Shown piece by piece: positions 1-64,000 of a stretch of DNA of 64,000 bases; the first letter of the stretch is position 1, and every line of letters begins with the position of its first letter. This DNA comes from Thiogranum longum (GTDB lineage: Bacteria; Pseudomonadota; Gammaproteobacteria; DSM-19610), in assembly GCF_004339085.1 (NCBI RefSeq), contig NZ_SMFX01000001.1, positions 1,434,242-1,498,241 of the forward strand. The letters are read 5' to 3'. The notes beneath the pieces were generated by a model. That model worked only from the letters and a program-made list of their open reading frames with translations. It ran no database searches and was not told where the DNA came from. The position numbers were made by a program, and so were the translations under genes.

Positions 1-345
1 ACGGTGGATGCGGGGACGGGCGGCAGTACGATCAGTAACACGGCGAGCATTACAGCCTCGGATCAGGCCGACACGAATACCACCAATAACAGTGCGATAG
101 TGGTCATAACAGTTGCGGCACCGGTTATCGCAGATGGTGACATTAACGGTGATGGACAGGTAAATGCTGCAGATGTCTTGTTGGCTCAACGCATTATATT
201 TGGACAATACATTCCGACAGCAGTCGAATTTGAGCGCGGTGATGTTGCGCCGCTGATTGGTGGTGTGCCTTCGCCCGACAATACAGTTAATGTTGCTGAC
301 TTGCTGCTTATCCAGAGGAAAGCGCTCGGGATAATAGATTTCTGA
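1..345 (+). CDS. C-terminal end of a secreted protein with a dockerin-like domain (partial)
   Basis: The frame is open from the first base, so the gene begins outside the window and only about 114 residues are seen. The visible part starts with a Thr/Asn/Ser-rich stretch typical of the end of a DUF11-like extracellular repeat. It is followed by a type I dockerin-like module with two calcium-loop and helix segments: DINGDGQVNAADVLLAQR near residue 48 and NTVNVADLLLIQRKALG near the end. Dockerins classically bind cohesins; in non-cellulolytic bacteria they often just cap large surface proteins. A large secreted protein next to EPS genes fits, but the rest of the protein is not visible. Confidence 0.75.
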   Translation, partial: TVDAGTGGSTISNTASITASDQADTNTTNNSAIVVITVAAPVIADGDINGDGQVNAADVLLAQRIIFGQYIPTAVEFERGDVAPLIGGVPSPDNTVNVADLLLIQRKALGIIDF

Positions 346-393
346 TTGGTGCTAGCGAAAATTTGACGCGCACTAAAAGGAGCTGGGACAATT

Positions 394-1590
394 TTGACGA
401 CTGCGTTTAAATGGGTGATATCGCATTGGTGTTCAGGGGTTTCCGGGCCGCCCGGTTGTTCGGGTGCTGTCCACAGGCTTCCTGTACTCGTGGTCTGTGT
501 GGCTTTGGTTGCGTGTGGTGATACATCTCCAGGCGCATTACCCTCAGATGCCCGTCCGCCTTACCCGCAGAGCACCCTGATCAATAGTGTGTCCTTCGAT
601 TGGTCCACTCACTTGCGCTTCGCAGATGGCAGTGACAATTGGCCAATCACCTGGGCCGACGACGACAATCAGTATACAAGCTGGGGTGATGGCGGGGGGT
701 TTGGAGGTAGCAACCGCAAAGGTCGTGTCAGCCTCGGTATTGCCCGTATCGAAGGCCCGGCCGATGTCTATCGCGGGTATAACGTATGGGGTGGTGTGGG
801 CGCCGAACGTGAGGCACAGTTTACGGGAAAATCCTACGGCATTATTTCAGTCGATCACACACTCTATCTCTGGAGAAGCGGGGCGGGTTCCAATTCCACG
901 GCCTATGATTTCCAGCGGCTGTATAAATCGACTGACCACGGCAGAACATGGGTTGGCGCGGATTGGCAGTTCACAAGAGAAGACGGTTTTTTTGTCCCGA
1001 CATTTCTGCAATTTGGCAAGGACAACGCCGGTGCACGCGACGGTTATGTGTATATTTTCGCCCCTAATCTGAAGACGGATAAATGGGCGGTTCACAAGCC
1101 AGGCGAAATCGTATTGATCAGGGTTCCGGGGGATCGGCTATTCGACCGCAAGGCCTACGCGTTCTATGCGGGCACAGAGCCCGACGGCACACCTGGCTGG
1201 ACAGCCCGGGTCGAGCATCGAAAGCCTGTTTTCGTCGATGAGATCAATGGTGTTATGCGCACCAGTGCAATTTACAATCGTGGGCTTGGCAGATACCTGC
1301 TGGTTACCGAGCACAGCCATCGCTCCAGGGGGAATATCGGTATATACGAAGCCCCGGAACCCTGGGGGCCCTGGTCAACCGTGCTTTTTCAGACGGGATT
1401 TGGCAGCCCTCACGTGCAGGCCAATACCTTCTTCTGGAATTTCTCCAGCAAGTGGACCCGTGCCGGGGGTGAGCATTTTACGCTGTTGTTCACGGGTCGG
1501 GACGCCAATGACTCCTGGAATACCGTGGAAGGCCGGTTTAATGTATCGAACCGTGACATCAGCCTGCAGGAGGGACAGAACCCTCCTTGA
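394..1590 (+). CDS. DUF4185/sialidase-like beta-propeller lipoprotein
   Basis: This is a predicted exported lipoprotein of 398 aa. The TTG start at 394 is chosen because an AAGGAG Shine-Dalgarno lies about 8 bases upstream and no in-frame ATG precedes the hydrophobic segment. The lipobox-like ALVAC gives Cys41. An Asp-box (STDHGRTW, about residue 175) and repeated aromatic/Gly-rich strands suggest a five- or six-bladed propeller of the DUF4185 or sialidase-like type. Such proteins often act on or bind polysaccharide. No catalytic set can be assigned. Its 3' end overlaps the convergent GMC gene by 32 bases. Confidence 0.6.
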   Translation: MTTAFKWVISHWCSGVSGPPGCSGAVHRLPVLVVCVALVACGDTSPGALPSDARPPYPQSTLINSVSFDWSTHLRFADGSDNWPITWADDDNQYTSWGDGGGFGGSNRKGRVSLGIARIEGPADVYRGYNVWGGVGAEREAQFTGKSYGIISVDHTLYLWRSGAGSNSTAYDFQRLYKSTDHGRTWVGADWQFTREDGFFVPTFLQFGKDNAGARDGYVYIFAPNLKTDKWAVHKPGEIVLIRVPGDRLFDRKAYAFYAGTEPDGTPGWTARVEHRKPVFVDEINGVMRTSAIYNRGLGRYLLVTEHSHRSRGNIGIYEAPEPWGPWSTVLFQTGFGSPHVQANTFFWNFSSKWTRAGGEHFTLLFTGRDANDSWNTVEGRFNVSNRDISLQEGQNPP

Positions 1591-3082
1591 ACCTTGTCAC
1601 CAGGTGCTCGGACAGTCGTGATGCAAGCGCTGCAATCGTAAGTGTCGGCTGCATTGCGCCACCTGTGACAAATGCCTCTGAACCGCTGATATACAGGTTT
1701 GGCGATTCGTGCGCACGCAGATCGGGATCCACGACACTCGTTTTCGGGTCGGTGCCCATCCTGCAGGTTCCTTGCAGATGTCGTGAAAAGGTGATCTGGT
1801 CTTCATAGATATTGCCGGCACCTACTTTTGCGTACAAATCCCTTACCAGCTCACGACTGCGTTCTAGCAGGGCAATGTCCTCGTCTGCATAGTCCATGTG
1901 TACGCGCGCCAGCGGGTCGCCGAAAGGATCTTTTTTCTTCGTCGAAAGTGTCACGCGGTTGCTGTCCGAGATCTTCATTTCGATGACCACGCCCATGTAC
2001 AGGGTGGCATGCAACAGGCGTTGCGCAATCGCCAGCATATTGTGTGGAATCTTCGAGATCTTCAGCGGCATGTTGTGGTGCGGCAGAATCCAGGATTGAC
2101 GGAAAACCGGCATAATGCTGCCCAGGCCCTCTTCCCTGTAGGTGCTGTAGAACTGGTGGGTGCGGGCAATTTTGCTCAGTGGGTAGATTGTTTTCCGCTG
2201 GTGCGGAATTTGTGCATAGAAATTCACCGCGGGGTGTTCGTTGAACCCGCGACCGACGCGATCGTAGGTATTTCCGATCCCCTCGGGATGGTGCTCGGAT
2301 TTCGACATCAGCAGGAGGCGGGGTGCGCCAATCCCTCCCGCAGCAAGGACATAGATGCGTGCACGTACAACTTTCTTTTCTCCCTCGAAGGACTGGACTT
2401 CCGCTCCGACGATGTTTTTATCGGCATTTGAAACAAGACGCCTGACGATCGCGCCTGTCACCAGCGTCAGGTTTGGTGACGCCGCAAAGCCGGGAAGGAT
2501 TTCCTTCTGCACCTTGAAGAAGCGGATTGATTTTTGCGGGATGGCGGTAGGGGAGTCGTCGACTTCCACGCCGATACTGTCGAGTAACTCGGTGAGAAAT
2601 GAAATATCCTTGGTCTGTGGTAATGGCAGCGGTGTTTTGCGGGGTGGCGAATATTTCGAGCGCTGACTGTTTCCCCGAACGCGCATGATGCGCTCGGCCT
2701 TCTCGTAATAGGGGTCCAGGTCGTCATAGGTGATCGGCCAGGGATTCTCGGGCGGCGTGTAGGCATGAGGTTCCATGTCCGAGGGGTGCAAGCGTTCGCA
2801 GCGTCCGGTCCAGAAATTGGCTGTCCCGCCCAATAAAGATGCTTTGGTGTGCTTCTCGGGGTAATTGGTGTTACCCGTCGATTCGAAGTCCGCGTACTGT
2901 TTGATCTGTGAGTCCGTCAGCCAGTTGAACATGGACGATCCCGCTTCAAGAATCACGGTACGGATACCGTTTTCCACGAGCGTTTTGCCGATTATGGTGC
3001 CTGTAGGCCCCGAGCCTATGATGCAGACGTCGAAAGGTTCAGTGGTGTCCAGAGCGTCAATTTTTACAGTGTTGTCAGCCAT
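1559..3082 (-). CDS. GMC-family FAD-dependent oxidoreductase
   Basis: This 507-aa protein belongs to the glucose-methanol-choline oxidoreductase family. The N-terminus has the dinucleotide-binding motif GSGPTG (residues 23-28) followed by an acidic strand end (ILEAG). The C-terminus has the GMC C domain with HLQGTCRMG and a closing GGAMQPTLTIAALA flavin motif. It probably oxidises an alcohol or sugar, with an unknown acceptor. The ATG start has GGAAA about 10 bases upstream. There is no signal peptide, so it is probably cytoplasmic. It diverges from the flippase gene, which suggests a role in modifying a sugar or lipid of the EPS, but the substrate cannot be told. Confidence 0.85.
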   Translation of the reverse strand: MADNTVKIDALDTTEPFDVCIIGSGPTGTIIGKTLVENGIRTVILEAGSSMFNWLTDSQIKQYADFESTGNTNYPEKHTKASLLGGTANFWTGRCERLHPSDMEPHAYTPPENPWPITYDDLDPYYEKAERIMRVRGNSQRSKYSPPRKTPLPLPQTKDISFLTELLDSIGVEVDDSPTAIPQKSIRFFKVQKEILPGFAASPNLTLVTGAIVRRLVSNADKNIVGAEVQSFEGEKKVVRARIYVLAAGGIGAPRLLLMSKSEHHPEGIGNTYDRVGRGFNEHPAVNFYAQIPHQRKTIYPLSKIARTHQFYSTYREEGLGSIMPVFRQSWILPHHNMPLKISKIPHNMLAIAQRLLHATLYMGVVIEMKISDSNRVTLSTKKKDPFGDPLARVHMDYADEDIALLERSRELVRDLYAKVGAGNIYEDQITFSRHLQGTCRMGTDPKTSVVDPDLRAHESPNLYISGSEAFVTGGAMQPTLTIAALASRLSEHLVTRFKEGSVPPAG

Positions 3083-3250
3083 AATTCGAAAATTTCCATA
3101 CAGTGATATGATCGTACGCCGAAGCTTGTTTCGTCAGTATTTCTTACGCATCATATCACCTTGGGAATTTGGTGCTACCCTGCCGGGCGGGGCACTCCGC
3201 GTCCAAATCGGATATCAACCCATAGCGCTGAAGGCAGGTTGTCGCACAAG

Positions 3251-4714
3251 ATGAAAAGCATAGACGGTACTGTCAGAATCCTGATGAATTCAGCTGCGAT
3301 GTTCGCCGCCTCGATCCTGGCGAAAGGTGGCGGGCTTATTGTCACCATTCTGGTGGCGCGATACCTGGGAGCCACATCCCTGGGTGTTTATGCCGTTGTT
3401 CTGGCAGTTGCACTGCTACTTGAGGTTATGACCCCGGTAGGTCACCAGGAAGTGATCGTTCGCGCAATTGCGCGTGATCGTTCGCAGATGCTCGTCCACT
3501 GGGTCAACGCGAGCGCTACCACGTTGCTGGCCTCTGTTTTGTTCAGTGCCGGACTTGTTCTCTATGTGTATGTAACCGGTCCCCGGGCCGACGCAGAGCT
3601 TGCGGTGTATGTCGTTGCGGCTACGCTGCCTTTTGCAGGATTAAAATTTATTGCGCAGGCGGTATTGCAGGGTGTGGAGCGTATGCAGTACCAGACTACG
3701 GCCACGTTCGTCGGTCTTGTATCCGGACTCCTGCTTCTGTGGCTGCTCCTGGAATCCGGTGCCGGAGTCTGGTCGGCTTTCCTGAGTCGCACTGTGTTCC
3801 ACGTTGTATCGCTGGTGATTCTGGCCAGGTACATTCTGCGGTGCGCGGACCAGGAGAAGGTGAAGCGCGTGTGGCGGCCAGACTTTTCCCTGTGCCGGTC
3901 GACTTTCCTGGTGGCCATACCGTTTGCTCTGCAGAGATTCCTGACCGAGGGCCTGCAACGCCTCAATATCATTATATTACCGTTACTGATTACGCTGGCG
4001 GCGGTTGGTCAGTTCAATGCTGCGATGCAGATTACCCAGGCTACCTCGACGATCATCCCCATTATGATGTTAACTTTGTTGCCGGTATTCGCGAGAAGCT
4101 ACAGCAAGGACAGGGAAAAGTCAGCGCTCATGGCACACAAGGTTCTCAAGATGCTGCTGGTACTGATATTTCCGTTTGCATTCGTTGTTACGGTTTCCGC
4201 TGACAAGATAATTCTGCTGTTATTCGGGCCAGGGTATGAAGCATCGGTGCCGGTCCTGCAGATTGTGATCTGGTCACAGGTGTTTTTCGCGGCGGATTCT
4301 GTGATGAAGCAGAAAATGATTGCCAGTGATAACGAACGCACAATGGTCTGGTATTCAACGTTTGGCCTGATCGTGAGTGTCGCTTTGACTATAGTGCTTG
4401 GCAAGACATGGGGGATGCTTGGTGTAGCCGTGGCCGTCGTCCTTGCGAGTGCATTCCTGTTAACGCTGAATGCAGGATATGTAGGAAGACATATAGCAAG
4501 AATCAATCTTGTACAGGCTGCCTGGAAACCTTTTCTTTGCGCGTTGTCTGCCGGCCTGGTCGCCGTTGTACTTATCGACCAGGGGCTGGCAATTGTGCTG
4601 CCGGTAACGGCGGGTGCTTATGTGGCCTTTCTGTTGTTATTCAGGGCATTTTCCGATGATGAGTTGTTGCTGTTCAAACAGCTTTTCCTGCATCTTCGGG
4701 CGCGCTTATCCTGA
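3251..4714 (+). CDS. Wzx-like polysaccharide flippase (MOP superfamily)
   Basis: An integral membrane protein of 487 aa with about 12-14 hydrophobic segments. It begins with the amphipathic start and first helix (LMNSAAMFAASILAKGGG) usual for polysaccharide-biosynthesis flippases of the MATE/MOP superfamily. It would flip undecaprenyl-linked oligosaccharide across the inner membrane. An upstream in-frame start at 3161 exists, but the ATG at 3251 directly precedes the conserved N-terminus, so the longer form is not favoured. No strong ribosome site is visible at either. It sits between a GMC oxidoreductase and an amidotransferase in the EPS block. Confidence 0.85.
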   Translation: MKSIDGTVRILMNSAAMFAASILAKGGGLIVTILVARYLGATSLGVYAVVLAVALLLEVMTPVGHQEVIVRAIARDRSQMLVHWVNASATTLLASVLFSAGLVLYVYVTGPRADAELAVYVVAATLPFAGLKFIAQAVLQGVERMQYQTTATFVGLVSGLLLLWLLLESGAGVWSAFLSRTVFHVVSLVILARYILRCADQEKVKRVWRPDFSLCRSTFLVAIPFALQRFLTEGLQRLNIIILPLLITLAAVGQFNAAMQITQATSTIIPIMMLTLLPVFARSYSKDREKSALMAHKVLKMLLVLIFPFAFVVTVSADKIILLLFGPGYEASVPVLQIVIWSQVFFAADSVMKQKMIASDNERTMVWYSTFGLIVSVALTIVLGKTWGMLGVAVAVVLASAFLLTLNAGYVGRHIARINLVQAAWKPFLCALSAGLVAVVLIDQGLAIVLPVTAGAYVAFLLLFRAFSDDELLLFKQLFLHLRARLS

Positions 4715-4720
4715 TTTGCC

Positions 4721-6685
4721 TCACATCGAAGCCGCATTCAGTGTTTCCGCTGAAGCGCCTGTATGTGCGGAAATATGCGCATACAGTTCATCTGTCGAGT
4801 TCCCCTTGATGAACATTCGATACCACGTCTCGCTGTTCAGCAGCAGCCAGAGGCGGTTGCCGTGGTCGACGCGGCCGGTTTCATGTTCACCCAGGAGTTT
4901 GTCGATTGCCGGCTGCTGGAGGTACCCGTCGCGCGCCAGTTCCGAGTCACGTAAAAACAGTTTGAAAAGCAGCCGATACTCGTCACGCAACATGTAGGGA
5001 AGTGCGGATGAGAAACCCTGTTTGGGTCGGTCGATGACATCGCGTGGCAGGTAACGTTCGGCAAGTTTGTATTGAATGTAGCGCAGAGAGCGGCCGCGCA
5101 CCTTCATTCGGGCCGGCAGGCGTGCGGCAAATTCGGCAACCACATGGTCCATCAGAGGGGCGCGCGCTTCCAGGGAATTGGCCATGGTCATCCGATCCAG
5201 AATCATGACGGGATGATCGGGCAGTCGCACGAAGCTGTCCGCGCAGAGCATGCGGTCAACGATGTCATGTGCATGAGCACCGTCAAACATGTCACGGATA
5301 GAGCTCTCGGGGTCGAAAGTATTTCTGACGGTGTCCATGGCCGGTCCATACAGCGAGTCTTTCCACTCCGGCCCGAAATAAAAGTAACTCAGGCTGCGTG
5401 CGTAGCGTTCACTGCCACCCATATAGGAAAGTTTGTGGAGCCACTTGACCTGGTGTGATTTGCTCTTGTACCAGCCGCCATCGGGTACAAGTTTCAGTGC
5501 AGGCCCGATCAGGTAGTCGCGTATGAAAGCGGGCAACATGGCGTAATAACTGGCGTAGCGGTTGCCATAGTAACGATCGTAGCCACCGAACAGTTCATCG
5601 CCACCATCACCGCCAAGTACTACTTTGACGTGCTCGCGCGCCATTTTGGCGATCAGGTAGGTGCAGATTGAAAGCGGGTCAGATGGTTCATCCAGGTGCG
5701 AAACCAGGGTGGGCAGTGTATCGAGCAGCGACGGGGTGACAATCTTCTCATGGTGTTTTGTTCCATATTGCTCTGCCACCATACGCGCATAAGGTGATTC
5801 GTCGAACTGACTGTAGGGAAGGCCGATTGTGAAGGTCTGGATCGGTTCACTCGCGACATGCTTCATCAGCATGGCAACAACCAGCGTGGAATCAAGACCG
5901 CCACTCACGAACGCCCCCACCGGTACGTCACTGACCATATGAAGCCGGATCGACTCGATGATCTTCTCTTCCATCTGGTCGACAAGATCCTCATCACTAC
6001 CCTGCAGCTTGGGCTCGTAGTGCAGTGTCCAGTATTCCGATATGCTTAACCCGTTGCTGCTGTCGAATGTGAGTCTATGCGCGGGGGGCAGCTTTTTTAT
6101 ATTTCGGAACATGCTGCGCGGCGAGGCAATGATGCGCAAGCTGAGGTATTGATCCAGCGCTTCCGGGTCCAGCTCTGCCAGCGCCGGGTCAAATGCAAGC
6201 AGTCCCTTTATTTCCGAGGCAAAAAAGAACTCGTTGCCCCGGTGTACGTAATAGAAGGGCTTCTGTCCCAGTCGATCACGCGCTGCAAACAGACGCTGAC
6301 GTTTTTCGTCCCATATCGCGAACGCGAACATACCCCGCAACTTGTCTACACAACGCTCGCCCATTTCTTCGTACAAATGAAGAACAACTTCGCTGTCACT
6401 TTTTGTCGAGAAGGTATGGCCCTTGCCAATCAATTCCTCGCGTATCTCACGATAGTTGTATATCTCACCATTGCAGACGATCCATATGGACTTGTCTTCG
6501 TTGGGAATAGGTTGGTGACCACCTTCCAGATCTATGATCGAGAGTCTGCGCTGGCCGAGAACGGCACCCTGCCCGAAATATGTCCCTTCGTCGTCAGGAC
6601 CGCGGTATCTGAGCGCATCAAGCATGCGCTTGATGGCGTGCGGTTCATTTTGTTGTGGGCTGACAATACCTGCAATTCCGCACAT
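4721..6685 (-). CDS. asnB: Glutamine-dependent asparagine synthetase-type amidotransferase
   Basis: A 654-aa AsnB-type enzyme. The N-terminal class II glutamine amidotransferase domain starts MCGIAGIV, so Cys2 becomes the nucleophile after Met removal. The C-terminal ATP-pyrophosphatase domain has the SGGLDS PP-loop near residue 265 and a GGDGGDELFGGY motif near residue 360. It makes asparagine from aspartate, glutamine and ATP, or amidates a sugar acid; copies in EPS/exosortase loci are thought to do the latter. The length is normal. It overlaps nothing and lies 50 bases upstream of the acyltransferase on the same strand, so it may be co-transcribed with it. Confidence 0.9.
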   Translation of the reverse strand: MCGIAGIVSPQQNEPHAIKRMLDALRYRGPDDEGTYFGQGAVLGQRRLSIIDLEGGHQPIPNEDKSIWIVCNGEIYNYREIREELIGKGHTFSTKSDSEVVLHLYEEMGERCVDKLRGMFAFAIWDEKRQRLFAARDRLGQKPFYYVHRGNEFFFASEIKGLLAFDPALAELDPEALDQYLSLRIIASPRSMFRNIKKLPPAHRLTFDSSNGLSISEYWTLHYEPKLQGSDEDLVDQMEEKIIESIRLHMVSDVPVGAFVSGGLDSTLVVAMLMKHVASEPIQTFTIGLPYSQFDESPYARMVAEQYGTKHHEKIVTPSLLDTLPTLVSHLDEPSDPLSICTYLIAKMAREHVKVVLGGDGGDELFGGYDRYYGNRYASYYAMLPAFIRDYLIGPALKLVPDGGWYKSKSHQVKWLHKLSYMGGSERYARSLSYFYFGPEWKDSLYGPAMDTVRNTFDPESSIRDMFDGAHAHDIVDRMLCADSFVRLPDHPVMILDRMTMANSLEARAPLMDHVVAEFAARLPARMKVRGRSLRYIQYKLAERYLPRDVIDRPKQGFSSALPYMLRDEYRLLFKLFLRDSELARDGYLQQPAIDKLLGEHETGRVDHGNRLWLLLNSETWYRMFIKGNSTDELYAHISAHTGASAETLNAASM

Positions 6686-6735
6686 GGTGGGAGGGCTCCG
6701 GGTTGTTGCGATAGATTATACTGACAGATACCACA

Positions 6736-7485
6736 TCAGTCGCGAGTGCGGATCACCCTGGCGGGAACTCCGGCGGCAATAGCATTTTCGGGTATGTCTT
6801 TCGTGACCACCGCACCAGCGCCAATAACTGCGCCAGGGCCAATCGTTACGCCATCAAGAATGATCGCGCCGGTGCCTATCCATACACGATCACCAATCCT
6901 GATTGGACCTTTCGAGTAAGCGCCCTGGTCCATGATCGCAGCATCTTTGCTCTCCATGTGGTAGGCGCCCGCGCTGATATAGCAGCCGCCGGCACAAAGG
7001 ACCGCTTCACCCAATTCTACTCCGGCAGTCGATATAATCACGGAGTTGCTGCCAATGGACGTTCGAGGTCCGAAATGTATCGGTCCGGATTTGGCCTGCA
7101 CCATACAATTTCGGTTGATGATGACGCCGTCATCAAGTACCACGCCGTCATCACCGGCGCCGCGTGCATCAATCAGCGAATTATCATCTATGGTTACTCC
7201 GTCCATGAGCTCGATGTGCTTGCCGTGGCGAATCACTACATTGCGTCCAAGAATCAGGCTGCGGCCACAGTGCCGGAACAGGCGGCGGTAGAGTTTTTTC
7301 CGTAGCAGGAAACCAAGCCCCCCCGGCATCGGACCAAGAAACATGGTCAGGAACTCGTAAAGTGCGAAGTGTGCAAAACTCGCGTCACTGCCAACGGTGA
7401 GGTCCATGTACGTACGGAAGGGCGAAGTCTGTGCCTCAGCCAGCTTGTCGCGGAAAAGATGCCCCTTTTCGATTTCGTTGCTCAT
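6736..7485 (-). CDS. Hexapeptide-repeat acyltransferase
   Basis: A 249-aa protein with a left-handed beta-helix made of [LIV]-G-x4 hexapeptides, clear from residue 115 to the end (for example [16 protein letters not shown] and [15 protein letters not shown]). This is the fold of WcaF/NodL/CysE-type O-acetyltransferases. The N-terminal 60 residues are more hydrophobic and not recognised. The likely job is acetylation of an EPS sugar with acetyl-CoA. It lies between asnB and a GT4 gene, both on the same strand, with gaps of 50 and 26 bases, suggesting one operon. Confidence 0.85.
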
Positions 7486-7511
7486 TTCAGTTTTCCAGAG
7501 TCTTCATGGGT

Positions 7512-8672
7512 TCACTGCACCTGTTGTTTTTTGATCAGGTCTTCGAAGAGTTGCTCGTATTGTCTGGCGCAATTTTCAATATATAAATCTTCTACCAGCT
7601 CAAGGTTCCTGTCGCTGATTTTCTGGCTTGCTTCACGGTCTGAAATCAGCTTGCGACAGCATTCGGTGAATAAAGCAGTATCGTTGAGCGGCACAACATG
7701 GCCCGTAACACCGTCTGTCAGGAAGTCGGTTTGGCCACCATAATCGTAACATACGACCGGCAAGCCGGACGCCATCGCTTCGAGGTAAACCAGTCCGAAC
7801 CCTTCATGCTGGCTGGTCGATACGAAAATATCACTTACCTGCAAGAGACGAAACTTGTCACGTTCATCGGTTTGCCCCATGAAGTGCACCCGATCGGCTA
7901 CCCCCAGTTCACGGGATTGCTGCTGTAGCGCTTGTTCTTGTGGTCCGCTGCCAATGATCACAAGATGTGCATCCGGTCTGTCGGTGTCTTTGAGAACCGA
8001 AATGAGCTGGTCCATGGCCTTGCGGGCAACCAGTCGGCCAACCGTAACCAGGAGAACCTGGTCGTCGGTAAAACCGTAATCCGCACGCCTGGCAGCATCA
8101 ACGGCGGGGCGCTTTATTCCAAGGGGAATTCGTGCAACGTCAAGTGAAGCGTCATAATAGGTGTGTACATTGTCGATCGTATTGCGGGATTGTCCGACAA
8201 GACTGTCAGCTTGCCGTAACAGTCGTTTGATCCATGTGCGCAGCACGAAATGCCGATGGGGGGATATCCACTTGCTGGGGTCGTAGAGGTCACCACCGTG
8301 AACGGACAGGACGTGTGGTAACTTTCCGAATCTGGCCAGCGCGGCCCCGACCGGGCCGGTCGGTAATACGAAGTGGGTGTTGATGACATCATACCGGTTA
8401 GCCTTGATGAGGCGCTTCCCGGCAGCAATTCCCATCGGAAGAAATGCCAGCATCGATGGTACATTCGCCGCCGCTTGCTGGCTGCGAAAGAAAACCGGGG
8501 CGCGGACGACGCGAACACCGTTGACCACAGACTCGGCGGGTAAGCCCAGTCCCTGGGATGTCAAAACGGTCACCTCGTGACGCGTTGCGAGTTCCTCGGC
8601 GAGCAGGGCATTGATCACTCCCCCACCTCCGCCCAGCGGGGGGTATTCGTAGTTGCAGAACAGTATGTTCAT
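7512..8672 (-). CDS. Glycosyltransferase family 4
   Basis: A 386-aa GT-B fold glycosyltransferase. The start at 8672 is chosen because the protein then begins MNILFCNYEYPPLGGG, the usual GT4 first strand and glycine loop. The longer in-frame reading from 8879 adds 69 residues with no family resemblance and would overlap the divergent methyltransferase. The C-terminal domain has the E-x7-E nucleotide-sugar motif in EGFGLVYLEAMASG (about residue 300). It would add a sugar to the lipid-linked EPS repeat unit in the cytoplasm. Donor and acceptor are unknown. Confidence 0.85.
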   Translation of the reverse strand: MNILFCNYEYPPLGGGGGVINALLAEELATRHEVTVLTSQGLGLPAESVVNGVRVVRAPVFFRSQQAAANVPSMLAFLPMGIAAGKRLIKANRYDVINTHFVLPTGPVGAALARFGKLPHVLSVHGGDLYDPSKWISPHRHFVLRTWIKRLLRQADSLVGQSRNTIDNVHTYYDASLDVARIPLGIKRPAVDAARRADYGFTDDQVLLVTVGRLVARKAMDQLISVLKDTDRPDAHLVIIGSGPQEQALQQQSRELGVADRVHFMGQTDERDKFRLLQVSDIFVSTSQHEGFGLVYLEAMASGLPVVCYDYGGQTDFLTDGVTGHVVPLNDTALFTECCRKLISDREASQKISDRNLELVEDLYIENCARQYEQLFEDLIKKQQVQ

Positions 8673-8877
8673 TTGGGAGAATTTACATGGTTTATGTTGG
8701 TATATTTCATTATTTACTATTATGCCAGATGAGGCAATCAGATAACGGCGTGTCTGGATCAATTTGTAGCAAGAATACAGTATAATTGCGCCGGAATAAC
8801 GAAAGCCGGTAGATTGACGGACAGGATGCAGGCAATCCGGGAAAAACCGGCTGTTAATAACACTGGAGTTGCAACAC
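8673..8877. promoter_or_regulatory. Divergent intergenic region, GT4 / methyltransferase
   Basis: This AT-rich gap lies between two divergent genes and should hold both promoters. A perfect TATAAT (8781-8786, plus strand) lies about 90 bases before the methyltransferase start, but no good -35 hexamer stands 16-18 bases upstream of it. No clear promoter is seen for the minus-strand gene. Confidence 0.35.
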
Positions 8878-9612
8878 ATGATTTCATCAGAAGAATTAAC
8901 CGCAAAAATGGAGCCGTTCGATTCGTTTTGGGAAGGGCCTCACGACATCGAAAAGGGATACGGGAGCTTCTACAAGTTCTATAAACACAATTACCTGAAA
9001 CACATGCCGGAAGACCGGAATGCACGTATTCTGGTTATCAGCTGTGGGCCGGGATATTTTGTCAATATGCTGAACAGGGAAGGCTATACCAATGTGCTGG
9101 GAATCGATTCGTTCCAGGAAAAAATCGAGCACGCTACCAGGCATGGCCTGAACTGCGAGACTGCCCGGGCCTTTGAGTTTCTGCAAGAGAATGGCGAGGC
9201 CTTCGACGCGATTTTCTGTGAGCAGGAACTCAATCACCTGACCAAGCAGGAGATACTGGATTTTCTGGGTTTATGCTGGAACAGTCTCCGCAAGGGCGGA
9301 AGGCTCGTGACACACGGGCTGAATGGGGCTAATCCGATCACTGGTTCTGAAGCCCTGGCGCAGAATTTCGACCACTACAACACGTTTACCGAGTACACGT
9401 TCGGTCAGATGCTCGAATACTCGAACTTCCAGGATATCAGGGTATATCCGCTAAGCCTTTATGTCTTCTGGACCAACCCGCTCAATTATGCGCTGATAGC
9501 GATGTCGGCCCTTTATACGTTGTTCTTCCGTGTGAGTTTCATCATGTACGGAAAGACCAACAAGCTCTTTACCAAGAAGATCGGGGCGGTCTGTCAGAAA
9601 GGGCGCGGTTGA
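8878..9612 (+). CDS. Class I SAM-dependent methyltransferase
   Basis: A 244-aa protein with a Rossmann methyltransferase core: ARILVISCGPGYFVNML (motif I, about residue 52) and LGIDSFQEKI (motif II). The ATG at 8878 is chosen because GGAG lies 9 bases upstream; a TTG three codons earlier is less likely. The last 70 residues are hydrophobic and basic (LNYALIAMSALYTLFF), suggesting membrane association. Similar enzymes in EPS loci methylate sugars or lipid-linked intermediates. The substrate is unknown. It converges on the epimerase gene 12 bases away. Confidence 0.8.
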   Translation: MISSEELTAKMEPFDSFWEGPHDIEKGYGSFYKFYKHNYLKHMPEDRNARILVISCGPGYFVNMLNREGYTNVLGIDSFQEKIEHATRHGLNCETARAFEFLQENGEAFDAIFCEQELNHLTKQEILDFLGLCWNSLRKGGRLVTHGLNGANPITGSEALAQNFDHYNTFTEYTFGQMLEYSNFQDIRVYPLSLYVFWTNPLNYALIAMSALYTLFFRVSFIMYGKTNKLFTKKIGAVCQKGRG

Positions 9613-9624
9613 ACCCTCCATTAT

Positions 9625-10614
9625 TCAGAGCAGGCCATTTTCCCGGTACCAGTCAGCGGTCCGGGCAACGCCGTGCCGGAAGTCGGTCCTGGGGCTGAAG
9701 CCAAGGACCGAGGCGGCTTTCTCCCGGGAAAAGTAAAAGCTCTTGCGGAAGAAATCCAGCCGGCGCCGGTGCAGCGGTGGCTGGATACCCAGTGGCCCCA
9801 GGGTCTTTTCGAACACCACGGCAGCTGTCAGAAAGGGCAGCATCGGTGCATGTATACCCGGGACACGCGTTCCCAGGCATTCGGCAACAGTATCGACCAT
9901 TTCCCGCGTGGTAAGTATTTCCTCGCCGGCAAGCACAAATACCTCCCCGACCGCCTTCGATTCGGTTGCGGCAAGATACATACCGTCAATCAGGTCATCG
10001 ACGTATATCAGCTGGTGCTTGTTGTCACCTTTCCCGATAACGAAGAATACGTTCTTCTGTATGGCCTTGAAGAGCTTCAGCAGCCGTCGGTCGCCTGGGC
10101 CGTATGTTTCCGAGATGCGCACGACGGAAACCGGTAATTTTTCGTTATAGGAAAGCGCGAGTTGTTCACCTTCACGTTTCGTAACACCATAGATATTATT
10201 CGGGCGCAGCGGTGTGTTCTCGTCAAGGCTGCCCTCCATCGCAGAACCGTAAACCCCGATGGTACTGCCATGAACGAAGCGTTTGACGCCACCCTGCACG
10301 CTGGCGTCGAGCATATTACGGGTGCCTTCCACGTTCACATTGTAAAAGTGCTCGTCCGGGACATTTGCCTCGTGCTGTGCCGCGGCAAGGTGAAACACAA
10401 TGTCGCAGCCCCGTGCCAGCTCATTAAGCTTGTCCTTTTCGAGTATCGACCCCAGTGTTGTCCTGATACCGTGTTTTTCCAGTAACTGGTGGTTCTCAAG
10501 CTCGGCCTGGGTGTTGGTCTGGCCAAGCAGTTCCACCTCGTAGCCTTTCTCTCGACTTGCAATCGCCAGCCTCGATCCGATAAAGCCGGTGCCGCCAGTA
10601 ATAAATACTTTCAT
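9625..10614 (-). CDS. NAD-dependent sugar epimerase/dehydratase (extended SDR)
   Basis: A 329-aa extended short-chain dehydrogenase. It starts MKVFITGGTGFIGSRLA with the GxxGxxG NAD-binding motif. The catalytic YGVTKREGE (YxxxK) lies near residue 142 and an upstream serine sits in HGSTIGVYG. It would epimerise, reduce or dehydrate a nucleotide sugar or a related molecule. The length matches GalE/WcaG-like enzymes. It is encoded after the G3P dehydrogenase-like gene on the same strand with a 67-base gap, so the two may share a transcript. Confidence 0.85.
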   Translation of the reverse strand: MKVFITGGTGFIGSRLAIASREKGYEVELLGQTNTQAELENHQLLEKHGIRTTLGSILEKDKLNELARGCDIVFHLAAAQHEANVPDEHFYNVNVEGTRNMLDASVQGGVKRFVHGSTIGVYGSAMEGSLDENTPLRPNNIYGVTKREGEQLALSYNEKLPVSVVRISETYGPGDRRLLKLFKAIQKNVFFVIGKGDNKHQLIYVDDLIDGMYLAATESKAVGEVFVLAGEEILTTREMVDTVAECLGTRVPGIHAPMLPFLTAAVVFEKTLGPLGIQPPLHRRRLDFFRKSFYFSREKAASVLGFSPRTDFRHGVARTADWYRENGLL

Positions 10615-10681
10615 ATTGCAGTCCTCAATTTTCTTGTAATTTCTTTCGGTGTTATCAGAAAACCCGCGATTTAAACGGTTG

Positions 10682-12382
10682 TCATGCTGATTTGTTTTCA
10701 GCGGTGTCAGTCACGAACGAAGGGAAGCGCTTATAGACTTCCTGCAACCGGGTTTCCGTCTGGTCGTCCGTCCAGCCCAGTTCACGGGCGGCAAGGCTGG
10801 CGCACTCGCGCAAGGTCTCGTCGCCAGGATTGCCAGCGGTGGCGAGATCGGTGCGTCGAAACACTACATCGGCAAGTGTAACGGCCATTTCGTGCTCTAT
10901 GGCGTTGAGCACTTCGGCCTTGATGACCGTGGTGTCCCCCAGTGTTTGCGCGAGGTCAGGATCCTTTTCCGCATAGGCAAGTACCTGGTCCACGCACGTG
11001 CCGTAATTATGTGCCAGTGCGCGCATCACACTAATGTCGATGCCAAGGCGTTGTTTTTCGTAAGACCTTTGTACGAAATCCTCGAAATCGGGAATATCAC
11101 CACCCATGATCGGTATGGCGGAAGAGTCGGGGCGGGGTTTTTGTGCACCAAGCTTGGCAACAGCGATGTCGATTGCCTTGGCAGAATCCGCGCGTGCAGT
11201 GGTGTACCGGATTCCGATCAGTGTGACCAGGCCATCTACATTGTCTGTTTTCCGGTGATCAATCAGATTAGATCGCTTCCCGTAGCTCAGGTTGGTGGCC
11301 CCCGGTTCATTGATACCAAATGGTACCAGGCCGGCATTCCACATCCGGACATCCTTCAGCGTCAGATCAAGTGATGGATAGGCCCAGTTGATTTCATCAA
11401 TGAAGGATTCCAGGTCATCGGCGGTTACGGTGACTTCGTCCGGGCTGCGATCCCAGACTACATGCCAGACCCCGACGAGAGTGAAATTGCGCCATGGTAC
11501 GAGAAACAAATGACGTGCCGGCCGGCTCAGCACGGCATCCGGGTCGCGCGTGCGACCGAGAACCGCCACTGCTTGTTTCCCCGGCAAACGTTTGTTGATG
11601 ACAAAGCATGCGTCCCGGGAGTATGTACCTTTAGCTTTCAACGGGACACCCGTTGAATTACCCAGGAAGTGTTCTGCCCAGGGGCCAGCGGTGTTCAGCA
11701 CAACCTTTGCACGAATGGACAACAGGTCACCTGTCAGAACGTCGCGTGCCTGCACGCCGGTAACGCGGTCGCCGTCACGCATCAAACCCACGGCTTCGAG
11801 GTAGTTGAATGCGCTGGCTCCTGATGCGACCGCAGATTGAATAAAGGCCAGCACCAGGCGTGTCGGGTTGTACATTTGTCCATCACTGAACATGGCGCCG
11901 CCTGTGAGCCCTTTCTGTTTGAGGTCGGGGAACAGCTCAAGTATTTCCTTGCGACCAAGAAACCGTGTTACGGGAATCTTGCGCTCATTATCACTAATGC
12001 CACGATTTCGGCCCAGCGTCAGCAGGTCGTAGAGATACAGACCGGCACCCAGAAACGCCTTGCCGGATGCCCCGTGACCATAGGTTGGTATGACAATGGG
12101 GAGCGGTTGTACCAGGTGCGGCGCGATGCGTAGCAACGCACTGCGCTCCTTACACGAATATCTCAGTCGATAAATATCGGCATGCTGCAGGTAGCGAACG
12201 CCCCCATGGATCATTTTAAATGAGTTCGCCGATGTTCCGCCGCAGAAATCGCCGCGCTCGATGAGTGCAACGCGCAATCCCCTCAAGGTGGCATCCCATG
12301 CCGCGCATGCCCCGAATATACCGCCACCGATGATGACGATGTCGAATTCGGTGTCTTCCAGTTCGTTGAGCTTTCTCTTCAT
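10682..12382 (-). CDS. glpD: FAD-dependent glycerol-3-phosphate dehydrogenase
   Basis: A 566-aa GlpD/GlpA-type flavoprotein that oxidises glycerol-3-phosphate to dihydroxyacetone phosphate and passes electrons to quinone. FAD-binding GGGIFG is at residues 19-24. The family motif SFKMIHGGVRYLQ follows near residue 55, and a C-terminal DAO_C-type helical domain is present. The ATG is preceded by AGGTGAGGA. There is no GlpF or GlpK nearby; its place in an EPS cluster may mean it handles a glycerol-phosphate substituent or just a neighbouring metabolic role. Substrate assignment is by family only. Confidence 0.8.
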   Translation of the reverse strand: MKRKLNELEDTEFDIVIIGGGIFGACAAWDATLRGLRVALIERGDFCGGTSANSFKMIHGGVRYLQHADIYRLRYSCKERSALLRIAPHLVQPLPIVIPTYGHGASGKAFLGAGLYLYDLLTLGRNRGISDNERKIPVTRFLGRKEILELFPDLKQKGLTGGAMFSDGQMYNPTRLVLAFIQSAVASGASAFNYLEAVGLMRDGDRVTGVQARDVLTGDLLSIRAKVVLNTAGPWAEHFLGNSTGVPLKAKGTYSRDACFVINKRLPGKQAVAVLGRTRDPDAVLSRPARHLFLVPWRNFTLVGVWHVVWDRSPDEVTVTADDLESFIDEINWAYPSLDLTLKDVRMWNAGLVPFGINEPGATNLSYGKRSNLIDHRKTDNVDGLVTLIGIRYTTARADSAKAIDIAVAKLGAQKPRPDSSAIPIMGGDIPDFEDFVQRSYEKQRLGIDISVMRALAHNYGTCVDQVLAYAEKDPDLAQTLGDTTVIKAEVLNAIEHEMAVTLADVVFRRTDLATAGNPGDETLRECASLAARELGWTDDQTETRLQEVYKRFPSFVTDTAENKSA

Positions 12383-12885
12383 TCCTCACCTGTGTTCATT
12401 GAGTTTCCATTTCCTGCGTAATGCGTATTCAGGCTCGCAGGGTGCGACAAAACTGGAGCGCCCCAGAGTGGTGCGGCGCGACCGCACGGCTTCAACCGAG
12501 CATGATTCGTGCCAGTGCCGGGGGAGGGTTTTCCTGTATTTCGGGTCGGTATGATACGGGCATTGGGGGCGTCAGTCATCGGGTCAATGCAGGGTGCAGT
12601 TGCCGGCTTTCCCGCGTCCGGTCAGCCACGGGTCTTCATCTCCTGGCCTGCCTCGGCATCTCCTGTGGCGTCCGGCCCGGTGGTTGGGAGCAAAAGTTTC
12701 CGGGACGGTGGTCGATATACTTCAGGATGTGCGTAACACTATCGTGTATCGATCAATTCAAGACTGTTTATCGCACTGATAATGCATTACAATGCGCTGC
12801 GAAAAATGAAGGTTCGTGAGCGTACAGATAACACTTAAACGGATTTCAGCGGTGCCCGGAACCAGGGCGTAACTAGGGTGAGACT
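12383..12885. other. 503-base divergent intergenic region
   Basis: It separates the minus-strand dehydrogenase and the plus-strand FG-GAP/cadherin gene. A 132-codon open frame (12421-12819) has no ribosome site and no protein resemblance, so I do not call it. The 120 bases next to the large gene turn AT-rich and contain TACAAT at 12788-12793, a possible -10 without a good -35. AGGGTGA lies just before the ATG at 12886. Confidence 0.4.
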
Positions 12886-15800
12886 ATGGTTGTGAAAAAT
12901 ACTGCGGTAAACGTGACTCTGGGTGTACTTTTTTCAGTGATGCACATAGGCAGCATACAGGCTGCCGTGAGTTATGCACCACCCAGTGCCGAGCTGGCCG
13001 GTGGCGGCCCTGAGTTCATCGCCGAAGGTCAACTCAATGCCGATGGCAATATCGATCTCGTGTCCGTCAATGCAAACGGAGGAACGATATCGGTCCTGCT
13101 AGGTGACGGCACTGGTGGCTTTTCCAGGGTTAACTACACCGTTGGCACCCAGCCCCGGACAGTCTCAATAGGAGATCTGGACGGCGACACAGACAATGAT
13201 CTGGTCGTTACCAACACCGACACCCCTGGAACCGGAAGTATTACCGTATTTCTTAACGATGGTGCCGGTGCATTTACGGAGGCTACCGGCTCTCCAATTG
13301 ATATCGAAGCGCTGGCCGGGGCAGGAGCCGAACCGTCTGCCGCGGTCATTGCACAGCTCAATAGCGGCACCGACGCCTTTGCCGACATCGCAATCGCTAA
13401 CGACGTCACCAATAATGTTCAGATACTGCTCGGCGTGGGCGATGGCACCTTCACCACCGGAGCTACAATTGCAGTGGGGCTCAAACCGATCTCCATTGCG
13501 GCGGGCAGCGTTGATACGACTACCGACGCATTGACGGACATCGTCGTGGCAAATCTGGATGGGAATTCAGTCAACGTGCTCCTGGGTGACGGAACCGGAG
13601 CATTCACCGATGCCACGGGTTCACCCTTTGCCGCCGGTAACAAGCCATTTTCTGTCCAGATAGGATCTATAGATACCGGGGTGGACAGTTTTCCTGATAT
13701 TGCACTGGTCAACCACGCAGATCCGGAGCAGACCGTCAGGGTATTCAAGGGGGCCGGTGACGGTACCTTCACCTCCATGTTCACAAGCGGCGCCCTGGGG
13801 GGCAGACCGCACTCTGTGGATGTCGCAGATCTCGATGGTGACGCGGATGCCGACCTTCTTGTCGCCAGCGACAGCACGGGTGTATCTCCGAAGTCTGCCG
13901 TCTTTGTCTTGTTGGGCGATGGCAGCGGGGCGTTTTCTACCGCGGCCGAGTACCCGGTCAGTGGAGCACCTAATTCGGTTGTCAGCGCTGATCTGGATGG
14001 TGTGAATCAGGTCGACCTGGCCGTGGCAAACGGAAATACAAGCCGTGTGGATGTGCTGCTGAGTGTGCCAACCAGCAATGCGCCTGTCGCAAATAGCGGC
14101 TTCCTTCAGGTTGCATCAGCGGATGTTCCTACGACGAATGTCCAGAGCGGTACGCTGGTTGGTACCGACGCGGACGGTGCGTTATTGCGCTATGTTGTGG
14201 CGAGCCCGGCAACAAACGGAACGGTCACAATTACTGACGAAGCAACGGGCGCTTACACCTATACGCCGACTGCCGGTAATTATGTGCCAGATTCCTTCAC
14301 CTTCACGGTTAATGATGGCACCGGTGCATCAGCTGCAGCAACAATCCAGATTACGCAAAATGATGCTCCGCCTGTGATCACCTCGGATGGCGGGGGTGCC
14401 AGCGCAGCTGTCAGTGTGAATGAGAATCAAACGGCTGTGACGACGGTGGTTGCAACGGATGTCGATGCAGGCCAGACACCGACGTACACCATTACCGGTG
14501 GAGTCGATGCGGCTGCGTTCAGCATCAATGGCAGCACTGGCGTACTTACGTTCTCCAGCGCCCCGGACTTCGAAGCACCGTCCGACGTCGGGGCAGACAA
14601 CGTCTACAATGTTCAGGTGCAGGCAGCAGATGGCAATGGCGGTTTCGACAGCCAGGATATTGCCGTAACGGTAGTAAACATCAATGATGCGCCGACAATT
14701 ACATCCAATGGGGGCGGTGCCAGCGCGGCGATTGGTGCGGATGAGAACCAGACCGCTGTAACCACAGTAACCGCGACCGACCAGGACTTGCCACCGCAGA
14801 CACTGAGCTTCAGCATCAGTGGTGGTGCTGATGCTGCTGCATTCAGCATAAACAGCAGTACCGGTGAATTGACCTTTGCATCAGCCCCTGATTTTGAGGC
14901 GCCGACGGATTCCGGTACTGATAATGTCTACGATGTGCAGGTCACGGTGACCGATAACGGTACCGGCCCGCAGTCCGACGTGCAGGATATTGCCGTTACG
15001 GTTGCAGATGTGAATGAGGCCCCGGTGATCACCAGTGACGGCGGCGGCGCCACGGCGACTGTGGCGGTATTCGAAGGTACGACAGCAGTCACGACTGTGG
15101 TGGCGGCCGATGTCGATGCAGGCCAGACGCTGACATACACCATTACCGGTGGTGTCGATGCGGCTGCTTTTACCATCAACGGCAGCAGTGGTGTATTGAC
15201 CTTTGTATCAGCACCTGACTTTGAAGCACCGGCGGATTCCGGCGCAAACAATGTCTACGACGTACAGGTTACGGTAACCGATAATGGTGCTGGTGCGTTG
15301 ACTGATGTGCAGGATATTGCCGTAACGGTTGGTGGCGTGAACGATCTACCGGTCATTACCAGCAATGGTGGCGGTGCCAGCGCGACGGTTGGTGCGGATG
15401 AAAACCAGACCGCAGTAACCACAGTAACCGCGACCGACCAGGATTTGCCACCGCAGACGCTGAGTTTCAGTATCAGCGGTGGTGCTGATGCTGCCGCATT
15501 CAGCATTAACAGCAGTACCGGTGAATTGACCTTTGTATCTGCTCCTGACTTTGAGGCACCGGCGGATTCCGGTGCTGATAATGTCTACGATGTGCAGGTC
15601 ACGGTAACCGATAACGGTACTGTTCCGCAGTCCGACGTGCAGGATATTGCCGTTACGGTTGCAGATGTGAATGAGGCCCCGGTGATCACCAGTGACGGCG
15701 GCGGCGCCACGGCTTCTGTGTCGGTTGTCGAAGGTACGACAGCGGTAACCACCGTGGTGGCGAGTGATGTCGATGCAGGACAGACGTTGACATACAGTAT

Positions 15801-16770
15801 CAGCGGTGGAGCTGATGCGGCTGCTTTCAGCATCAACGGCGGCAGTGGTGTGTTGACCTTTGCGTCAGCACCAGATTTCGACGTGCCAACAGATAGCGGT
15901 GCTGACAATGTCTATGATGTACAGGTTACCGCAAGCGATGATGGAGCCGGTACGCTGACTGATGCACAGGACATTGCTGTGACGGTAGAAGCCGACAGCA
16001 ATGGCGATGGCATCTCTGATGCCGGCGCTACGGCAATCGGGCTGGACCCACAGCTGACTGACACTGATAGTGACGGAACCAGTGACGCTGTCGAAGTTGG
16101 CGGCGATCCTGCCAATCCGCTCGACACGGACAGTGATGGCGTCATCGATGCGCTGGAGTTTGCTGCTGCGGATCCCAACACGCTGGAGTTTGTCGTGCCG
16201 GCACCAACGGCCTTGACGCTATCACTGCCGGATCTGTCAGGCCAGCAGGTAACGCTGTCAGGCAACGGAGCTTCGATTACGGCGAACAATAACGGCACGA
16301 CCGGGCTGCCGCTGTACGCAGAGAGCAACCTTGCGGTGGCTGACAACGCGTTCACGTACCCGTTCGGCGTGTATGACTTCAACGTTGCTGCTCCTGGCGG
16401 TACCGCAACAGTCACACTCACGCTACCTGCCGGTACCGTGATCCCGGATAATGCCGTAGTACGCAAGCTGAATGTCAGCAATCAGTGGCAGACCCTGGGT
16501 GCCACTGCGGCGGTCATCGATCGTGTCGCCAACACCATCACCTTGACACTGACCGACAACGACGCGGTGTTCGACCTCGATAACACAGCGGGTATCATAC
16601 GCGACCCGGTTGGTGTGGCGGTGCCGGTGCCTTCTGGCGGCGGTGGCGGCGGTGGTTGTAGTCTCAGCGCTGTTCCGGGTCGTACCGGGTTCGATCCGAT
16701 GCTGCCGCTGCTGACCTTGTTCTCGCTGTGGTATCTGCGCCGCCGTAAGCACATGCGAAACGTGGCGTGA
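12886..16770 (+). CDS. Large secreted FG-GAP/cadherin-repeat protein with a C-terminal sorting tail
   Basis: A 1294-aa protein. A signal peptide ends near residue 26 (SIQA). Residues 30-400 form FG-GAP/VCBS blades (for example DLDGDTDNDLVV), followed by an Ig-like VCBS domain. Five cadherin-like repeats of about 109 residues fill residues 494-1035. Thrombospondin-type-3-like calcium repeats (DTDSDGTSD, DTDSDGVID) follow, then a domain resembling NCBI's 'choice-of-anchor U' domain. The tail is a Gly run, Cys1258, FDPMLPLL, a hydrophobic helix and RRRK, a tripartite sorting-signal layout. The role is probably calcium-stiffened adhesion or biofilm matrix. The sorting enzyme is not in the window. 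Confidence 0.85.
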   Translation: MVVKNTAVNVTLGVLFSVMHIGSIQAAVSYAPPSAELAGGGPEFIAEGQLNADGNIDLVSVNANGGTISVLLGDGTGGFSRVNYTVGTQPRTVSIGDLDGDTDNDLVVTNTDTPGTGSITVFLNDGAGAFTEATGSPIDIEALAGAGAEPSAAVIAQLNSGTDAFADIAIANDVTNNVQILLGVGDGTFTTGATIAVGLKPISIAAGSVDTTTDALTDIVVANLDGNSVNVLLGDGTGAFTDATGSPFAAGNKPFSVQIGSIDTGVDSFPDIALVNHADPEQTVRVFKGAGDGTFTSMFTSGALGGRPHSVDVADLDGDADADLLVASDSTGVSPKSAVFVLLGDGSGAFSTAAEYPVSGAPNSVVSADLDGVNQVDLAVANGNTSRVDVLLSVPTSNAPVANSGFLQVASADVPTTNVQSGTLVGTDADGALLRYVVASPATNGTVTITDEATGAYTYTPTAGNYVPDSFTFTVNDGTGASAAATIQITQNDAPPVITSDGGGASAAVSVNENQTAVTTVVATDVDAGQTPTYTITGGVDAAAFSINGSTGVLTFSSAPDFEAPSDVGADNVYNVQVQAADGNGGFDSQDIAVTVVNINDAPTITSNGGGASAAIGADENQTAVTTVTATDQDLPPQTLSFSISGGADAAAFSINSSTGELTFASAPDFEAPTDSGTDNVYDVQVTVTDNGTGPQSDVQDIAVTVADVNEAPVITSDGGGATATVAVFEGTTAVTTVVAADVDAGQTLTYTITGGVDAAAFTINGSSGVLTFVSAPDFEAPADSGANNVYDVQVTVTDNGAGALTDVQDIAVTVGGVNDLPVITSNGGGASATVGADENQTAVTTVTATDQDLPPQTLSFSISGGADAAAFSINSSTGELTFVSAPDFEAPADSGADNVYDVQVTVTDNGTVPQSDVQDIAVTVADVNEAPVITSDGGGATASVSVVEGTTAVTTVVASDVDAGQTLTYSISGGADAAAFSINGGSGVLTFASAPDFDVPTDSGADNVYDVQVTASDDGAGTLTDAQDIAVTVEADSNGDGISDAGATAIGLDPQLTDTDSDGTSDAVEVGGDPANPLDTDSDGVIDALEFAAADPNTLEFVVPAPTALTLSLPDLSGQQVTLSGNGASITANNNGTTGLPLYAESNLAVADNAFTYPFGVYDFNVAAPGGTATVTLTLPAGTVIPDNAVVRKLNVSNQWQTLGATAAVIDRVANTITLTLTDNDAVFDLDNTAGIIRDPVGVAVPVPSGGGGGGGCSLSAVPGRTGFDPMLPLLTLFSLWYLRRRKHMRNVA
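14692..16005 (+). repeat. 657-bp tandem duplication inside the cadherin repeats
   Basis: Cadherin units 2+3 and 4+5 are near-identical as DNA with a period of 657 bases (219 codons). For example GCAGATGTGAATGAGGCC occurs at 15004 and again at 15661, and ACCACAGTAACCGCGACC at 14761 and 15418. The two units within each copy differ much more from each other. This points to a recent duplication of a two-domain block. The exact end points are approximate. Confidence 0.85.
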
Positions 16771-16781
16771 TAAACAGATTT

Positions 16782-16809
16782 GGGCGGCCCTCGTGGCCGC
16801 CCCGATTTT
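16782..16809 (+). terminator. Hairpin terminator after the cadherin-repeat gene
   Basis: GGGCGGCC (16782-16789) pairs with GGCCGCCC (16795-16802) around a 5-base loop, followed by CGATTTT. This is an 8-bp GC-rich stem with a short T run. It lies between the large surface-protein gene and the first GT2 gene and ends only 5 bases before the next ATG. Confidence 0.6.
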
Positions 16810-16814
16810 GAGAC

Positions 16815-17846
16815 ATGGCTATGCAACCAGGCGAGAGCGATAAAACTACCCTCGATATCTCTGTTATCGTTCCGTTATACAACGAAGAAGAAAGCCTGGT
16901 TCCGCTGTACGAATCAATCGTCAAGAGTGTGGGGGGGCTTGGGCTGGAGTATGAGATCGTCTTCGTGGATGACGGTAGCAAGGATTCAACCTTTGCCATG
17001 GCTCGTGATTTAAGCGAGCGAGATCCACACCTGCGAGTTATAAAATTCCGAAAAAATTATGGTCAGACGCCTGCGATGGCTGCAGGGATCGATCATGCGA
17101 GAGGGCGTGTTCTCATTACGATGGACGGCGATCTCCAGAACGATCCGGGCGATATACCTCTCTTTCTGGAGAAGATGGATGAAGGCTACGATATCGTGGT
17201 TGGATGGCGTTTTAACCGGCAGGACAAGCTCATTACGCGCAAAATTCCGTCGCAGATTGCCAATTGGCTAATCGGGAAAGTGACCGGCGTGCCGATCAAG
17301 GATAATGGCTGTTCGCTCAAGGCGTTTCGCGCGAATGTCATCAAGGGTGTACCGCTATATTCGGAGATGCATCGATTCATTCCGGCGATGACCTCACTGA
17401 CCGGTGCGCGGATAGCTGAAATCAAGGTCAGGCATCATGCACGCAAATTCGGTGAGTCCAAGTACGGTCTGTCGAGGATCTACAAGGTTCTGCTGGATCT
17501 GCTGACCATAAAAACGATCGTCTCGTTTGCATCGAGACCCTTGTTATGGTTTGCGATTCTTGCGATTCCAGCCGCATTGCTGAGTGTGACATTGTTGCTG
17601 ACCAGTCTTTTTGGATTGTTCTCTGATGTCGGCCGCTTCTCGGTTCCGATCGCCGGCACGGGTGTCTTGTTCGGGGCGTTGGCGTTTTTTCTACTGATGG
17701 GTGGGGCCGTTGGTGAACTGATTTACAAGACGGGTGATCTGAAGCTGGGACAGCTTTCTTCTCTTACTGCGCGGTTTCTGACGCGCAAGGAAGGCAGCGT
17801 ATCCGCGAACCATAATAATGTTCAGCAAACGGAACAATTGGATTGA
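16815..17846 (+). CDS. Polyprenyl-phosphate glycosyltransferase, GT2 (DPM/ArnC-like)
   Basis: A 343-aa family 2 glycosyltransferase. The GT-A domain starts SVIVPLYNEEESLV and has VDDGSKDST, then DGDLQNDP (metal-binding DxD region) near residue 105. Two C-terminal transmembrane segments (about 236-262 and 280-302) give the topology of dolichol/undecaprenyl-phosphate sugar transferases such as ArnC and GtrB. It would load a sugar onto undecaprenyl phosphate at the inner membrane. A second ATG two codons in could be the true start; no strong ribosome site separates them. It is transcribed with the next GT2 gene. Confidence 0.85.
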   Translation: MAMQPGESDKTTLDISVIVPLYNEEESLVPLYESIVKSVGGLGLEYEIVFVDDGSKDSTFAMARDLSERDPHLRVIKFRKNYGQTPAMAAGIDHARGRVLITMDGDLQNDPGDIPLFLEKMDEGYDIVVGWRFNRQDKLITRKIPSQIANWLIGKVTGVPIKDNGCSLKAFRANVIKGVPLYSEMHRFIPAMTSLTGARIAEIKVRHHARKFGESKYGLSRIYKVLLDLLTIKTIVSFASRPLLWFAILAIPAALLSVTLLLTSLFGLFSDVGRFSVPIAGTGVLFGALAFFLLMGGAVGELIYKTGDLKLGQLSSLTARFLTRKEGSVSANHNNVQQTEQLD

Positions 17847-17848
17847 CC

Positions 17849-18787
17849 ATGAGCGATAAAACAGAAATTTCAGCGGTTATTCCCGTAACAGATCGCTACG
17901 ATGATATACGGGAACTGTATGAAGACTACAAGCAAGGGTTAAGCGAACTGGGGCGATCCTTCGAGTTCATCTTCGTTCTCGATGGAGAGTACCCGGAACT
18001 GCTGGAACAGCTGAAAGAATTACAGCAACAGGGCGATCGCCTAAAGATCGTCAAGTTGTCCAAGTCATTCGGCGAAGCCACTGCGCTTTCAGCCGGCTTT
18101 GATCATGCTGTCGGCGACATTATCCTCACGCTGCCCGCGTACTATCAGGTTGAACCATCGGAAATCCCCAGGCTGATTACGGAACTCGAGCACTGCGACA
18201 TGGTTATCAGCTATCGCTGGCCACGCGCTGGTTCAAGATTCGAGATGATTCGACGCAAGTTGTTCCATAAAATTCTTAAATCATTTACTGGCGCATCTTA
18301 CAATGATCTGGGCTGTGGGGTGCGGGCGTTCAAACGACAGATCGCACAGGAAGTAACGATATATGGCGACCAGCACCGGTTTTTGCCGGTCCTGGCAAGC
18401 CGTGTTGGTTTTAAAGTGCACGAAGTTCAGGTATCGCAGTCGTCCAGGGACCAATTCCACGGGCACTACCGTGTGCGGGAGTATCTACACAGGTTGCTGG
18501 ATATCTTCACGATATTCTTCCTTGTCAGGTTCACCAAGAAACCGCTGCGTTTCTTTGGCATGGTCGGCACCATAACGCTCTCGATTGGTGCCGCATTTCT
18601 GGCTTACCTGCTTTTCGATCGTCTGTTTATGGGTGTGCCGCTGGCGGAACGTCCGGCCCTGTTGCTGAGCTCGTTGCTGGTGGTACTGGGCGTGCAAATC
18701 CTTGCGCTGGGTCTGATTGGCGAGTTGATCATCTTCACTCATGCCCGCGATATGAAGGAATACACGGTCGAAGAGATAGTAGGCTGA
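17849..18787 (+). CDS. Second polyprenyl-phosphate-type GT2 glycosyltransferase
   Basis: A 312-aa relative of the preceding gene, also GT2 with two C-terminal membrane segments (from about residue 228). The usual DGDLQ-like acceptor/metal motif is altered: the matching place reads LTLPAYYQVEP, without the DxD pair. This suggests either an unusual metal site or a partner subunit working with the first enzyme. The ATG at 17849 lies 2 bases after the preceding stop; a TTG at 17843 would overlap that stop. The tight spacing says the pair is translated together. Confidence 0.75.
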   Translation: MSDKTEISAVIPVTDRYDDIRELYEDYKQGLSELGRSFEFIFVLDGEYPELLEQLKELQQQGDRLKIVKLSKSFGEATALSAGFDHAVGDIILTLPAYYQVEPSEIPRLITELEHCDMVISYRWPRAGSRFEMIRRKLFHKILKSFTGASYNDLGCGVRAFKRQIAQEVTIYGDQHRFLPVLASRVGFKVHEVQVSQSSRDQFHGHYRVREYLHRLLDIFTIFFLVRFTKKPLRFFGMVGTITLSIGAAFLAYLLFDRLFMGVPLAERPALLLSSLLVVLGVQILALGLIGELIIFTHARDMKEYTVEEIVG

Positions 18788-18807
18788 CAGGACAAAAGCC
18801 ATACCCG

Positions 18808-19800
18808 TTAGCCGTGACTACTCCGAGCCCGGAGTTTTAGTCCCAGCCAGGCGCCCAGCGCACCACCCAGCGTATTAAGAAGAAGGTCTTCCATGGATGG
18901 CGTGCGCGGCGCAAGAAACAGTTGTCCAGCCTCGATACTTAAGCTCATTGCACCACATATTGCACCAAGTGCCCACACAGAACGGGGCTTGTGCAGCGTC
19001 ATGGCCAGGATTATGCCAAAGGGAATAAAGCCGAACAGGTTCAGCATGTTGTCGGCCACTGTTGAGATGCCATTGCGGTAATCGGTGAACGGGATCCAAC
19101 GAACGTAGCGGTTTGCGAGCGGTAGCCGGTAACTGGCCGGGATTTCCAGTACATCCGGCAGTGTGTAGTCGTAGCGTTCGCCCGGGACGAATATGATTGC
19201 CTTGCGTATTTCACCGAGCCAGGGTCGCTTGAAGCCGAATTCGTTACCGAATGCCAACCGATAGTCGGGCGACCACTTTGACAACGGGTCGATCGCCAGG
19301 CGCTGATGCAAGACCTCGCGTCCATCTGCCGTAACGGTCAGGAGGCGCGGCAAGATATTTAATTCGATGCGGTGCCAGCCCGGTTGCGCAAAGACTTCCT
19401 TGATCACGGTTCTGATTTTGCCGGCATGACGGGCTTCAGTGCTGAGTACGTTCACGACCAGGTCGCTGCCATTCTGGCCAATGGAAAGATTTGTGTGATG
19501 TGAGTCCCGTGACAGGTTTAAGATGCGCGCCCAACGATGCTTCTGGTGGGTTTCGGAGCGTACTTCCAGTATTACCCGTAACAAGGACGACCCAATGACG
19601 GTCGGTAGCCAGGCAGGTGGTTCACGGGTGTATGCAATACCCGGGGCATCGAAACGTAGCGTGTTGTTCGCCGTGTGTACGGCACCGTTGTGATAGGGGG
19701 GCAACTGATAGGGATAGAAGCCAAAAGCCCAATACAAAAGAGAGACCGCCACCATCACCAGCCAGCGGCGGCCACCTTTCAGTTGATTCAATACTGCCAT
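18808..19800 (-). CDS. VanZ-family membrane protein with an inserted LamG-like domain
   Basis: A 330-aa protein. One N-terminal membrane helix (WLVMVAVSLLYWAFGFY) is followed by about 150 residues that look like a concanavalin/LamG jelly roll, including LAFGNEFGFKRPWLGEI. The C-terminal VanZ domain has three helices with FGFIPFGIILA, SLSIEAGQLF and SMEDLLLNTLGG. VanZ proteins are known from teicoplanin resistance and are common in EPS loci, with no settled biochemistry. The LamG part shares its key motif with the neighbouring gene product, which suggests related carbohydrate recognition. Confidence 0.75.
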   Translation of the reverse strand: MAVLNQLKGGRRWLVMVAVSLLYWAFGFYPYQLPPYHNGAVHTANNTLRFDAPGIAYTREPPAWLPTVIGSSLLRVILEVRSETHQKHRWARILNLSRDSHHTNLSIGQNGSDLVVNVLSTEARHAGKIRTVIKEVFAQPGWHRIELNILPRLLTVTADGREVLHQRLAIDPLSKWSPDYRLAFGNEFGFKRPWLGEIRKAIIFVPGERYDYTLPDVLEIPASYRLPLANRYVRWIPFTDYRNGISTVADNMLNLFGFIPFGIILAMTLHKPRSVWALGAICGAMSLSIEAGQLFLAPRTPSMEDLLLNTLGGALGAWLGLKLRARSSHG

Positions 19801-19814
19801 GAAGTTGCCCCGAT

Positions 19815-19857
19815 AGGCTTGAATTACGTCACCTGTATGGTGCCGTAATTCAAGCCT
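19815..19857. repeat. 18-bp inverted repeat with 7-base loop
   Basis: AGGCTTGAATTACGTCAC (19815-19832) is the reverse complement of 19840-19857 except at one position. It forms a long hairpin between two minus-strand genes, just upstream of the VanZ gene start. There is no T run on either side, so a simple intrinsic terminator is not supported. It could be a structured leader, an attenuator or a REP-like element. Confidence 0.65.
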
Positions 19858-19891
19858 TTAGTCAGCAGGACAGTCGTTCCTTCATGTTTGC

Positions 19892-19930
19892 ATTAAAGTC
19901 ATTGCGCTTTAATCGGTTCTGACCCCGAGC
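19892..19930 (-). repeat. REP-like motif (GGGGTCAGAACC plus small hairpin)
   Basis: On the minus strand this reads GGGGTCAGAACCGATTAAAG, followed by a 7-bp hairpin (ATTAAAG/CTTTAAT with an 8-base loop). A GGGGTCAG head followed by a small hairpin is a layout seen in REP-type elements of gammaproteobacteria. The assignment is by resemblance only, and no second full copy was found in the window. Confidence 0.3.
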
Positions 19931-19950
19931 CCGTTATGGATTTCAGGTCG

Positions 19951-21147
19951 TTAATTCACCAGCCTGGTGGCAACACTTGAGTAGCTGCTTTCTCTGCCAG
20001 CTGTATCGCGTGCTGTCACAACGAAATAATAGCTTCCTGGTGGTAGTCCTGTAAGTGTGGCTGACATGTTAAAAGCATCATTAATGGTCATGGAGCGGTT
20101 GTAGTTGGTCGTGGTGTTGCTGTAGTAGATGGTGTATCCAGCAATTTCGCTCATCGCCAGCGCCTCCCCGTTAGTTCGCGACACGGGGGCGTTCCAGCTC
20201 AGAGACACCGATCCGGTTGTCGCCGGCGGGGTTGCCGTGGAACTGCTGTTGCTGCTGTTGCTGCTGTTGCTGCTGTTGCTGCTGTTGCTGCTGTTGCTGC
20301 TGTTGCTGCTGCTGCTGCTGTTGCTGCTGTTGCTGCTGCTGGTGGTAGTTGTTGTATTGGTGGCGTCTGAAGGTGTTGTGTTTTCGCTGCTAACAGGCCC
20401 GGACGTGAAGCTTTGATTAATCTCTGACGGGCTTAGCGCCTGGCTGTACATCGCGACCTGGTAATAATCTCCCAACCACGGCCGACTCCCTGTTATCTCA
20501 TTAGCCAGGGCAAGGCTGTAGTTCTGGTCCCAGCTATCCAGTCTTCCTTGATCGCGTTTTTCTGCTTGTAAAATACCATTTACGTAGAGCTGGATCAGAC
20601 CCTTTCGGTTACGGGTGTAAACCACATGCGCCAGGCCGGCATCAAAAGATTTTTTCATGCTGGACAGTGACGGTGCGCCATTGGCATTGGTTCTGGTTGT
20701 GCGCAGGCGGGTATGATACGTAGTCCTGCCTTGTCCGAGCGACACGTTGCGGTTACGTGCATCACTGGACAGGGTGATCATGCGAGCAGGGTGATCTGGT
20801 ATTTCGCTGGCAGGTTTAACCCATGCTTCAATCGTAAAAGCGCCGCTGATTTTTATTGCATCTGTAATTTTACGCGCCGAACCTGTCGACCTGACCAGCG
20901 TGGGACTATCGATAGCCAGTCCTCCCCCCAGAAGCCAACGGGTGTTGGCTGTTTTATCAATACTCAGATTTAAGGGAGTGCCGTTGCCGCTGACGTCAAA
21001 TACCTGAGAGCCACTCCCCTCGTTGAAGTTGTAGAGCACAAGCGGTGCGCTGGAAGCGGCCCCGACTTGCGAAGTAATGGATGCGCACAGGAAAAATACG
21101 GCGAAAACAGATTTGGTCGAAAATACTGAATGATGCGACAAACTCAT
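19951..21147 (-). CDS. Secreted LamG-like protein with Ser/Asn linker and C-terminal FN3 module
   Basis: A 398-aa exported protein. The ATG at 21147 (AGGG about 10 bases upstream) gives a signal peptide ending near QVGAAS. A LamG/concanavalin domain covers about residues 35-240 (ALANEITGSRPWLGDY motif). Then comes a linker of repeated Asn-Ser-Ser triplets. The last 85 residues are a fibronectin type III-like module (SLSWNAPVSR, AGYTIYYS, LPPGSYYFVVTARD). The same FN3 module ends two other proteins in this window. It probably binds carbohydrate at the cell surface or in the matrix. No anchor signal follows the FN3. Confidence 0.75.
   Translation of the reverse strand: MSLSHHSVFSTKSVFAVFFLCASITSQVGAASSAPLVLYNFNEGSGSQVFDVSGNGTPLNLSIDKTANTRWLLGGGLAIDSPTLVRSTGSARKITDAIKISGAFTIEAWVKPASEIPDHPARMITLSSDARNRNVSLGQGRTTYHTRLRTTRTNANGAPSLSSMKKSFDAGLAHVVYTRNRKGLIQLYVNGILQAEKRDQGRLDSWDQNYSLALANEITGSRPWLGDYYQVAMYSQALSPSEINQSFTSGPVSSENTTPSDATNTTTTTSSSNSSNSSSSSNSSNSSNSSNSSNSSNSSNSSSTATPPATTGSVSLSWNAPVSRTNGEALAMSEIAGYTIYYSNTTTNYNRSMTINDAFNMSATLTGLPPGSYYFVVTARDTAGRESSYSSVATRLVN
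20243..20341 (-). repeat. 9-bp tandem repeat coding for an Asn-Ser-Ser linker
   Basis: On the coding strand the unit is AGCAGCAAC or a shifted form, repeated about eleven times with a few AGC interruptions. The unit length is a multiple of three, so copy-number change would alter linker length without a frameshift. The plus-strand shadow of this tract reads as poly-leucine. Confidence 0.9.
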
Positions 21148-21644
21148 AAACAAAAACCCTGGCTGCGTTGTGTTTGTATTACCTGGAAGCCCGTAAAGGC
21201 TTAAAATTTTCTATCTCACCAGCCTTATGGCAATTGGCGTGCCAGTGTTTGCTACTCAATGATTTTGCTATGAATTATTCAGAATCCGAGAGAAACCCAG
21301 GCAAGTGATGCTTTTATTACACCGGGTTTATGCTGCAATATGACAACAAGGGGATAAGTGGATATCGATAAGCAATTGATATATAATAAATTCTTTACGT
21401 CTCAGAACGACTACAAAGCAGTGCGAAAATGAAAGCCAGGTTAAAGGTACACAAGCAGCCGGAGTATTTATTGCTCGCCTTTATTGTGAATTTATGATGA
21501 TTTTTAAGGGTTTTACGCTAAAATATTGGTGTGGATTGTGACTTTATTGAGGCATTGATATTGCATAGTGCCATGCCAGGAATCTTTAGATGCAGGGGGA
21601 CAGACGGCTGCCGCTTTGACACGTCGCAGGAGTCGTAATATTGC
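21148..21644. other. 497-base divergent intergenic region
   Basis: It lies between the LamG-FN3 gene (minus) and the secretion-ATPase gene (plus). It is AT-rich and holds one convincing promoter-like pair (listed separately) and no open frame worth calling. AGGAG at 21628-21632 serves the ATPase start. Confidence 0.45.
21359..21387 (+). promoter_or_regulatory. Putative sigma70-type promoter for the ATPase-export operon
   Basis: TGGATA (21359-21364, 4 of 6 to TTGACA) and TATAAT (21382-21387, perfect) are 17 bases apart. They lie about 258 bases before the ATPase start, so a long leader is implied if it is used. Confidence 0.4.
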
Positions 21645-24155
21645 ATGCTCGACTTATATGAAACTTTCTACAAGCTGACTGCTGATCCGTTCAGGTTGAG
21701 CCCGGACCACCGTTTTGTTCTGGATCATGACAGCTATGTTAAATCGAGATCCTACCTGGAGTATGCGCTACATCGGGGTGAGGGATTTATTGTCATTACC
21801 GGCGGTGCAGGAACCGGCAAGACCACCCTGATTAGCGAGATTCTTGCCAAGCTCGATAAAACACAAATCCAGGTCGCCACGCTGAACAGTACGCAGCTGG
21901 AGGCTCGAGACCTGTTGCATATGGTGGCCTCCTCATTCGGGTTACCGCTGAGAGCAGTCGATAAAGCCGCTATTCTGCTCGAACTGGAAGAGTTTCTTAA
22001 GCAGCAGGGCAAGAAAGGACGGCGTGCAGTTCTCATCGTTGACGAAGCTCAGGGGCTGTCCCAGAGTGCGTTGGAGGAATTACGCCTGCTGGCCAACCTT
22101 CAATTCAATAATCGACTGTTACTACAGGTGTTCCTGGTTGGGCAGGAAACCCTGCGAGACCTTCTGGATAGACCGGACATGGACCACTTGCGTCAGCGCA
22201 TCGTGGCAGCCTCGCACCTGTATCCACTAAACCCGGATGAGACCGTGGATTATGTGGAGCACCGGCTGAATCGGGTGGGCTGGAAGGGCGATCCTAAAAT
22301 TGACGCGGAAGCGCTCATGCTGATCCACAATTTCAGTGGAGGCATTCCGCGCAAGATCAATTTAATCTGCAGCCGTCTATTTCTCTTTGGCGCCATGGAA
22401 AAGAAACACGAATTGGTTGGCGCTGATGCAAAGAGCGTGATCGGGGATTTGCAGCAGGAACATTTAATGTCATCCATGGCCGTGCAGGGGAGCAGTGCTG
22501 CCGCGGCAGTCTCTCGCATCGGTGCGCAGGACGAAGGGTTTACAACAGCATTTGTCCACAGTTTGCCGCGCAAAACAAGTTCGCCCGATAGACCCAGGTC
22601 AGTCGCTCAGACCCGTTCGGCTGAGCAGCGTTCAGAAAAAGTGGAGGAAGATGCTGATCTGCAAGAGGCCGGTACCGGGACAAGCGAGGCAAAGGATACG
22701 TGGACCGAGATTGAGGAGCTCAAACAGGAGCTCAGGGACAGTTGCGAAGATATTGAGAATCTCGAGGCATCGATCGAGCAACCTGAGCCATCGAATGAGG
22801 CCACAGTACAGGCCACAAACACACCTGTGGAGAATACAACGCCCCCCGTCGGCACAGTAGAGCCTGCGCCTGTTGAAAACCTGATGGCTGTTGAAGCTCG
22901 CCATATACCACGCACGCGTACAAGCAAACAAAGCCACTGGCAGAAATCTGCAATTACCGCAGTAGTCATTCTTGCCCTGCTGGTGGTGGGTCTTATCGCG
23001 ATGTTCGATTTCAGGACAGACAATGCCGTACGAACGACTGCGGCCATTGATGAAAAGATTGTCGTTGAACAAAAAGGCACTGTTCAGAGAGATACACAGT
23101 TCACTGAAAGTTTGGATGAGTCTTCAAGGGAAAGTGGTCCAACACAAGAGGCCGGTGTCCCTGAACAACCGGTTATGGTTGACTCTGTGCCTGAGCGCCC
23201 TCAGTCTGAGGTAGAACCTGACACAAAGAGCACCCTCCCTCCAGATTCAGAGGTCCCTGTGGCCACAGAGCCTGAGATTGAGCCTGTCATCAGGAGCTCC
23301 ACGCCTTTCGATTCAAAGGTTCCTCTGACCACAGAAAGCGATACTGCCTCCGTCGGGATACGCTCACCAGCCAGGCAAGTGACGGTGGACGTAGCATCTC
23401 CTGAGACATTGACTGCGCCCGCTACCACTGCCGCCGCGATTGATAAGAAAGATGACACAAGGGAAGAAGGTGTGACAGCTTCGACGTCTTCAATTGAAGC
23501 ACAACGAGCACGCCTGCGTGCTGAAGCGGAAGAACGGTTGAATCAGCGTTTATCAGAACGAAAGACCGCCGTTAAAAAAAACAGTAAACGTGCACCCGTA
23601 TCAGGTGCTCAGCCAACTGTTGCTGTCAAGCCTGGCATTCCTGCACTGAAGCAACCGGCGAAGAAAATCCAACCATTAAGTGCGAGATTGCCCGATCAAA
23701 ATACAAAAGTAGTCCCGCCTGTGCCTGCCACGGCTCCACAGCGTAAACCCGTCTCATCAATACCCGCACCGGGTCGCATCCAGTCCATGCTGCTGGCAGG
23801 CTACTGGACCAGCCAGAACAAACCTGCAACGCTGCTTCCTTCTGAAATTACCCAATGCCAGCAGAAAGGGGAGAGCATTACCTGTTTCAGTATTCCTCAA
23901 AGCGTAAGTACCAGGTACGGTTTGGCGACGTATAAAGTCGAGGCAACGCTTCAGGATTTTACTGCAACAGGAGAGTTCCAGCTTTCATACCGGACCCTGG
24001 TAAGGCTTGTAGAGGCAGATTCTCCAAATAACACGGGTTCTGGTAATGATCGTGAGCAGGTTTCAGAGCATAGTATGACTTGCCAGTTGACGCAGTTATC
24101 CCGGATACTGTGCCAGGACGAAAAAGGTACGAAACGTGAGTATCGTCAACTGTGA
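21645..24155 (+). CDS. ExeA-like AAA ATPase with long membrane-spanning extension (EPS/PEP-CTERM locus type)
   Basis: An 836-aa protein. The first 270 residues are an ExeA/GspA-type AAA+ ATPase, starting MLDLYETFYKLTADPF, with Walker A GGAGTGKTT (about residue 52) and Walker B VLIVDEAQ (about 130). This matches the 'putative secretion ATPase' of PEP-CTERM/EPS loci. Unusually it continues for over 550 residues: an acidic low-complexity region, one membrane helix (about 436-457), a long Pro/Glu/Thr-rich periplasmic linker and a C-terminal globular part with four cysteines. The extension may link energy use in the cytoplasm to the envelope export machine. It lies directly upstream of the export lipoprotein gene. 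Confidence 0.85.
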   Translation: MLDLYETFYKLTADPFRLSPDHRFVLDHDSYVKSRSYLEYALHRGEGFIVITGGAGTGKTTLISEILAKLDKTQIQVATLNSTQLEARDLLHMVASSFGLPLRAVDKAAILLELEEFLKQQGKKGRRAVLIVDEAQGLSQSALEELRLLANLQFNNRLLLQVFLVGQETLRDLLDRPDMDHLRQRIVAASHLYPLNPDETVDYVEHRLNRVGWKGDPKIDAEALMLIHNFSGGIPRKINLICSRLFLFGAMEKKHELVGADAKSVIGDLQQEHLMSSMAVQGSSAAAAVSRIGAQDEGFTTAFVHSLPRKTSSPDRPRSVAQTRSAEQRSEKVEEDADLQEAGTGTSEAKDTWTEIEELKQELRDSCEDIENLEASIEQPEPSNEATVQATNTPVENTTPPVGTVEPAPVENLMAVEARHIPRTRTSKQSHWQKSAITAVVILALLVVGLIAMFDFRTDNAVRTTAAIDEKIVVEQKGTVQRDTQFTESLDESSRESGPTQEAGVPEQPVMVDSVPERPQSEVEPDTKSTLPPDSEVPVATEPEIEPVIRSSTPFDSKVPLTTESDTASVGIRSPARQVTVDVASPETLTAPATTAAAIDKKDDTREEGVTASTSSIEAQRARLRAEAEERLNQRLSERKTAVKKNSKRAPVSGAQPTVAVKPGIPALKQPAKKIQPLSARLPDQNTKVVPPVPATAPQRKPVSSIPAPGRIQSMLLAGYWTSQNKPATLLPSEITQCQQKGESITCFSIPQSVSTRYGLATYKVEATLQDFTATGEFQLSYRTLVRLVEADSPNNTGSGNDREQVSEHSMTCQLTQLSRILCQDEKGTKREYRQL

Positions 24156-24174
24156 AACCGGGGTATTTAAATTA

Positions 24175-24813
24175 ATGAGACATTTCCTTGAGACACTTTT
24201 ATGTTTGTTGATCGTGGCGATGACTGGCTGTGCAGGTACATCCGGCACGCCAAATCTTCCAAGTGAATCAGCGTCGGGAAAGGGGCCAGGACCGAGTGTT
24301 CTGATCGGATCCTACCAAATGGGTGTAGGTGACAAGGTATCGGTTAATGTTTGGGAAAATCCCGAGCTTTCAATCGAAACGCCCGTTCGGCCAGACGGAA
24401 AAATAGCGATGCCGCTGATCGGCGAAGTTATGGCAGCCGGAAAAGAACCAAAGCAGCTGGCTGAGGACATTACTGCCAAATTAAAGGCTTATGTGAAATA
24501 CCCGAATGTCACTGTCATGCTGACGAGCATCAAGGGGCAGGAGTTCCTCTCGCGTATCCGGGTAACCGGTTCCGTCGAGAAAGATGTGTCCATAGAGTAC
24601 CAGCAGGGGATGACTGTGCTCGATGCCATTCTGGAAGCCGGTGGTCTTGACCTTTATGCAAACGCCAATGGCACCAAACTGCACCGCAAGACAGAGCAAG
24701 GAACGCAAACGTTTGATATACGCGTCAAGGATATTATGGAAAAAGGTGATATGAAAACGAATATATTACTGATGCCTGGCGATATTATTACAGTACCTGA
24801 GCGCTTTTTCTGA
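24175..24813 (+). CDS. Wza-like polysaccharide export lipoprotein
   Basis: A 212-aa outer-membrane export protein. A signal peptide ends in the lipobox MTGC (Cys19). Next come the Poly_export domain (YQMGVGDKVSVNVWENPELS, then VRPDGKIAMPLIGEV) and a SLBB domain (IRVTGSVEKDVS). This is the short form found in PEP-CTERM/EPS loci rather than full-length Wza. The ATG at 24175 is chosen for a normal lipoprotein signal; a GTG at 24136 with AAAGG upstream would overlap the ATPase gene and add 13 residues. It would form the secretin-like channel for the polymer. Confidence 0.85.
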   Translation: MRHFLETLLCLLIVAMTGCAGTSGTPNLPSESASGKGPGPSVLIGSYQMGVGDKVSVNVWENPELSIETPVRPDGKIAMPLIGEVMAAGKEPKQLAEDITAKLKAYVKYPNVTVMLTSIKGQEFLSRIRVTGSVEKDVSIEYQQGMTVLDAILEAGGLDLYANANGTKLHRKTEQGTQTFDIRVKDIMEKGDMKTNILLMPGDIITVPERFF

Positions 24814-24856
24814 GCTGTCTGAACAACCGAAAATAATTTGAGATTGGAGTAAGCCA

Positions 24857-26176
24857 ATGAGGTATCAATTAAAGCTGAAATTGCCAGGCCTGTTTCTGTT
24901 TGCGGGCACGTTGTTGCATATTCCGGTAGCCTTGGCCCTGTTTGAACCAGGAGTCGGTGTTGGTCTGCAGTACACCGACAATGCCGGACTGACAGCAAAT
25001 AATGAAAATGATGACTTGATTGCGCTTGGTTATGTCGGGGCCAGTCTGGATCAAAAGAGTGGACCGCTGGATTTCAGGGGAACCACCTCCCTGACCTATG
25101 AAAACTACACGGATAATACATTTGATGACCAGTACTACTTCGATCTGAACGCAACAGCTGGCTGGGAAATGATCCGGGATCGTCTGAACGTGCGGCTGCG
25201 GGACTTCTTTACCCAGCGGCTGAGTAATACGATTGACAGGTCCACGCCCAACAATATCGAGGATGTCAATATTTTCAACGTCAGTCCCGATCTCACTGTT
25301 CCTGTATCAAAGGTGCAGAAGCTGGTTATCAATCCTGAATTCAGTGATTTCTATTTTGAACGCTCCGATATAGATAACCAGCAATATTCGCTGTCTATTG
25401 ACTGGCTTTACGATACATCTGCAGTAAACCAGGTCGGCTTTGGTGGGGTAATCAGCAAAACCGATTTCGAAGATGAAGACAATAATCCGAATTTTCTGGC
25501 CAAAAACATACACGCAATTGTTTCCGGGCGGCTTGCACGAACAAAATACAAGCTGAATCTGGGCTTTACCAAGTTTGACAGAGATAAACTGGAGGACCGG
25601 AGCGCGCCTACCGGGAGTCTGGACTGGGCACTTGGTCTGGGCGGTCGATCTGAAGCCAGTGTGTATCTTGCTTCCGATCTGACTGACCACAGTTTCACTG
25701 CGCTGGATTCAGCAATAACCCCGGAGCATGGCGATATAAATAACGTGCAGATATCCAGCGACGTGTTCAGAAATAATATTCTAAGGGCTGTCCTGTTAAG
25801 AAAGGGCGCGACTCTGAAATCAAAACTTTGGGTCGAGTTACGCGACCTTGACTATAAGGAAACCCCTCAGGATCAGGAGGTACTGAACCTGGGCTTTAAA
25901 TTCAACTATCAAATGCGGCGACTGGTTTCGTCCGGCTTGTTCGGAGGCTATAAGCGAACCGAACGAACAGAGCAGAACCGTACGGACAAGCAGTATGTTG
26001 TTGGCGGCGAGATTGGCTATCAAATATCACGCGAACTCTACGCGCTATTCAAGCTTCAGTACCAGAACAAGGACAGTACTGATAGTGTCCAGGAGTTCAG
26101 CGAATTTAACGGGCTGGTAAATCTGGTTTACGGGTATGGTGAGGTTGCACGGAAAAAACGGTCTGGAAGTTTCTGA
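24857..26176 (+). CDS. Outer-membrane beta-barrel of EPS/PEP-CTERM loci
   Basis: A 439-aa protein with a signal peptide (ending near ALALF). The rest alternates polar and aromatic residues as in a large outer-membrane barrel (for example LTYENYTDN, LFGGYKRTER, LYALFKLQYQNK) and ends near a Phe (GSF). It resembles the 'PEP-CTERM system associated' barrel family (BBP2-like). It probably forms or supports the outer-membrane exit for the polysaccharide. GGAG lies 7 bases before the ATG. It follows the export lipoprotein by 43 bases in an apparent three-gene operon. Confidence 0.8.
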   Translation: MRYQLKLKLPGLFLFAGTLLHIPVALALFEPGVGVGLQYTDNAGLTANNENDDLIALGYVGASLDQKSGPLDFRGTTSLTYENYTDNTFDDQYYFDLNATAGWEMIRDRLNVRLRDFFTQRLSNTIDRSTPNNIEDVNIFNVSPDLTVPVSKVQKLVINPEFSDFYFERSDIDNQQYSLSIDWLYDTSAVNQVGFGGVISKTDFEDEDNNPNFLAKNIHAIVSGRLARTKYKLNLGFTKFDRDKLEDRSAPTGSLDWALGLGGRSEASVYLASDLTDHSFTALDSAITPEHGDINNVQISSDVFRNNILRAVLLRKGATLKSKLWVELRDLDYKETPQDQEVLNLGFKFNYQMRRLVSSGLFGGYKRTERTEQNRTDKQYVVGGEIGYQISRELYALFKLQYQNKDSTDSVQEFSEFNGLVNLVYGYGEVARKKRSGSF

Positions 26177-26193
26177 CTCAGGCTGAGTTTTAT
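26176..26193. terminator. Small convergent terminator
   Basis: ACTCA (26176-26180) pairs with TGAGT (26184-26188), followed by TTTTAT. The stem is short, but it lies exactly between convergent genes and just after the barrel gene stop. Confidence 0.4.
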
Positions 26194-26585
26194 GAGGCAA
26201 CCTCTTTGACTGCTACGTTTGAGTAACCACTTTCCTGCCCGTTCGAATCCGTGGTGGTCATAACCAGGTAATACGTACCTACCGGTAAATCGGTGATGTC
26301 GATTTGTGTTGTCGAGGGATCCTCTATCGCGACAGAATAAGGATAGTCACCAACTGAACTGCCAAAATAAATGGTGTAGCCGGAAATTTCACTTAAAGCC
26401 AGGGCGCTGCCATCGCTGCGTGACGCCGGTGCTGTCCATGTCAGATTTATTGCGCCCGAACTCTGTGGTGCAACTGTGCCTGTACTCGTATTACTGCCTG
26501 TATTTGTGGAGCTGCCACCACCGCCACACGCACTTAGAAACATAAAAAATAATGCAAGAAATATACTGCCTGACCGGTTAATCAC
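26190..26585 (-). CDS. Small lipoprotein consisting of one FN3 module
   Basis: A 131-aa lipoprotein. The GTG start at 26585 has AGAGGT about 10 bases upstream. The lipobox LSAC gives Cys20, followed by a GGGGSSTNTGS linker and a single fibronectin type III-like module (INLTWTAPASR, SGYTIYFGSS, LPVGTYYLVMTTTD) that runs to the C-terminus. The module is clearly related to the C-terminal modules of the LamG protein and the 568-aa lipoprotein nearby. It probably sits in the outer membrane and serves the EPS or surface layer. No catalytic residues are seen. Confidence 0.75.
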   Translation of the reverse strand: MINRSGSIFLALFFMFLSACGGGGSSTNTGSNTSTGTVAPQSSGAINLTWTAPASRSDGSALALSEISGYTIYFGSSVGDYPYSVAIEDPSTTQIDITDLPVGTYYLVMTTTDSNGQESGYSNVAVKEVAS

Positions 26586-26976
26586 AAATACGTTACCTCT
26601 GGAAAGTGCTACACAACGGGTTCAAAATTCATATAACTGGAATACAAAGCAACCACCGTGCCATGACGTATAATTCTTCATTATTATAAATAATTACAAT
26701 AGCTTAGCCTGGACGCCAACGGGCTTTGCCGGCTGATAAATACAGCCATCGTCGTCGATCGACGACAGAATAGCCGTGGCATCACATAAGTTATTGTCTT
26801 GTCGTTCTATAATCCTGTTGCGTTTACCCGACAAATTGCTAAGGCGGGTACAAAAGTGGGCCCTGCTTTGCCTGCCTGTAAATCGAGAGCTATGTCGAAC
26901 TCAAATCAGATGAGCCTTAATTCATAATGAAAACGTGAGGTTAGAGACACGCTGACTTCCCGGCATAACCCTGAAG
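26586..26976. other. 391-base intergenic region
   Basis: It lies between two minus-strand FN3 lipoprotein genes. Apart from the perfect palindrome listed separately I see no gene in it. The leader just before the small lipoprotein (TTTCCAGAGGTA) matches the leader of the next FN3 lipoprotein gene (TTTTCAGAGGTA), so the two may be regulated or translated alike. Confidence 0.4.
26751..26766. promoter_or_regulatory. Perfect 16-bp palindrome (operator candidate)
   Basis: GTCGTCGATCGACGAC is its own reverse complement. It lies about 165 bases upstream of the small FN3 lipoprotein start and has no adjacent T run. It could be a dimeric regulator site; no regulator gene adjoins it. Confidence 0.4.
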
Positions 26977-28683
26977 CTATTGAATTGTCCGGGTTGCTAC
27001 GCTGGAGTAGCCACTTTCCAGCCCGCTGATGTCCGTGGTGGTAAGTACGAAATAATATGTACCTAGGGGCAAGCCAGTGACAGTGGCTGATGTGGTGCTG
27101 GCATCACTGATATCGACTGAATTCGGGTAATCGCCCGGCGCAGTGCCGTAGTAGAGGGTGTATCCCGCAATTTCACCGACCGCCAGGGCATTCCCGTCTT
27201 CGCGGCTAACGGGCGCGGCCCAGTTCAACGAGACTGATCCCAGTGTCGGTGTAACACTGTTGACCGAAATACTGAATGCAGGCAAAGATGCTGCCGCAGT
27301 GCCATCCGTCACCGAAATTATGATGTCGTTATATCTTCCGGCATCGGTACTTCCAGGCGTACCTGTCAGACGTCCTGTGCTGGTGTTGAAGCTGGCCCAG
27401 ACTGGACGGTTTACAATACTGAACGTCAGTATGCCACCCTCCGGATCGCTGGCCGAAGGCTGGAAGCGGTAGAATGCGCCGGCATCAATCGATGAAGTCG
27501 CAGTTCCGGAGATAACCGGTACTGCATTGATGGCCGGTGGGCTACCGGTCGTCCCATCACTACTGCCAGCGGGGTCACTGCCCATGGCATCATTAACGCT
27601 AACCAGCTGTTCATCTGTAGCTGAGGTTGTTAATGCAATGGCCTGATCCAGGTACTGTCTGCTATTGACAGGCAATATCTGGTCAACGTCAGATGGCAGA
27701 CTACCGGCCTGAACGAGGTCAAGCATGTCAGCAACTGTGGTCAGTTCGATGCCGGGGGCGAGTATCCGTGCTGCAGCAATAGTTGCTCGTGTCTGTTGCA
27801 GCATTCCCGGATTAAGGGTTACATCTGACGTCATGTTTACTGATGTTGGTCGCGTGGTGAGGATGGAAGCATCCAGCTTGTCCGTTGCGCTGGCTCCGTC
27901 AACTCTGAGACTGTTAGTCAGGGACTCAATCAGCACCTGGGCTGAAGTAATAATTGCAACTGCAGTTATCCGGCTACTGGCACGATTACCACCCAGACCG
28001 TCCAACGTGCCGTCGGACATATCATCAGCGATTGCCATGACAACATCATCCGCATTATTGACAGTTCCGGTTGCCATCAAGTTATCTCGAGCACGCCGGA
28101 TCATTTCACCCAGCGCTTCACTGGCCTTGATGATATTGGCGATATTGTTGTCAGTAATTTCTGTCCTGAAAGGGTCTGCAACGAGAGATGGATCCAGTCC
28201 AAAGTTAAGCTGGTCAACAACAGCAGCTTTAACGGTGGTTATGTTTTGTTCATTCAACCCGCCAGACATTGAACGTGCAGCTTCAACAATCAGGGTGGTG
28301 TAGGGGTTAATATTCACCCATTTTTCCGAAGGGTAAGCAACGACTGAAACAAGCTTGAAGTCGGGGGCCCGACCCGTCACCAGATCGATACCGTCTGTCA
28401 CTTCTATGGTGAGTGGGTAGGCATTGCCCTTGGCCTTGATGCGAGCTGAATATCTGGCGCTGTTGTCGCTTGTTTCGGTCTGAATCAGTTTTCCGCTGTT
28501 GTCATAAATATTCAGCGTCGCACCTACAATCGGACCGTCACCTACACTGCCGCTGATGACAGCTTCCGGGACAACCTGTGAAATATCTTCATTAACACTG
28601 CCACCCCCACAAGCAAACAGCTGGGATGCCAAAATGATTGCCAACAGGGCTTTTAGTGTGACCGGAATAATACGCTGGAGCAT
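26977..28683 (-). CDS. Lipoprotein with Ig-like, helical and cadherin-like parts ending in an FN3 module
   Basis: A 568-aa lipoprotein. The ATG at 28683 has AGAGGT 7 bases upstream. The lipobox LFAC gives Cys25, followed by GGGS. The N-terminal part is a carboxypeptidase-regulatory/Ig-like domain (AVISGSVGDGPIVGATLNIYD). A mostly helical middle of about 280 residues is not recognised. A cadherin/He_PIG-like domain follows (DPEGGILTFSIVNRPVWASF). The last 85 residues are the FN3 module shared with two neighbours (SLNWAAPVSR, AGYTLYYGT, LPLGTYYFVLTTTD). It is probably a surface protein of the EPS layer. Confidence 0.75.
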   Translation of the reverse strand: MLQRIIPVTLKALLAIILASQLFACGGGSVNEDISQVVPEAVISGSVGDGPIVGATLNIYDNSGKLIQTETSDNSARYSARIKAKGNAYPLTIEVTDGIDLVTGRAPDFKLVSVVAYPSEKWVNINPYTTLIVEAARSMSGGLNEQNITTVKAAVVDQLNFGLDPSLVADPFRTEITDNNIANIIKASEALGEMIRRARDNLMATGTVNNADDVVMAIADDMSDGTLDGLGGNRASSRITAVAIITSAQVLIESLTNSLRVDGASATDKLDASILTTRPTSVNMTSDVTLNPGMLQQTRATIAAARILAPGIELTTVADMLDLVQAGSLPSDVDQILPVNSRQYLDQAIALTTSATDEQLVSVNDAMGSDPAGSSDGTTGSPPAINAVPVISGTATSSIDAGAFYRFQPSASDPEGGILTFSIVNRPVWASFNTSTGRLTGTPGSTDAGRYNDIIISVTDGTAAASLPAFSISVNSVTPTLGSVSLNWAAPVSREDGNALAVGEIAGYTLYYGTAPGDYPNSVDISDASTTSATVTGLPLGTYYFVLTTTDISGLESGYSSVATRTIQ

Positions 28684-28827
28684 GATTCTACCTCTGAAAA
28701 CTGCTGTCATGAACGAACCGGAAATCAGGTCCGTTGCTTGAGATGAATCATCGGAAATACGGGAGAATTTCTTCGTGTTGGCGGTCGCACCCCGGGTGCG
28801 AACCGGTTCACGATTTAGACAATGTCT

Positions 28828-28855
28828 TTGCTGGATCGGATAAATGAAATATAAA
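28828..28855 (+). promoter_or_regulatory. Putative promoter upstream of the 29038 gene
   Basis: TTGCTG (28828-28833) and TATAAA (28850-28855) are 16 bases apart on the plus strand, in the 354-base gap between the divergent FN3 lipoprotein and the hypothetical-ribonuclease D pair. The -35 is weak. The rest of the gap holds a short TCATT inverted repeat and no gene. Confidence 0.3.
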
Positions 28856-28883
28856 ACAATGCGTTATAGATGTGTGATCAACC

Positions 28884-28903
28884 CGTCATTCCTGCGAATG
28901 ACG
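28884..28903. repeat. Short TCATTC palindrome
   Basis: CGTCATTCCTGCGAATGACG is a near palindrome (CGTCATT / AATGACG). It belongs to the widespread TCATT-type intergenic hairpins, and larger relatives occur at 30936 and near 37450. Confidence 0.5.
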
Positions 28904-29037
28904 AGAGATAATCGGAATAACGAGAGAAGAACCCGTCAGCGTTTCCCCACCTTGTCGCGGCGCACTCACGGTAACTGTGTAAAACGGGAAGTCTGATACA
29001 ATGCCGCTTTTCGGAATGATTGAGTGGCAACAATTCA

Positions 29038-29727
29038 ATGAAGCTTGATAACACGACCCTGCAGGCAATTGACCCAAGCGAGTCGGTTGAGGAAATTCGG
29101 AAGGTTCTGGCCAAGGCCAGAAAACACCTGAGAACAATGCCGGATGACACCATCCCCGTTGACCGCGCCCGTGCGCTACTGGATGTCGCCGAGCCCTTGC
29201 TGGGGCTTGGGCAGGGCGATGAGGCCTGGCAACATGCGCGCGAGGCTTTCAGTGTGTTTGTGGATTATGAACAGTGGCAGGACGCGGTAGAAACGGCAGA
29301 TATTCTGTATCAGTGTGAACACAAGGACTCAATCAGTGCGCTGGGCCAGGGTATCTGGCTGGCAGTGACCTATCCGGTCAGAGCGCAGTCCACGGTCGCC
29401 TTGCTGGACCATGTCATTGATGAAACGCCGGTTGACTCGGACGGCGCAGCGGTGGCCGCGATGGCGGCGCACTATATTGTCGACCTGCGCACCGAAGGCG
29501 AAGAAAAGAAAAGCCTGGGCTTTCTCACTACACAAATGATTGCGCGTGTCGCCAAACGTCAGCGTGGTATCGAAGACCAGGAGACACTGAATACCTGGAT
29601 CGAGATGTACAAGCTGAATGATGTACCTGAACTTTTTAAACGCCTGGCACTGATCGTTGATGTGCTGGTGGGCGACAGCTGGTGGTTTGATCGCGATGCC
29701 TTGCGCGAAAAGCTGCCGGTCAATTGA
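29038..29727 (+). CDS. Hypothetical helical protein upstream of rnd
   Basis: A 229-aa cytoplasmic protein that I do not recognise. It is predicted to be almost wholly alpha-helical, with TPR-like pairs (ARALLDVAEPLLGLGQGDEAW, then EAFSVFVDYEQWQDAVETA). The C-terminal part ends in a Trp-rich segment (VGDSWWFDRDALREKL). There is no signal peptide or membrane segment. The ATG at 29038 is preferred; a TTG six codons earlier is possible. It precedes ribonuclease D with about 8 bases between them, so the two are probably co-transcribed, but this says little about function. Confidence 0.6.
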   Translation: MKLDNTTLQAIDPSESVEEIRKVLAKARKHLRTMPDDTIPVDRARALLDVAEPLLGLGQGDEAWQHAREAFSVFVDYEQWQDAVETADILYQCEHKDSISALGQGIWLAVTYPVRAQSTVALLDHVIDETPVDSDGAAVAAMAAHYIVDLRTEGEEKKSLGFLTTQMIARVAKRQRGIEDQETLNTWIEMYKLNDVPELFKRLALIVDVLVGDSWWFDRDALREKLPVN

Positions 29728-29735
29728 GCGACGTG

Positions 29736-30929
29736 ATGAACGACGGCGAACGTAGTCATCCGGTGATGGAATATATTGATACGCCGGAGGCGTTGAGGGA
29801 GTTCTGTACTGCGCTCAAAGGATGTGAATGGCTGGCGCTGGATACCGAGTTCATACGAGAAAAAACCTACTACCCGAAGTTGTGCCTGGTACAGGTTGGC
29901 GTACCTGGCCGCTGCGCCTGTATCGACCCGTTGGCGCTGGAGTCACTGGAACCTCTGTACGATTTGATGTTCGATACTTCGATTACCAAGGTGTTACACG
30001 CCTGCTCCCAGGACCAGGAAATATTTGCCAACCTCGCCGGGAAAGTACCAACACCGATATTCGATACCCAGCTGGCTTCGCCCTTGCTGGGGTTTGCCGA
30101 GCAGATTGGTTACGGTAATTTCATTAAAGAAGTGCTGGGCGTCTCGCTGGAAAAGGCGCATGCCCGTGCCGACTGGTCACGGCGCCCCTTGTCCGGTGGG
30201 CAGCTCGAGTATGCTGCTGACGATGTTCGCTATCTGGCAGAAGCCTACCCGCTGGTCAGGGCTCGCCTCGCTGAACAAGGGCGGCTGGCCTGGCTGGATG
30301 CGGAATTTTCACCCTACGAGCAACTGGAGCGCTATCAGATCGATCCGCCCGATGCGTGGAAACGTATCCGTGGTCTCGAGAAGCTTCGTCCCAGGGCGTT
30401 GTCGGTTGTCCAGCAACTGGCCACCTGGCGCGAGCAAACGGCCCAGGAAAAAGATTTACCTCGCAACTGGGTTATCAAGGATGAGATTTTGATCGATATT
30501 GCACGGCTGGCCCCGCAGAAGGTCGATGAATTGTCCACTATTCGGGGTATGCCACCCAAATCGGTAAGCCGCTATGGCCAGCAATTGATCGAGCAGGTCG
30601 CACTGGCTGCCGACCAGCCTCTACAGCCCCTGGAAGCCCGTGGGCGCCGTGAGCGTGCCAGTGCGCAGGAAGAGGCCCTGACCGACGTACTGCATGCGCA
30701 ATTGCGGCTGCTGGCAGACAAGCACGGAATCAACAGCACCCTGATCGCCGGCCGGAAAAATTTGTTGGCGCTGATCCGTGACGAAAAGACGCCGTTACTG
30801 AGTGGCTGGCGTCGAGAGATCGCCGGCGAAGAACTGCTTGCACTACGCGATGGTCAGCGGCTAGTCTCTGTGCGCAACCGGCATGTTGTTATTGAGAAGG
30901 TGGCTGATAATGACGAAGGGAACCCCTGA
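29736..30929 (+). CDS. rnd: Ribonuclease D
   Basis: A 397-aa 3'-5' exoribonuclease that trims tRNA precursors and other small RNAs. The DEDDy exonuclease domain shows Exo I LALDTEFIREKTYYP, Exo II LHACSQDQEIF and Exo III YAADDVRYL with the catalytic Tyr. The HRDC domain follows near residues 205-280 (QQLATWREQTAQEKDLPR). The length is close to the E. coli enzyme plus a short N-terminal extension. Several starts compete (TTG 29724 overlapping the previous stop, ATG 29736, ATG 29766); the last gives the best match to the family N-terminus. The gene ends just before a strong inverted repeat. Confidence 0.9.
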   Translation: MNDGERSHPVMEYIDTPEALREFCTALKGCEWLALDTEFIREKTYYPKLCLVQVGVPGRCACIDPLALESLEPLYDLMFDTSITKVLHACSQDQEIFANLAGKVPTPIFDTQLASPLLGFAEQIGYGNFIKEVLGVSLEKAHARADWSRRPLSGGQLEYAADDVRYLAEAYPLVRARLAEQGRLAWLDAEFSPYEQLERYQIDPPDAWKRIRGLEKLRPRALSVVQQLATWREQTAQEKDLPRNWVIKDEILIDIARLAPQKVDELSTIRGMPPKSVSRYGQQLIEQVALAADQPLQPLEARGRRERASAQEEALTDVLHAQLRLLADKHGINSTLIAGRKNLLALIRDEKTPLLSGWRREIAGEELLALRDGQRLVSVRNRHVVIEKVADNDEGNP

Positions 30930-30935
30930 TGTATC

Positions 30936-31015
30936 GTCATTGCGAGCGTAGCGCGGCAATCTCCCGCAGTTTAGTGCCAGGCCCAAACAGATTGCCGCGC
31001 TACGCTCGCAATGAC
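30936..31015. repeat. Perfect 27-bp inverted repeat (TCATTGCGAG family)
   Basis: GTCATTGCGAGCGTAGCGCGGCAATCT is split as 30936-30962 and repeated exactly in reverse complement at 30989-31015, with a 26-base loop. This form (TCATTGCGAG...GCAATCT) is a common dispersed intergenic palindrome in proteobacteria. It lies just after rnd, where it would also act as an RNA 3' hairpin. A related copy is inside the element at 37423. Confidence 0.85.
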
Positions 31016-31064
31016 AAGTACGTAACAATTAACCGGCCGAATTGAAAAATACAGGAGAAACAGC

Positions 31065-31349
31065 GTGTCCTCTGAAATAGATGAACTGACAGTCCAGTAC
31101 GAAGAAGACGGACTCGTAACGGTAAAGGAACTGGATAAAAAGGTACTGACCAAGGGTGCCTGGTCTACCATTATTTACCGTTACCAGGACTGGGATCGTC
31201 GCAAGGAAGAATACAGCAAGGACAAGTACACCATCCGCCGCTACCAGAAGCGCAATGGCCAGTACCAGCAGAAGTCCAAGTTCAATATCTCCAGCCCGGA
31301 TCAGGCACGCGCCATCATCGAGGCCCTTGAAGGCTGGATGAAGGATTAG
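31065..31349 (+). CDS. Small basic/aromatic protein, PC4-like in outline
   Basis: A 94-aa protein. The GTG start has AGGAG 7 bases upstream. It is rich in Tyr, Lys, Arg and Gln with alternating strands (TIIYRYQDWDRRKEEY, YTIRRYQKRNGQYQQKSKFNIS) and one C-terminal helix (QARAIIEALEGWM). Four strands plus a helix recall PC4/YdbC-like single-stranded nucleic-acid binding proteins, but I cannot confirm the family. It is translated alone; its stop overlaps the convergent ABC permease stop by 4 bases. Confidence 0.65.
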   Translation: MSSEIDELTVQYEEDGLVTVKELDKKVLTKGAWSTIIYRYQDWDRRKEEYSKDKYTIRRYQKRNGQYQQKSKFNISSPDQARAIIEALEGWMKD

Positions 31350-32119
31350 CGACGAATGCCGTAACCGGTGTTCATCAGGTACAGCGCAAGGCTGAACAGT
31401 GCCACGATGAAGATGCTGATAATGGTGTAGGACACGGTCAGACTGATGTCTGATATGCCCAGAAAGCCATAGCGAAATGTATTGACCATGTACAGGATCG
31501 GGTTCAGCTTCGATACATTCTGCCAGAACTCCGGAAGCATGCTGATGGTGTAGAACACACCGCCGAGGTAGGTGAGAGGAGTGAGAACAAAGGTCGGGAT
31601 GATCGAGATATCATCAAAACTTTTGGCAAATATACCGTTGATCAGGCCTGCCAGTGCAAACACCGTAGAGGTCAGTACAACCGTTGATATGACAACGGCA
31701 AGATTGTGCCAGCTCAGGTCGGTAAACAGCATCGAAACCAGTGTCACCGCCAGTCCGACTGCCAGTCCACGCGCAACACCTCCGGTAACAAAGCCTGCGA
31801 TGATGAGTGAGTTCGGTAGCGGTGAGACCAGCATTTCCTCGATATGGTGGTGAAACTTGCAACCGTAGAAAGACGACACCACGTTGGCATAGGAGTTATT
31901 GATCACAGCCATCATGATAAGGCCGGGGACGATATAATCCATGTAACGAAACCCGTCCATATCGCCGATTTGCGAGCCGATAAGATTGCCGAATATAATG
32001 AAATAGAGCGACATGGTAATCACCGGGGGCACAATCGTCTGAAGCCAGATGCGCGCAAAGCGCAGGATTTCCTTGATCAGGATTGTCTCGAAGCCGATAT
32101 ATTTTTCTTTCAGGGTCAT
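31346..32119 (-). CDS. ABC-2 type transporter permease
   Basis: A 257-aa inner-membrane protein with six hydrophobic segments and the ABC2_membrane layout, including PGLIMMAVINNSYANVVSSFYG and LTPLTYLGGVFYTISMLPEFW. It resembles E. coli YadH. It pairs with the ATPase encoded immediately upstream; the genes overlap by 4 bases (ATGA), so translation is coupled. The substrate is unknown; relatives are usually annotated as exporters of lipids, drugs or polysaccharides. Confidence 0.85.
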   Translation of the reverse strand: MTLKEKYIGFETILIKEILRFARIWLQTIVPPVITMSLYFIIFGNLIGSQIGDMDGFRYMDYIVPGLIMMAVINNSYANVVSSFYGCKFHHHIEEMLVSPLPNSLIIAGFVTGGVARGLAVGLAVTLVSMLFTDLSWHNLAVVISTVVLTSTVFALAGLINGIFAKSFDDISIIPTFVLTPLTYLGGVFYTISMLPEFWQNVSKLNPILYMVNTFRYGFLGISDISLTVSYTIISIFIVALFSLALYLMNTGYGIRR

Positions 32120-33039
32120 GCAGCCGAATCCTGGGTCACGATATGCATGAACAACTGTTCCAGGCGGTTGGTCTTGTTGCGCATACTCAGGACTTCGATG
32201 TTATGCCGTGACAGTTCTGCAAACAGGTAATTGATACTTTCGTTGTGTGTGATATCGACTTCAAGCGTGGTGCTGTCTATCCGGCGCAGGCAGTCCGGCA
32301 AGGACTCCGGTAACGCCTCGATCGGCGACTTCAGGTCGAGGATAAAGGTCTCCATCTGTAACTGGGAGAGCAGGTTTTTCATGCTGGACTGCTCGACCAG
32401 TTTTCCTTCGTCAATAATGGCGATATTCCGGCACAGACTTTCCGCTTCTTCCAGGTAATGGGTCGTCAGGATGATGGTCGTACCATTCTTGTTAAGCTCA
32501 CGCAGGAATACCCACATGGAGCGGCGAATTTCGATATCCACGCCAGCCGTAGGCTCGTCGAGGATCAGCAATCTGGGCCGGTGTACCAGCGCGCGGGCAA
32601 TCATCAGGCGACGTTTCATGCCGCCGGACAATTCTCGCGCCTGGCAGCGGCGCTTGTCCCACAAGCCGAGCTGGGACAAGTACTGTTCCGCGCGCTCGAA
32701 GCCGGTCTTGCGCGGGATACCGAAATACCCGGCCTGGTTAACGAGGATCTCCTCGACGGGTTCGAACACGTTGAAGTTGAATTCCTGCGGCACCAGCCCG
32801 ATCAGTCGTTTTGCCGCCGAAAAGTCCTTGTCGATATCGTGACCAAAGATTTCCACATGTCCCGCTGTCTTGGTCACCAGCGACGTGATAATACCGATCA
32901 GCGTGGACTTGCCGGCGCCGTTGGCACCCAGCAGGGCAAAAAAATCGCCTTCTTCCACACTGAGGCTGACGCCTTTCAGCGCCTCGAACCGGTTTTCATA
33001 GATTTTTTTCAGGTTTTCGATGGTTAATGCATGAGACAT
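32116..33039 (-). CDS. ABC transporter ATP-binding protein
   Basis: A 307-aa ATPase subunit, YadG-like. Walker A GANGAGKST, signature LSGGMKRRL and Walker B LLILDEPTAGVD are all present, and the C-terminal extension of about 80 residues is typical for ABC-2 exporters. The start at 33039 (MSHALTIENLKKIYE) is chosen because the 76 residues upstream in frame do not resemble the family and would run into the divergent moaB region. It works with the permease encoded directly downstream. Confidence 0.9.
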   Translation of the reverse strand: MSHALTIENLKKIYENRFEALKGVSLSVEEGDFFALLGANGAGKSTLIGIITSLVTKTAGHVEIFGHDIDKDFSAAKRLIGLVPQEFNFNVFEPVEEILVNQAGYFGIPRKTGFERAEQYLSQLGLWDKRRCQARELSGGMKRRLMIARALVHRPRLLILDEPTAGVDIEIRRSMWVFLRELNKNGTTIILTTHYLEEAESLCRNIAIIDEGKLVEQSSMKNLLSQLQMETFILDLKSPIEALPESLPDCLRRIDSTTLEVDITHNESINYLFAELSRHNIEVLSMRNKTNRLEQLFMHIVTQDSAA

Positions 33040-33187
33040 GGTGTTATTCAGACTGCCTGGTTTGTCGATCGGCAGTCTACCACAGAGATTCCGGTGCAAG
33101 GCATGCCGTCGTAATGACAAGTACATGGTAATTACCTGGAGTTTCATTAGAATATTAGTGAACGCCCATCCAGATACCGGAGAGACA

Positions 33188-33709
33188 ATGTCTGATAAAC
33201 GTGAATTCAAGCCCCTTAATATCGCGGTGCTTACCGTGTCTGATTCACGCACCGAGGATAATGACACGTCCGGAAAAACACTGGGAGAACGACTCGTATC
33301 AGCCGGGCATCAACTGGCGGATAAACGCATCGTGCCGGATGACCGCTACCAGTTGCGTGCCACCGTATCCGGCTGGATAGCAGACCCCGGAGTGGATGTT
33401 GTGATCTCAACCGGTGGCACCGGCATTACCGGTCGTGATGGTACTCCGGAAGCCATTGAAGTTTTGCTCGATAAAAAGCTCGATGGTTTCGGCGAGATTT
33501 TCCGCATGATTTCCTGGGAGGAGATCCAGACCTCTACCATTCAGTCCCGTGCGCTTGGCGGAGTTGCCAACGGCACGCTGATTTTCTGTGTGCCGGGCTC
33601 GAGTGGTGCCTGCCGCACGGCCTGGGACAAGCTGATAGAGCCGCAGCTGGATTATCGTACCCGTCCCTGCAATTTTGTTGAACTGATCCCCCGCTTGCTG
33701 GAAATCTGA
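33188..33709 (+). CDS. moaB: Molybdenum cofactor biosynthesis protein B
   Basis: A 173-aa MoaB/MogA-family protein. Family signs are [18 protein letters not shown] near the start, [17 protein letters not shown] (about residue 78) and [12 protein letters not shown] (about 137). It binds molybdopterin and adenylylates it, or a related step, in molybdenum cofactor synthesis. The ATG at 33188 has GGAGAG upstream; a longer reading from 33038 has no family match. No other molybdenum cofactor gene is nearby. Its stop overlaps the next start by one base. Confidence 0.9.
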
Positions 33710-34662
33710 TGACCGATGTTTCGTCATGGAAGGAGAGTATCCGCAAACAGCGCTCGTCGCTGTTCGAGTTGCTGGTCAATCCATTGCGGCGTGTTGCTGC
33801 AGAGTGTCAGAAAGTTTTTCCGGACAGGGAAGCGCTGAGCCAGACTTTACTGACCCTGTTCGAAACGATCCCGAACTGCACCTATCTCTACGTTGTCGAC
33901 CTCAATGGTATGCAGTTGTCCGATAATATTGGAAGTGCGGGTCGTATGCCGGAGCACTTCGGTCGCGATCGTTCACCACGGCCTTACATGAAGGAGGCCG
34001 ATCCAGAACAGGATTTCATGCTATCAGACGCCTATATCTCCCTGTCGGCCCACCGCCCGTCCATTACGGCCTTGCAAACCCTGTATCGTGATGGCGAGCC
34101 GGTTGGTTACCTGGGGGCAGATTTTGACCTGCGTAATCTGCCGACTGAAGGGGGTCTGTATAAGGAAATCGGGGAGTGGCAGCAGATCAAGGGTGACCCG
34201 GCCATTCGGGGTACGGTATTTCAGCAGACACGCATTGACAGTACATTCGACACCCATATCGATCAGGCTATTTCGATTCTGGAAGAGTTGATCGTGGAGC
34301 GGGGTATGTTTCAGGGGGTCTTGCACTTCTCCAGCAGCCGGGTGACGGTGTGGGTGGTCGATGACCCGTATCGCTACCGGATCTTGCAGAGTGATGCGCT
34401 GTCTGACCCTGATGTTTGCCTGGCTTACCCGCGCCGCGCATACCCGCAAGATGCAGAAATTCCGGCAGACAAAATTGGTTCGATATTAAGAGGACTCAAG
34501 GCACTGCGTTTCGCCGATGACACGATCTACCTGCGTGCGGCGTCGATCAACATTTTCAACGGCTTGATCAGTCTGACCTTCTCGTGTGACGGGTCACACT
34601 ATATGCCGTACTACGACTTTCTGGAAAAGGATGCGGATTTCTGGTTTGGCCAGAAAGCGTAA
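33709..34662 (+). CDS. Soluble cache (PDC)-domain protein
   Basis: A 317-aa protein without signal peptide or membrane helix. Residues 40-150 look like a PAS-like cache/PDC sensor domain (TYLYVVDLNGMQLSDN, RDRSPRPYMKEA, VGYLGADFDLRNLP). Cache domains usually sense small ligands outside the cell, so a cytoplasmic stand-alone version is unusual. The C-terminal half is a second alpha/beta part with no named family. Translation is coupled to moaB (TGATG). A role in sensing a metabolite or nitrate-related signal is possible but not shown. Confidence 0.7.
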   Translation: MTDVSSWKESIRKQRSSLFELLVNPLRRVAAECQKVFPDREALSQTLLTLFETIPNCTYLYVVDLNGMQLSDNIGSAGRMPEHFGRDRSPRPYMKEADPEQDFMLSDAYISLSAHRPSITALQTLYRDGEPVGYLGADFDLRNLPTEGGLYKEIGEWQQIKGDPAIRGTVFQQTRIDSTFDTHIDQAISILEELIVERGMFQGVLHFSSSRVTVWVVDDPYRYRILQSDALSDPDVCLAYPRRAYPQDAEIPADKIGSILRGLKALRFADDTIYLRAASINIFNGLISLTFSCDGSHYMPYYDFLEKDADFWFGQKA

Positions 34663-34685
34663 CCAGCCCGGACTACCCGGGCTGG
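34663..34685. terminator. Convergent hairpin terminator
   Basis: CCAGCCCGG (34663-34671) pairs with CCGGGCTGG (34677-34685) around a 5-base loop. It starts right after the stop of the cache-domain gene and lies between convergent genes. The T run is poor. Confidence 0.55.
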
Positions 34686-34701
34686 TACGTTATTGCCGGG
34701 T

Positions 34702-34968
34702 TTACTTGTTTTCGTCTGCCGCCTGACGGGAACGGGATAATTCACCGGCATCCAGCGCGCCATCCTTGTTGCTGTCTGCCTTGTCGAACGTTACTTCCAG
34801 GGCAGAAAATGCACTGGCTTCCTGACGACTGATCATGCCGTCCTTGTCGGCATCGACAGTTTCGAATGCGGGTGTTCCGGCTTCGCTACTCAGCAGAGCT
34901 GCGTTATCGGCCTGGGCCAGGAAGGGTGTGCTCAGGCCCATGGCCGTAATGATAACCAGTTTCTTCAT
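34702..34968 (-). CDS. Small secreted EF-hand calcium-binding protein
   Basis: An 88-aa protein. The ATG at 34968 has AGGAG about 8 bases upstream; a start five codons earlier is disfavoured. A signal peptide ends at AQA (about residue 20). Two EF-hand loops follow: DADKDGMISRQE (39-50) and DSNKDGALDAGE (65-76), with all ligand positions intact. It probably binds calcium in the periplasm or outside. It is encoded alone; the downstream neighbour is convergent. Confidence 0.85.
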   Translation of the reverse strand: MKKLVIITAMGLSTPFLAQADNAALLSSEAGTPAFETVDADKDGMISRQEASAFSALEVTFDKADSNKDGALDAGELSRSRQAADENK

Positions 34969-35377
34969 GTTCGTTCTCCTCATTTGAGTTTAACTGCACC
35001 CTGATACACAGCAAGCCGTATGCCACCTGGCTGGGAATATAAAAATACTTATCAAATACAATATATAACTAAACTTACATCATGTAGTTTCATGCTTTTT
35101 TATTGCGGCAAAGTGTAGTGATTCGCAGACAGGTCAGGTAAGGAATTCCCCAAGTTATTGAAAAACCGCAATTCGGGGTGTTGCCTGCAGGCTACGCATC
35201 GGGAGGGAATTCTGGACGTTTGAGGGAAGCAGACTAAAGTCATTATGACGTGCTGATTTTTCAGGAATGCGGTAAAAAACAGCGCGACAAATCTCCGCCA
35301 GTAGCCAAAAGTTGTTCTTGATTGGCTGGCTTGGTACCGATCTGCGCCGGTTTCAGGGGAGTGTAATTATTAAAGTA
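34969..35377. other. 409-base intergenic region
   Basis: It lies between the EF-hand gene start and the cold-shock gene end (both minus strand). It is AT-rich near 35040-35110, where the EF-hand promoter is expected, but I cannot fix hexamers. GAATTCCC near 35142 and GGGAATTC-like sequence near 35205 form a loose inverted repeat. No gene is supported. Confidence 0.4.
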
Positions 35378-35581
35378 TTACTGGGGCGTAACGTTTGTTG
35401 CCTGGAGTCCCTTGGGGCCCTGTTCGGTATCAAAGTTGACTGACTGACCCTCAGCCAGTGTCTTGAATCCATCACCCTGGATCGATGAAAAGTGAACAAA
35501 AACATCATCGCTGCCATCTGAAGGTGCGATAAAACCAAAGCCTTTTGACTCGTTAAACCACTTGACTGTGCCTGTTGCCAT
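35378..35581 (-). CDS. Cold-shock domain protein
   Basis: A 67-aa CspA-family RNA/single-stranded DNA-binding protein. It begins [18 protein letters not shown], with RNP1 KGFGFI (residues 13-18) and RNP2 VFVHF (27-31). The length is standard. These proteins melt RNA structure and act as antiterminators; not all are cold-induced. AGGGG precedes the ATG. A good promoter and a leader hairpin lie upstream (listed separately). Confidence 0.95.
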
Positions 35582-35621
35582 TACATATAACCCCTGCTGA
35601 ATCAGTGAACGAAAGCATCAA

Positions 35622-35680
35622 GTGTCGGATCACACCGACACCTGTAGCTGATTTTAATCTCTAATAGCCAGCGCTGGCAA
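35622..35680 (-). promoter_or_regulatory. Promoter and leader hairpin of the cold-shock gene
   Basis: On the minus strand TTGCCA (35680-35675, 5 of 6) and TAAAAT (35656-35651, 5 of 6) are 18 bases apart. The expected transcript start is near 35644, leaving a leader of about 60 bases. In it GTGTCGG pairs with CCGACAC (35622-35641). Csp genes often carry structured leaders. Confidence 0.55.
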
Positions 35681-35759
35681 CATTTGCCTGCTACCTGATG
35701 CAGTTACGGCTACTCAGGCACGAGGATTGTTTGCCAGCGGCGCGGGTGGATTGCCGTTT

Positions 35760-36464
35760 TCAGCCCAGGCAGAGGTCTTCCAGCTTCTCGCTATCCAGTA
35801 CCTGGATGCTGCCGCGACTTAGCTTGATATGCCCGGATCGCTCCAGTTCTTTCAGCAGGCGACTGACAACTTCACGCGTTGTGCCCAACTCGTTGGCGAT
35901 GGTCTGATGCGTGCAACGGATTCTGCTGTCTGGTTCCTGGGTGGAGAGTTTACGGATAAGCTGGACAAGGCGAAGGTCCAGGTGCCGGAAACTGACCTGG
36001 GCAGTCAGTTGCACCACGTCTGTGATGCAGTGTGCCATGGAGGTCATCAGGTAGCTTCTGAACCCTTTGGATTCAGCCAGCAAGCGTTCGAAATATTCCG
36101 GGGGCATAGCCAGCAGGCGGACGTCCTGTTCAGCCACGGCCTGGGCACATTGATTCGAGCGTAGTAACAGACGGGTCAGCGTCAGGACACAAACCTGTCC
36201 GCTACAGACGCGGTACAGGCTGATTTCGCGACCATTTTCACAGGCCTCATAGACCTTGACAACGCCCTGCAAAACAATAACGAACTTGTCAGCAGAACTG
36301 CCACATTCAACCAGTTTTGTGCCGGCCGGACAGCTGATAACTTCTGAAACGCTCAGAGCTTCGCGCCAAACCTCGCCATCAATGGCTGCAAACCCGGTGA
36401 GTTCGCATTGCAGCGTGGCAGGTTTGTTTCGGTTTGGAAATGCGCACCCCTCAGTTTCGCGCAT
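35760..36464 (-). CDS. Crp/Fnr-family transcription regulator (first of two)
   Basis: A 234-aa regulator. The N-terminal cyclic-nucleotide-like beta-roll spans about residues 25-135 (ISCPAGTKLVECGSSADKFVIVLQGVVKVY). The C-terminal winged helix has HQTIANELGTTREVVSRLLKELE. GGGAGG lies before the ATG at 36464. The four-cysteine layout of FNR is not present, so an oxygen-sensing iron-sulfur cluster is unlikely. Its recognition helix (TTREVVSRLLKELE) is of the Dnr/FLP type. A paralogue is encoded 257 bases further on the same strand. The ligand is unknown. Confidence 0.85.
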   Translation of the reverse strand: MRETEGCAFPNRNKPATLQCELTGFAAIDGEVWREALSVSEVISCPAGTKLVECGSSADKFVIVLQGVVKVYEACENGREISLYRVCSGQVCVLTLTRLLLRSNQCAQAVAEQDVRLLAMPPEYFERLLAESKGFRSYLMTSMAHCITDVVQLTAQVSFRHLDLRLVQLIRKLSTQEPDSRIRCTHQTIANELGTTREVVSRLLKELERSGHIKLSRGSIQVLDSEKLEDLCLG

Positions 36465-36720
36465 CGGCTTCCCTCCCAATTTTATTTATTGATTTTTATG
36501 TTTATGGTGCAGGAAAGCTATGCCTGCACGCTTTTCGCATTGTCGCTCTATAAAGAGCGTGACGCAATATAGTCACTCTTCATTCCACATGGAAGTAAAT
36601 AGCCTTGAAAAAACTTCAAACTGCTGCGTACAGCATAGCGATGCTTCTGGTGCGATTTTTATTCGACTTAACTTTGAATAGAGGGTAAAAAAAATGTGGT
36701 CGAGTGATACCTGATGTATT

Positions 36721-37395
36721 TCAGGCAGCGTTGCCCTGGGTCATGTTTTTTGCCAGTTTTCTGAGGGAGTTAGCATCCTGCAAGGTGATCTTTCTACGCT
36801 GCATACGAATACAGTCAGCGTGTTCCAGTTTTTTCAGCAAGCGGCTTACTACAACACGCGTAGTGCCAAGTTCTTTTGCTATGTCTTCGTGGGTAAAATT
36901 AATGGACTGCTCGGGGTTGTCTGCCAGTTTTTCGTGCAGCAGGCCGGCCAGGCGAACATCAAGAGGCTCGAACATAAGCTTGTTTGCAGTACAAACTGAT
37001 TCATACAGGCAGTCGGCGAAGGTGTGGAGAAAAGCGCCGAATATTTCCGGTGTCTCAATAAGGGTCGTTTTGAGGGCATCGCCGGACACGAAATGAACCT
37101 CCATCGGGCTTTCGGCTATCGCTGTGGCAGGGTACACGCTGTTTTTCAGTACGGCAGACAGGGAAATCGGGCACATCTCACCGGCCTTGAGTCGATAGAG
37201 CGTCACTTGTCGTCCGGCTTCACTGGAGGCGTAGATTCTGGCATTTCCGGAGATGATGACTGGCAGGCCAGCGCAGGGTTCACCGCTGTTAAACAACATG
37301 TCGCCAGTGTCGTACCCGGATACAGGTGTATTTTCAATGAGTTTCACAACAGGTGGAAGCGACAGTAACTGCCTGTTATCGGCTGGTGGTGCCAT
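36721..37395 (-). CDS. Crp/Fnr-family transcription regulator (second)
   Basis: A 224-aa paralogue of the preceding regulator, with a beta-roll and a winged helix (HEDIAKELGTTRVVVSRLLKKLE). The ATG at 37395 is chosen because GGAG lies 9 bases upstream; another ATG two codons earlier is only 3 bases from it. Like its neighbour it lacks FNR cluster cysteines. It diverges from the multicopper oxidase operon 456 bases away, so that operon is the natural target candidate. Ligand and targets are not known. Confidence 0.85.
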   Translation of the reverse strand: MAPPADNRQLLSLPPVVKLIENTPVSGYDTGDMLFNSGEPCAGLPVIISGNARIYASSEAGRQVTLYRLKAGEMCPISLSAVLKNSVYPATAIAESPMEVHFVSGDALKTTLIETPEIFGAFLHTFADCLYESVCTANKLMFEPLDVRLAGLLHEKLADNPEQSINFTHEDIAKELGTTRVVVSRLLKKLEHADCIRMQRRKITLQDANSLRKLAKNMTQGNAA

Positions 37396-37422
37396 GCACA
37401 TATTCTCCGGCAAGAAATTTAG

Positions 37423-37607
37423 GGAAGCTCTGATTAATTCAGAATTCCTGTCATTGCGATGCCTTGACCCGTAAGGATAAGGTCTCAGTCAATGATGCCC
37501 GGAGGGATTCTATGGGCGAAGCGTGGCAATCTGTTCGATACTAATCAGACGCTTAGAGATTGCTTCGTCGCTTTGCTCCTCGCAATGACGGATTAATCAG
37601 AGGTTCC
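37423..37607. mobile_element. MITE-like element with 16-bp terminal inverted repeats
   Basis: GGAAGCTCTGATTAAT (37423-37438) and the reverse complement of 37592-37607 agree at 15 of 16 positions. Inside lie TCATTGCGA (left) and TCGCAATGA (right), plus GGCAATCT and AGATTGC segments as in the repeat at 30936. The 185-base element encodes nothing. It lies between the second regulator and the multicopper oxidase operon, so it may affect either promoter. No transposase is nearby, and the family cannot be named. Confidence 0.7.
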
Positions 37608-37723
37608 TTGGTTGTCCAGCTCACTTACGCAGCTGTGACCGGGTATGTAACAGGAAGTTCAAAAAAGTTTTATGCCAATGTGCCCTGAGTTACATACAGG
37701 TGTGGCAAAGTGTCGCAGGATTC

Positions 37724-37740
37724 CCCTCTAAGTATGAGGG
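37724..37740. promoter_or_regulatory. CCCTC-N7-GAGGG inverted repeat before the oxidase operon
   Basis: CCCTC (37724-37728) and GAGGG (37736-37740) flank TAAGTAT. It lies 110 bases before the oxidase start, next to the divergent Crp/Fnr gene, and has the two-fold symmetry of a dimer operator. It does not match the TTGAT-N4-ATCAA FNR box. Confidence 0.35.
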
Positions 37741-37850
37741 TACTCTGTAGCGTTGATGGCTGAGCCGCGTGTAACAGCGGTTTGGATATAAGCCTTATCT
37801 GCGCCATCGCTGCTCTCAGAGAATCTTATCTCGAGGAGCTGGAGGGAAAA

Positions 37851-39545
37851 ATGGCAAAAAGAAGAGACGTACTCAAGGCGGGTGCAGTGGCTGTGGCCAG
37901 TACACCGGCAATCTTTGGAGGAGCTGCCATACCACGTGCGGCACAGGCGCAACTTTGCCGGCCGGAGGGTATCCGCAGTCCGCTGACAGAGCCGGACAGT
38001 CCGCCGGTTAGGCACTATCACGAACCACTTTACATAACGCCTGCCATGTCGGAAGTAGATCCGGCCACATTGTCGCCGCCACCTGATCCGAATCGTCACC
38101 AGCGATATGATGAATTCCAGCCCGTCAAGCATTACGTTCAGCGCATGACGGAAGGTTTATGGAATTACCATGAAGACCTGTCGGTACTCAACCCGCTCGG
38201 ATTTGGTTCCCTGGCCTGGATGTTCAATGGCGCTACACCCGGTGAGACACTGGTAGCGCGTTACGGCGAGCCTGTTTTCATTCGCCGTTATAACGATTTG
38301 CCAATGACAGAAGATGCCTTGATTCCCTTTGGTCTTCCCTATACCACCTTGCACCTTCACAACGCGCATACGGCGTCAGAGAGTGATGGCTGGCCAGGCG
38401 ATTTTGTCGGACCCGGCGAGTACTGGGACCACCACCATGCCATGATGTATGCGCGAAACGACCCGAATGAAGCACTGGCAAGTCTCTGGTACCACGACCA
38501 CATGCTTGATTTTACGGCCACCAACGTCTACGCGGGCCTGTCAGCGATGGCGACCTTCTATGATGATATTGATTCCGGAGACGAAAACGATCCCAACCCG
38601 GATGCATTGCGTTTGCCTGGTACGTACGGCAAGTATGATGTTTCCATCATCCTGCACGATGTGCGTTTTGATCAGTTTGGTAATCCTGCCTATAACGTGT
38701 TTGATACAGACGGCCACCTGGGTGACCTGATCACGGTCAACCGCAAGGTTTCACCTTACCTTGAAGTCGAACCGCGCAAATACCGTTTCCGCATCTACGA
38801 TGGTGGTCCTTCACGCTTCTATGAGCTGGGACTGGCGGATGAATCGGAGATGTTTGTGATTTGTAACGACGGTAATTTGCTGGAGGAACCGGTCAGTGTC
38901 ACCAGCATCGTGCTTGGCCCGGCAAACCGCCATGATGTCATTATCGATTTCTCGCGTTACAGCGTCGGGCAATCTGTCAACCTGCTCAATATTATGGAGC
39001 AGGTCAATGGCCAGGGCCCTACCGGACGGCGTCTTGAAGGCCCGGATCGCATGCCGGTCATGCAGTTCCGTATCAAGCCACTGGAAGGACCTGATAACAG
39101 CCGCATCCCGGATTTCATGCGCAAGCTGCCTCACGTCAACCTTAACGAAGTGGTGGCTGAGCGTGAGTGGGTATTTGATCACGATATGGGCTTGTGGACC
39201 ATCAACCATGAATTCATGGATCCGACCAAGGTTTCTGCGGCACCCCGGCAGGGTACGGCTGAAATCTGGACATTCCGTAATGCGGGCACCTCATGGGCGC
39301 ACCCGGTGCACGTACACTTTGAAGAATTCCAGGTGCTGGAATGGAATGGCAGGCCGCCAACCGGAGTACTCCGCTCGCGTAAGGATGTCGCAACCCTTGG
39401 ACCTGGCGATTCCGCCCGCGTGTTCTATCGTTTCGACGACTTCCTCGGTCGCTATCCGATTCACTGTCACAACAACGTGCACGAAGACAATGCCATGATG
39501 GCGCGTTGGGACATTATCCCGAATGGTGGTGATGATGACGACTGA
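37851..39545 (+). CDS. Tat-exported multicopper oxidase
   Basis: A 564-aa laccase-like oxidase. A twin-arginine signal (KRRDVLKAGAV) precedes a cleavage site near AQA. All copper sites are visible: LHLHNAH (about 167), WYHDH (about 214), HPVHVHFE (about 484) and HCHNNVHEDNAMM (about 538, type 1 site with Cys and Met ligands). It oxidises a metal or phenolic substrate with reduction of oxygen to water in the periplasm. CueO-like copper(I), CotA-like or manganese(II) oxidation are all possible. It opens a three-gene operon; GGAGG lies 6 bases before the ATG. Confidence 0.9.
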   Translation: MAKRRDVLKAGAVAVASTPAIFGGAAIPRAAQAQLCRPEGIRSPLTEPDSPPVRHYHEPLYITPAMSEVDPATLSPPPDPNRHQRYDEFQPVKHYVQRMTEGLWNYHEDLSVLNPLGFGSLAWMFNGATPGETLVARYGEPVFIRRYNDLPMTEDALIPFGLPYTTLHLHNAHTASESDGWPGDFVGPGEYWDHHHAMMYARNDPNEALASLWYHDHMLDFTATNVYAGLSAMATFYDDIDSGDENDPNPDALRLPGTYGKYDVSIILHDVRFDQFGNPAYNVFDTDGHLGDLITVNRKVSPYLEVEPRKYRFRIYDGGPSRFYELGLADESEMFVICNDGNLLEEPVSVTSIVLGPANRHDVIIDFSRYSVGQSVNLLNIMEQVNGQGPTGRRLEGPDRMPVMQFRIKPLEGPDNSRIPDFMRKLPHVNLNEVVAEREWVFDHDMGLWTINHEFMDPTKVSAAPRQGTAEIWTFRNAGTSWAHPVHVHFEEFQVLEWNGRPPTGVLRSRKDVATLGPGDSARVFYRFDDFLGRYPIHCHNNVHEDNAMMARWDIIPNGGDDDD

Positions 39546-39597
39546 ATCGATGCGTGGCACCAGTGAATCAGATTAACGGAGCTTGAAGGAGTCTACG

Positions 39598-40230
39598 ATG
39601 AAAAAGACTACAAGAAGAACATTTCTGGCCAGTGCTGCTGCAGCCATTCCGGCGGTAGCAACAGCCGCAGTCGCGCCTGGTGCAGTTAAAGACAACCCGG
39701 CATTCAAGACCTGTCCCCGTGCCAGGGGTGGCAAGAATGCAAGTCGTTTCCCACAGGTGATCGTCCAGGACCAGCACAAGGAGAAAGCCTGGTTCTATGA
39801 GGACCTGATTGCGGACAAGGTTGTACTGGTCAGCTTCACCTCGGTGAAAGGCGAAAAGTATTACCCATTACTCAGTAACCTGGTCAAAGTGCACGAAATG
39901 ATCGAGGATCGAATCGGCAAGGAAGTGCAGATGTACACCGTAACCACCGATCCTTACCACGATACACCGGAAGACCTCAAGGCGCTGGCTGAAAAGCATG
40001 GTGCCAGGTGGCGTTTCCTGACAGGCGCTCCTGAAGATATAAGGGAGATCCTGGCATCCTTCAATGCACGCGGCAGCCTGTATGCACTGTCCTGGATCGG
40101 TAACGAAAAGACCGGTCGATGGATGAACAAGCCAAGTCGGCTGCAACCCCTGTTTATTACTGAAGCGGTGGGGCGTCTCAGTACCGGCAAGCAGCACAAG
40201 CCGTTCCTGGTGGATGACCACAGTGTCTGA
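39598..40230 (+). CDS. Tat-exported SCO1/SenC-like protein without the copper cysteines
   Basis: A 210-aa thioredoxin-fold protein. The signal has a twin-arginine motif (TTRRTFLAS). The SCO fold is visible in VVLVSFTSVKGEKYYP, YTVTTDPYHDTPEDLKAL and WRFLTG. In SCO proteins the first motif holds CxxxC; here V83 and K87 stand at these places, so the classical copper site is missing. The only mature cysteine is C39, near the N-terminus. AAGGAG precedes the ATG at 39598. It lies between the oxidase and the 683-aa protein and probably serves the same system, perhaps structurally. Confidence 0.75.
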   Translation: MKKTTRRTFLASAAAAIPAVATAAVAPGAVKDNPAFKTCPRARGGKNASRFPQVIVQDQHKEKAWFYEDLIADKVVLVSFTSVKGEKYYPLLSNLVKVHEMIEDRIGKEVQMYTVTTDPYHDTPEDLKALAEKHGARWRFLTGAPEDIREILASFNARGSLYALSWIGNEKTGRWMNKPSRLQPLFITEAVGRLSTGKQHKPFLVDDHSV

Positions 40231-40333
40231 TAACCGGCCGGACTTACGGGAAACTGATCTGGTGATACAACACAATATCCCTTGTGGTGCGCATCAACAT
40301 GCTATGCACGGCCGGGGAGGAGGTGAAAAATCA

Positions 40334-42385
40334 ATGAAGCATAAAAGACCACTTGTAAAAGCGCGCGTGGCCGCGACACTGGCTTTGCTTGCCGGCGGAA
40401 TGTGCGTGGCGAGCACTGCCTCGGCGGAGTGCGAATTTAAATTTGATCCCTTCCTGACCAAGGCAACGGGATCGCCGAATCCGGTCATGAAATGGTTGGG
40501 CCATCCCTGTGCACAACCGGAGGCCGGGGTGTCAGAGCGCACTGAGTCTGCAGATGGTGTTACAACAATCATTAACACACCGCCGGGCCAGCACCCGTCA
40601 GTGGATCCGTTTGCCAATCCGCCGGGCAGTAACTTCCTCATGACGGTATATGAAAACCTGAGGGACTACGAAAACCGGGAAATGCCCAATACCCTGCCGT
40701 CGACGCCGGAGAACCCCTATAACCTGCACGATGGGCCGGTACTGACCGCGGAGATCGACAAGAGAAGTCCGGATGATGATCTCGATATGGTAATCGACAG
40801 GATCGAGGCGGCCGCGAAAAAAGGCAGAAAGAAGATCAATAAGGACCTGGTCAAATTTGCCATCGATATCCTCGAAGGTAACCCGATCGATCGAGCCTAC
40901 AGCGGATTGCCCATGCTGCATTACCAGGGGCCGGTCAATGATAGCCCGGTGATTCCCGAGTATGATGCCGATGGCAACCTGGTCGGTGGTAATGTCGATG
41001 TTAATATTTTTTACTGGGGCCAGCACATCGAAGCTGACGCGATGTTCATCAATCCTGCTGCGGTACAGGAAGTACCCTGGACGGTTACTTACAATGTCCA
41101 CATCCTGAACAACGGGATGGAAGACTTCTCGCCCATGGGCTCACACGTCAACCGGTTCATCAATCCGAAGGGTGTGGAAGTCACTGGACCGCCGCATGCA
41201 TCGATGGACCAGACATTCTTCCCGATGCTCGATGAAGGCACCAGGTACACTGTCAAGATCAAGCAGACCAAAGGCAAGTACTTCAACCTGATCTATCATT
41301 GGGGCTGGCGTATTCACCCGCCACGTGTACAGGCCATCGAAAACTCGCTCAAGAAAGCGGGGCCGGATGGCTGGAACTATGTGCAATGGGAAAAGTCGGC
41401 GTTCTGTGAAGGTGGTGCAAATGATCCCGACTGTGATCCAGTGGGTAACCAGGCCGACAAGGATTATGCCATTGCCCAGATTGGCGAATTGTCACCGGCC
41501 AAGCGCATGTGGACTCTTTTCAGGTCCATGCTTGAGGATGATGACGATCATGGAGACATGAAAAAGAAAGGCAAGAAACACAAGAAAGACAAAAAACACA
41601 AGAAACACAAGAAAGACAAGAAAGACAAGAAACTCAAGAAGGGTGATCTGGCACACATCGCGACCGATCTGCGAGCGGCCTATTACGACTGGACCGACCG
41701 CACCAAACTGCCGGCCGGTGTAGAAGCGGATCCGGATGCAACAATGACCATGCTGTATGTCAATAATACCTTCTATGGCTCTCGCCAGGGTCTGCAAGGT
41801 GAAGGTAGTGGTCAGGGTCCGGCAAGCTGGAAAGGTGTTGCGAACGGGAGTGTTCATGACTGGAATATCCGCCCGTATAACTTCAAGGTGACTGTGCTTA
41901 ATGCTGATCACTTCCAGCACTTCTATCGCAATGTTGATTTCGGTGGCACACGTGGTTGGGAAAACCAGTTCCAGTTTACCGATCCCACTACGCTTGTCGG
42001 TCCACACCCGGAAATACCGCCAGGGCATGAGGCTAATTATCCGCCTTTCAGTAACAGCCCCATCATTTCCGGTTACGACAATGTGTTCCCCATCAACCGC
42101 AGTGGCACGGAGGAGTTCCTTCAGCCGACACCGCGTAATCCCGATGACCCGGTCAATGGCCTTCCGCAACTGGGCTCGGGTTGCTTCTTTACCTTCGGTC
42201 GCAACTATTTGTGGCCAAATGCGGGCGCATTATCGGGGCTGATTCCGGTACCGCCGGTTGGGGCTGACGGTACACCGGGTATGCATAAAGTGGATATAAC
42301 AATGAACTATGAGCCCAGTCGCCGGCTGAAGCTTTACCAGTTCGATCCACTACACCATGGTGTGGCAATATACTCCTTGCATTAG
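40334..42385 (+). CDS. Unrecognised 683-aa secreted protein with Lys/His-rich insert
   Basis: A perfect AGGAGGTGA lies 7 bases before the ATG. A Sec signal ends near TASA (about residue 34). Two predicted beta-rich parts, with many Trp, His and Asn residues (WGQHIEADAMF, YHWGWRIHPPR, VLNADHFQHFY), flank an insert at residues 408-437 made of KKHKKDK-type repeats preceded by DDDDHGD. I do not recognise the family. Its place after a multicopper oxidase and a SCO-like protein, and its many His residues, suggest metal binding or an interaction with DNA, polyphosphate or acidic polymer. Function is not assigned. Confidence 0.8.
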   Translation: MKHKRPLVKARVAATLALLAGGMCVASTASAECEFKFDPFLTKATGSPNPVMKWLGHPCAQPEAGVSERTESADGVTTIINTPPGQHPSVDPFANPPGSNFLMTVYENLRDYENREMPNTLPSTPENPYNLHDGPVLTAEIDKRSPDDDLDMVIDRIEAAAKKGRKKINKDLVKFAIDILEGNPIDRAYSGLPMLHYQGPVNDSPVIPEYDADGNLVGGNVDVNIFYWGQHIEADAMFINPAAVQEVPWTVTYNVHILNNGMEDFSPMGSHVNRFINPKGVEVTGPPHASMDQTFFPMLDEGTRYTVKIKQTKGKYFNLIYHWGWRIHPPRVQAIENSLKKAGPDGWNYVQWEKSAFCEGGANDPDCDPVGNQADKDYAIAQIGELSPAKRMWTLFRSMLEDDDDHGDMKKKGKKHKKDKKHKKHKKDKKDKKLKKGDLAHIATDLRAAYYDWTDRTKLPAGVEADPDATMTMLYVNNTFYGSRQGLQGEGSGQGPASWKGVANGSVHDWNIRPYNFKVTVLNADHFQHFYRNVDFGGTRGWENQFQFTDPTTLVGPHPEIPPGHEANYPPFSNSPIISGYDNVFPINRSGTEEFLQPTPRNPDDPVNGLPQLGSGCFFTFGRNYLWPNAGALSGLIPVPPVGADGTPGMHKVDITMNYEPSRRLKLYQFDPLHHGVAIYSLH

Positions 42386-42410
42386 CAGTAGATTGAACAT
42401 CCGGGCTGGG

Positions 42411-42436
42411 GCCCCTCCCGAATTTTCGGGAGGGGC
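42411..42436 (+). terminator. Terminator of the oxidase operon
   Basis: GCCCCTCCCG (42411-42420) pairs perfectly with CGGGAGGGGC (42427-42436) around AATTTT. A 10-bp GC-rich stem 25 bases after the stop. There is no long T run after it. Confidence 0.65.
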
Positions 42437-42486
42437 GTCTCCGACTGTTAGTACAGTATGATGTCCGGAGTATGCAGTAACCGCAG

Positions 42487-43485
42487 GTGTTTGACCGAGT
42501 GTCACGTTTTCGAACAGAAGGTGTTGGGGATTGCCGGTATGGCCTGGAGAAAAGCAGGCCAAGGGTAGTATCGAGCCGGAATAACCTGCCATTTGCTCTT
42601 CAGATCATCCTGACAATCTCATTGTGTCAGTACGGCAGTTGCTACGCGCTATCAAAAACACCTTTCCTTGAAGCACATGAGTGCGATGCAACAGCATCGA
42701 AGCTTTCCGGGACGGTGCCAGACCGTCCTTATGAAATCGTGGCGCGTTATCCTCATGATCAGGACGCATTTACCCAGGGACTGACATTTTACCGCGGTAA
42801 TTTATACGAGAGCACGGGCAAATACCGTCAGTCCAGCCTGCGTTTGCTGGATCTTGAAACAGGAAACGTGCTTAAGGAGCAACGGCTCAGTCATGATCTG
42901 TTTGGTGAGGGGCTGACTGTGCTGGGCCAGCAGCTGGTACAGCTGACCTGGAAATCGGGCAAGGCTTTCCTGTACACACCCGACGAACTCCGGGAGACAG
43001 GTGGATTCAATATTAATGGTGAAGGCTGGGGCGCCACCGGATACCGTAATCAACTGGTTATCAGCGATGGGTCTGCCTGGCTTCGTTTTCTTGATGCCAG
43101 GGACTATCATCAACTGAAAAGATTGCAAGTAAAATTCCAGGGAAACCCCGTCAAGGGATTAAACGAGCTCGAGACAGTAGATGGCCTGATATATGCCAAT
43201 ATATATCCGGGTGACTGCATAGCGCAGATTGATCCGCGATCGGGGCAGGTTGTCGGCTGGATCAATCTTGAAGGGTTAATGCCCTTGTCTGCACGCAGCC
43301 ACAGTTCAGCGGTGACTAATGGTATCGCCTACAACGCTGAAACGGGTGAATTGTTTGTAACGGGGAAGCTATGGCCCTATATTTACAAGTTGAAGTTGCT
43401 GAGAAGAAAAGCCCTTCCCGACATACGGCCGCATCACCGGCAAGCCCCGGATGATGCTGGTGACATGATAACAAACGGGGTGTAA
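42487..43485 (+). CDS. Glutaminyl-peptide cyclotransferase (plant/bacterial type)
   Basis: A 332-aa protein of the five-bladed propeller glutamine cyclotransferase family, which turns N-terminal Gln into pyroglutamate. Family signs are HDQDAFTQGLTF, LYESTGKYRQSSLR, FGEGLT and LNELETVDGLIYANIYPGD. A hydrophobic export segment (ALQIILTISLCQYGS) begins about 36 residues in, so the GTG at 42487 gives an unusually long n-region; the true start is uncertain. It follows the oxidase operon terminator and is close upstream of the efflux pair (6 bases), so it probably shares their transcript. Confidence 0.8.
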   Translation: MFDRVSRFRTEGVGDCRYGLEKSRPRVVSSRNNLPFALQIILTISLCQYGSCYALSKTPFLEAHECDATASKLSGTVPDRPYEIVARYPHDQDAFTQGLTFYRGNLYESTGKYRQSSLRLLDLETGNVLKEQRLSHDLFGEGLTVLGQQLVQLTWKSGKAFLYTPDELRETGGFNINGEGWGATGYRNQLVISDGSAWLRFLDARDYHQLKRLQVKFQGNPVKGLNELETVDGLIYANIYPGDCIAQIDPRSGQVVGWINLEGLMPLSARSHSSAVTNGIAYNAETGELFVTGKLWPYIYKLKLLRRKALPDIRPHHRQAPDDAGDMITNGV

Positions 43486-43491
43486 CAGAAA

Positions 43492-44799
43492 ATGAAAAAA
43501 ATACTGGCTATTACCGCGCTGGCAGCCGGATTTCTGGGTTACCTGGCAGGTCAGTTTTCTACGGAAAACCACTCGACGGCCGGGCTGGAGGAAGTTGTGG
43601 CTTTACCCGCCGGCGCTTCGCACTATGTTTGCCCTATGCATGCCGAAATTATCAGTAATGTCCCGGGTGGCAGTTGTCCGGTTTGTGGTATGGATCTGGT
43701 TGAAAAGGAGACCGGGGAGTCAACGGACAAGGTAGAAGGAATGCCGGTTGTAACCATCAATCCTTCGGTTGTACATAATCTGGGTGTACGCACCGCCCGG
43801 GTCAGGTTGGGGGACCTTCAGCGAAGTATCGAGACTATCGGCAAGATTACGCGCGTGGATCCCATGGCACGTCGTACCATTACGCCACCCATTCGTGGTG
43901 AGCTGGTGGCAATTGCCGACAAGCAGGACGGTGACTTTGTTACCGAAGGTGAATTGCTGTTCAGCGTCAAGTCGGACGAACTGTTTGAGCATGAGAAAGC
44001 TTTTCAGGATGCCTATCAGTCAGGGGATCGTGCTACAGCCAATGCCATGATTCCGCAATTGAGCAAGATGGGGCTGACGCCGGAACAGATATCACAACTA
44101 CAGAATGGTGCAATGCCGCACATGCCGGTCGATGTATTTGCATTCGAAGATGGTTATATCTATACCCGAAGGGGACGCGTCGGGGAAAAAGTGCATACCG
44201 GATTTACACTATTCAATGTAGGTGGAAATTATCGTGTGATCGAAGTGACCGCAGAAATATTCGAGCGTCAGTGGGGCTGGGTTGCGCAAGGTCAACAAGC
44301 ACGTATGACAGTGCGAGGTCTGCCTGGTACGGTATTCACGGGTGAGGTGGTGCGAGTTGAGCCACCGGTCGGGTATACGACGCGATCACTGGAAGTCGCA
44401 CTGAAATTCAGGTCCGAAAATCCCGAACTCTCGCAGAGCATGTTCGCACATGTCAGTATTGCAGGTCAGCCACGCAAGCATGTGTTACTGGTACCTCTGG
44501 ACAGCGTGATACGCACAGGGCAGGGCGACCGCGTCGTACGTGTACAGGGTAAAAACCGCTTTCAGCCGGTCGAAGTTACCACCGGAGAGGACGCCAATGG
44601 ACTGATCGAAATACGTTCCGGACTCAAGGAGGGCGACCAGGTAGTGTCTTCGGGGCAGTTTCTGATTGACTCGGAAAGCAGCCTGCTGGCCGGTTTCCGT
44701 CGTTTAACAACGCCAGGAGCCACCAGACCGGAACAACAGCCATCACCCCGGCACGCCGATTCACATCGTACAACCTATACACCGGCATCCCGTCTCTAG
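43492..44799 (+). CDS. cusB: CusB-type RND periplasmic adaptor with N-terminal heavy-metal domain
   Basis: A 435-aa membrane-fusion protein. One N-terminal helix is followed by a small metal-binding domain, HYVCPMH (44-50) and CPVCGM (62-67), as in many copper-efflux adaptors. The barrel-sandwich and beta-barrel domains follow (RGELVAIADKQDGDFV, GRVGEKVHTGFTLFNV). It links the inner-membrane pump to an outer-membrane channel for Cu(I)/Ag(I) or related ions. It is encoded 13 bases before the pump. No CusC-like outer-membrane gene is in the window. Confidence 0.9.
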   Translation: MKKILAITALAAGFLGYLAGQFSTENHSTAGLEEVVALPAGASHYVCPMHAEIISNVPGGSCPVCGMDLVEKETGESTDKVEGMPVVTINPSVVHNLGVRTARVRLGDLQRSIETIGKITRVDPMARRTITPPIRGELVAIADKQDGDFVTEGELLFSVKSDELFEHEKAFQDAYQSGDRATANAMIPQLSKMGLTPEQISQLQNGAMPHMPVDVFAFEDGYIYTRRGRVGEKVHTGFTLFNVGGNYRVIEVTAEIFERQWGWVAQGQQARMTVRGLPGTVFTGEVVRVEPPVGYTTRSLEVALKFRSENPELSQSMFAHVSIAGQPRKHVLLVPLDSVIRTGQGDRVVRVQGKNRFQPVEVTTGEDANGLIEIRSGLKEGDQVVSSGQFLIDSESSLLAGFRRLTTPGATRPEQQPSPRHADSHRTTYTPASRL

Positions 44800-44812
44800 C
44801 CGGTAACACGCT

Positions 44813-47800
44813 GTGATAGCCGCACTGATACGCTGGTCTGTACGTAATCGCCTGCTTGTACTGCTGGCAGCAGCCCTGCTCAGTGCATGGGGGGTCTACT
44901 CAGTACGCACTATACCGCTGGATGCCATACCGGATCTCTCCGATGTACAGGTCATTATCCGTACCAGCTATTCAGGGCAGGCGCCGCAGGTTGTGGAAGA
45001 CCAGATTACCTATCCACTATCTACGGCAATGCTGTCGGTTCCTGGCGCAGTAGCTGTACGTGGCTATTCATTCTTTGGCGACTCCTACGTCTATGTAATT
45101 TTTTCGGATGATACTGACCTGTACTGGGCAAGGTCACGTGTACTCGAATATCTCAGTCAGGTTACCGACCAGTTGCCACGGGGTGCACAACCCCGACTGG
45201 GTCCGGATGCCACCGGCGTAGGCTGGATCTATCAGTATGCGCTGCTGGATCGTACCGGGAAACACGATTTGTCCGAGCTTCGCTCCCTGCAGGACTGGTT
45301 CCTGAAATATGAACTTCAGACGGTGCCTGGTGTTTCCGAAGTCGCGGCGATAGGCGGGATGGTCAAGCAGTACCAGGTAGTCATCGATCCTGACCGTTTG
45401 CGTGGCTACTATCTGACCCTGGCGAATGTAAAGCGCGCGATAGAGGAATCCAACGCCGAAATCAGTGGCTCCTCGCTGGAAATCGCAGAAGCTGAATACA
45501 TGATTCGCTTCAAGGGGTATGTCAAAAACAAGGAAGACATCGGCGTAACAAGCGTGCCCACCATACGTCGTCGTTTGTCGATTTCATCTGTATTGCTCGA
45601 CGACGTTGTACACAGTATACGTATCGGGCCAGCCATGCGACGCGGCGTGGCTGACCTGAATGGCGAGGGTGAAGTCGTAGGTGGCATCATTGTGATGCGG
45701 TCGGGTGAAAATGCACTGACTACGATCAAAGCTGTCAAGGAAAAACTGGACCAGCTTGAGCGTAGCCTGCCAGATGGCGTGGAACTGGTTGAGACGTACG
45801 ATCGCTCCGCACTGATCAATGGCGCAGTGAGCAATCTCGGTCAACGGCTGGTCGAGGAATTTTTGGTGGTGGTCGTGGTATGCGCGCTGTTTTTGCTGCA
45901 CTTGCGTTCATCACTGGTCATCCTGATCAGCCTGCCGGTAGGCATATTGACGGCGTTTGTCATCATGCACCTGCAAGGTATTAACGCTAATATTATGTCG
46001 CTGGGGGGGATCGCTATTGCTATTGGCGCAATGGTGGACGCCACCATTGTCATGATAGAAAACGTGCATAAACATCTGGAGCGTGCAGAGGCACGTGGTA
46101 TCGGCCGGTTACAGGCCATACAGGATGCAGCGGTCGAAGTCGGTTCCCCGTTGTTCTTCTCGCTATTGATCATCACGCTGAGTTTCCTGCCAGTGTTCAC
46201 CCTTGAGGCGCAGGAGGCACGCCTTTTCTCACCGCTGGCCTATACCAAGACTTATGCCATGGCTGCAGCTGCGGGCCTGTCGATTACGCTGGTACCCGCA
46301 CTGATGGCCTTCCTGATTCGTGGCAAGGTGCGGCCAGAGGAATACAACCCGATCAACCGTGGCCTGATCGCGGCCTATCGTCCCTTGATAAGGTGGGCGC
46401 TGGCCCGTCCCTGGTTGACGATCGGGTTGGCCTGCCTGCTGGTCGTCACCATGCTGTGGCCGTTGAACCGGCTGGGCACCGAGTTCATGCCGGAAATGGA
46501 TGAAGGCGATATTCTCTATATGCCAACCACCTTGCCAGGCATCTCGGTAGGCAAAGCCCGTGAACTGTTACAGCAGACCGATCGCCTGATCCGTACGCTA
46601 CCTGAAGTCGAAAGCGTGTTCGGCAAGGTCGGCCGAGCCGAAACTGCGACTGATCCGGCGCCTTTGACCATGCTGGAAACAGTCATACGACTGAAACCAG
46701 AAGAACAGTGGCGCCCGGGTATGAGCATGGACAAGATTCGTGCTGAACTCGATGCTCGTGTACAGGTGCCCAGTCTGCATAATGCCTGGTTGATGCCGAT
46801 CCGGACGCGTATTGATATGCAATCAACGGGCATCAACACGCCGGTCGGCATCAAGATTGCCGGCCCTGACCTGGCGGGTATCCAGTCGCTCGGGGAACAG
46901 GTCGAAAATGTGCTGCTCAAGGTTCCAGGTACACGAACTGTGCTGTCCGACCGGGCTGCCGGTGCACGATACATCGACGTTGATATCGATCGACAGGCTG
47001 CGGGGCATTATGGGTTAAGTATTGCCGAGATCGAGGAAGCTGCAAATATTGCCGTAGCCGGTCAGAATGTTACTTACACGGTAGAAGGAAGAGAGCGCTA
47101 CCCGGTAAATCTCCGTTATCCCCGGGTATGGCGCGACTCGATCACCAAGCTCAAGGAGCTGCCGCTGGTGGTAACCGAAGATACCCAGATTCAGCTTCAG
47201 GATCTGGCCGAGATCCGGATTACGGATGGACCGCCGCTGATAAAAAGCGAGAATGGGCGCATAAACGGCTGGGTTTATATCACCATCGATGGACGCGATA
47301 TCGGTTCCTATGTTGCGGCCGCTCGTCAGGCGCTGCAGCAACAGCTTGATCTTCCAGCGGGTTACACCCTTAACTGGGTTGGCCAGTACCAGTATTTGCA
47401 ACGCGCTGCACAACGCCTTTCCTATATTATTCCGTTGACACTATTCATTATCTTTATTCTTCTCTACCTGAGCTTTCGAACCTTGAGTGAAGCCCTCATG
47501 GTTATGCTTTCGGTACCGCTTGCACTGGTAGGTGGTGTCTGGTTGTTGTGGTTGCTGGATTTTCATCTCTCGGTTGCAGTGGCGGTCGGTTTTATCGCGT
47601 TGGCAGGTGTGGCCGCAGAATTCGGCGTTGTGATGCTGGTGTATCTTCGTGAGGCCATAAGCCGGAATCAGCCGATCAACGAAGCGGAATTACGTAGTGC
47701 GGTCATCGAAGGCGCAGTTTTACGGGTAAGACCCAAGGCGATGACGGCTGCAGTCATTATTGCAGGACTGATGCCTATTATGCTGGGTGGCGGGGCTGGT

Positions 47801-47950
47801 TCCGAGGTTATGCAAAGAATTGCTGCACCAATGATCGGTGGCATGGTGACCGCGCCACTGGTATCCATGTTACTGCTGCCTGTGATGTACTTCCTGTGGT
47901 ATCGAAACAAACTGACTGGCAAGCCTGTACGGCAGGCTGCTGATGCGTGA
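44813..47950 (+). CDS. cusA: CusA/CzcA-type heavy-metal efflux RND pump
   Basis: A 1045-aa HME-RND transporter, normal length, with 12 membrane segments in two halves and large periplasmic loops. GGIAIAIGAMVDATIVMIEN is the proton-relay helix of heavy-metal pumps. It expels Cu(I)/Ag(I) or other heavy-metal ions from the periplasm or cytoplasm using proton flow. The start is GTG, 13 bases after cusB. The neighbouring oxidase and metal-binding adaptor favour copper, but zinc/cobalt pumps look similar and the substrate is not certain. Confidence 0.9.
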   Translation: MIAALIRWSVRNRLLVLLAAALLSAWGVYSVRTIPLDAIPDLSDVQVIIRTSYSGQAPQVVEDQITYPLSTAMLSVPGAVAVRGYSFFGDSYVYVIFSDDTDLYWARSRVLEYLSQVTDQLPRGAQPRLGPDATGVGWIYQYALLDRTGKHDLSELRSLQDWFLKYELQTVPGVSEVAAIGGMVKQYQVVIDPDRLRGYYLTLANVKRAIEESNAEISGSSLEIAEAEYMIRFKGYVKNKEDIGVTSVPTIRRRLSISSVLLDDVVHSIRIGPAMRRGVADLNGEGEVVGGIIVMRSGENALTTIKAVKEKLDQLERSLPDGVELVETYDRSALINGAVSNLGQRLVEEFLVVVVVCALFLLHLRSSLVILISLPVGILTAFVIMHLQGINANIMSLGGIAIAIGAMVDATIVMIENVHKHLERAEARGIGRLQAIQDAAVEVGSPLFFSLLIITLSFLPVFTLEAQEARLFSPLAYTKTYAMAAAAGLSITLVPALMAFLIRGKVRPEEYNPINRGLIAAYRPLIRWALARPWLTIGLACLLVVTMLWPLNRLGTEFMPEMDEGDILYMPTTLPGISVGKARELLQQTDRLIRTLPEVESVFGKVGRAETATDPAPLTMLETVIRLKPEEQWRPGMSMDKIRAELDARVQVPSLHNAWLMPIRTRIDMQSTGINTPVGIKIAGPDLAGIQSLGEQVENVLLKVPGTRTVLSDRAAGARYIDVDIDRQAAGHYGLSIAEIEEAANIAVAGQNVTYTVEGRERYPVNLRYPRVWRDSITKLKELPLVVTEDTQIQLQDLAEIRITDGPPLIKSENGRINGWVYITIDGRDIGSYVAAARQALQQQLDLPAGYTLNWVGQYQYLQRAAQRLSYIIPLTLFIIFILLYLSFRTLSEALMVMLSVPLALVGGVWLLWLLDFHLSVAVAVGFIALAGVAAEFGVVMLVYLREAISRNQPINEAELRSAVIEGAVLRVRPKAMTAAVIIAGLMPIMLGGGAGSEVMQRIAAPMIGGMVTAPLVSMLLLPVMYFLWYRNKLTGKPVRQAADA

Positions 47951-47956
47951 TCGAAA

Positions 47957-50413
47957 TTGACGACTGTCACGCACAATCCCTCTGTTGAAGACCGATCCGG
48001 TGAGGTGACTCATCAAGACCACTTTGCGGTATTTGCCAGCCTTTTTGTTTTGTCAGGCATCAGCGGTCTGGTCTATCAGGTTGTCTGGGCCCGAAAGCTG
48101 CAGATTGCATTCGGTGTAAATCTGTATGCCATAGCCGCCGTGCTTGCCGCCTATTTTCTGGGCATGGCGCTGGGGTCCTGGCTGGGTGGAAAAGTCAGCG
48201 ATCGCTCCAGGCGTCCACTCATCATATATGCCTTGCTGGAAATCGGCATTGGTGTAACTGCGCTTGTCGTTACTCCCTTGATCGATCAACTCGATATTGT
48301 GCTTCAGCCGTTCAACGAAATGTTAAACAGTAATTTCTACTTGCTTCAGGGGGCTCGCTTTATCCTGACGCTGGGCGTTCTGATTGTCCCGACAACGCTG
48401 CTCGGCGCCACGGTGCCCTTCATGAACCGTGGAGTGATGGCCAGTGACAGCCATATAGGTAAACGCATGGCGACGCTGTATGCCGCCAATACGCTTGGAG
48501 CTGTCGCTGGAGTGCTGGTTTCCGGCTTCTATCTTATTGAGCGGATAGGTCTGATGCATACCGCTCAACTCGCTGCAGCGCTGTCTGTTGCCGTTGGATT
48601 ACTGGCTATCCGGGTCAACTGGCGGGCCGGTCCTGTAAACGTCCGCTCAGCCGCCGTACCGGAGACCGGCTCTGTTGAAACCCGGCAGGCCTCACGTATT
48701 GTGTTGCCGGTGATGGGATTGTCCGGCGCACTTGGTCTTTCGCTGGAAGTCCTGTGGACGCGTTTACTGATCCAGGGTATCGGTTCAACGGCGTACGTTT
48801 TCTCGATTGTGCTCGCCCTTTTTCTTGCCGGTATCGCAATTGGCAGCTATATCGTACGCAGCCGTGTCGATCACTGGAAGGATCTGTACTCGGCGCTTGC
48901 GCTGACGCAAGGTCTGGCAGCCTTGTTTACACTTGCCGGGGTACCCATCCTGAACCGGGTCATGCCGGCGATCGTTTCCAGTGTCATGGATGCGCTGGGC
49001 TACAGCGTTGAACAGGCGTTCTTTCAGACGTGGGCACTCTGGGCGGCAGGTGCGCTACTGCCTGCAACCATCGCACTGGGTGCAAGCCTGCCAATTGCGG
49101 CCCGCCTGATTACCTCAAGCCGCCACGCCGTCGGCAAGAACATGGGCAGATTGTACGCCATCAATACCTACGGGGGTGTTGTAGGGTCACTGTGTACAGG
49201 CTTCGTGTTATTGCCCATGGCAGGCGTGTACGGGTCGATAACGCTCATATCGGCACTATATCTGCTTGTCGCCGCTGTCCTTGTATACCAGTCTGACGCT
49301 GGCCTGATGCGGGGTCGTCGCCTGGCCATAATACCAATTGCGCTTTCTCTCCTTGTCTGGTTCTTTCTTCCACCCGGGCTGGTACGCGACCGGGTTACAA
49401 ATTACACAACCGGTGACATCCTGGCCTATGAGGAGGATTACTACGGATCCATCCTGGTTACGGAAGAAGGCGATGGCGACAAGTTCAAGCGACTCCTTGT
49501 CAATGGGACTTCGTATTCAGGTACAGGTGACTACGCCGTACGTTATATGCGTCTACAGGGTCATCTTCCTGTATTTATGTCACAAAAAGCGGTTAAAAAT
49601 GTGCTTGTCATCTGTCTTGGTGTCGGGTTGACGGCAGGTGCGATCACGACACACCCGGATACAGCGCTGACGGTAGTTGAATTGTCACGCACTATCGTCG
49701 ATTTGAGTGTTTTCTTCGCAGATGTCAATGAAGAAGTCCATCTTAACCCTGACGTGACTCTGGTAACTGATGACGGACGTAATTACCTCGTACGTAACCC
49801 TGGACAGCGTTTTGACGTTATAACACTGGAACCGCCACCACCCGTACTGGCTGGTATGGCCAATCTTTATAGCCTGGATTTTTACGAGCTGGCAAAAAGC
49901 CGTATGACAGACGAGGGTGTTATCGTCCAGTGGATACCTTTGCACACGCAAAGCAATACTGACACACGCATGCTGATTGCGACCTTTTTCAAGGCGTTCC
50001 CGAACTCCAGTCTGTGGTGGACGGAGAGTGGCGAAGCACTGATCCTCGGAAAAATGCGCGATACTCCCCTGGTGCCGGGGCATATACAGAACCTGCTATC
50101 GAACAAAAAGGTCGCACGCAGCCTTGGAGATATCGATATCTTTACGCCTGCACAACTGGCGGCACATTTTCTTGTCGATCAGAATGGGCTGGAAAGACTG
50201 GTTAGTGGCAGTGCGGTTATGACTGATGACTTACCGGTAATAGAATACCGTGTTCCAGTGTTCAATGATGATTACACGCCTTTACTGAAAGAAATGATTC
50301 AGCTTCGACCAGACAGTCATTCCATTGCGAAACTTCTGGGGATATCACCATCTGAAGCAGATGCAATAGATGAAGCCTGGCTGAATCTGAAAAACAGCTG
50401 GTATGAGAAGTAA
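47957..50413 (+). CDS. MFS-like transporter fused to a spermidine-synthase-like domain
   Basis: An 818-aa fusion. About 13 hydrophobic segments form the first 475 residues (GLVYQVVWARKLQIAFG is the family signature). The C-terminal 330 residues resemble spermidine synthase (SpeE). In this domain the glycine loop reads LGVGLTAG and the usual catalytic aspartate motif after the beta strand reads VITLEPPPP, so aminopropyl transfer is doubtful. The TTG start at 47957 is 6 bases after cusA; a GTG further on is possible. The role is unknown, perhaps polyamine- or metallophore-linked. Confidence 0.75.
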   Translation: MTTVTHNPSVEDRSGEVTHQDHFAVFASLFVLSGISGLVYQVVWARKLQIAFGVNLYAIAAVLAAYFLGMALGSWLGGKVSDRSRRPLIIYALLEIGIGVTALVVTPLIDQLDIVLQPFNEMLNSNFYLLQGARFILTLGVLIVPTTLLGATVPFMNRGVMASDSHIGKRMATLYAANTLGAVAGVLVSGFYLIERIGLMHTAQLAAALSVAVGLLAIRVNWRAGPVNVRSAAVPETGSVETRQASRIVLPVMGLSGALGLSLEVLWTRLLIQGIGSTAYVFSIVLALFLAGIAIGSYIVRSRVDHWKDLYSALALTQGLAALFTLAGVPILNRVMPAIVSSVMDALGYSVEQAFFQTWALWAAGALLPATIALGASLPIAARLITSSRHAVGKNMGRLYAINTYGGVVGSLCTGFVLLPMAGVYGSITLISALYLLVAAVLVYQSDAGLMRGRRLAIIPIALSLLVWFFLPPGLVRDRVTNYTTGDILAYEEDYYGSILVTEEGDGDKFKRLLVNGTSYSGTGDYAVRYMRLQGHLPVFMSQKAVKNVLVICLGVGLTAGAITTHPDTALTVVELSRTIVDLSVFFADVNEEVHLNPDVTLVTDDGRNYLVRNPGQRFDVITLEPPPPVLAGMANLYSLDFYELAKSRMTDEGVIVQWIPLHTQSNTDTRMLIATFFKAFPNSSLWWTESGEALILGKMRDTPLVPGHIQNLLSNKKVARSLGDIDIFTPAQLAAHFLVDQNGLERLVSGSAVMTDDLPVIEYRVPVFNDDYTPLLKEMIQLRPDSHSIAKLLGISPSEADAIDEAWLNLKNSWYEK

Positions 50414-50464
50414 CACAATGCCGGCACAGCCTGTTGCCGGATACAAAGTTTGCAGGAGGAAATG

Positions 50465-51133
50465 ATGAAGAACACGCTATCCTGGATGCTCTTGACACTG
50501 ATACTTCTCGGTTTCGGGCAGCTGTCTATGGCCGGAGCCACTGAAGACAGGTTCAGGGAAGGTTCGCAATACCAACGCATCGACCCTCCGGCACCGCTGA
50601 CTGACCAAACCGACAAGGTTGAGGTCGTGGAAATGTTTTTTTATGCCTGTCCTCACTGCTACCAACTGGAGCCCAGAATGACCCGCTGGCTTGCGGAAAA
50701 ACCTTATGTCAACTTTCAGCGGATGCCCGCCATCATCGGCCCGAGCTGGGCGGATCAGGCCCGTGCTTTCTATATGATCAGGGCACTGGGTGATTTTGAC
50801 CGAATGCACGCGGCACTTTTCAAGGCGATACATGAAGATGGAAAACAGATCTACAACGAATACAGTGTGGTCGAGTTTTTTGCCAGTCAGGGGGTGGATC
50901 GAAAAAAGGCACTCGACCTTTATCTGTCCCCGGAAATTGCTGCCAGCGTCAACCAGGCGCGAATCAAGACGGTCAAGTATGGATTGCGCGGTGTTCCTGC
51001 GGTGATTGTTAACGGAAAATACAAGACTGCGCCGTTCTTTGTACATAACCAGGACGAGATGATTGAGGTTGTGGACAGTCTGGTAGAGAAAGAACGGCAC
51101 AAGATGTCTACTGCAAACGTGCAGGAAAAATAA
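50465..51133 (+). CDS. dsbA: DsbA-family thiol:disulfide interchange protein
   Basis: A 222-aa periplasmic oxidase with a signal peptide ending near LSMA (about 23). The thioredoxin fold has active site CPHC (62-65), identical to E. coli DsbA, and the cis-proline loop RGVPAVIVNG. It introduces disulfide bonds into exported proteins. The ATG at 50465 is chosen because AGGAGG lies 6 bases upstream; the preceding ATG is too close. It begins a DsbA, SNase-like, cytochrome c5 series and may support folding of the nearby Cys-rich proteins. Confidence 0.9.
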   Translation: MKNTLSWMLLTLILLGFGQLSMAGATEDRFREGSQYQRIDPPAPLTDQTDKVEVVEMFFYACPHCYQLEPRMTRWLAEKPYVNFQRMPAIIGPSWADQARAFYMIRALGDFDRMHAALFKAIHEDGKQIYNEYSVVEFFASQGVDRKKALDLYLSPEIAASVNQARIKTVKYGLRGVPAVIVNGKYKTAPFFVHNQDEMIEVVDSLVEKERHKMSTANVQEK

Positions 51134-51165
51134 TTTAACAGGTTTAAAGAGGAGAAGTGCTGGTG

Positions 51166-51636
51166 ATGAAAACAACAGGTTTATGGCGTCGTACAGGGTG
51201 GGCAATGGTTTGCGTACTGGCACTGTCGGTTTCGATACAGGCAATAGCTGCCACATTTATACCTTACCCGGGAAAGCGTCCAGTGACCCTGGTCAGGCTG
51301 GATGCGCCCGATCGTGTGGTTGTAACATTCAACACGGATGCGACCGGATTCTTTCGCACGCTGGTCATCAAATTACCTGGCATAGTCGTTGCCCGTGATA
51401 CCCCGCAGTCTGATGACTGCGAGCGAGAGGCTGCGCAAAAGGCCTTGCCGTTTGCACAGGGCTTCCTCGAGAGCGCAAAAGAGATCTATGTAGAGGACAT
51501 GCGCATGGAAAACAGTGCAGATGATGAGGCGGTTTCACTCATACTGACAGATAAGGGCAGTCTGTCCTCGGCACTGATAAAAGAAGGTCTTGCACGCCCG
51601 GCCAGCATCGACCCGGATACACCCTGGTGCAAGTGA
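51166..51636 (+). CDS. SNase-like (thermonuclease-fold) secreted protein
   Basis: A 156-aa protein with a signal peptide ending near AIAA. The body resembles staphylococcal nuclease-like domains: VIKLPGIVVARDTPQ near residue 68 and GSLSSALIKEGLARP at the end. The usual RL-GI-PE pattern is altered (Lys instead of Arg, PQ instead of PE), so nuclease activity is doubtful. AGGAG precedes either a GTG at 51163 or this ATG. It probably acts in the periplasm. It shares a transcript with dsbA and the following cytochrome. Confidence 0.6.
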   Translation: MKTTGLWRRTGWAMVCVLALSVSIQAIAATFIPYPGKRPVTLVRLDAPDRVVVTFNTDATGFFRTLVIKLPGIVVARDTPQSDDCEREAAQKALPFAQGFLESAKEIYVEDMRMENSADDEAVSLILTDKGSLSSALIKEGLARPASIDPDTPWCK

Positions 51637-51651
51637 AAGGAGGTTACAGAG

Positions 51652-52059
51652 ATGAAGACATTAGTGACGCTATATTCTGCTATTCTGCTGGCAGGGATTG
51701 CTGTCGGCCCTTGTGGTGCCGTAGAGGGCACCCAGGGGTATCGTGACGAGATCAACCGCCCGCCGGAACCCTGGAAAGGTCCGCCACGCAGCGGTGAACA
51801 GGTTTATGCACAATATTGCGGTGCCTGCCATGCCAGGACAACGCAAGGCGCACCCATGCCGGATGATGATATCGAGTGGGGTATGCGCGCCCGGCAGGGT
51901 CTGAAGGTGCTGATGGAGCATACCATCGGCGGCTACAGGCAGCAGCTGATGCCACCCCGTGGGGGCTGCGAAAATTGCAGTGATGCGGAGTTGAAAGCTG
52001 CGGTCCTGTATATTCTGAAGCAGAGCGGCATCGAGCCGGATGCGAAGGGTAAGCTTTAG
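51652..52059 (+). CDS. Cytochrome c5-like monoheme cytochrome
   Basis: A 135-aa c-type cytochrome. A signal peptide ends near CGAV (about residue 24). The heme site CGACH is at about residue 60 and the sixth-ligand Met lies in LMPPRGGCENCSD; the CENC pair is the extra disulfide of cytochrome c5. It carries single electrons in the periplasm. AGGAGG lies 8 bases before the ATG. Its stop overlaps the convergent monooxygenase stop by 4 bases. It may receive electrons from or give them to the oxidase system, but no link is proven. Confidence 0.9.
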   Translation: MKTLVTLYSAILLAGIAVGPCGAVEGTQGYRDEINRPPEPWKGPPRSGEQVYAQYCGACHARTTQGAPMPDDDIEWGMRARQGLKVLMEHTIGGYRQQLMPPRGGCENCSDAELKAAVLYILKQSGIEPDAKGKL

Positions 52060-53039
52060 ACAAGCCTCTGGGTAGCCCGGGCAAATTCTGCAACGATGTC
52101 TTTCGCCGGCAGTATTTCCGAGATGCCTTCGACACTCTTGCCTGCCTGGAAATAATCCTTGTAGCTGATGCCTTTCAGGGATGCATGTTTCAGTGACCAG
52201 ACCGATTGTAGTGTATAGATCAGTCGCATCCAGTGTTTGGTCCTGGGATTCTTCAACAGCCGTTTTGCGATCGGACCGGCTTGTGTGCCGGTGCGTTCGA
52301 TGTAGGGTGTTTTTATCACCGACACCGGAACACCCGAGATCTTGTCGGTGAGAACGATGTCACTTTCATGGGCGTTCAGGATAGCGCGCTTGTAGTCATC
52401 ATGGGCACTGCATTCCTTGCTGGCAATAAAACGTGTACCGAGTTGTGCCCCTGCATAGCCCAGGCGCAGGGCTTCGGCGAATTGTCCGGGAGACCCAATA
52501 CCTCCTGCACAGATCAAGGGTTTGCCCAGTGGGGCAAGGTCGTCCAGTAATTGTTCGGGCGACAGCGTGCCGGCATGGCCGCCGGCACGGTTATTCACGC
52601 AGATAAAACCGTCAACGCCACCGTCCAGTGCTTTTTCCGCCCAGCGGCGTTCGGTGACATCGTGGTAGACCATTGCGCCGGCAGCAGATGCGCGTGACAC
52701 CACCTGCTTCGGGTTGCCAAGCGCTGTAACGAAAAAGCGGAAGTTCTCTTCCAGCGCGATATCCAGCCACTCGTATACACGTCGCAGATAACGTTCGGAA
52801 CTCTGTTCGATAATCAGGTTAATGCCAACCGGCTTTTCGGTCATGCTGCGGATATAGCGCAGTCCTTCACGAAACTCGTAGCCATGCACATAGGTCAGGC
52901 TCAGTGGCTGGACAATACCGATACCGCCGGCTTCGGAAACGGCTGCAACCAGTTCCGGGTTGGAGCAGGGATACATGGCCCCGCAGATGAGAGGCACGTC
53001 GATGCCGAGCGCGCGTGTAAATTCAGTTTGCATTGTCAT
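52056..53039 (-). CDS. Nitronate monooxygenase-like flavoprotein
   Basis: A 327-aa TIM-barrel protein of the 2-nitropropane dioxygenase/FabK family. Signs are TRALGIDVPLICGAMYPC, VSEAGGIGIVQPLSL, NNRAGGHAG (about 170) and GGIGSPGQFAEALRLGYAGAQLGTRF. It binds FMN and oxidises nitronates such as propionate-3-nitronate; some relatives have other substrates. The start at 53039 follows the family N-terminus; an ATG two codons later is equally possible. It overlaps the end of the upstream DUF4442 gene by 17 bases, so they form one transcript. Confidence 0.85.
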   Translation of the reverse strand: MTMQTEFTRALGIDVPLICGAMYPCSNPELVAAVSEAGGIGIVQPLSLTYVHGYEFREGLRYIRSMTEKPVGINLIIEQSSERYLRRVYEWLDIALEENFRFFVTALGNPKQVVSRASAAGAMVYHDVTERRWAEKALDGGVDGFICVNNRAGGHAGTLSPEQLLDDLAPLGKPLICAGGIGSPGQFAEALRLGYAGAQLGTRFIASKECSAHDDYKRAILNAHESDIVLTDKISGVPVSVIKTPYIERTGTQAGPIAKRLLKNPRTKHWMRLIYTLQSVWSLKHASLKGISYKDYFQAGKSVEGISEILPAKDIVAEFARATQRLV

Positions 53040-53517
53040 CCCGGGGCTTGTCTGGCCCAATCAGCCAGGTTGCCGTTACGGTTGTGACGGTTTCTCCGTT
53101 GCTGTCATGCAGATTGGCCACGACTTCATACTGTTGTTCATGGTTATCAGAGGGAATTGCGCAACGGCACTCGGCATGCAGCATCCCGCGGGCCTTGTGA
53201 TGGTAGTTTGCACAGATGCCGACCAGGATACCGCGCGTGTTCTCCGGCAAACTGTTCATCAATGCCAGACCTGTTGCCATTTCACCCAGGTTACACAGGG
53301 CAATGGCATGAATGGAGTGCAGGTGATTGCGTACCGCACGCCGGTCTTTCAGTCTCACCCGACAGAAGCCCGGTTCCAGTTGCTCAATGCGGGCGCCGAC
53401 CGAACCGGTATAGGGCGCCATATATCCCAGAATTCGACTGAACAGCCAGCGTCCGCCTGGCAGGGCGGACAGCCACCGCCAGCGTTGCCTCAGGACCGGG
53501 CCAATCGAACGCGACAT
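53023..53517 (-). CDS. DUF4442 hotdog-fold thioesterase-like protein
   Basis: A 164-aa protein of the DUF4442/PaaI-like hotdog family. The motif HLHSIHAIALCNLGEMATGLAL carries the helix and acidic residue typical of these thioesterases, and YHHKARGMLHAE is the following strand. It probably hydrolyses an acyl-CoA; the substrate is unknown. It is translated ahead of the nitronate monooxygenase-like gene with a 17-base overlap, which suggests a linked catabolic role. Confidence 0.8.
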   Translation of the reverse strand: MSRSIGPVLRQRWRWLSALPGGRWLFSRILGYMAPYTGSVGARIEQLEPGFCRVRLKDRRAVRNHLHSIHAIALCNLGEMATGLALMNSLPENTRGILVGICANYHHKARGMLHAECRCAIPSDNHEQQYEVVANLHDSNGETVTTVTATWLIGPDKPRDDNAN

Positions 53518-53614
53518 ACCTTGTTCCTTTTTGCAAAGGGTGGCGCTATTGTTAGGCCTCGGCGAATGTTACGCAATAGTCAGCGATAAATGAGGGTTCC
53601 AACAGGGTGGCAGA

Positions 53615-54169
53615 ATGGCGGGGTATTTACACAGATTGTTATGGGGCATCATTTTGATGTCGTTACTGGGCGGTGCCAGGGCGGTCGAGCTTTCTACAGG
53701 TGATCCGGCGCCTGAATTTATGCTGATCGACCAGGAAGGGAACACGCACCGGCTGGAGGACTTCCGGGGGCAATGGCTGGTACTGTACTTTTACCCGAAA
53801 GATGACACGCCAGGCTGCACCAAAGAGGCCTGCTCGCTGCGCGATGAGTTTTCCGCCTTTCGCAAACTGGATGTCGCGGTGCTGGGTGTAAGTCTTGATG
53901 ATACGGAGAGCCACGAAGCTTTTGCCAGAAAATATCAATTGCCTTTCCCGCTGCTTTCCGACCCCGGGGGCAAGGTTGCCAGAGCCTACGGGTCACTGGG
54001 CGGTTTTGGTCCGATCCGCTATGCAAAAAGGCACACCTTTATCATTGATCCGGACGGCCGTATCGCAAAAATCTGGCGCAAGGTCAGACCGGGTGAGCAC
54101 AGCGGGGAATTATTGGAAGCACTCAGTGAGTTAAGGCAGGTACCTGCCCCGACAAAACGTGATAAATGA
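53615..54169 (+). CDS. bcp: Bcp/PrxQ peroxiredoxin with a signal peptide
   Basis: A 184-aa atypical two-cysteine peroxiredoxin. YFYPKDDTPGCTKEAC shows peroxidatic C68 and resolving C73 five residues apart, the PrxQ layout. It reduces hydrogen peroxide and organic hydroperoxides using a thioredoxin-like donor. An N-terminal hydrophobic segment ending in GARA points to export, unlike cytoplasmic E. coli Bcp. AGGG is upstream. Its stop overlaps the slyX start by 4 bases. Confidence 0.9.
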   Translation: MAGYLHRLLWGIILMSLLGGARAVELSTGDPAPEFMLIDQEGNTHRLEDFRGQWLVLYFYPKDDTPGCTKEACSLRDEFSAFRKLDVAVLGVSLDDTESHEAFARKYQLPFPLLSDPGGKVARAYGSLGGFGPIRYAKRHTFIIDPDGRIAKIWRKVRPGEHSGELLEALSELRQVPAPTKRDK

Positions 54170-54384
54170 TGACTGATAACGACGCACAGGCACGAATAGA
54201 AGCGCTGGAAATACGACTGGCGCACCAGGAAGCGGCCATCGATGAATTGACGCATACACTGCTCAAACAGGAAACACATATACGTGAGCACACCGAAACC
54301 CTGCAACGTCTGGAGTTACAGGTGCGTGCACTGGCGCCTGCGGACGGTGAGCAGGCTACGGATGAGAAGCCGCCACACTACTGA
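54166..54384 (+). CDS. slyX: SlyX family protein
   Basis: A 72-aa coiled-coil protein. Heptad-rich helix ARIEALEIRLAHQEAAIDEL and the strictly conserved C-terminal PPHY identify SlyX. The function of SlyX is unknown. It overlaps the end of the peroxiredoxin gene (ATGA) and is probably translated with it. An alternative ATG lies one codon later. Confidence 0.9.
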   Translation: MMTDNDAQARIEALEIRLAHQEAAIDELTHTLLKQETHIREHTETLQRLELQVRALAPADGEQATDEKPPHY

Positions 54385-54392
54385 AGTACTCG

Positions 54393-54797
54393 CTATACGG
54401 GCCTGACCGGTCGCTTGTTACCGTTTTCATCAATGGCGACATAGGTAAAGGTGGCTTCCGTTACCTTGAAACGCTCCGGATCCCCGGGTTTCCTGCGCAA
54501 GACAGGATTGATCCAGACTTCTATGCGTATGGTGATCGATGTGTTGCCCACATGCTCCAGCTCACCGTAGCAGCACAGCACATCTCCAACCTGTACCGGC
54601 TGTATGAATTTGATGGAATCCACTGCTACGGTGACGACACGCCCCTGCGCGGTCTCCTTGGCGAGAATGCCGCCGCCGATGTCCATTTGCGACATGATCC
54701 AGCCACCGAAGATGTCGCCATTTGGATTGGTGTCCGACGGCATGGCGAGCGTACGTAGCAGCACATCACCCCGAGGTTGTGTCCCATTCCCTGCCAT
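54393..54797 (-). CDS. yciA: YciA-type acyl-CoA thioesterase
   Basis: A 134-aa hotdog-fold thioesterase. Signs are LRTLAMPSDTNPNGDIFGGWIMSQMD (catalytic Asn/Asp loop) near residue 15 and VAVDSIKFIQPVQVGDVL. YciA hydrolyses a broad range of acyl-CoAs. It is full length. It converges on slyX with only 8 bases between the stops. Confidence 0.9.
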   Translation of the reverse strand: MAGNGTQPRGDVLLRTLAMPSDTNPNGDIFGGWIMSQMDIGGGILAKETAQGRVVTVAVDSIKFIQPVQVGDVLCCYGELEHVGNTSITIRIEVWINPVLRRKPGDPERFKVTEATFTYVAIDENGNKRPVRPV

Positions 54798-54865
54798 GAC
54801 CTGATTACCCTGTTTAACGCTTCAGTGTGACTGTAGCACCTGTTAGCGGAGCAGGGTAGACGCTA

Positions 54866-56308
54866 TCAGCCGGGGCGGTCGATCATCATCGGTCGGATAC
54901 CCTGGAGAATACCCCTGGCTATCGACATCGTAAAAGAATAAGCAGAAAATCTGCGGGCTTTTTTCAGGGCCGGGAGTGCGTCACTGTAGTGCAGATTCCC
55001 GCCCTGGAGCACCTCAATTGCATCATCGATTTCCGAGACGGCAATCTTCAGGTTGGTATTTCTGTCACTGCGGTTGTAGAGCAGCTCTGCCTGCTTGATC
55101 AATTCAATGGCAGAGCGAATATTTTCATCAGCATTCAATACACGCATAAATGCACCGACATTGGCAACCTGTGATCCATTCATCTCGACAATGGGTGGCA
55201 GTACCTCCCCGTTACGCAAGTGGCGCTTCGAGGTATAGAAGGCAATCAGGCCTTCGACTGTATCAATCTGGTTGGCATGAAAGAAAGGCCCGCTGTCGGC
55301 AGCTTCGATAACCGTGGGTACATTGAACAGGCTGCTGCCGTGTCCAAAGCCATCATCAAACGGGTTGTTATCAGCATCGATAATATCACCTGTCTGGTCG
55401 ACAAGTTCCTCGACACGTGGTCCGAAGGAGCGGTTACTGAATTCAAATGCCGCTGGTGTGATCGATGCAGGAAAATCAAATTCAGGATCGGTATTGGCGC
55501 CCCCGTTGAAATGACAGGCATTGCAATTCAGTGCGCCTGATACGCCCACGCCCATGTAATTCAGTCGCCCGCGCTCGGCACGCTTGTCTTTCATCTTAAT
55601 GGTACGGAAATCGTCAAATTCTTCCTGTCGTCCCAGTGACAACATGTAGGCTTCCAGTGCATCCAGCTCATATTCGCCGGGCATGCGGAAATCCTTGTCG
55701 ACCATTCTGTCCAGGGTTTTCGTCATGTGCTGAATGATGGCTCCGACAGTGAAATCTCGCAAAGTACCGGAAGTTGGCAGCACTCCACTGGCGTCGGATG
55801 GTGCGCCGTCTCCGCTCCAGCCGGTACGCTGGTCCGGAGGTAGTGCAGTGCCGTCATTGCCATTGGTTGGCGCAAGAAGTGATGTTCGCAAGGCATTCAG
55901 GTGCGGTACGCTACGCATCGTGAAATTGTTCTGCAGGTCATCAAAGCCGTTAGTGTTCTCAAGAATCAGGCCTGCCTCACGCATCAGGCCTGGTTTTTCG
56001 AAGTTTTCTGATAATGGGTTAGGTGCTGGGCGCTCAGCCAGGAACAAGGGATCGCTATCCGGTATTGTCGCTATAAAGCGTGGGTCAAGAGTGAAGTTGT
56101 TGGTCGGAGGATGACAGGTCCCACAGGTTCGACCATTTCCCTCGAAGGTTTCATTAAAAAAAATACGGCGTCCATCGTTAATCAGTTCTGCATCAGGGTA
56201 ACCGGGTGGCATGATGCCAGTCGCTGTAACAGCTGCCGGGATAATCAGTAATCCGCATATTTGTACTACCAGTAAGACAAAAGGGTGAGAATAAATATGA
56301 AAGCGCAT
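54866..56308 (-). CDS. Di-heme cytochrome c peroxidase-like protein
   Basis: A 480-aa secreted protein with two c-type heme sites: CGTCH (62-66) and CNACH (about 265). The spacing and the intervening RSVPHLNALR region resemble the CcpA/MauG-type di-heme peroxidase superfamily, though the protein is longer than usual (about 330). The last 80 residues are helical. It probably reduces peroxide with electrons from a small cytochrome, or oxidises a protein substrate. A signal peptide is clear. It stands alone, facing away from the PA2779 gene. Confidence 0.8.
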   Translation of the reverse strand: MRFHIYSHPFVLLVVQICGLLIIPAAVTATGIMPPGYPDAELINDGRRIFFNETFEGNGRTCGTCHPPTNNFTLDPRFIATIPDSDPLFLAERPAPNPLSENFEKPGLMREAGLILENTNGFDDLQNNFTMRSVPHLNALRTSLLAPTNGNDGTALPPDQRTGWSGDGAPSDASGVLPTSGTLRDFTVGAIIQHMTKTLDRMVDKDFRMPGEYELDALEAYMLSLGRQEEFDDFRTIKMKDKRAERGRLNYMGVGVSGALNCNACHFNGGANTDPEFDFPASITPAAFEFSNRSFGPRVEELVDQTGDIIDADNNPFDDGFGHGSSLFNVPTVIEAADSGPFFHANQIDTVEGLIAFYTSKRHLRNGEVLPPIVEMNGSQVANVGAFMRVLNADENIRSAIELIKQAELLYNRSDRNTNLKIAVSEIDDAIEVLQGGNLHYSDALPALKKARRFSAYSFTMSIARGILQGIRPMMIDRPG

Positions 56309-56630
56309 AGTTGTGAGATTCCTCGACCGGCTTGTTTGTTTTTGAAGACAACAAGTTTCCGTAAGTTATAAACCTAGATACTTTTTCTGTGACCCACAAT
56401 GGCGGCTGCCGTAAAATAGACATATGTATAACGCACTGACTGCGCGGCCAGGTTTGTGGGGATTGGTATCATATTCACAGAAACGAGGCAGGTGACAATG
56501 CCGGGATGAGTGGCGGGGATGTATCCTGCAGTGTCTTTGGCTAGCACTGCCGGCTATGGCACGGCACCAGTAATCCCGCTAAGCTATGCCCTGCAACCGC
56601 TGTATTGGCGGACAAGGGAGAGCGCATAAA
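56309..56630. other. 322-base divergent intergenic region
   Basis: It separates the di-heme protein gene (minus) from the PA2779 gene (plus) and must contain both promoters. I see no strong hexamer pair and no gene. AGGGAG lies 8-9 bases before the PA2779-type ATG at 56631. Confidence 0.4.
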
Positions 56631-57017
56631 ATGAAGATAGGCCAAAGAGTTACAGCATTTATTTTAAGTATTATCTTGATTAATATGTCGTTTGGAACTG
56701 CAATGGCGGGCATGGTTGGTAATACTGCAATCCTGGCGCAGAGTACAGAACGGCAGTCATTGATCCAACAACTACAGCAAGCAGAAGTGCGTGACCAGTT
56801 GCTTTCCATGGGTGTTCAGCCCGAAGCGGTAGAACTTCGTATTCAGCAGCTCAGTGATGCTGAAATTGCACAGCTAAACCGGCAAATAGCCGAGGCGCCT
56901 GCCGGCAGTGGCATTGTCGAGCTTGTAGTACTCATTTTCCTGGTATTCGTCATCACCGATGTGATCGGGGCGACCGACATTTTCCCCTTCATACATCCTG
57001 TTAACAGAAGTAGATGA
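56631..57017 (+). CDS. PA2779-family membrane protein
   Basis: A 128-aa protein. The ATG at 56631 with AGGGAG upstream is chosen over a frame start at 56586. One N-terminal hydrophobic segment, a helical middle (LSMGVQPEAVELRIQQLSDAEIAQL) and a C-terminal hydrophobic segment with ITDVIGATDIFPFI match the PA2779 family. It always accompanies a PA2778-type peptidase, and here their genes overlap by 4 bases. The function is unknown; a membrane substrate or partner of the peptidase is likely. Confidence 0.85.
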   Translation: MKIGQRVTAFILSIILINMSFGTAMAGMVGNTAILAQSTERQSLIQQLQQAEVRDQLLSMGVQPEAVELRIQQLSDAEIAQLNRQIAEAPAGSGIVELVVLIFLVFVITDVIGATDIFPFIHPVNRSR

Positions 57018-58012
57018 TTTCTGTCCGGGTCTGGCAGGCAGGATGGATCTGCCTGCTGTGCCTTGGCGGTTGTGCAATGTCACCTCGCGGGGCAAGTCTT
57101 CCTGCTGATGTTGCGCACACACTGCCACGTGCGGTGCAGCTGGACGATACCCCCTTTTTTCCACAGACCGCTTACCAGTGCGGGCCGGCGGCACTGGCCA
57201 CTGTCCTGCAGGCGCAGGGTATCAGTACCACACCCGATGATTTGTCACGCGGCGTTTATTTGCCCGCGCGCAAGGGCAGCCTGCAAGTCGAGATGATTGC
57301 CGCGGCCCGCAGGTTACAGGCATTACCCTACGTACTGGAGCCCTCTTTCGCGGCACTTTTACAGGAGCTTGCAGCTGGTAACCCGGTCCTGGTGCTGCAG
57401 AACCTGGGGTTGAGTGTATTGCCGCGCTGGCATTATGCGGTTGTTGTCGGTTATGACCTCGACAGACAGGTGCTGGTATTGCGATCCGGTACATTAAAAC
57501 AGCGAATAACCCCGGTTGCAGTTTTTCTGCGCACCTGGCGAAGGTCGGGGCAATGGGCGCTGGTTGTCCTGCCGGTCGGGAAAATACCTGTTACAGCAAA
57601 TCCGGCAACCTACCTCAGGACAGCACACGCCTTCGAGGAGACGGGGATGGTAGAACAGGCTGCTGCAGCCTATCGCGCCGCTACAAAACGTTGGCCACAG
57701 GAAGCCAGCGTCTGGATGGTGTCCGGGAACATGGCTTTTGCGACCCGGCATACAGATGAAGCTGTAGCGGACTTTCTGACCGCAACCAGGCTTGCGCCCG
57801 ACGACCCGGTAGCCTGGAATAATCTGGCCTACGCCTTGCGGGACAAGGGTTGCCTGGTCGAGGCCAGAACAGCTATACAGTGTGCATTGCATATTTCGCC
57901 TGACGACAAGAATCTGCGGGACTCCCGGAAAGACATGAGTGATGGAGCCGAACGCAAAGGAAAACCTGGCCATTGCGAACCCGTCAATTGTACGGAGAGT
58001 TCGCTATACTGA
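57014..58012 (+). CDS. PA2778-family C39-like cysteine peptidase lipoprotein with TPRs
   Basis: A 332-aa protein. The lipobox LGGC gives Cys20. The C39-like papain-fold domain has QTAYQCGPAAL (catalytic C56) and RWHYAVVVGYD (catalytic H140). The C-terminal part holds tetratricopeptide repeats (AHAFEETGMVEQAAAAYRAA, FLTATRLAPDDPVAWNNLAYAL). C39 peptidases cleave double-glycine leaders, but PA2778 proteins have no known substrate. The start overlaps the PA2779 stop. The likely location is the periplasm or outer membrane. Confidence 0.85.
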   Translation: MISVRVWQAGWICLLCLGGCAMSPRGASLPADVAHTLPRAVQLDDTPFFPQTAYQCGPAALATVLQAQGISTTPDDLSRGVYLPARKGSLQVEMIAAARRLQALPYVLEPSFAALLQELAAGNPVLVLQNLGLSVLPRWHYAVVVGYDLDRQVLVLRSGTLKQRITPVAVFLRTWRRSGQWALVVLPVGKIPVTANPATYLRTAHAFEETGMVEQAAAAYRAATKRWPQEASVWMVSGNMAFATRHTDEAVADFLTATRLAPDDPVAWNNLAYALRDKGCLVEARTAIQCALHISPDDKNLRDSRKDMSDGAERKGKPGHCEPVNCTESSLY

Positions 58013-58042
58013 AGTCCTGATACAAACCACGGACGATAATTC

Positions 58043-58795
58043 ATGCAGAAAAATATTGTTTTTTCGGTATTACTGGCTTCAATCGCCAGCCTCCCGCAGG
58101 CAAATGCCGGCTGGAGCGACTATCTCGATAAACTCAAAGGAAGCGTTACTGCTCCCGGTGCCACCACATCAGCTGCCGGGCTGACAGAGAACGAGATTGT
58201 TGCAGGTCTGAAGGAAGCGCTTGAAGAGGGTACCCGCTTCGCTGTGGATTCGCTTGGCAAGGATGGAGGTTTCCTTAATAACAGCCAGGTGCGGATACCC
58301 ATGCCGGACAGCCTGAAGTGGGTCGACAAGTCACTGAGAACACTCGGTCAGGAAGAGCTTGCCGATGAATTTGTCGCCAGTATGAACCATGCTGCAGAGC
58401 AGGCTGTGCCGGAAGCGGCCGCGATATTCGGTGATGCTATCAAGTCCATGTCGCTGGAAGATGCGAAGTCTGTTCTGAAAGGCCCCGACGATGCTGCAAC
58501 GCGTTATTTCCGGCAAACGACTGAAGCTGCATTAACCGAAAAAATACGCCCTGTTGTGGTCCAGAGCACTGAAAAAGCCGGTGTTACATCAACCTATAAA
58601 AAAATGATGTCAAAAGCCGGTGGTCTGACTTCTTTTATGTCGCGTGATGTTACGGATATGGACGGGTATGTTACGCAAAAGACACTTGATGGACTGTTCC
58701 TGATGATTGCCGAAGAAGAGAGAAAGATTCGCGAGAACCCGGTTGCGCGCAGCAGCGATCTCCTGAAAAAGGTATTCGGCACTTATACGCAGTAA
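58043..58795 (+). CDS. DUF4197 secreted protein
   Basis: A 250-aa protein with a signal peptide ending in ANAG. The body is helical: LTENEIVAGLKEALEEGTRFAVDSLGKDGGFLNN, then RIPMPDSL and AIKSMSLEDAKSVLKGPDDAATRYFRQTT. This matches DUF4197, a common proteobacterial family of unknown function. It follows the peptidase by 30 bases and may share its transcript. Confidence 0.85.
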   Translation: MQKNIVFSVLLASIASLPQANAGWSDYLDKLKGSVTAPGATTSAAGLTENEIVAGLKEALEEGTRFAVDSLGKDGGFLNNSQVRIPMPDSLKWVDKSLRTLGQEELADEFVASMNHAAEQAVPEAAAIFGDAIKSMSLEDAKSVLKGPDDAATRYFRQTTEAALTEKIRPVVVQSTEKAGVTSTYKKMMSKAGGLTSFMSRDVTDMDGYVTQKTLDGLFLMIAEEERKIRENPVARSSDLLKKVFGTYTQ

Positions 58796-58898
58796 GGTGA
58801 TGAATCCTGCCAGATGCGTGTCGGGCAATTCCCTTGATCCTTTTCAATGAGGTACAGGCTCATGGTATTACAACAGGATTTGACTGCAAGTTATCCCT

Positions 58899-59780
58899 TC
58901 AGTCTTTTTTGAGGGCGGCCAGTATGGCTCTTGTGTGTACGATCGGGAGTGAGAAATGACCTTCATCCGGTACGACAGTAAGGATGGAGTCCGGTAGTTT
59001 CGAGTGGATAAACTGGCTGTGCTGGCAGGGTACGATGCGATCAGCATCACCGTGCCACAAATGAATCTGTTTGTGGATATTCTCCAGTTCAAAGCCCCAG
59101 GGTCTCTGGTAAAGGACAACATCCCGGGTCGAGGCGAAGGGTCCCTGGCGAAAGGATTCACGCAGGCTTCCGGACAACAAGTCACGTATGTCCTTGCGGG
59201 ATAAAACCTGCCTGTCAGCTTCGCCATGGCAGCGCGCAAGCAAGCGGAACGTAATATCGGGGCGCAAGCAGGACAACCACTTCAGCGGGCGGCCATACAG
59301 GTTTCTGAGCAGTGTCGGGGATTTTCTGGCCAGAAAGAAACCGGAGCGGGCCAGCCAGTGCATTTCATTTCGTAAAGTGGCGACATGGACCGGACCCAGG
59401 CCACAGACAATCCCCGTGGTGCTGATACGCCCGGGAATTTCGTGGGCACAGGCCAGGGCGTAAGGTCCACCACCTGATACCGCGATGATGCCGAAAGTTT
59501 CAATATCCAGTGCATCGGCCAGCGCAGCCACATCATTTGGCCAGTTGATGATTGACCGGTCTGCCACATAGTCGGACAAACCGTAGCCCGGACGATCTAT
59601 TGCACAAATGCATAATCCAAGCGCCCTGGCGGAGGCTTCCAGTAATTGTGCTTCATAGCGTGAGCCGGGCATTCCATGGAAATAGAAAAAAGGATCGCCA
59701 TTGACGGACCCATATCGCGCATAGCCCAGTTTTCGACCATCCGGGAGTCTGAATGTCAGGGATGTATGATTGTCAGGCAT
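58899..59780 (-). CDS. Alpha/beta hydrolase
   Basis: A 293-aa alpha/beta-fold hydrolase. The oxyanion HG is at 35-36, the nucleophile elbow VSGGGPYALA gives Ser102, the acid is probably in HGDADRIVP (about 245) and His is in DEGHFSLP (about 275). The elbow has three glycines after serine instead of the usual G-x-S-x-G, as in some proline iminopeptidase-like enzymes. There is no signal peptide. The substrate is unknown. The gene stands alone. Confidence 0.85.
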   Translation of the reverse strand: MPDNHTSLTFRLPDGRKLGYARYGSVNGDPFFYFHGMPGSRYEAQLLEASARALGLCICAIDRPGYGLSDYVADRSIINWPNDVAALADALDIETFGIIAVSGGGPYALACAHEIPGRISTTGIVCGLGPVHVATLRNEMHWLARSGFFLARKSPTLLRNLYGRPLKWLSCLRPDITFRLLARCHGEADRQVLSRKDIRDLLSGSLRESFRQGPFASTRDVVLYQRPWGFELENIHKQIHLWHGDADRIVPCQHSQFIHSKLPDSILTVVPDEGHFSLPIVHTRAILAALKKD

Positions 59781-59802
59781 ATAGAAAAATCAGCCTCGCC
59801 GG

Positions 59803-60345
59803 TTAGTTGCTGTAGTATTTCCGGGCTTCTTTTACCAGCTGCTGGCTGTTCTCAACAGGGATATCAAAGTCATACAAGGCATTTATACCGGATTTTACCG
59901 AACCGGTCTTCCAGTTGCTGTCCAGTGTGATAACGATCATATCTCCTTCTCGCACGGCGTAGCTCCCCGATTCTGTTGTGAGCGTCATATTCCGGCTGTC
60001 GAAGATAAAGCTGAAAGATCTTGTCGGAGATTCCCTTGTGTATTTGTGACCGTCATCGCCCAGTGTCCAGGAAGCTGCTGATTTAAACAGCCAGGGCTTG
60101 TCCTGTATACCGCCTCCACCCCCCGTTGCCAGCCAAAGACCTGAGTCCCCGGGACGTATATACACGTACAGGACAGTATGCTCGTTCGCTTTAAGCAGCT
60201 TCAGTATGCCATCCTGGATGAAAACACTGTGCGCGTTATTGACACGGGTAGCGTTGAACTCTGTCGCAAGGGCAGGGGACTCACTGCAGGCAGTCAGAAG
60301 TTGGACATAAGCCATGAGGATCAGGGTATAGAAGGGTATACGCAT
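59803..60345 (-). CDS. Hypothetical lipoprotein
   Basis: A 180-aa protein with a signal peptide and lipobox LLTAC (Cys20), so probably a lipoprotein. The body is beta-rich (HTVLYVYIRPGDSGLWLATG, SFSFIFDSRNMTLTTESGSY) and ends in a helix. I do not recognise the family. It lies between the hydrolase and the HDOD gene on the same strand; the 22-base gap to the hydrolase suggests co-transcription. Confidence 0.65.
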   Translation of the reverse strand: MRIPFYTLILMAYVQLLTACSESPALATEFNATRVNNAHSVFIQDGILKLLKANEHTVLYVYIRPGDSGLWLATGGGGGIQDKPWLFKSAASWTLGDDGHKYTRESPTRSFSFIFDSRNMTLTTESGSYAVREGDMIVITLDSNWKTGSVKSGINALYDFDIPVENSQQLVKEARKYYSN

Positions 60346-60458
60346 ACTGATGACCTGTTGTTGTGATTTTAGGTGATCGATAATGATGTGAACTGTGTTG
60401 CGTATAACTGTTTACCGGCACATGGCAGGACGTTGATTGTGCGGCCGGTAGTGCCAGG

Positions 60459-61484
60459 TCAAGTGGTATAGCGCTGTAATTCAGCAAAGCATTTTTTACA
60501 ATTATCTGTCAGACGGCCTTCAGCCTGGCAGGTGATTTGTGACTTTTCGCTATCAATCCGACCTTCGGTGATCAGGACCTGTAACTGGGCCATCAATGAC
60601 GCCGTATGCAGTACTGATCCCATCACGGGCATCTGTGCAGGATCGGATTCACTGGCCTGTTCATCAATTGCCTGAATGATATTTTCACTGAATTCCCATT
60701 CCTGTGCAATCAGGGCAGACAATTTGAGTGATTGCCTGGTGAAAAGTTGCTGGAACTGGCTTGACCTTGGCGCATCATCGAGGTTCTCGATCCGGTCCAT
60801 CATTTTAAGCACAACTATAGTGCCTACATCACGTACCAGGCCAGCCAGGTACGCTTCAAACGAATCAATGGGCTGACGCTGTGCCAGACATTGCGCACTA
60901 AAAGCACAATATTCTGCTTGTTGCCATACCCACCCGGAGGCCAGGTTTGTGAAATGTCCCTGCCGTGAATGAAGCAATGGCTTGAAAGCAGCCTTGCTGA
61001 CCAGCTGTCTGACGCCGTTTCGGCCAAGTATCAGGATTGCCTGTTCAAGACTCTTGATGCTGTTAACGGTGCGATAGTACGGGCTGTTCGCCATGCGGAT
61101 GGCTTCTGCTACTAAAGACGGATCTTTGCCAATCAGGCGCGCCAGGTCACTTCCGGAGCTGTTGTCGTCTCGTAAACCGCTCATGATTTGCGGGATAACC
61201 GCAGGAAGCCTGGGTACCAGCTGTTGGCGCGATTCCCTGGAATTGATTAATTTATCGACACGTTTTACCGTTTCGGATTCGAACGTGTTTAATTCCACAT
61301 CTGTCAGGGAATGAACACCCAGTATCAGGCTGTAATAGCCCGATCGAATAATGTTACTGCCTGGATTGCTGGCGGGGTCATTCAATGGAAGGGGTGCTAC
61401 CGACGCCCCTGACGGGCTGGTGAGGGATTTTCCGGATTTTGCAGCCGTCTCGGGCAAGAAAAAATTTCGTAGCAGCTCCCACAT
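60459..61484 (-). CDS. HDOD-domain signalling protein
   Basis: A 341-aa protein. The HDOD domain spans about residues 85-290 (PSLVAEAIRMANSPYY, SLEQAILILGRNGVRQLVSKAAF), a variant HD fold without catalytic HD pair. HDOD proteins work in signal transduction, often with c-di-GMP. The N-terminal 80 residues are low-complexity and unassigned. The C-terminus has a CKKC pair and looks ordered only in part. The ligand is unknown. Confidence 0.8.
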   Translation of the reverse strand: MWELLRNFFLPETAAKSGKSLTSPSGASVAPLPLNDPASNPGSNIIRSGYYSLILGVHSLTDVELNTFESETVKRVDKLINSRESRQQLVPRLPAVIPQIMSGLRDDNSSGSDLARLIGKDPSLVAEAIRMANSPYYRTVNSIKSLEQAILILGRNGVRQLVSKAAFKPLLHSRQGHFTNLASGWVWQQAEYCAFSAQCLAQRQPIDSFEAYLAGLVRDVGTIVVLKMMDRIENLDDAPRSSQFQQLFTRQSLKLSALIAQEWEFSENIIQAIDEQASESDPAQMPVMGSVLHTASLMAQLQVLITEGRIDSEKSQITCQAEGRLTDNCKKCFAELQRYTT

Positions 61485-61606
61485 ATTACGGGCTATCCTT
61501 TATGTCAGGCCGACTAACCGGATATTTGGCGCATTCCTGAAACAACGTCTGTCTCCGGACGAAACTGGCCGTCAGAAAGCCGAGCCCACTGACCGCTTTG
61601 CGCAGT

Positions 61607-62224
61607 TTACAAAACATAAAGCAGTACTACCAGATAGTGTGAAATACTGCCAGCCAGCACAAAAAGGTGCCAGATTCCGTGTGCATGCTTCATTCTGTCA
61701 TCGATGCTGTAAAAAACAGTACCGCCGGTGTAAAACACACCACCCAGTGTCAACAGGGCCAGTGCACCTCCTGGCAGTGCCTGGACAAGCGGATACATGG
61801 CGACCAGGATCAACCATCCCATCAGCAGATAGATCCCCATTTGAATGGCGCGTGACCCCTGCCGGTGCAGACTGTCCACAATAATACCAAGCACAGCCAG
61901 CCCCCAGATGATGCCGAACAGTGTCCAGCCCCAGACTCCTCGCAGTGTAATCAGCGTAAATGGCGTGTAGGTACCGGCAATGAGCAGGTAGATAGCAACA
62001 TGGTCCAGTTTCCTGAAAATCTCCTTGGCGCGACCACGCAGTGAGTGGTAAAGCGTAGAGAGGGTATACAGCAGGAACAGGGTTGTGCCATAGATACTGA
62101 AACTCACGATTTTCCACGGGTCGCCCTGCAAGGAGGCGAACACGACGAGAACGACCATGCCTGCCAGCGCCAGTGCTGCGCCGATCAGATGGCTGATGCC
62201 GTTAAAGCGTTCTCCATAATACAT
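61607..62224 (-). CDS. trhA: TrhA/hemolysin III-family membrane protein
   Basis: A 205-aa protein with seven hydrophobic segments, typical of the PAQR/hemolysin III family. Signs are GERFNGISHLIGAALALAG near the start, YTLSTLYHSLRGRAKEIFRKLDHVAIYLLIAGTYTPF and GIWHLFVLAGSISHY, with metal-ligand His and Asp residues. TrhA is involved in membrane-energy homeostasis in E. coli. The length is standard. Confidence 0.9.
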   Translation of the reverse strand: MYYGERFNGISHLIGAALALAGMVVLVVFASLQGDPWKIVSFSIYGTTLFLLYTLSTLYHSLRGRAKEIFRKLDHVAIYLLIAGTYTPFTLITLRGVWGWTLFGIIWGLAVLGIIVDSLHRQGSRAIQMGIYLLMGWLILVAMYPLVQALPGGALALLTLGGVFYTGGTVFYSIDDRMKHAHGIWHLFVLAGSISHYLVVLLYVL

Positions 62225-62259
62225 AGTGAGGTAGTAACAGCTTGCCCGGAGCTACTGTC

Positions 62260-62367
62260 TTAACAACCTGGAATGCCAATCGGACCCGGCACATCAGGTA
62301 ATACACAGCAGCCACCAGCGATTGACAGTGAAATAACAATAACAACCAGTTTGATAAATTTTTGCAT
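62260..62367 (-). CDS. Possible 35-aa lipoprotein
   Basis: A short frame with ATG at 62367 codes for a peptide of 35 residues that begins MQKFIKLVVIVISLSIAGGC and continues CVLPDVPGPIGIPGC. The n-region, hydrophobic core and lipobox AGGC (Cys20) form a textbook lipoprotein signal, leaving a 16-residue mature part with three cysteines. The frame is the only sensible reading of this 327-base gap. A ribosome site is weak. It may be a lysis-like or entericidin-like small lipoprotein, but no family can be named. Confidence 0.45.
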   Translation of the reverse strand: MQKFIKLVVIVISLSIAGGCCVLPDVPGPIGIPGC

Positions 62368-62551
62368 CTCGATGCTTCACATTTTCCGTAATGACTTTGA
62401 ACCGGGAGTTTAGTGTAAAACAGCATTCCATGCACCGGGAAACGTGAATGACAGCATGGACATAAAGACATTCTTGCCTGTACTGCAGTATTTGGTTGAT
62501 TTCAGGGGCAGGACTGTCTAAGTTAATGTTCCCCAAAGCAGGAGAAATAAC

Positions 62552-62965
62552 ATGTCAAGGAAAGCAGCGATCAACCCACTATCAGTCGCCCTCGGCACTG
62601 TATTCACCGTGTCCCTGGCAAACAGCACCATCACCAGTGCCGCTGAAAACCCGTTCAGCATGCAGCCGGTAAATAGCGGTTACATGGTACTGGCAGAAGG
62701 CAAGTGCGGTGAAGGAAAATGCGGCGCAGGAAAAGGAAAAGGCCGTGAAGGCATGTGCGGCATGGAGCGCATGGATACTGATGGTGATGGAAAAGTCAGC
62801 AAGGATGAATTCATGAAAGGGCACGAAGCCAAGTTTGAACAAATCGATCAAAACAGTGATGGTGTAATCGATAAAGCCGAACATGATGCTCACATGAAGA
62901 AAATGATGGGCTTCATGAAAGAGGGAAAATGCGGCGAAGGCAAATGCGGTGGTTCAAAGAAATAA
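62552..62965 (+). CDS. HvfA-like Cys-repeat metallophore precursor with two EF-hands
   Basis: A 137-aa exported peptide. AGGAG precedes the ATG. The N-terminus (signal up to about residue 31, then AENPF and SGYMVLAEGKCGEGKCG) matches the HvfA family of RiPP metallophores, whose EGKCG cysteines are converted to oxazolone/thioamide groups by an MNIO (DUF692) enzyme with an HvfC partner. EGKCG units lie at 49-53, 54-58, 124-128 and 129-133, plus EGMCG at 66-70. Between them are two intact EF-hand loops, DTDGDGKVSKDE (75-86) and DQNSDGVIDKAE (99-110). No MNIO gene is in the window. Copper binding is likely by family. Confidence 0.75.
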   Translation: MSRKAAINPLSVALGTVFTVSLANSTITSAAENPFSMQPVNSGYMVLAEGKCGEGKCGAGKGKGREGMCGMERMDTDGDGKVSKDEFMKGHEAKFEQIDQNSDGVIDKAEHDAHMKKMMGFMKEGKCGEGKCGGSKK

Positions 62966-62970
62966 TTAGA

Positions 62971-63137
62971 TCCCCTGTGGCATGAGTCCGAGTATTTGAA
63001 CCTGTGCGACTCACCTGTATGGGCCGAGTGACATTTCAGGAGTTCCGTCTAGCGGACCTACACACCATGTCAACAACCGCCCGGCATGGTTCGGAAAATT
63101 TAGGATCCAAATTTCACCGGACTCATGCCACAAGGGA
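62971..63137. repeat. 20-bp inverted repeat bounding a 167-base structured element
   Basis: TCCCCTGTGGCATGAGTCCG (62971-62990) matches the reverse complement of 63118-63137 at 19 of 20 positions. The inside contains smaller hairpins (TCCG-TCTAG-CGGA, CCATG-CATGG) and no ORF. It starts 6 bases after the HvfA-like stop. It could be a terminator-like RNA or a MITE. The gap to the next gene (63138-63333) shows nothing else. Confidence 0.7.
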
Positions 63138-63333
63138 CTAAAACGTACCGTTTTTTGTCCTGGTAAAAGACGATGCAAAGCTGATGCCAACCTGGTGAAA
63201 ATGTGCGTAACTATATTTGTGTCAGTGAGTTAGCGTGATGCAGGAAATTAACCGGTATTATTTAGTGTCGTAAAAAGGAAGAAAATCTGAATATTTCGTC
63301 ATATTTTTGTCAGCTAGTTCTGGTCTGCTGCCC

Positions 63334-63831
63334 ATGAGCGAAGACACGCCCTGTCCCTGTGGTTCCGGTTTGCCCCTGAATGCATGCTGCAAGCCTGTGA
63401 TCGACGGCACGGTAAAGGCAGCAACTGCCGAGGCACTTATGCGCTCCCGGTATACCGCTTACACCTTGCACAATATCAACTACCTTGGAGCAACCCTGGA
63501 CGCTGGCGAGTTACAGGGCTTTGACAGGGACGGTACGACGGTGTGGGCGAGAGACTCCACATGGATCGGACTTGAAATAGTAAAAACGTCTGCGGGTGGT
63601 CCGGATGACAAGGACGGCAGCGTGGAATTCAGGGCACACTACGAGCGTGACGGTGTGATGCAGGAGCACCACGAAGTCTCACGGTTTCGAAAAATCAATG
63701 GTAGCTGGTTGTACAGTGGCGGCAAGGATGTAGGCCCGGTACAGTTTCAGCGAGACACACCAAAGACGGGTCGAAACGATCCCTGTCCCTGTGGAAGTGG
63801 CAAGAAGTATAAAAAATGCTGTGGTAAATGA
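63334..63831 (+). CDS. ychJ: YchJ/SEC-C family protein
   Basis: A 165-aa protein. The first cysteine cluster (CPCGSG) is followed by [11 protein letters not shown] and a central NTF2-like domain. The C-terminal SEC-C motif [19 protein letters not shown] matches YchJ. SEC-C motifs bind zinc and are also found in SecA. The ATG at 63334 directly precedes the family N-terminus; a TTG nine codons earlier is less likely. The role is unknown. Confidence 0.9.
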
Positions 63832-63839
63832 AGGCCTGG

Positions 63840-64000
63840 TTACTGACTGTCAGCGGGCCTGGTCGCGGTAGCTTCGGTACCGGACTCGCCCCTGGTGATT
63901 TCTTGCTGCATCGCAAAATCCAGCTGTGGTGTCTGGATAGCATCGCTGCACAAGTGCGCTGAGCCACTCGCCAGGTGCTCGTAGACATTCTTGTAGCTGC
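63840..64000 (-). CDS. C-terminal fragment of a gene running off the window
   Basis: The minus-strand frame ending in TAA at 63840-63842 is open to the edge and encodes about 52 residues (start of the visible part SYKNVYEHLASGSAHL, end ATRPADSQ). It converges on ychJ with 8 bases between the stops, as expected for a real gene. I do not recognise it. The overlapping frame 63695-63988 is a shadow of ychJ. Confidence 0.45.
   Translation of the reverse strand, partial: SYKNVYEHLASGSAHLCSDAIQTPQLDFAMQQEITRGESGTEATATRPADSQ

Follow-up and report, generated by a model that had tools for sequence, protein, structure and literature searches.

Three adjacent genes of Thiogranum longum encode a multicopper oxidase (MCO), a SCO-like protein and a secreted protein of 683 amino acids, here called P683. 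Because these genes keep the same order across several phyla, they are suggested to specify an oxidase system that has not been described before. We give about an even chance to the reading that the three products make up one extracytoplasmic oxidase module, in which P683 serves the MCO as a dedicated partner that binds copper. The window is a 64,000-nucleotide stretch of contig NZ_SMFX01000001.1 (positions 1,434,242 to 1,498,241), and its relevant features are collected in the table.

A first-pass annotation of the window had proposed an operon made of a Tat-exported oxidase, a Tat-exported SCO-like protein devoid of the Cys motif and an unrecognised secreted protein, served by good ribosome sites and a shared terminator. 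The three open reading frames indeed exist, each with a good Shine-Dalgarno sequence, and the GGAGGGA upstream of the MCO gene is also found in relatives. The export signals, as read from the sequence, include a Tat-like RRDVLK start in the MCO, which matches the Pfam Cu-oxidase domains, and a Tat-like RRTFLA start in the SCO-like protein. The terminator stands in part: a strong hairpin lies 3' of P683 and its position is kept in many relatives, some of which (e.g. locus L028) add a T-rich tail, but the window hairpin has no T-run and was not listed by the terminator scan. Since the hairpin follows P683, the three genes may be a unit of their own inside a longer cluster. A search of the window and its relatives for a common promoter motif upstream of the MCO gene gave nothing convincing except the ribosome site. 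The window has no Rfam match, and the plasmid search returned none.

Table. Features of the three-gene unit and the adjoining cluster (window coordinates).
Feature	Position	Strand	Basis
Multicopper oxidase (MCO), 564 aa	37851..39545	+	Tat-type signal; three-domain, bilirubin-oxidase/CotA-like; Pfam PF07731, PF07732, PF00394
SCO-like protein, 210 aa	39598..40230	+	Tat-type signal; PF02630 at 9.6e-11; copper motif lost
Degenerate SCO motif G85-E-K-Y-Y89 replacing C-x3-C	39850..39864	+	SCO alignment, column check
P683, secreted, 683 aa	40334..42385	+	Sec-type signal; undescribed family
P683 cupredoxin-like domain 1 (predicted), residues ~130-340	40721..41353	+	AlphaFold2; CuA and rusticyanin matches, Z 6-7
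Lys/His-rich tract of P683, residues ~410-436	41561..41641	+	Alignment; not conserved
P683 cupredoxin-like domain 2 (predicted), residues 467-683	41732..42382	+	Nitrosocyanin-like
His529, position of cupredoxin N-terminal His ligand (N-x-D-x3-H)	41918..41920	+	Alignments; ligand role inferred
Asp671-x2-His674-His675, loop between last two strands	42344..42358	+	Alignments; ligand role inferred
GC-rich hairpin 3' of P683	42408..42440	+	RNA folds, window and 18 related loci
Glutaminyl cyclase-like protein	42487..43485	+	PF05096 at 1.8e-83; same place in many relatives
CusB-like adaptor, N-terminal heavy-metal-binding domain	43492..44799	+	PF16576, PF19335; NF007303 under its cut-off
CusA-type Cu(I)/Ag(I) RND pump	44813..47950	+	TIGR00914; alignment to E. 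coli CusA
DsbA-like oxidoreductase, conserved cluster member	50450..51133	+	PF01323; synteny
159-aa secreted protein, conserved cluster member	51157..51636	+	Synteny; no Pfam match
Small cytochrome c, conserved cluster member	51652..52059	+	PF13442; synteny

The 683-residue product was rightly called unrecognised. It has no Pfam match and no usable NCBIfam match, and profile searches of the PDB with P683 alignments returned nothing. By these sequence comparisons neither Pfam nor NCBIfam has a name or a model for the P683 family. Two candidate families were rejected: the NCBIfam match to the T3SS protein CigR (E 0.053) spans the Lys tract, and the Pfam match to DUF5121 (0.0018 at best) is weak, being reached by a minority of the members and not by the window protein. 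About 70 alignment columns are invariant across phyla. Relatives of 65-83% identity lack the Lys/His-rich tract, after which the first-pass annotation had named the protein, or carry a quite dissimilar one. Because it is a hypervariable insertion, it does not define P683, and a role as the functional core of the protein is rejected.

AlphaFold2 models were obtained for the window protein (mean pLDDT 75.7, pTM 0.77) and for a compact Acidobacterial homologue, that of locus L055 (mean pLDDT 85.0, pTM 0.88). In both, a helical stretch separates two domains rich in strands. Their top structural matches are mostly copper proteins: nitrosocyanin, CuA and rusticyanin are met at Z 6-7 over 84-120 residues, a middling score with no accompanying sequence match. 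In VIA-align comparisons with nitrosocyanin, domain 2 scores Z 6.8 in the window model and 7.3 in that of L055 (84 residues, 2.3-2.4 A). The first-listed match of the L055 model, the ArnB paralogue VWA2 (Z 7.5, 72 residues), was set aside since it appears to fit helices only. P683 is thus predicted to hold two cupredoxin-like domains, a prediction rather than proof, given the middling Z (about 7) and the low Foldseek TM-scores.

Cupredoxins carry a His ligand and a Cys...His ligand pair at positions that match His529 and Asp671...His675 of P683. In the predicted strand pattern of domain 2, one strand begins at an N-x-D turn that precedes His529. His529, Asp671, His674 and His675 are invariant in 35 aligned P683 members. 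When distant relatives are aligned, His529 is nearly invariant (it is not kept in L074), Asp671 and His675 are kept and His674 is replaced by Phe. Domain 2 may accordingly carry a Cys-free His/Asp/His copper site. It does not qualify as a type 1 blue copper domain: an invariant Asp671 occupies the place, judged from the predicted strands, where Cys is expected. A bolder claim would make P683 a new family of large double cupredoxins with a Cys-free copper site and an obligate MCO partner, that is, an undescribed two-component copper oxidase of several phyla; taken as a whole, we hold it to be improbable.

The MCO itself is a three-domain enzyme of the bilirubin oxidase (BOD)/CotA type, these two being its best PDB relatives. 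All 12 ligands of the T1, T2 and T3 copper centres are present in each of the 23 aligned members, and Trp482, placed two residues ahead of a T1 His just like the Trp of bilirubin oxidase, is invariant among them. It lacks the marks of a CueO-type cuprous oxidase: the labile Cu(I) site (M355/D360/D439/M441 in CueO numbering) and the Met-rich insert are missing, the position of D439 being mostly T/S and that of M441 an invariant Trp. Nor is it of the MnxG type: with 564 residues it is not one of the large MnxG-like enzymes, and among the NCBIfam profiles NF041487 gave no match up to E 1. Elsewhere the T. longum genome encodes a second MCO, Met-rich and CopA-like; next to it, by eye, are a cupredoxin and a CopB-like protein. 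Another locus thus probably supplies an oxidase of the classical copper-resistance kind. The roles first suggested for the trio were metal oxidation, mineral deposition and copper handling, and some form of metal or copper chemistry is still likely. The case for a CueO-like role in copper handling is weaker, because the MCO has no Cu(I) substrate site and the genome has a CopA-like oxidase at another locus.

The SCO-like protein matches the SCO1/SenC family profile, yet the two Cys columns of its C-x3-C motif hold G and Y and the distal His column holds L. The C-x3-C motif and the distal His are retained in four Acidobacteriota members, whereas both Cys are gone from the remaining 25, that of the window among them. 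The Cys-less protein is an additional copy in this genome because a canonical SCO with CPDVCP is encoded elsewhere, next to a PCuAC-like open reading frame. A second SCO also occurs in clusters L068, L074, L075 and L054, and the Cys pair is present in that of L054 and in the copy of the L059/L068 locus. In this SCO lineage the copper motif was lost and the gene stayed in place.

P683 was found in 9 of 56 close-to-distant relatives and at 38 loci in one public genome set. The latter belong to Gammaproteobacteria (Thiohalobacter, Thiogranum, Nitrosomonas, Methylovulum, Methylobacter, Lysobacterales and others, according to record titles), Acidobacteriota and Planctomycetota, plus one Rhodospirillaceae fragment. 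The distribution is patchy, with 10 of 125 Nitrosomonas-family genomes and 5 of 369 genomes sampled in the class. In Burkholderiales P683 is ruled out as the usual partner because only 2 of 399 genomes have it. The order is MCO, SCO, P683 wherever the upstream DNA is long enough; at some loci the contig end is too near P683 for the order to be judged. The exception is contig L049, where no MCO or SCO match is seen in the 3.7 kb upstream of P683. The first-pass view of the three genes as belonging together is thereby borne out. Intergenic gaps are short, down to a 4-nt overlap of SCO and P683 at L055, and at L040 the whole unit is present twice, in tandem. Pairwise distances correlate (r 0.97 for MCO/SCO, 0.82 for MCO/P683 and 0.86 for SCO/P683, with shared ancestry partly behind these values) and the three trees contain the same main groups, which suggests that the three genes travel and evolve together. 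In the set of relatives every MCO scoring above 1000 bits adjoins P683; the next best, at 440 bits and lower, do not. MCO-SCO pairs that have no P683 occur at L062 and L064-L066, and the MCOs there are more divergent.

In most gammaproteobacterial loci the unit is followed by a glutaminyl cyclase (not always), CusB, CusA, DsbA, the 159-aa protein and the small cytochrome c. All of these are present in the window, together with an extra fused MFS/spermidine synthase-like gene. The pump matches the Cu(I)-exporting HME-RND profile; since it shares 58% identity with E. coli CusA, whose Met573/623/672 it retains as M570/M620/M669, it most likely exports Cu(I)/Ag(I). Neither CusC nor CusF was found in the window. 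No CusBA genes adjoin the Acidobacterial and Methylobacter units.

In the module that we favour, the MCO would pass electrons from an extracytoplasmic reductant to O2. On this reading a metal such as Mn(II), or a phenolic compound, would be a likelier substrate than Cu(I). P683 would be its dedicated copper-binding partner, either as a subunit that tunes the MCO active site or relays to it, or as a copper store that helps to fill the MCO. The SCO-like protein would be a folding or assembly factor retained after the loss of copper binding, and the linked CusBA pump, DsbA and cytochrome c would control the copper and thiol state of the periplasm around the oxidase. Several lines argue for this module. 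P683 is always linked to an MCO, bar contig L049. Further support comes from the fixed order across phyla, the correlated distances, the tandem duplication at L040, the short or overlapping gaps, the invariant MCO ligands, the agreement of the two AlphaFold2 models on cupredoxin-like domains and their mostly copper-protein matches. A distant P683 relative (about 25% identity) lies directly downstream of an MCO of ~1568 aa in two Nitrosomonas-family genomes, a second, separate MCO linkage. At L072 MnxG is the only PDB match of the large MCO (1.6e-107), and a tyrosinase gene precedes it; searched alone, the distant relative gave chance matches only. The missing CueO Cu(I) site, the invariant BOD-type Trp and the presence of a CopA-like MCO and a canonical SCO elsewhere in the genome also speak for the module. 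Against it stand the MCO-SCO pairs that do without P683, the P683 of L049 with no MCO or SCO match in its 3.7 kb of upstream DNA, the middling structural scores, the loss of His529 in the aligned L074 sequence and the Phe at His674 in distant relatives. The CusBA linkage could equally reflect copper detoxification.

Indeed, the cluster could be a copper-resistance island. In that case the MCO would act as a CueO/CopA-like cuprous oxidase, P683 would bind or buffer copper in the periplasm and CusBA would pump out Cu(I). The CusB metal-binding domain and the three-Met site of CusA in most gammaproteobacterial loci, along with the resemblance of the predicted P683 fold to copper proteins, favour such an island. 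However, the MCO lacks the Cu(I) site residues and Met-rich insert described above, the genome has a separate CopA-like MCO with a CopB-like protein and a cupredoxin, and the Acidobacterial and Methylobacter units are devoid of adjoining CusBA; we regard this explanation as rather unlikely. A different possibility is that P683 and the SCO-like protein are copper-insertion or folding factors for an ordinary laccase, like tyrosinase caddie proteins. The SCO family includes copper chaperones, both genes directly follow that of the MCO and a DsbA gene is nearby; yet the conservation of P683 across phyla exceeds expectation for a passive factor and the SCO of the unit has lost its copper motif in most lineages. 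We doubt that maturation is the whole story.

It may also be that the unit oxidises Mn(II), like operons built on MnxG, McoA or MofA. We know of no Mn phenotype in the host organisms of P683 units, which counts against this assignment, as does the short three-domain architecture of the MCO. In its favour, the distant P683 relative adjoins an MnxG-like MCO. In P. putida GB-1, SCO genes are part of both the mnxG and the mcoA operon, and one protein of the mnxG operon combines substrate binding with a cytochrome c domain (PMC11409713). P683 cluster L082 encodes a cytochrome c protein that has a Peripla_BP_6 domain, and related proteins occur in L068, L074, L075 and L054, some of these clusters being those with a second SCO; the likeness to the P. 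putida protein is one of gene content. On balance, Mn(II) oxidation is rather unlikely. These alternatives overlap with the favoured module because partner role and substrate are separate questions. As substrates, Cu(I) and Mn(II) are about equally tentative candidates, and phenolics are also in play.

MCO operons with accessory copper proteins are already known. No description of the P683 family or of the three-part unit was found, in keeping with the first-pass annotation; since the search was limited to open-access papers, this absence is weak evidence. P683 is a conserved secreted family tied to multicopper oxidases in several phyla, carried by relatives of ammonia oxidisers, methanotrophs and sulfur oxidisers and by Acidobacteriota. 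A Cys-free cupredoxin partner, if confirmed, would widen the range of known ways to build copper oxidases, and P683 offers a testable route to the function of these laccase-like enzymes.

Among known systems, nitrosocyanin, a red cupredoxin, and CuA/rusticyanin have the solved folds closest to the two predicted P683 domains. However, the ligand loop of P683 has no Cys, no sequence similarity to them was found and Z is about 7. With bilirubin oxidase and CotA the MCO shares the fold, all copper ligands and the HCHxxxHEDxxMM end, and with bilirubin oxidase the Trp near the T1 His. Unlike them, it is a bacterial, Tat-exported enzyme closely linked to a SCO-like protein and P683. E. coli CueO and CusCFBA exhibit the same theme of an MCO and a Cu(I) RND pump; the window differs in its MCO, which has no Cu(I) site, in the additional P683 and SCO and in the lack of CusC and CusF. 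The Mnx complex of Bacillus has copper-binding accessory subunits. These, MnxE/F, are far smaller than P683, a predicted double cupredoxin. One account of this complex, MnxEFG, presents it as a multimeric multicopper oxidase (PMC5622069). As in the P. putida GB-1 operons built around mnxG and mcoA, MCO and SCO genes of the unit stand together, apparently in one operon, and some P683 clusters share with the mnxG operon the cytochrome c/substrate-binding protein, again as gene content (PMC11409713). In contrast to those operons, the MCO here is not of the MnxG type, P683 takes the place of the beta-propeller protein and CusBA is present in most gammaproteobacterial P683 clusters.

Two Crp/Fnr-type regulators lie upstream of the multicopper oxidase (MCO) gene and are divergent from it. 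Relatives of these regulators are found near the unit formed by the MCO, the SCO-like protein and the 683-aa protein (P683) at L011, L012, L015 and L068, all of them related loci. At a further locus (L040) the entire unit is present as a tandem duplication. No MCO or SCO was recognised in the 3.7 kb upstream of the P683 homologue of L049.

A fused MFS/spermidine synthase-like protein of 818 aa sits between CusA and DsbA in the window; its homologue in L012 and L013 is placed after the cytochrome c gene instead. The 159-aa secreted protein, a conserved member of the cluster without a Pfam match, reads by eye like a candidate staphylococcal-nuclease-like fold.

Elsewhere in the T. longum genome, a CopA-like Met-rich MCO, apart from that of the window, is accompanied by a CopB-like protein and a secreted cupredoxin, and a PCuAC-like ORF adjoins a canonical SCO bearing CPDVCP.

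Location of the features discussed
Feature	Location	Strand
Crp/Fnr-type regulator	window 35760-36479	-
Crp/Fnr-type regulator	window 36721-37413	-
818-aa protein	window 47957-50413	
159-aa protein	window 51157-51636	
Duplicated unit	L040:3890-13218	
P683 homologue	L049:3775-5385	
CopA-like MCO and companions	L084:97-3299 (C1 about 1251.5-1254.8 kb)	
PCuAC-like ORF, canonical SCO	L083 (C1:2067700-2069200)	
P683 relative, MnxG-like MCO	L072:1038-10106	
P683 relative, MnxG-like MCO	L073:1593-8559	
Beta-propeller gene group	L067:5699-10148	

In two loci of Nitrosomonas-family genomes (L072 and L073), a 1568-aa MnxG-like MCO and a distant P683 relative follow one another, preceded by a tyrosinase that was observed in L072 only. 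L067 groups an SCO-like protein, a cytochrome c/periplasmic-binding protein and a beta-propeller protein, a set resembling the accessory genes given for the mnxG operon of Mn-oxidising P. putida GB-1 (PMC11409713).
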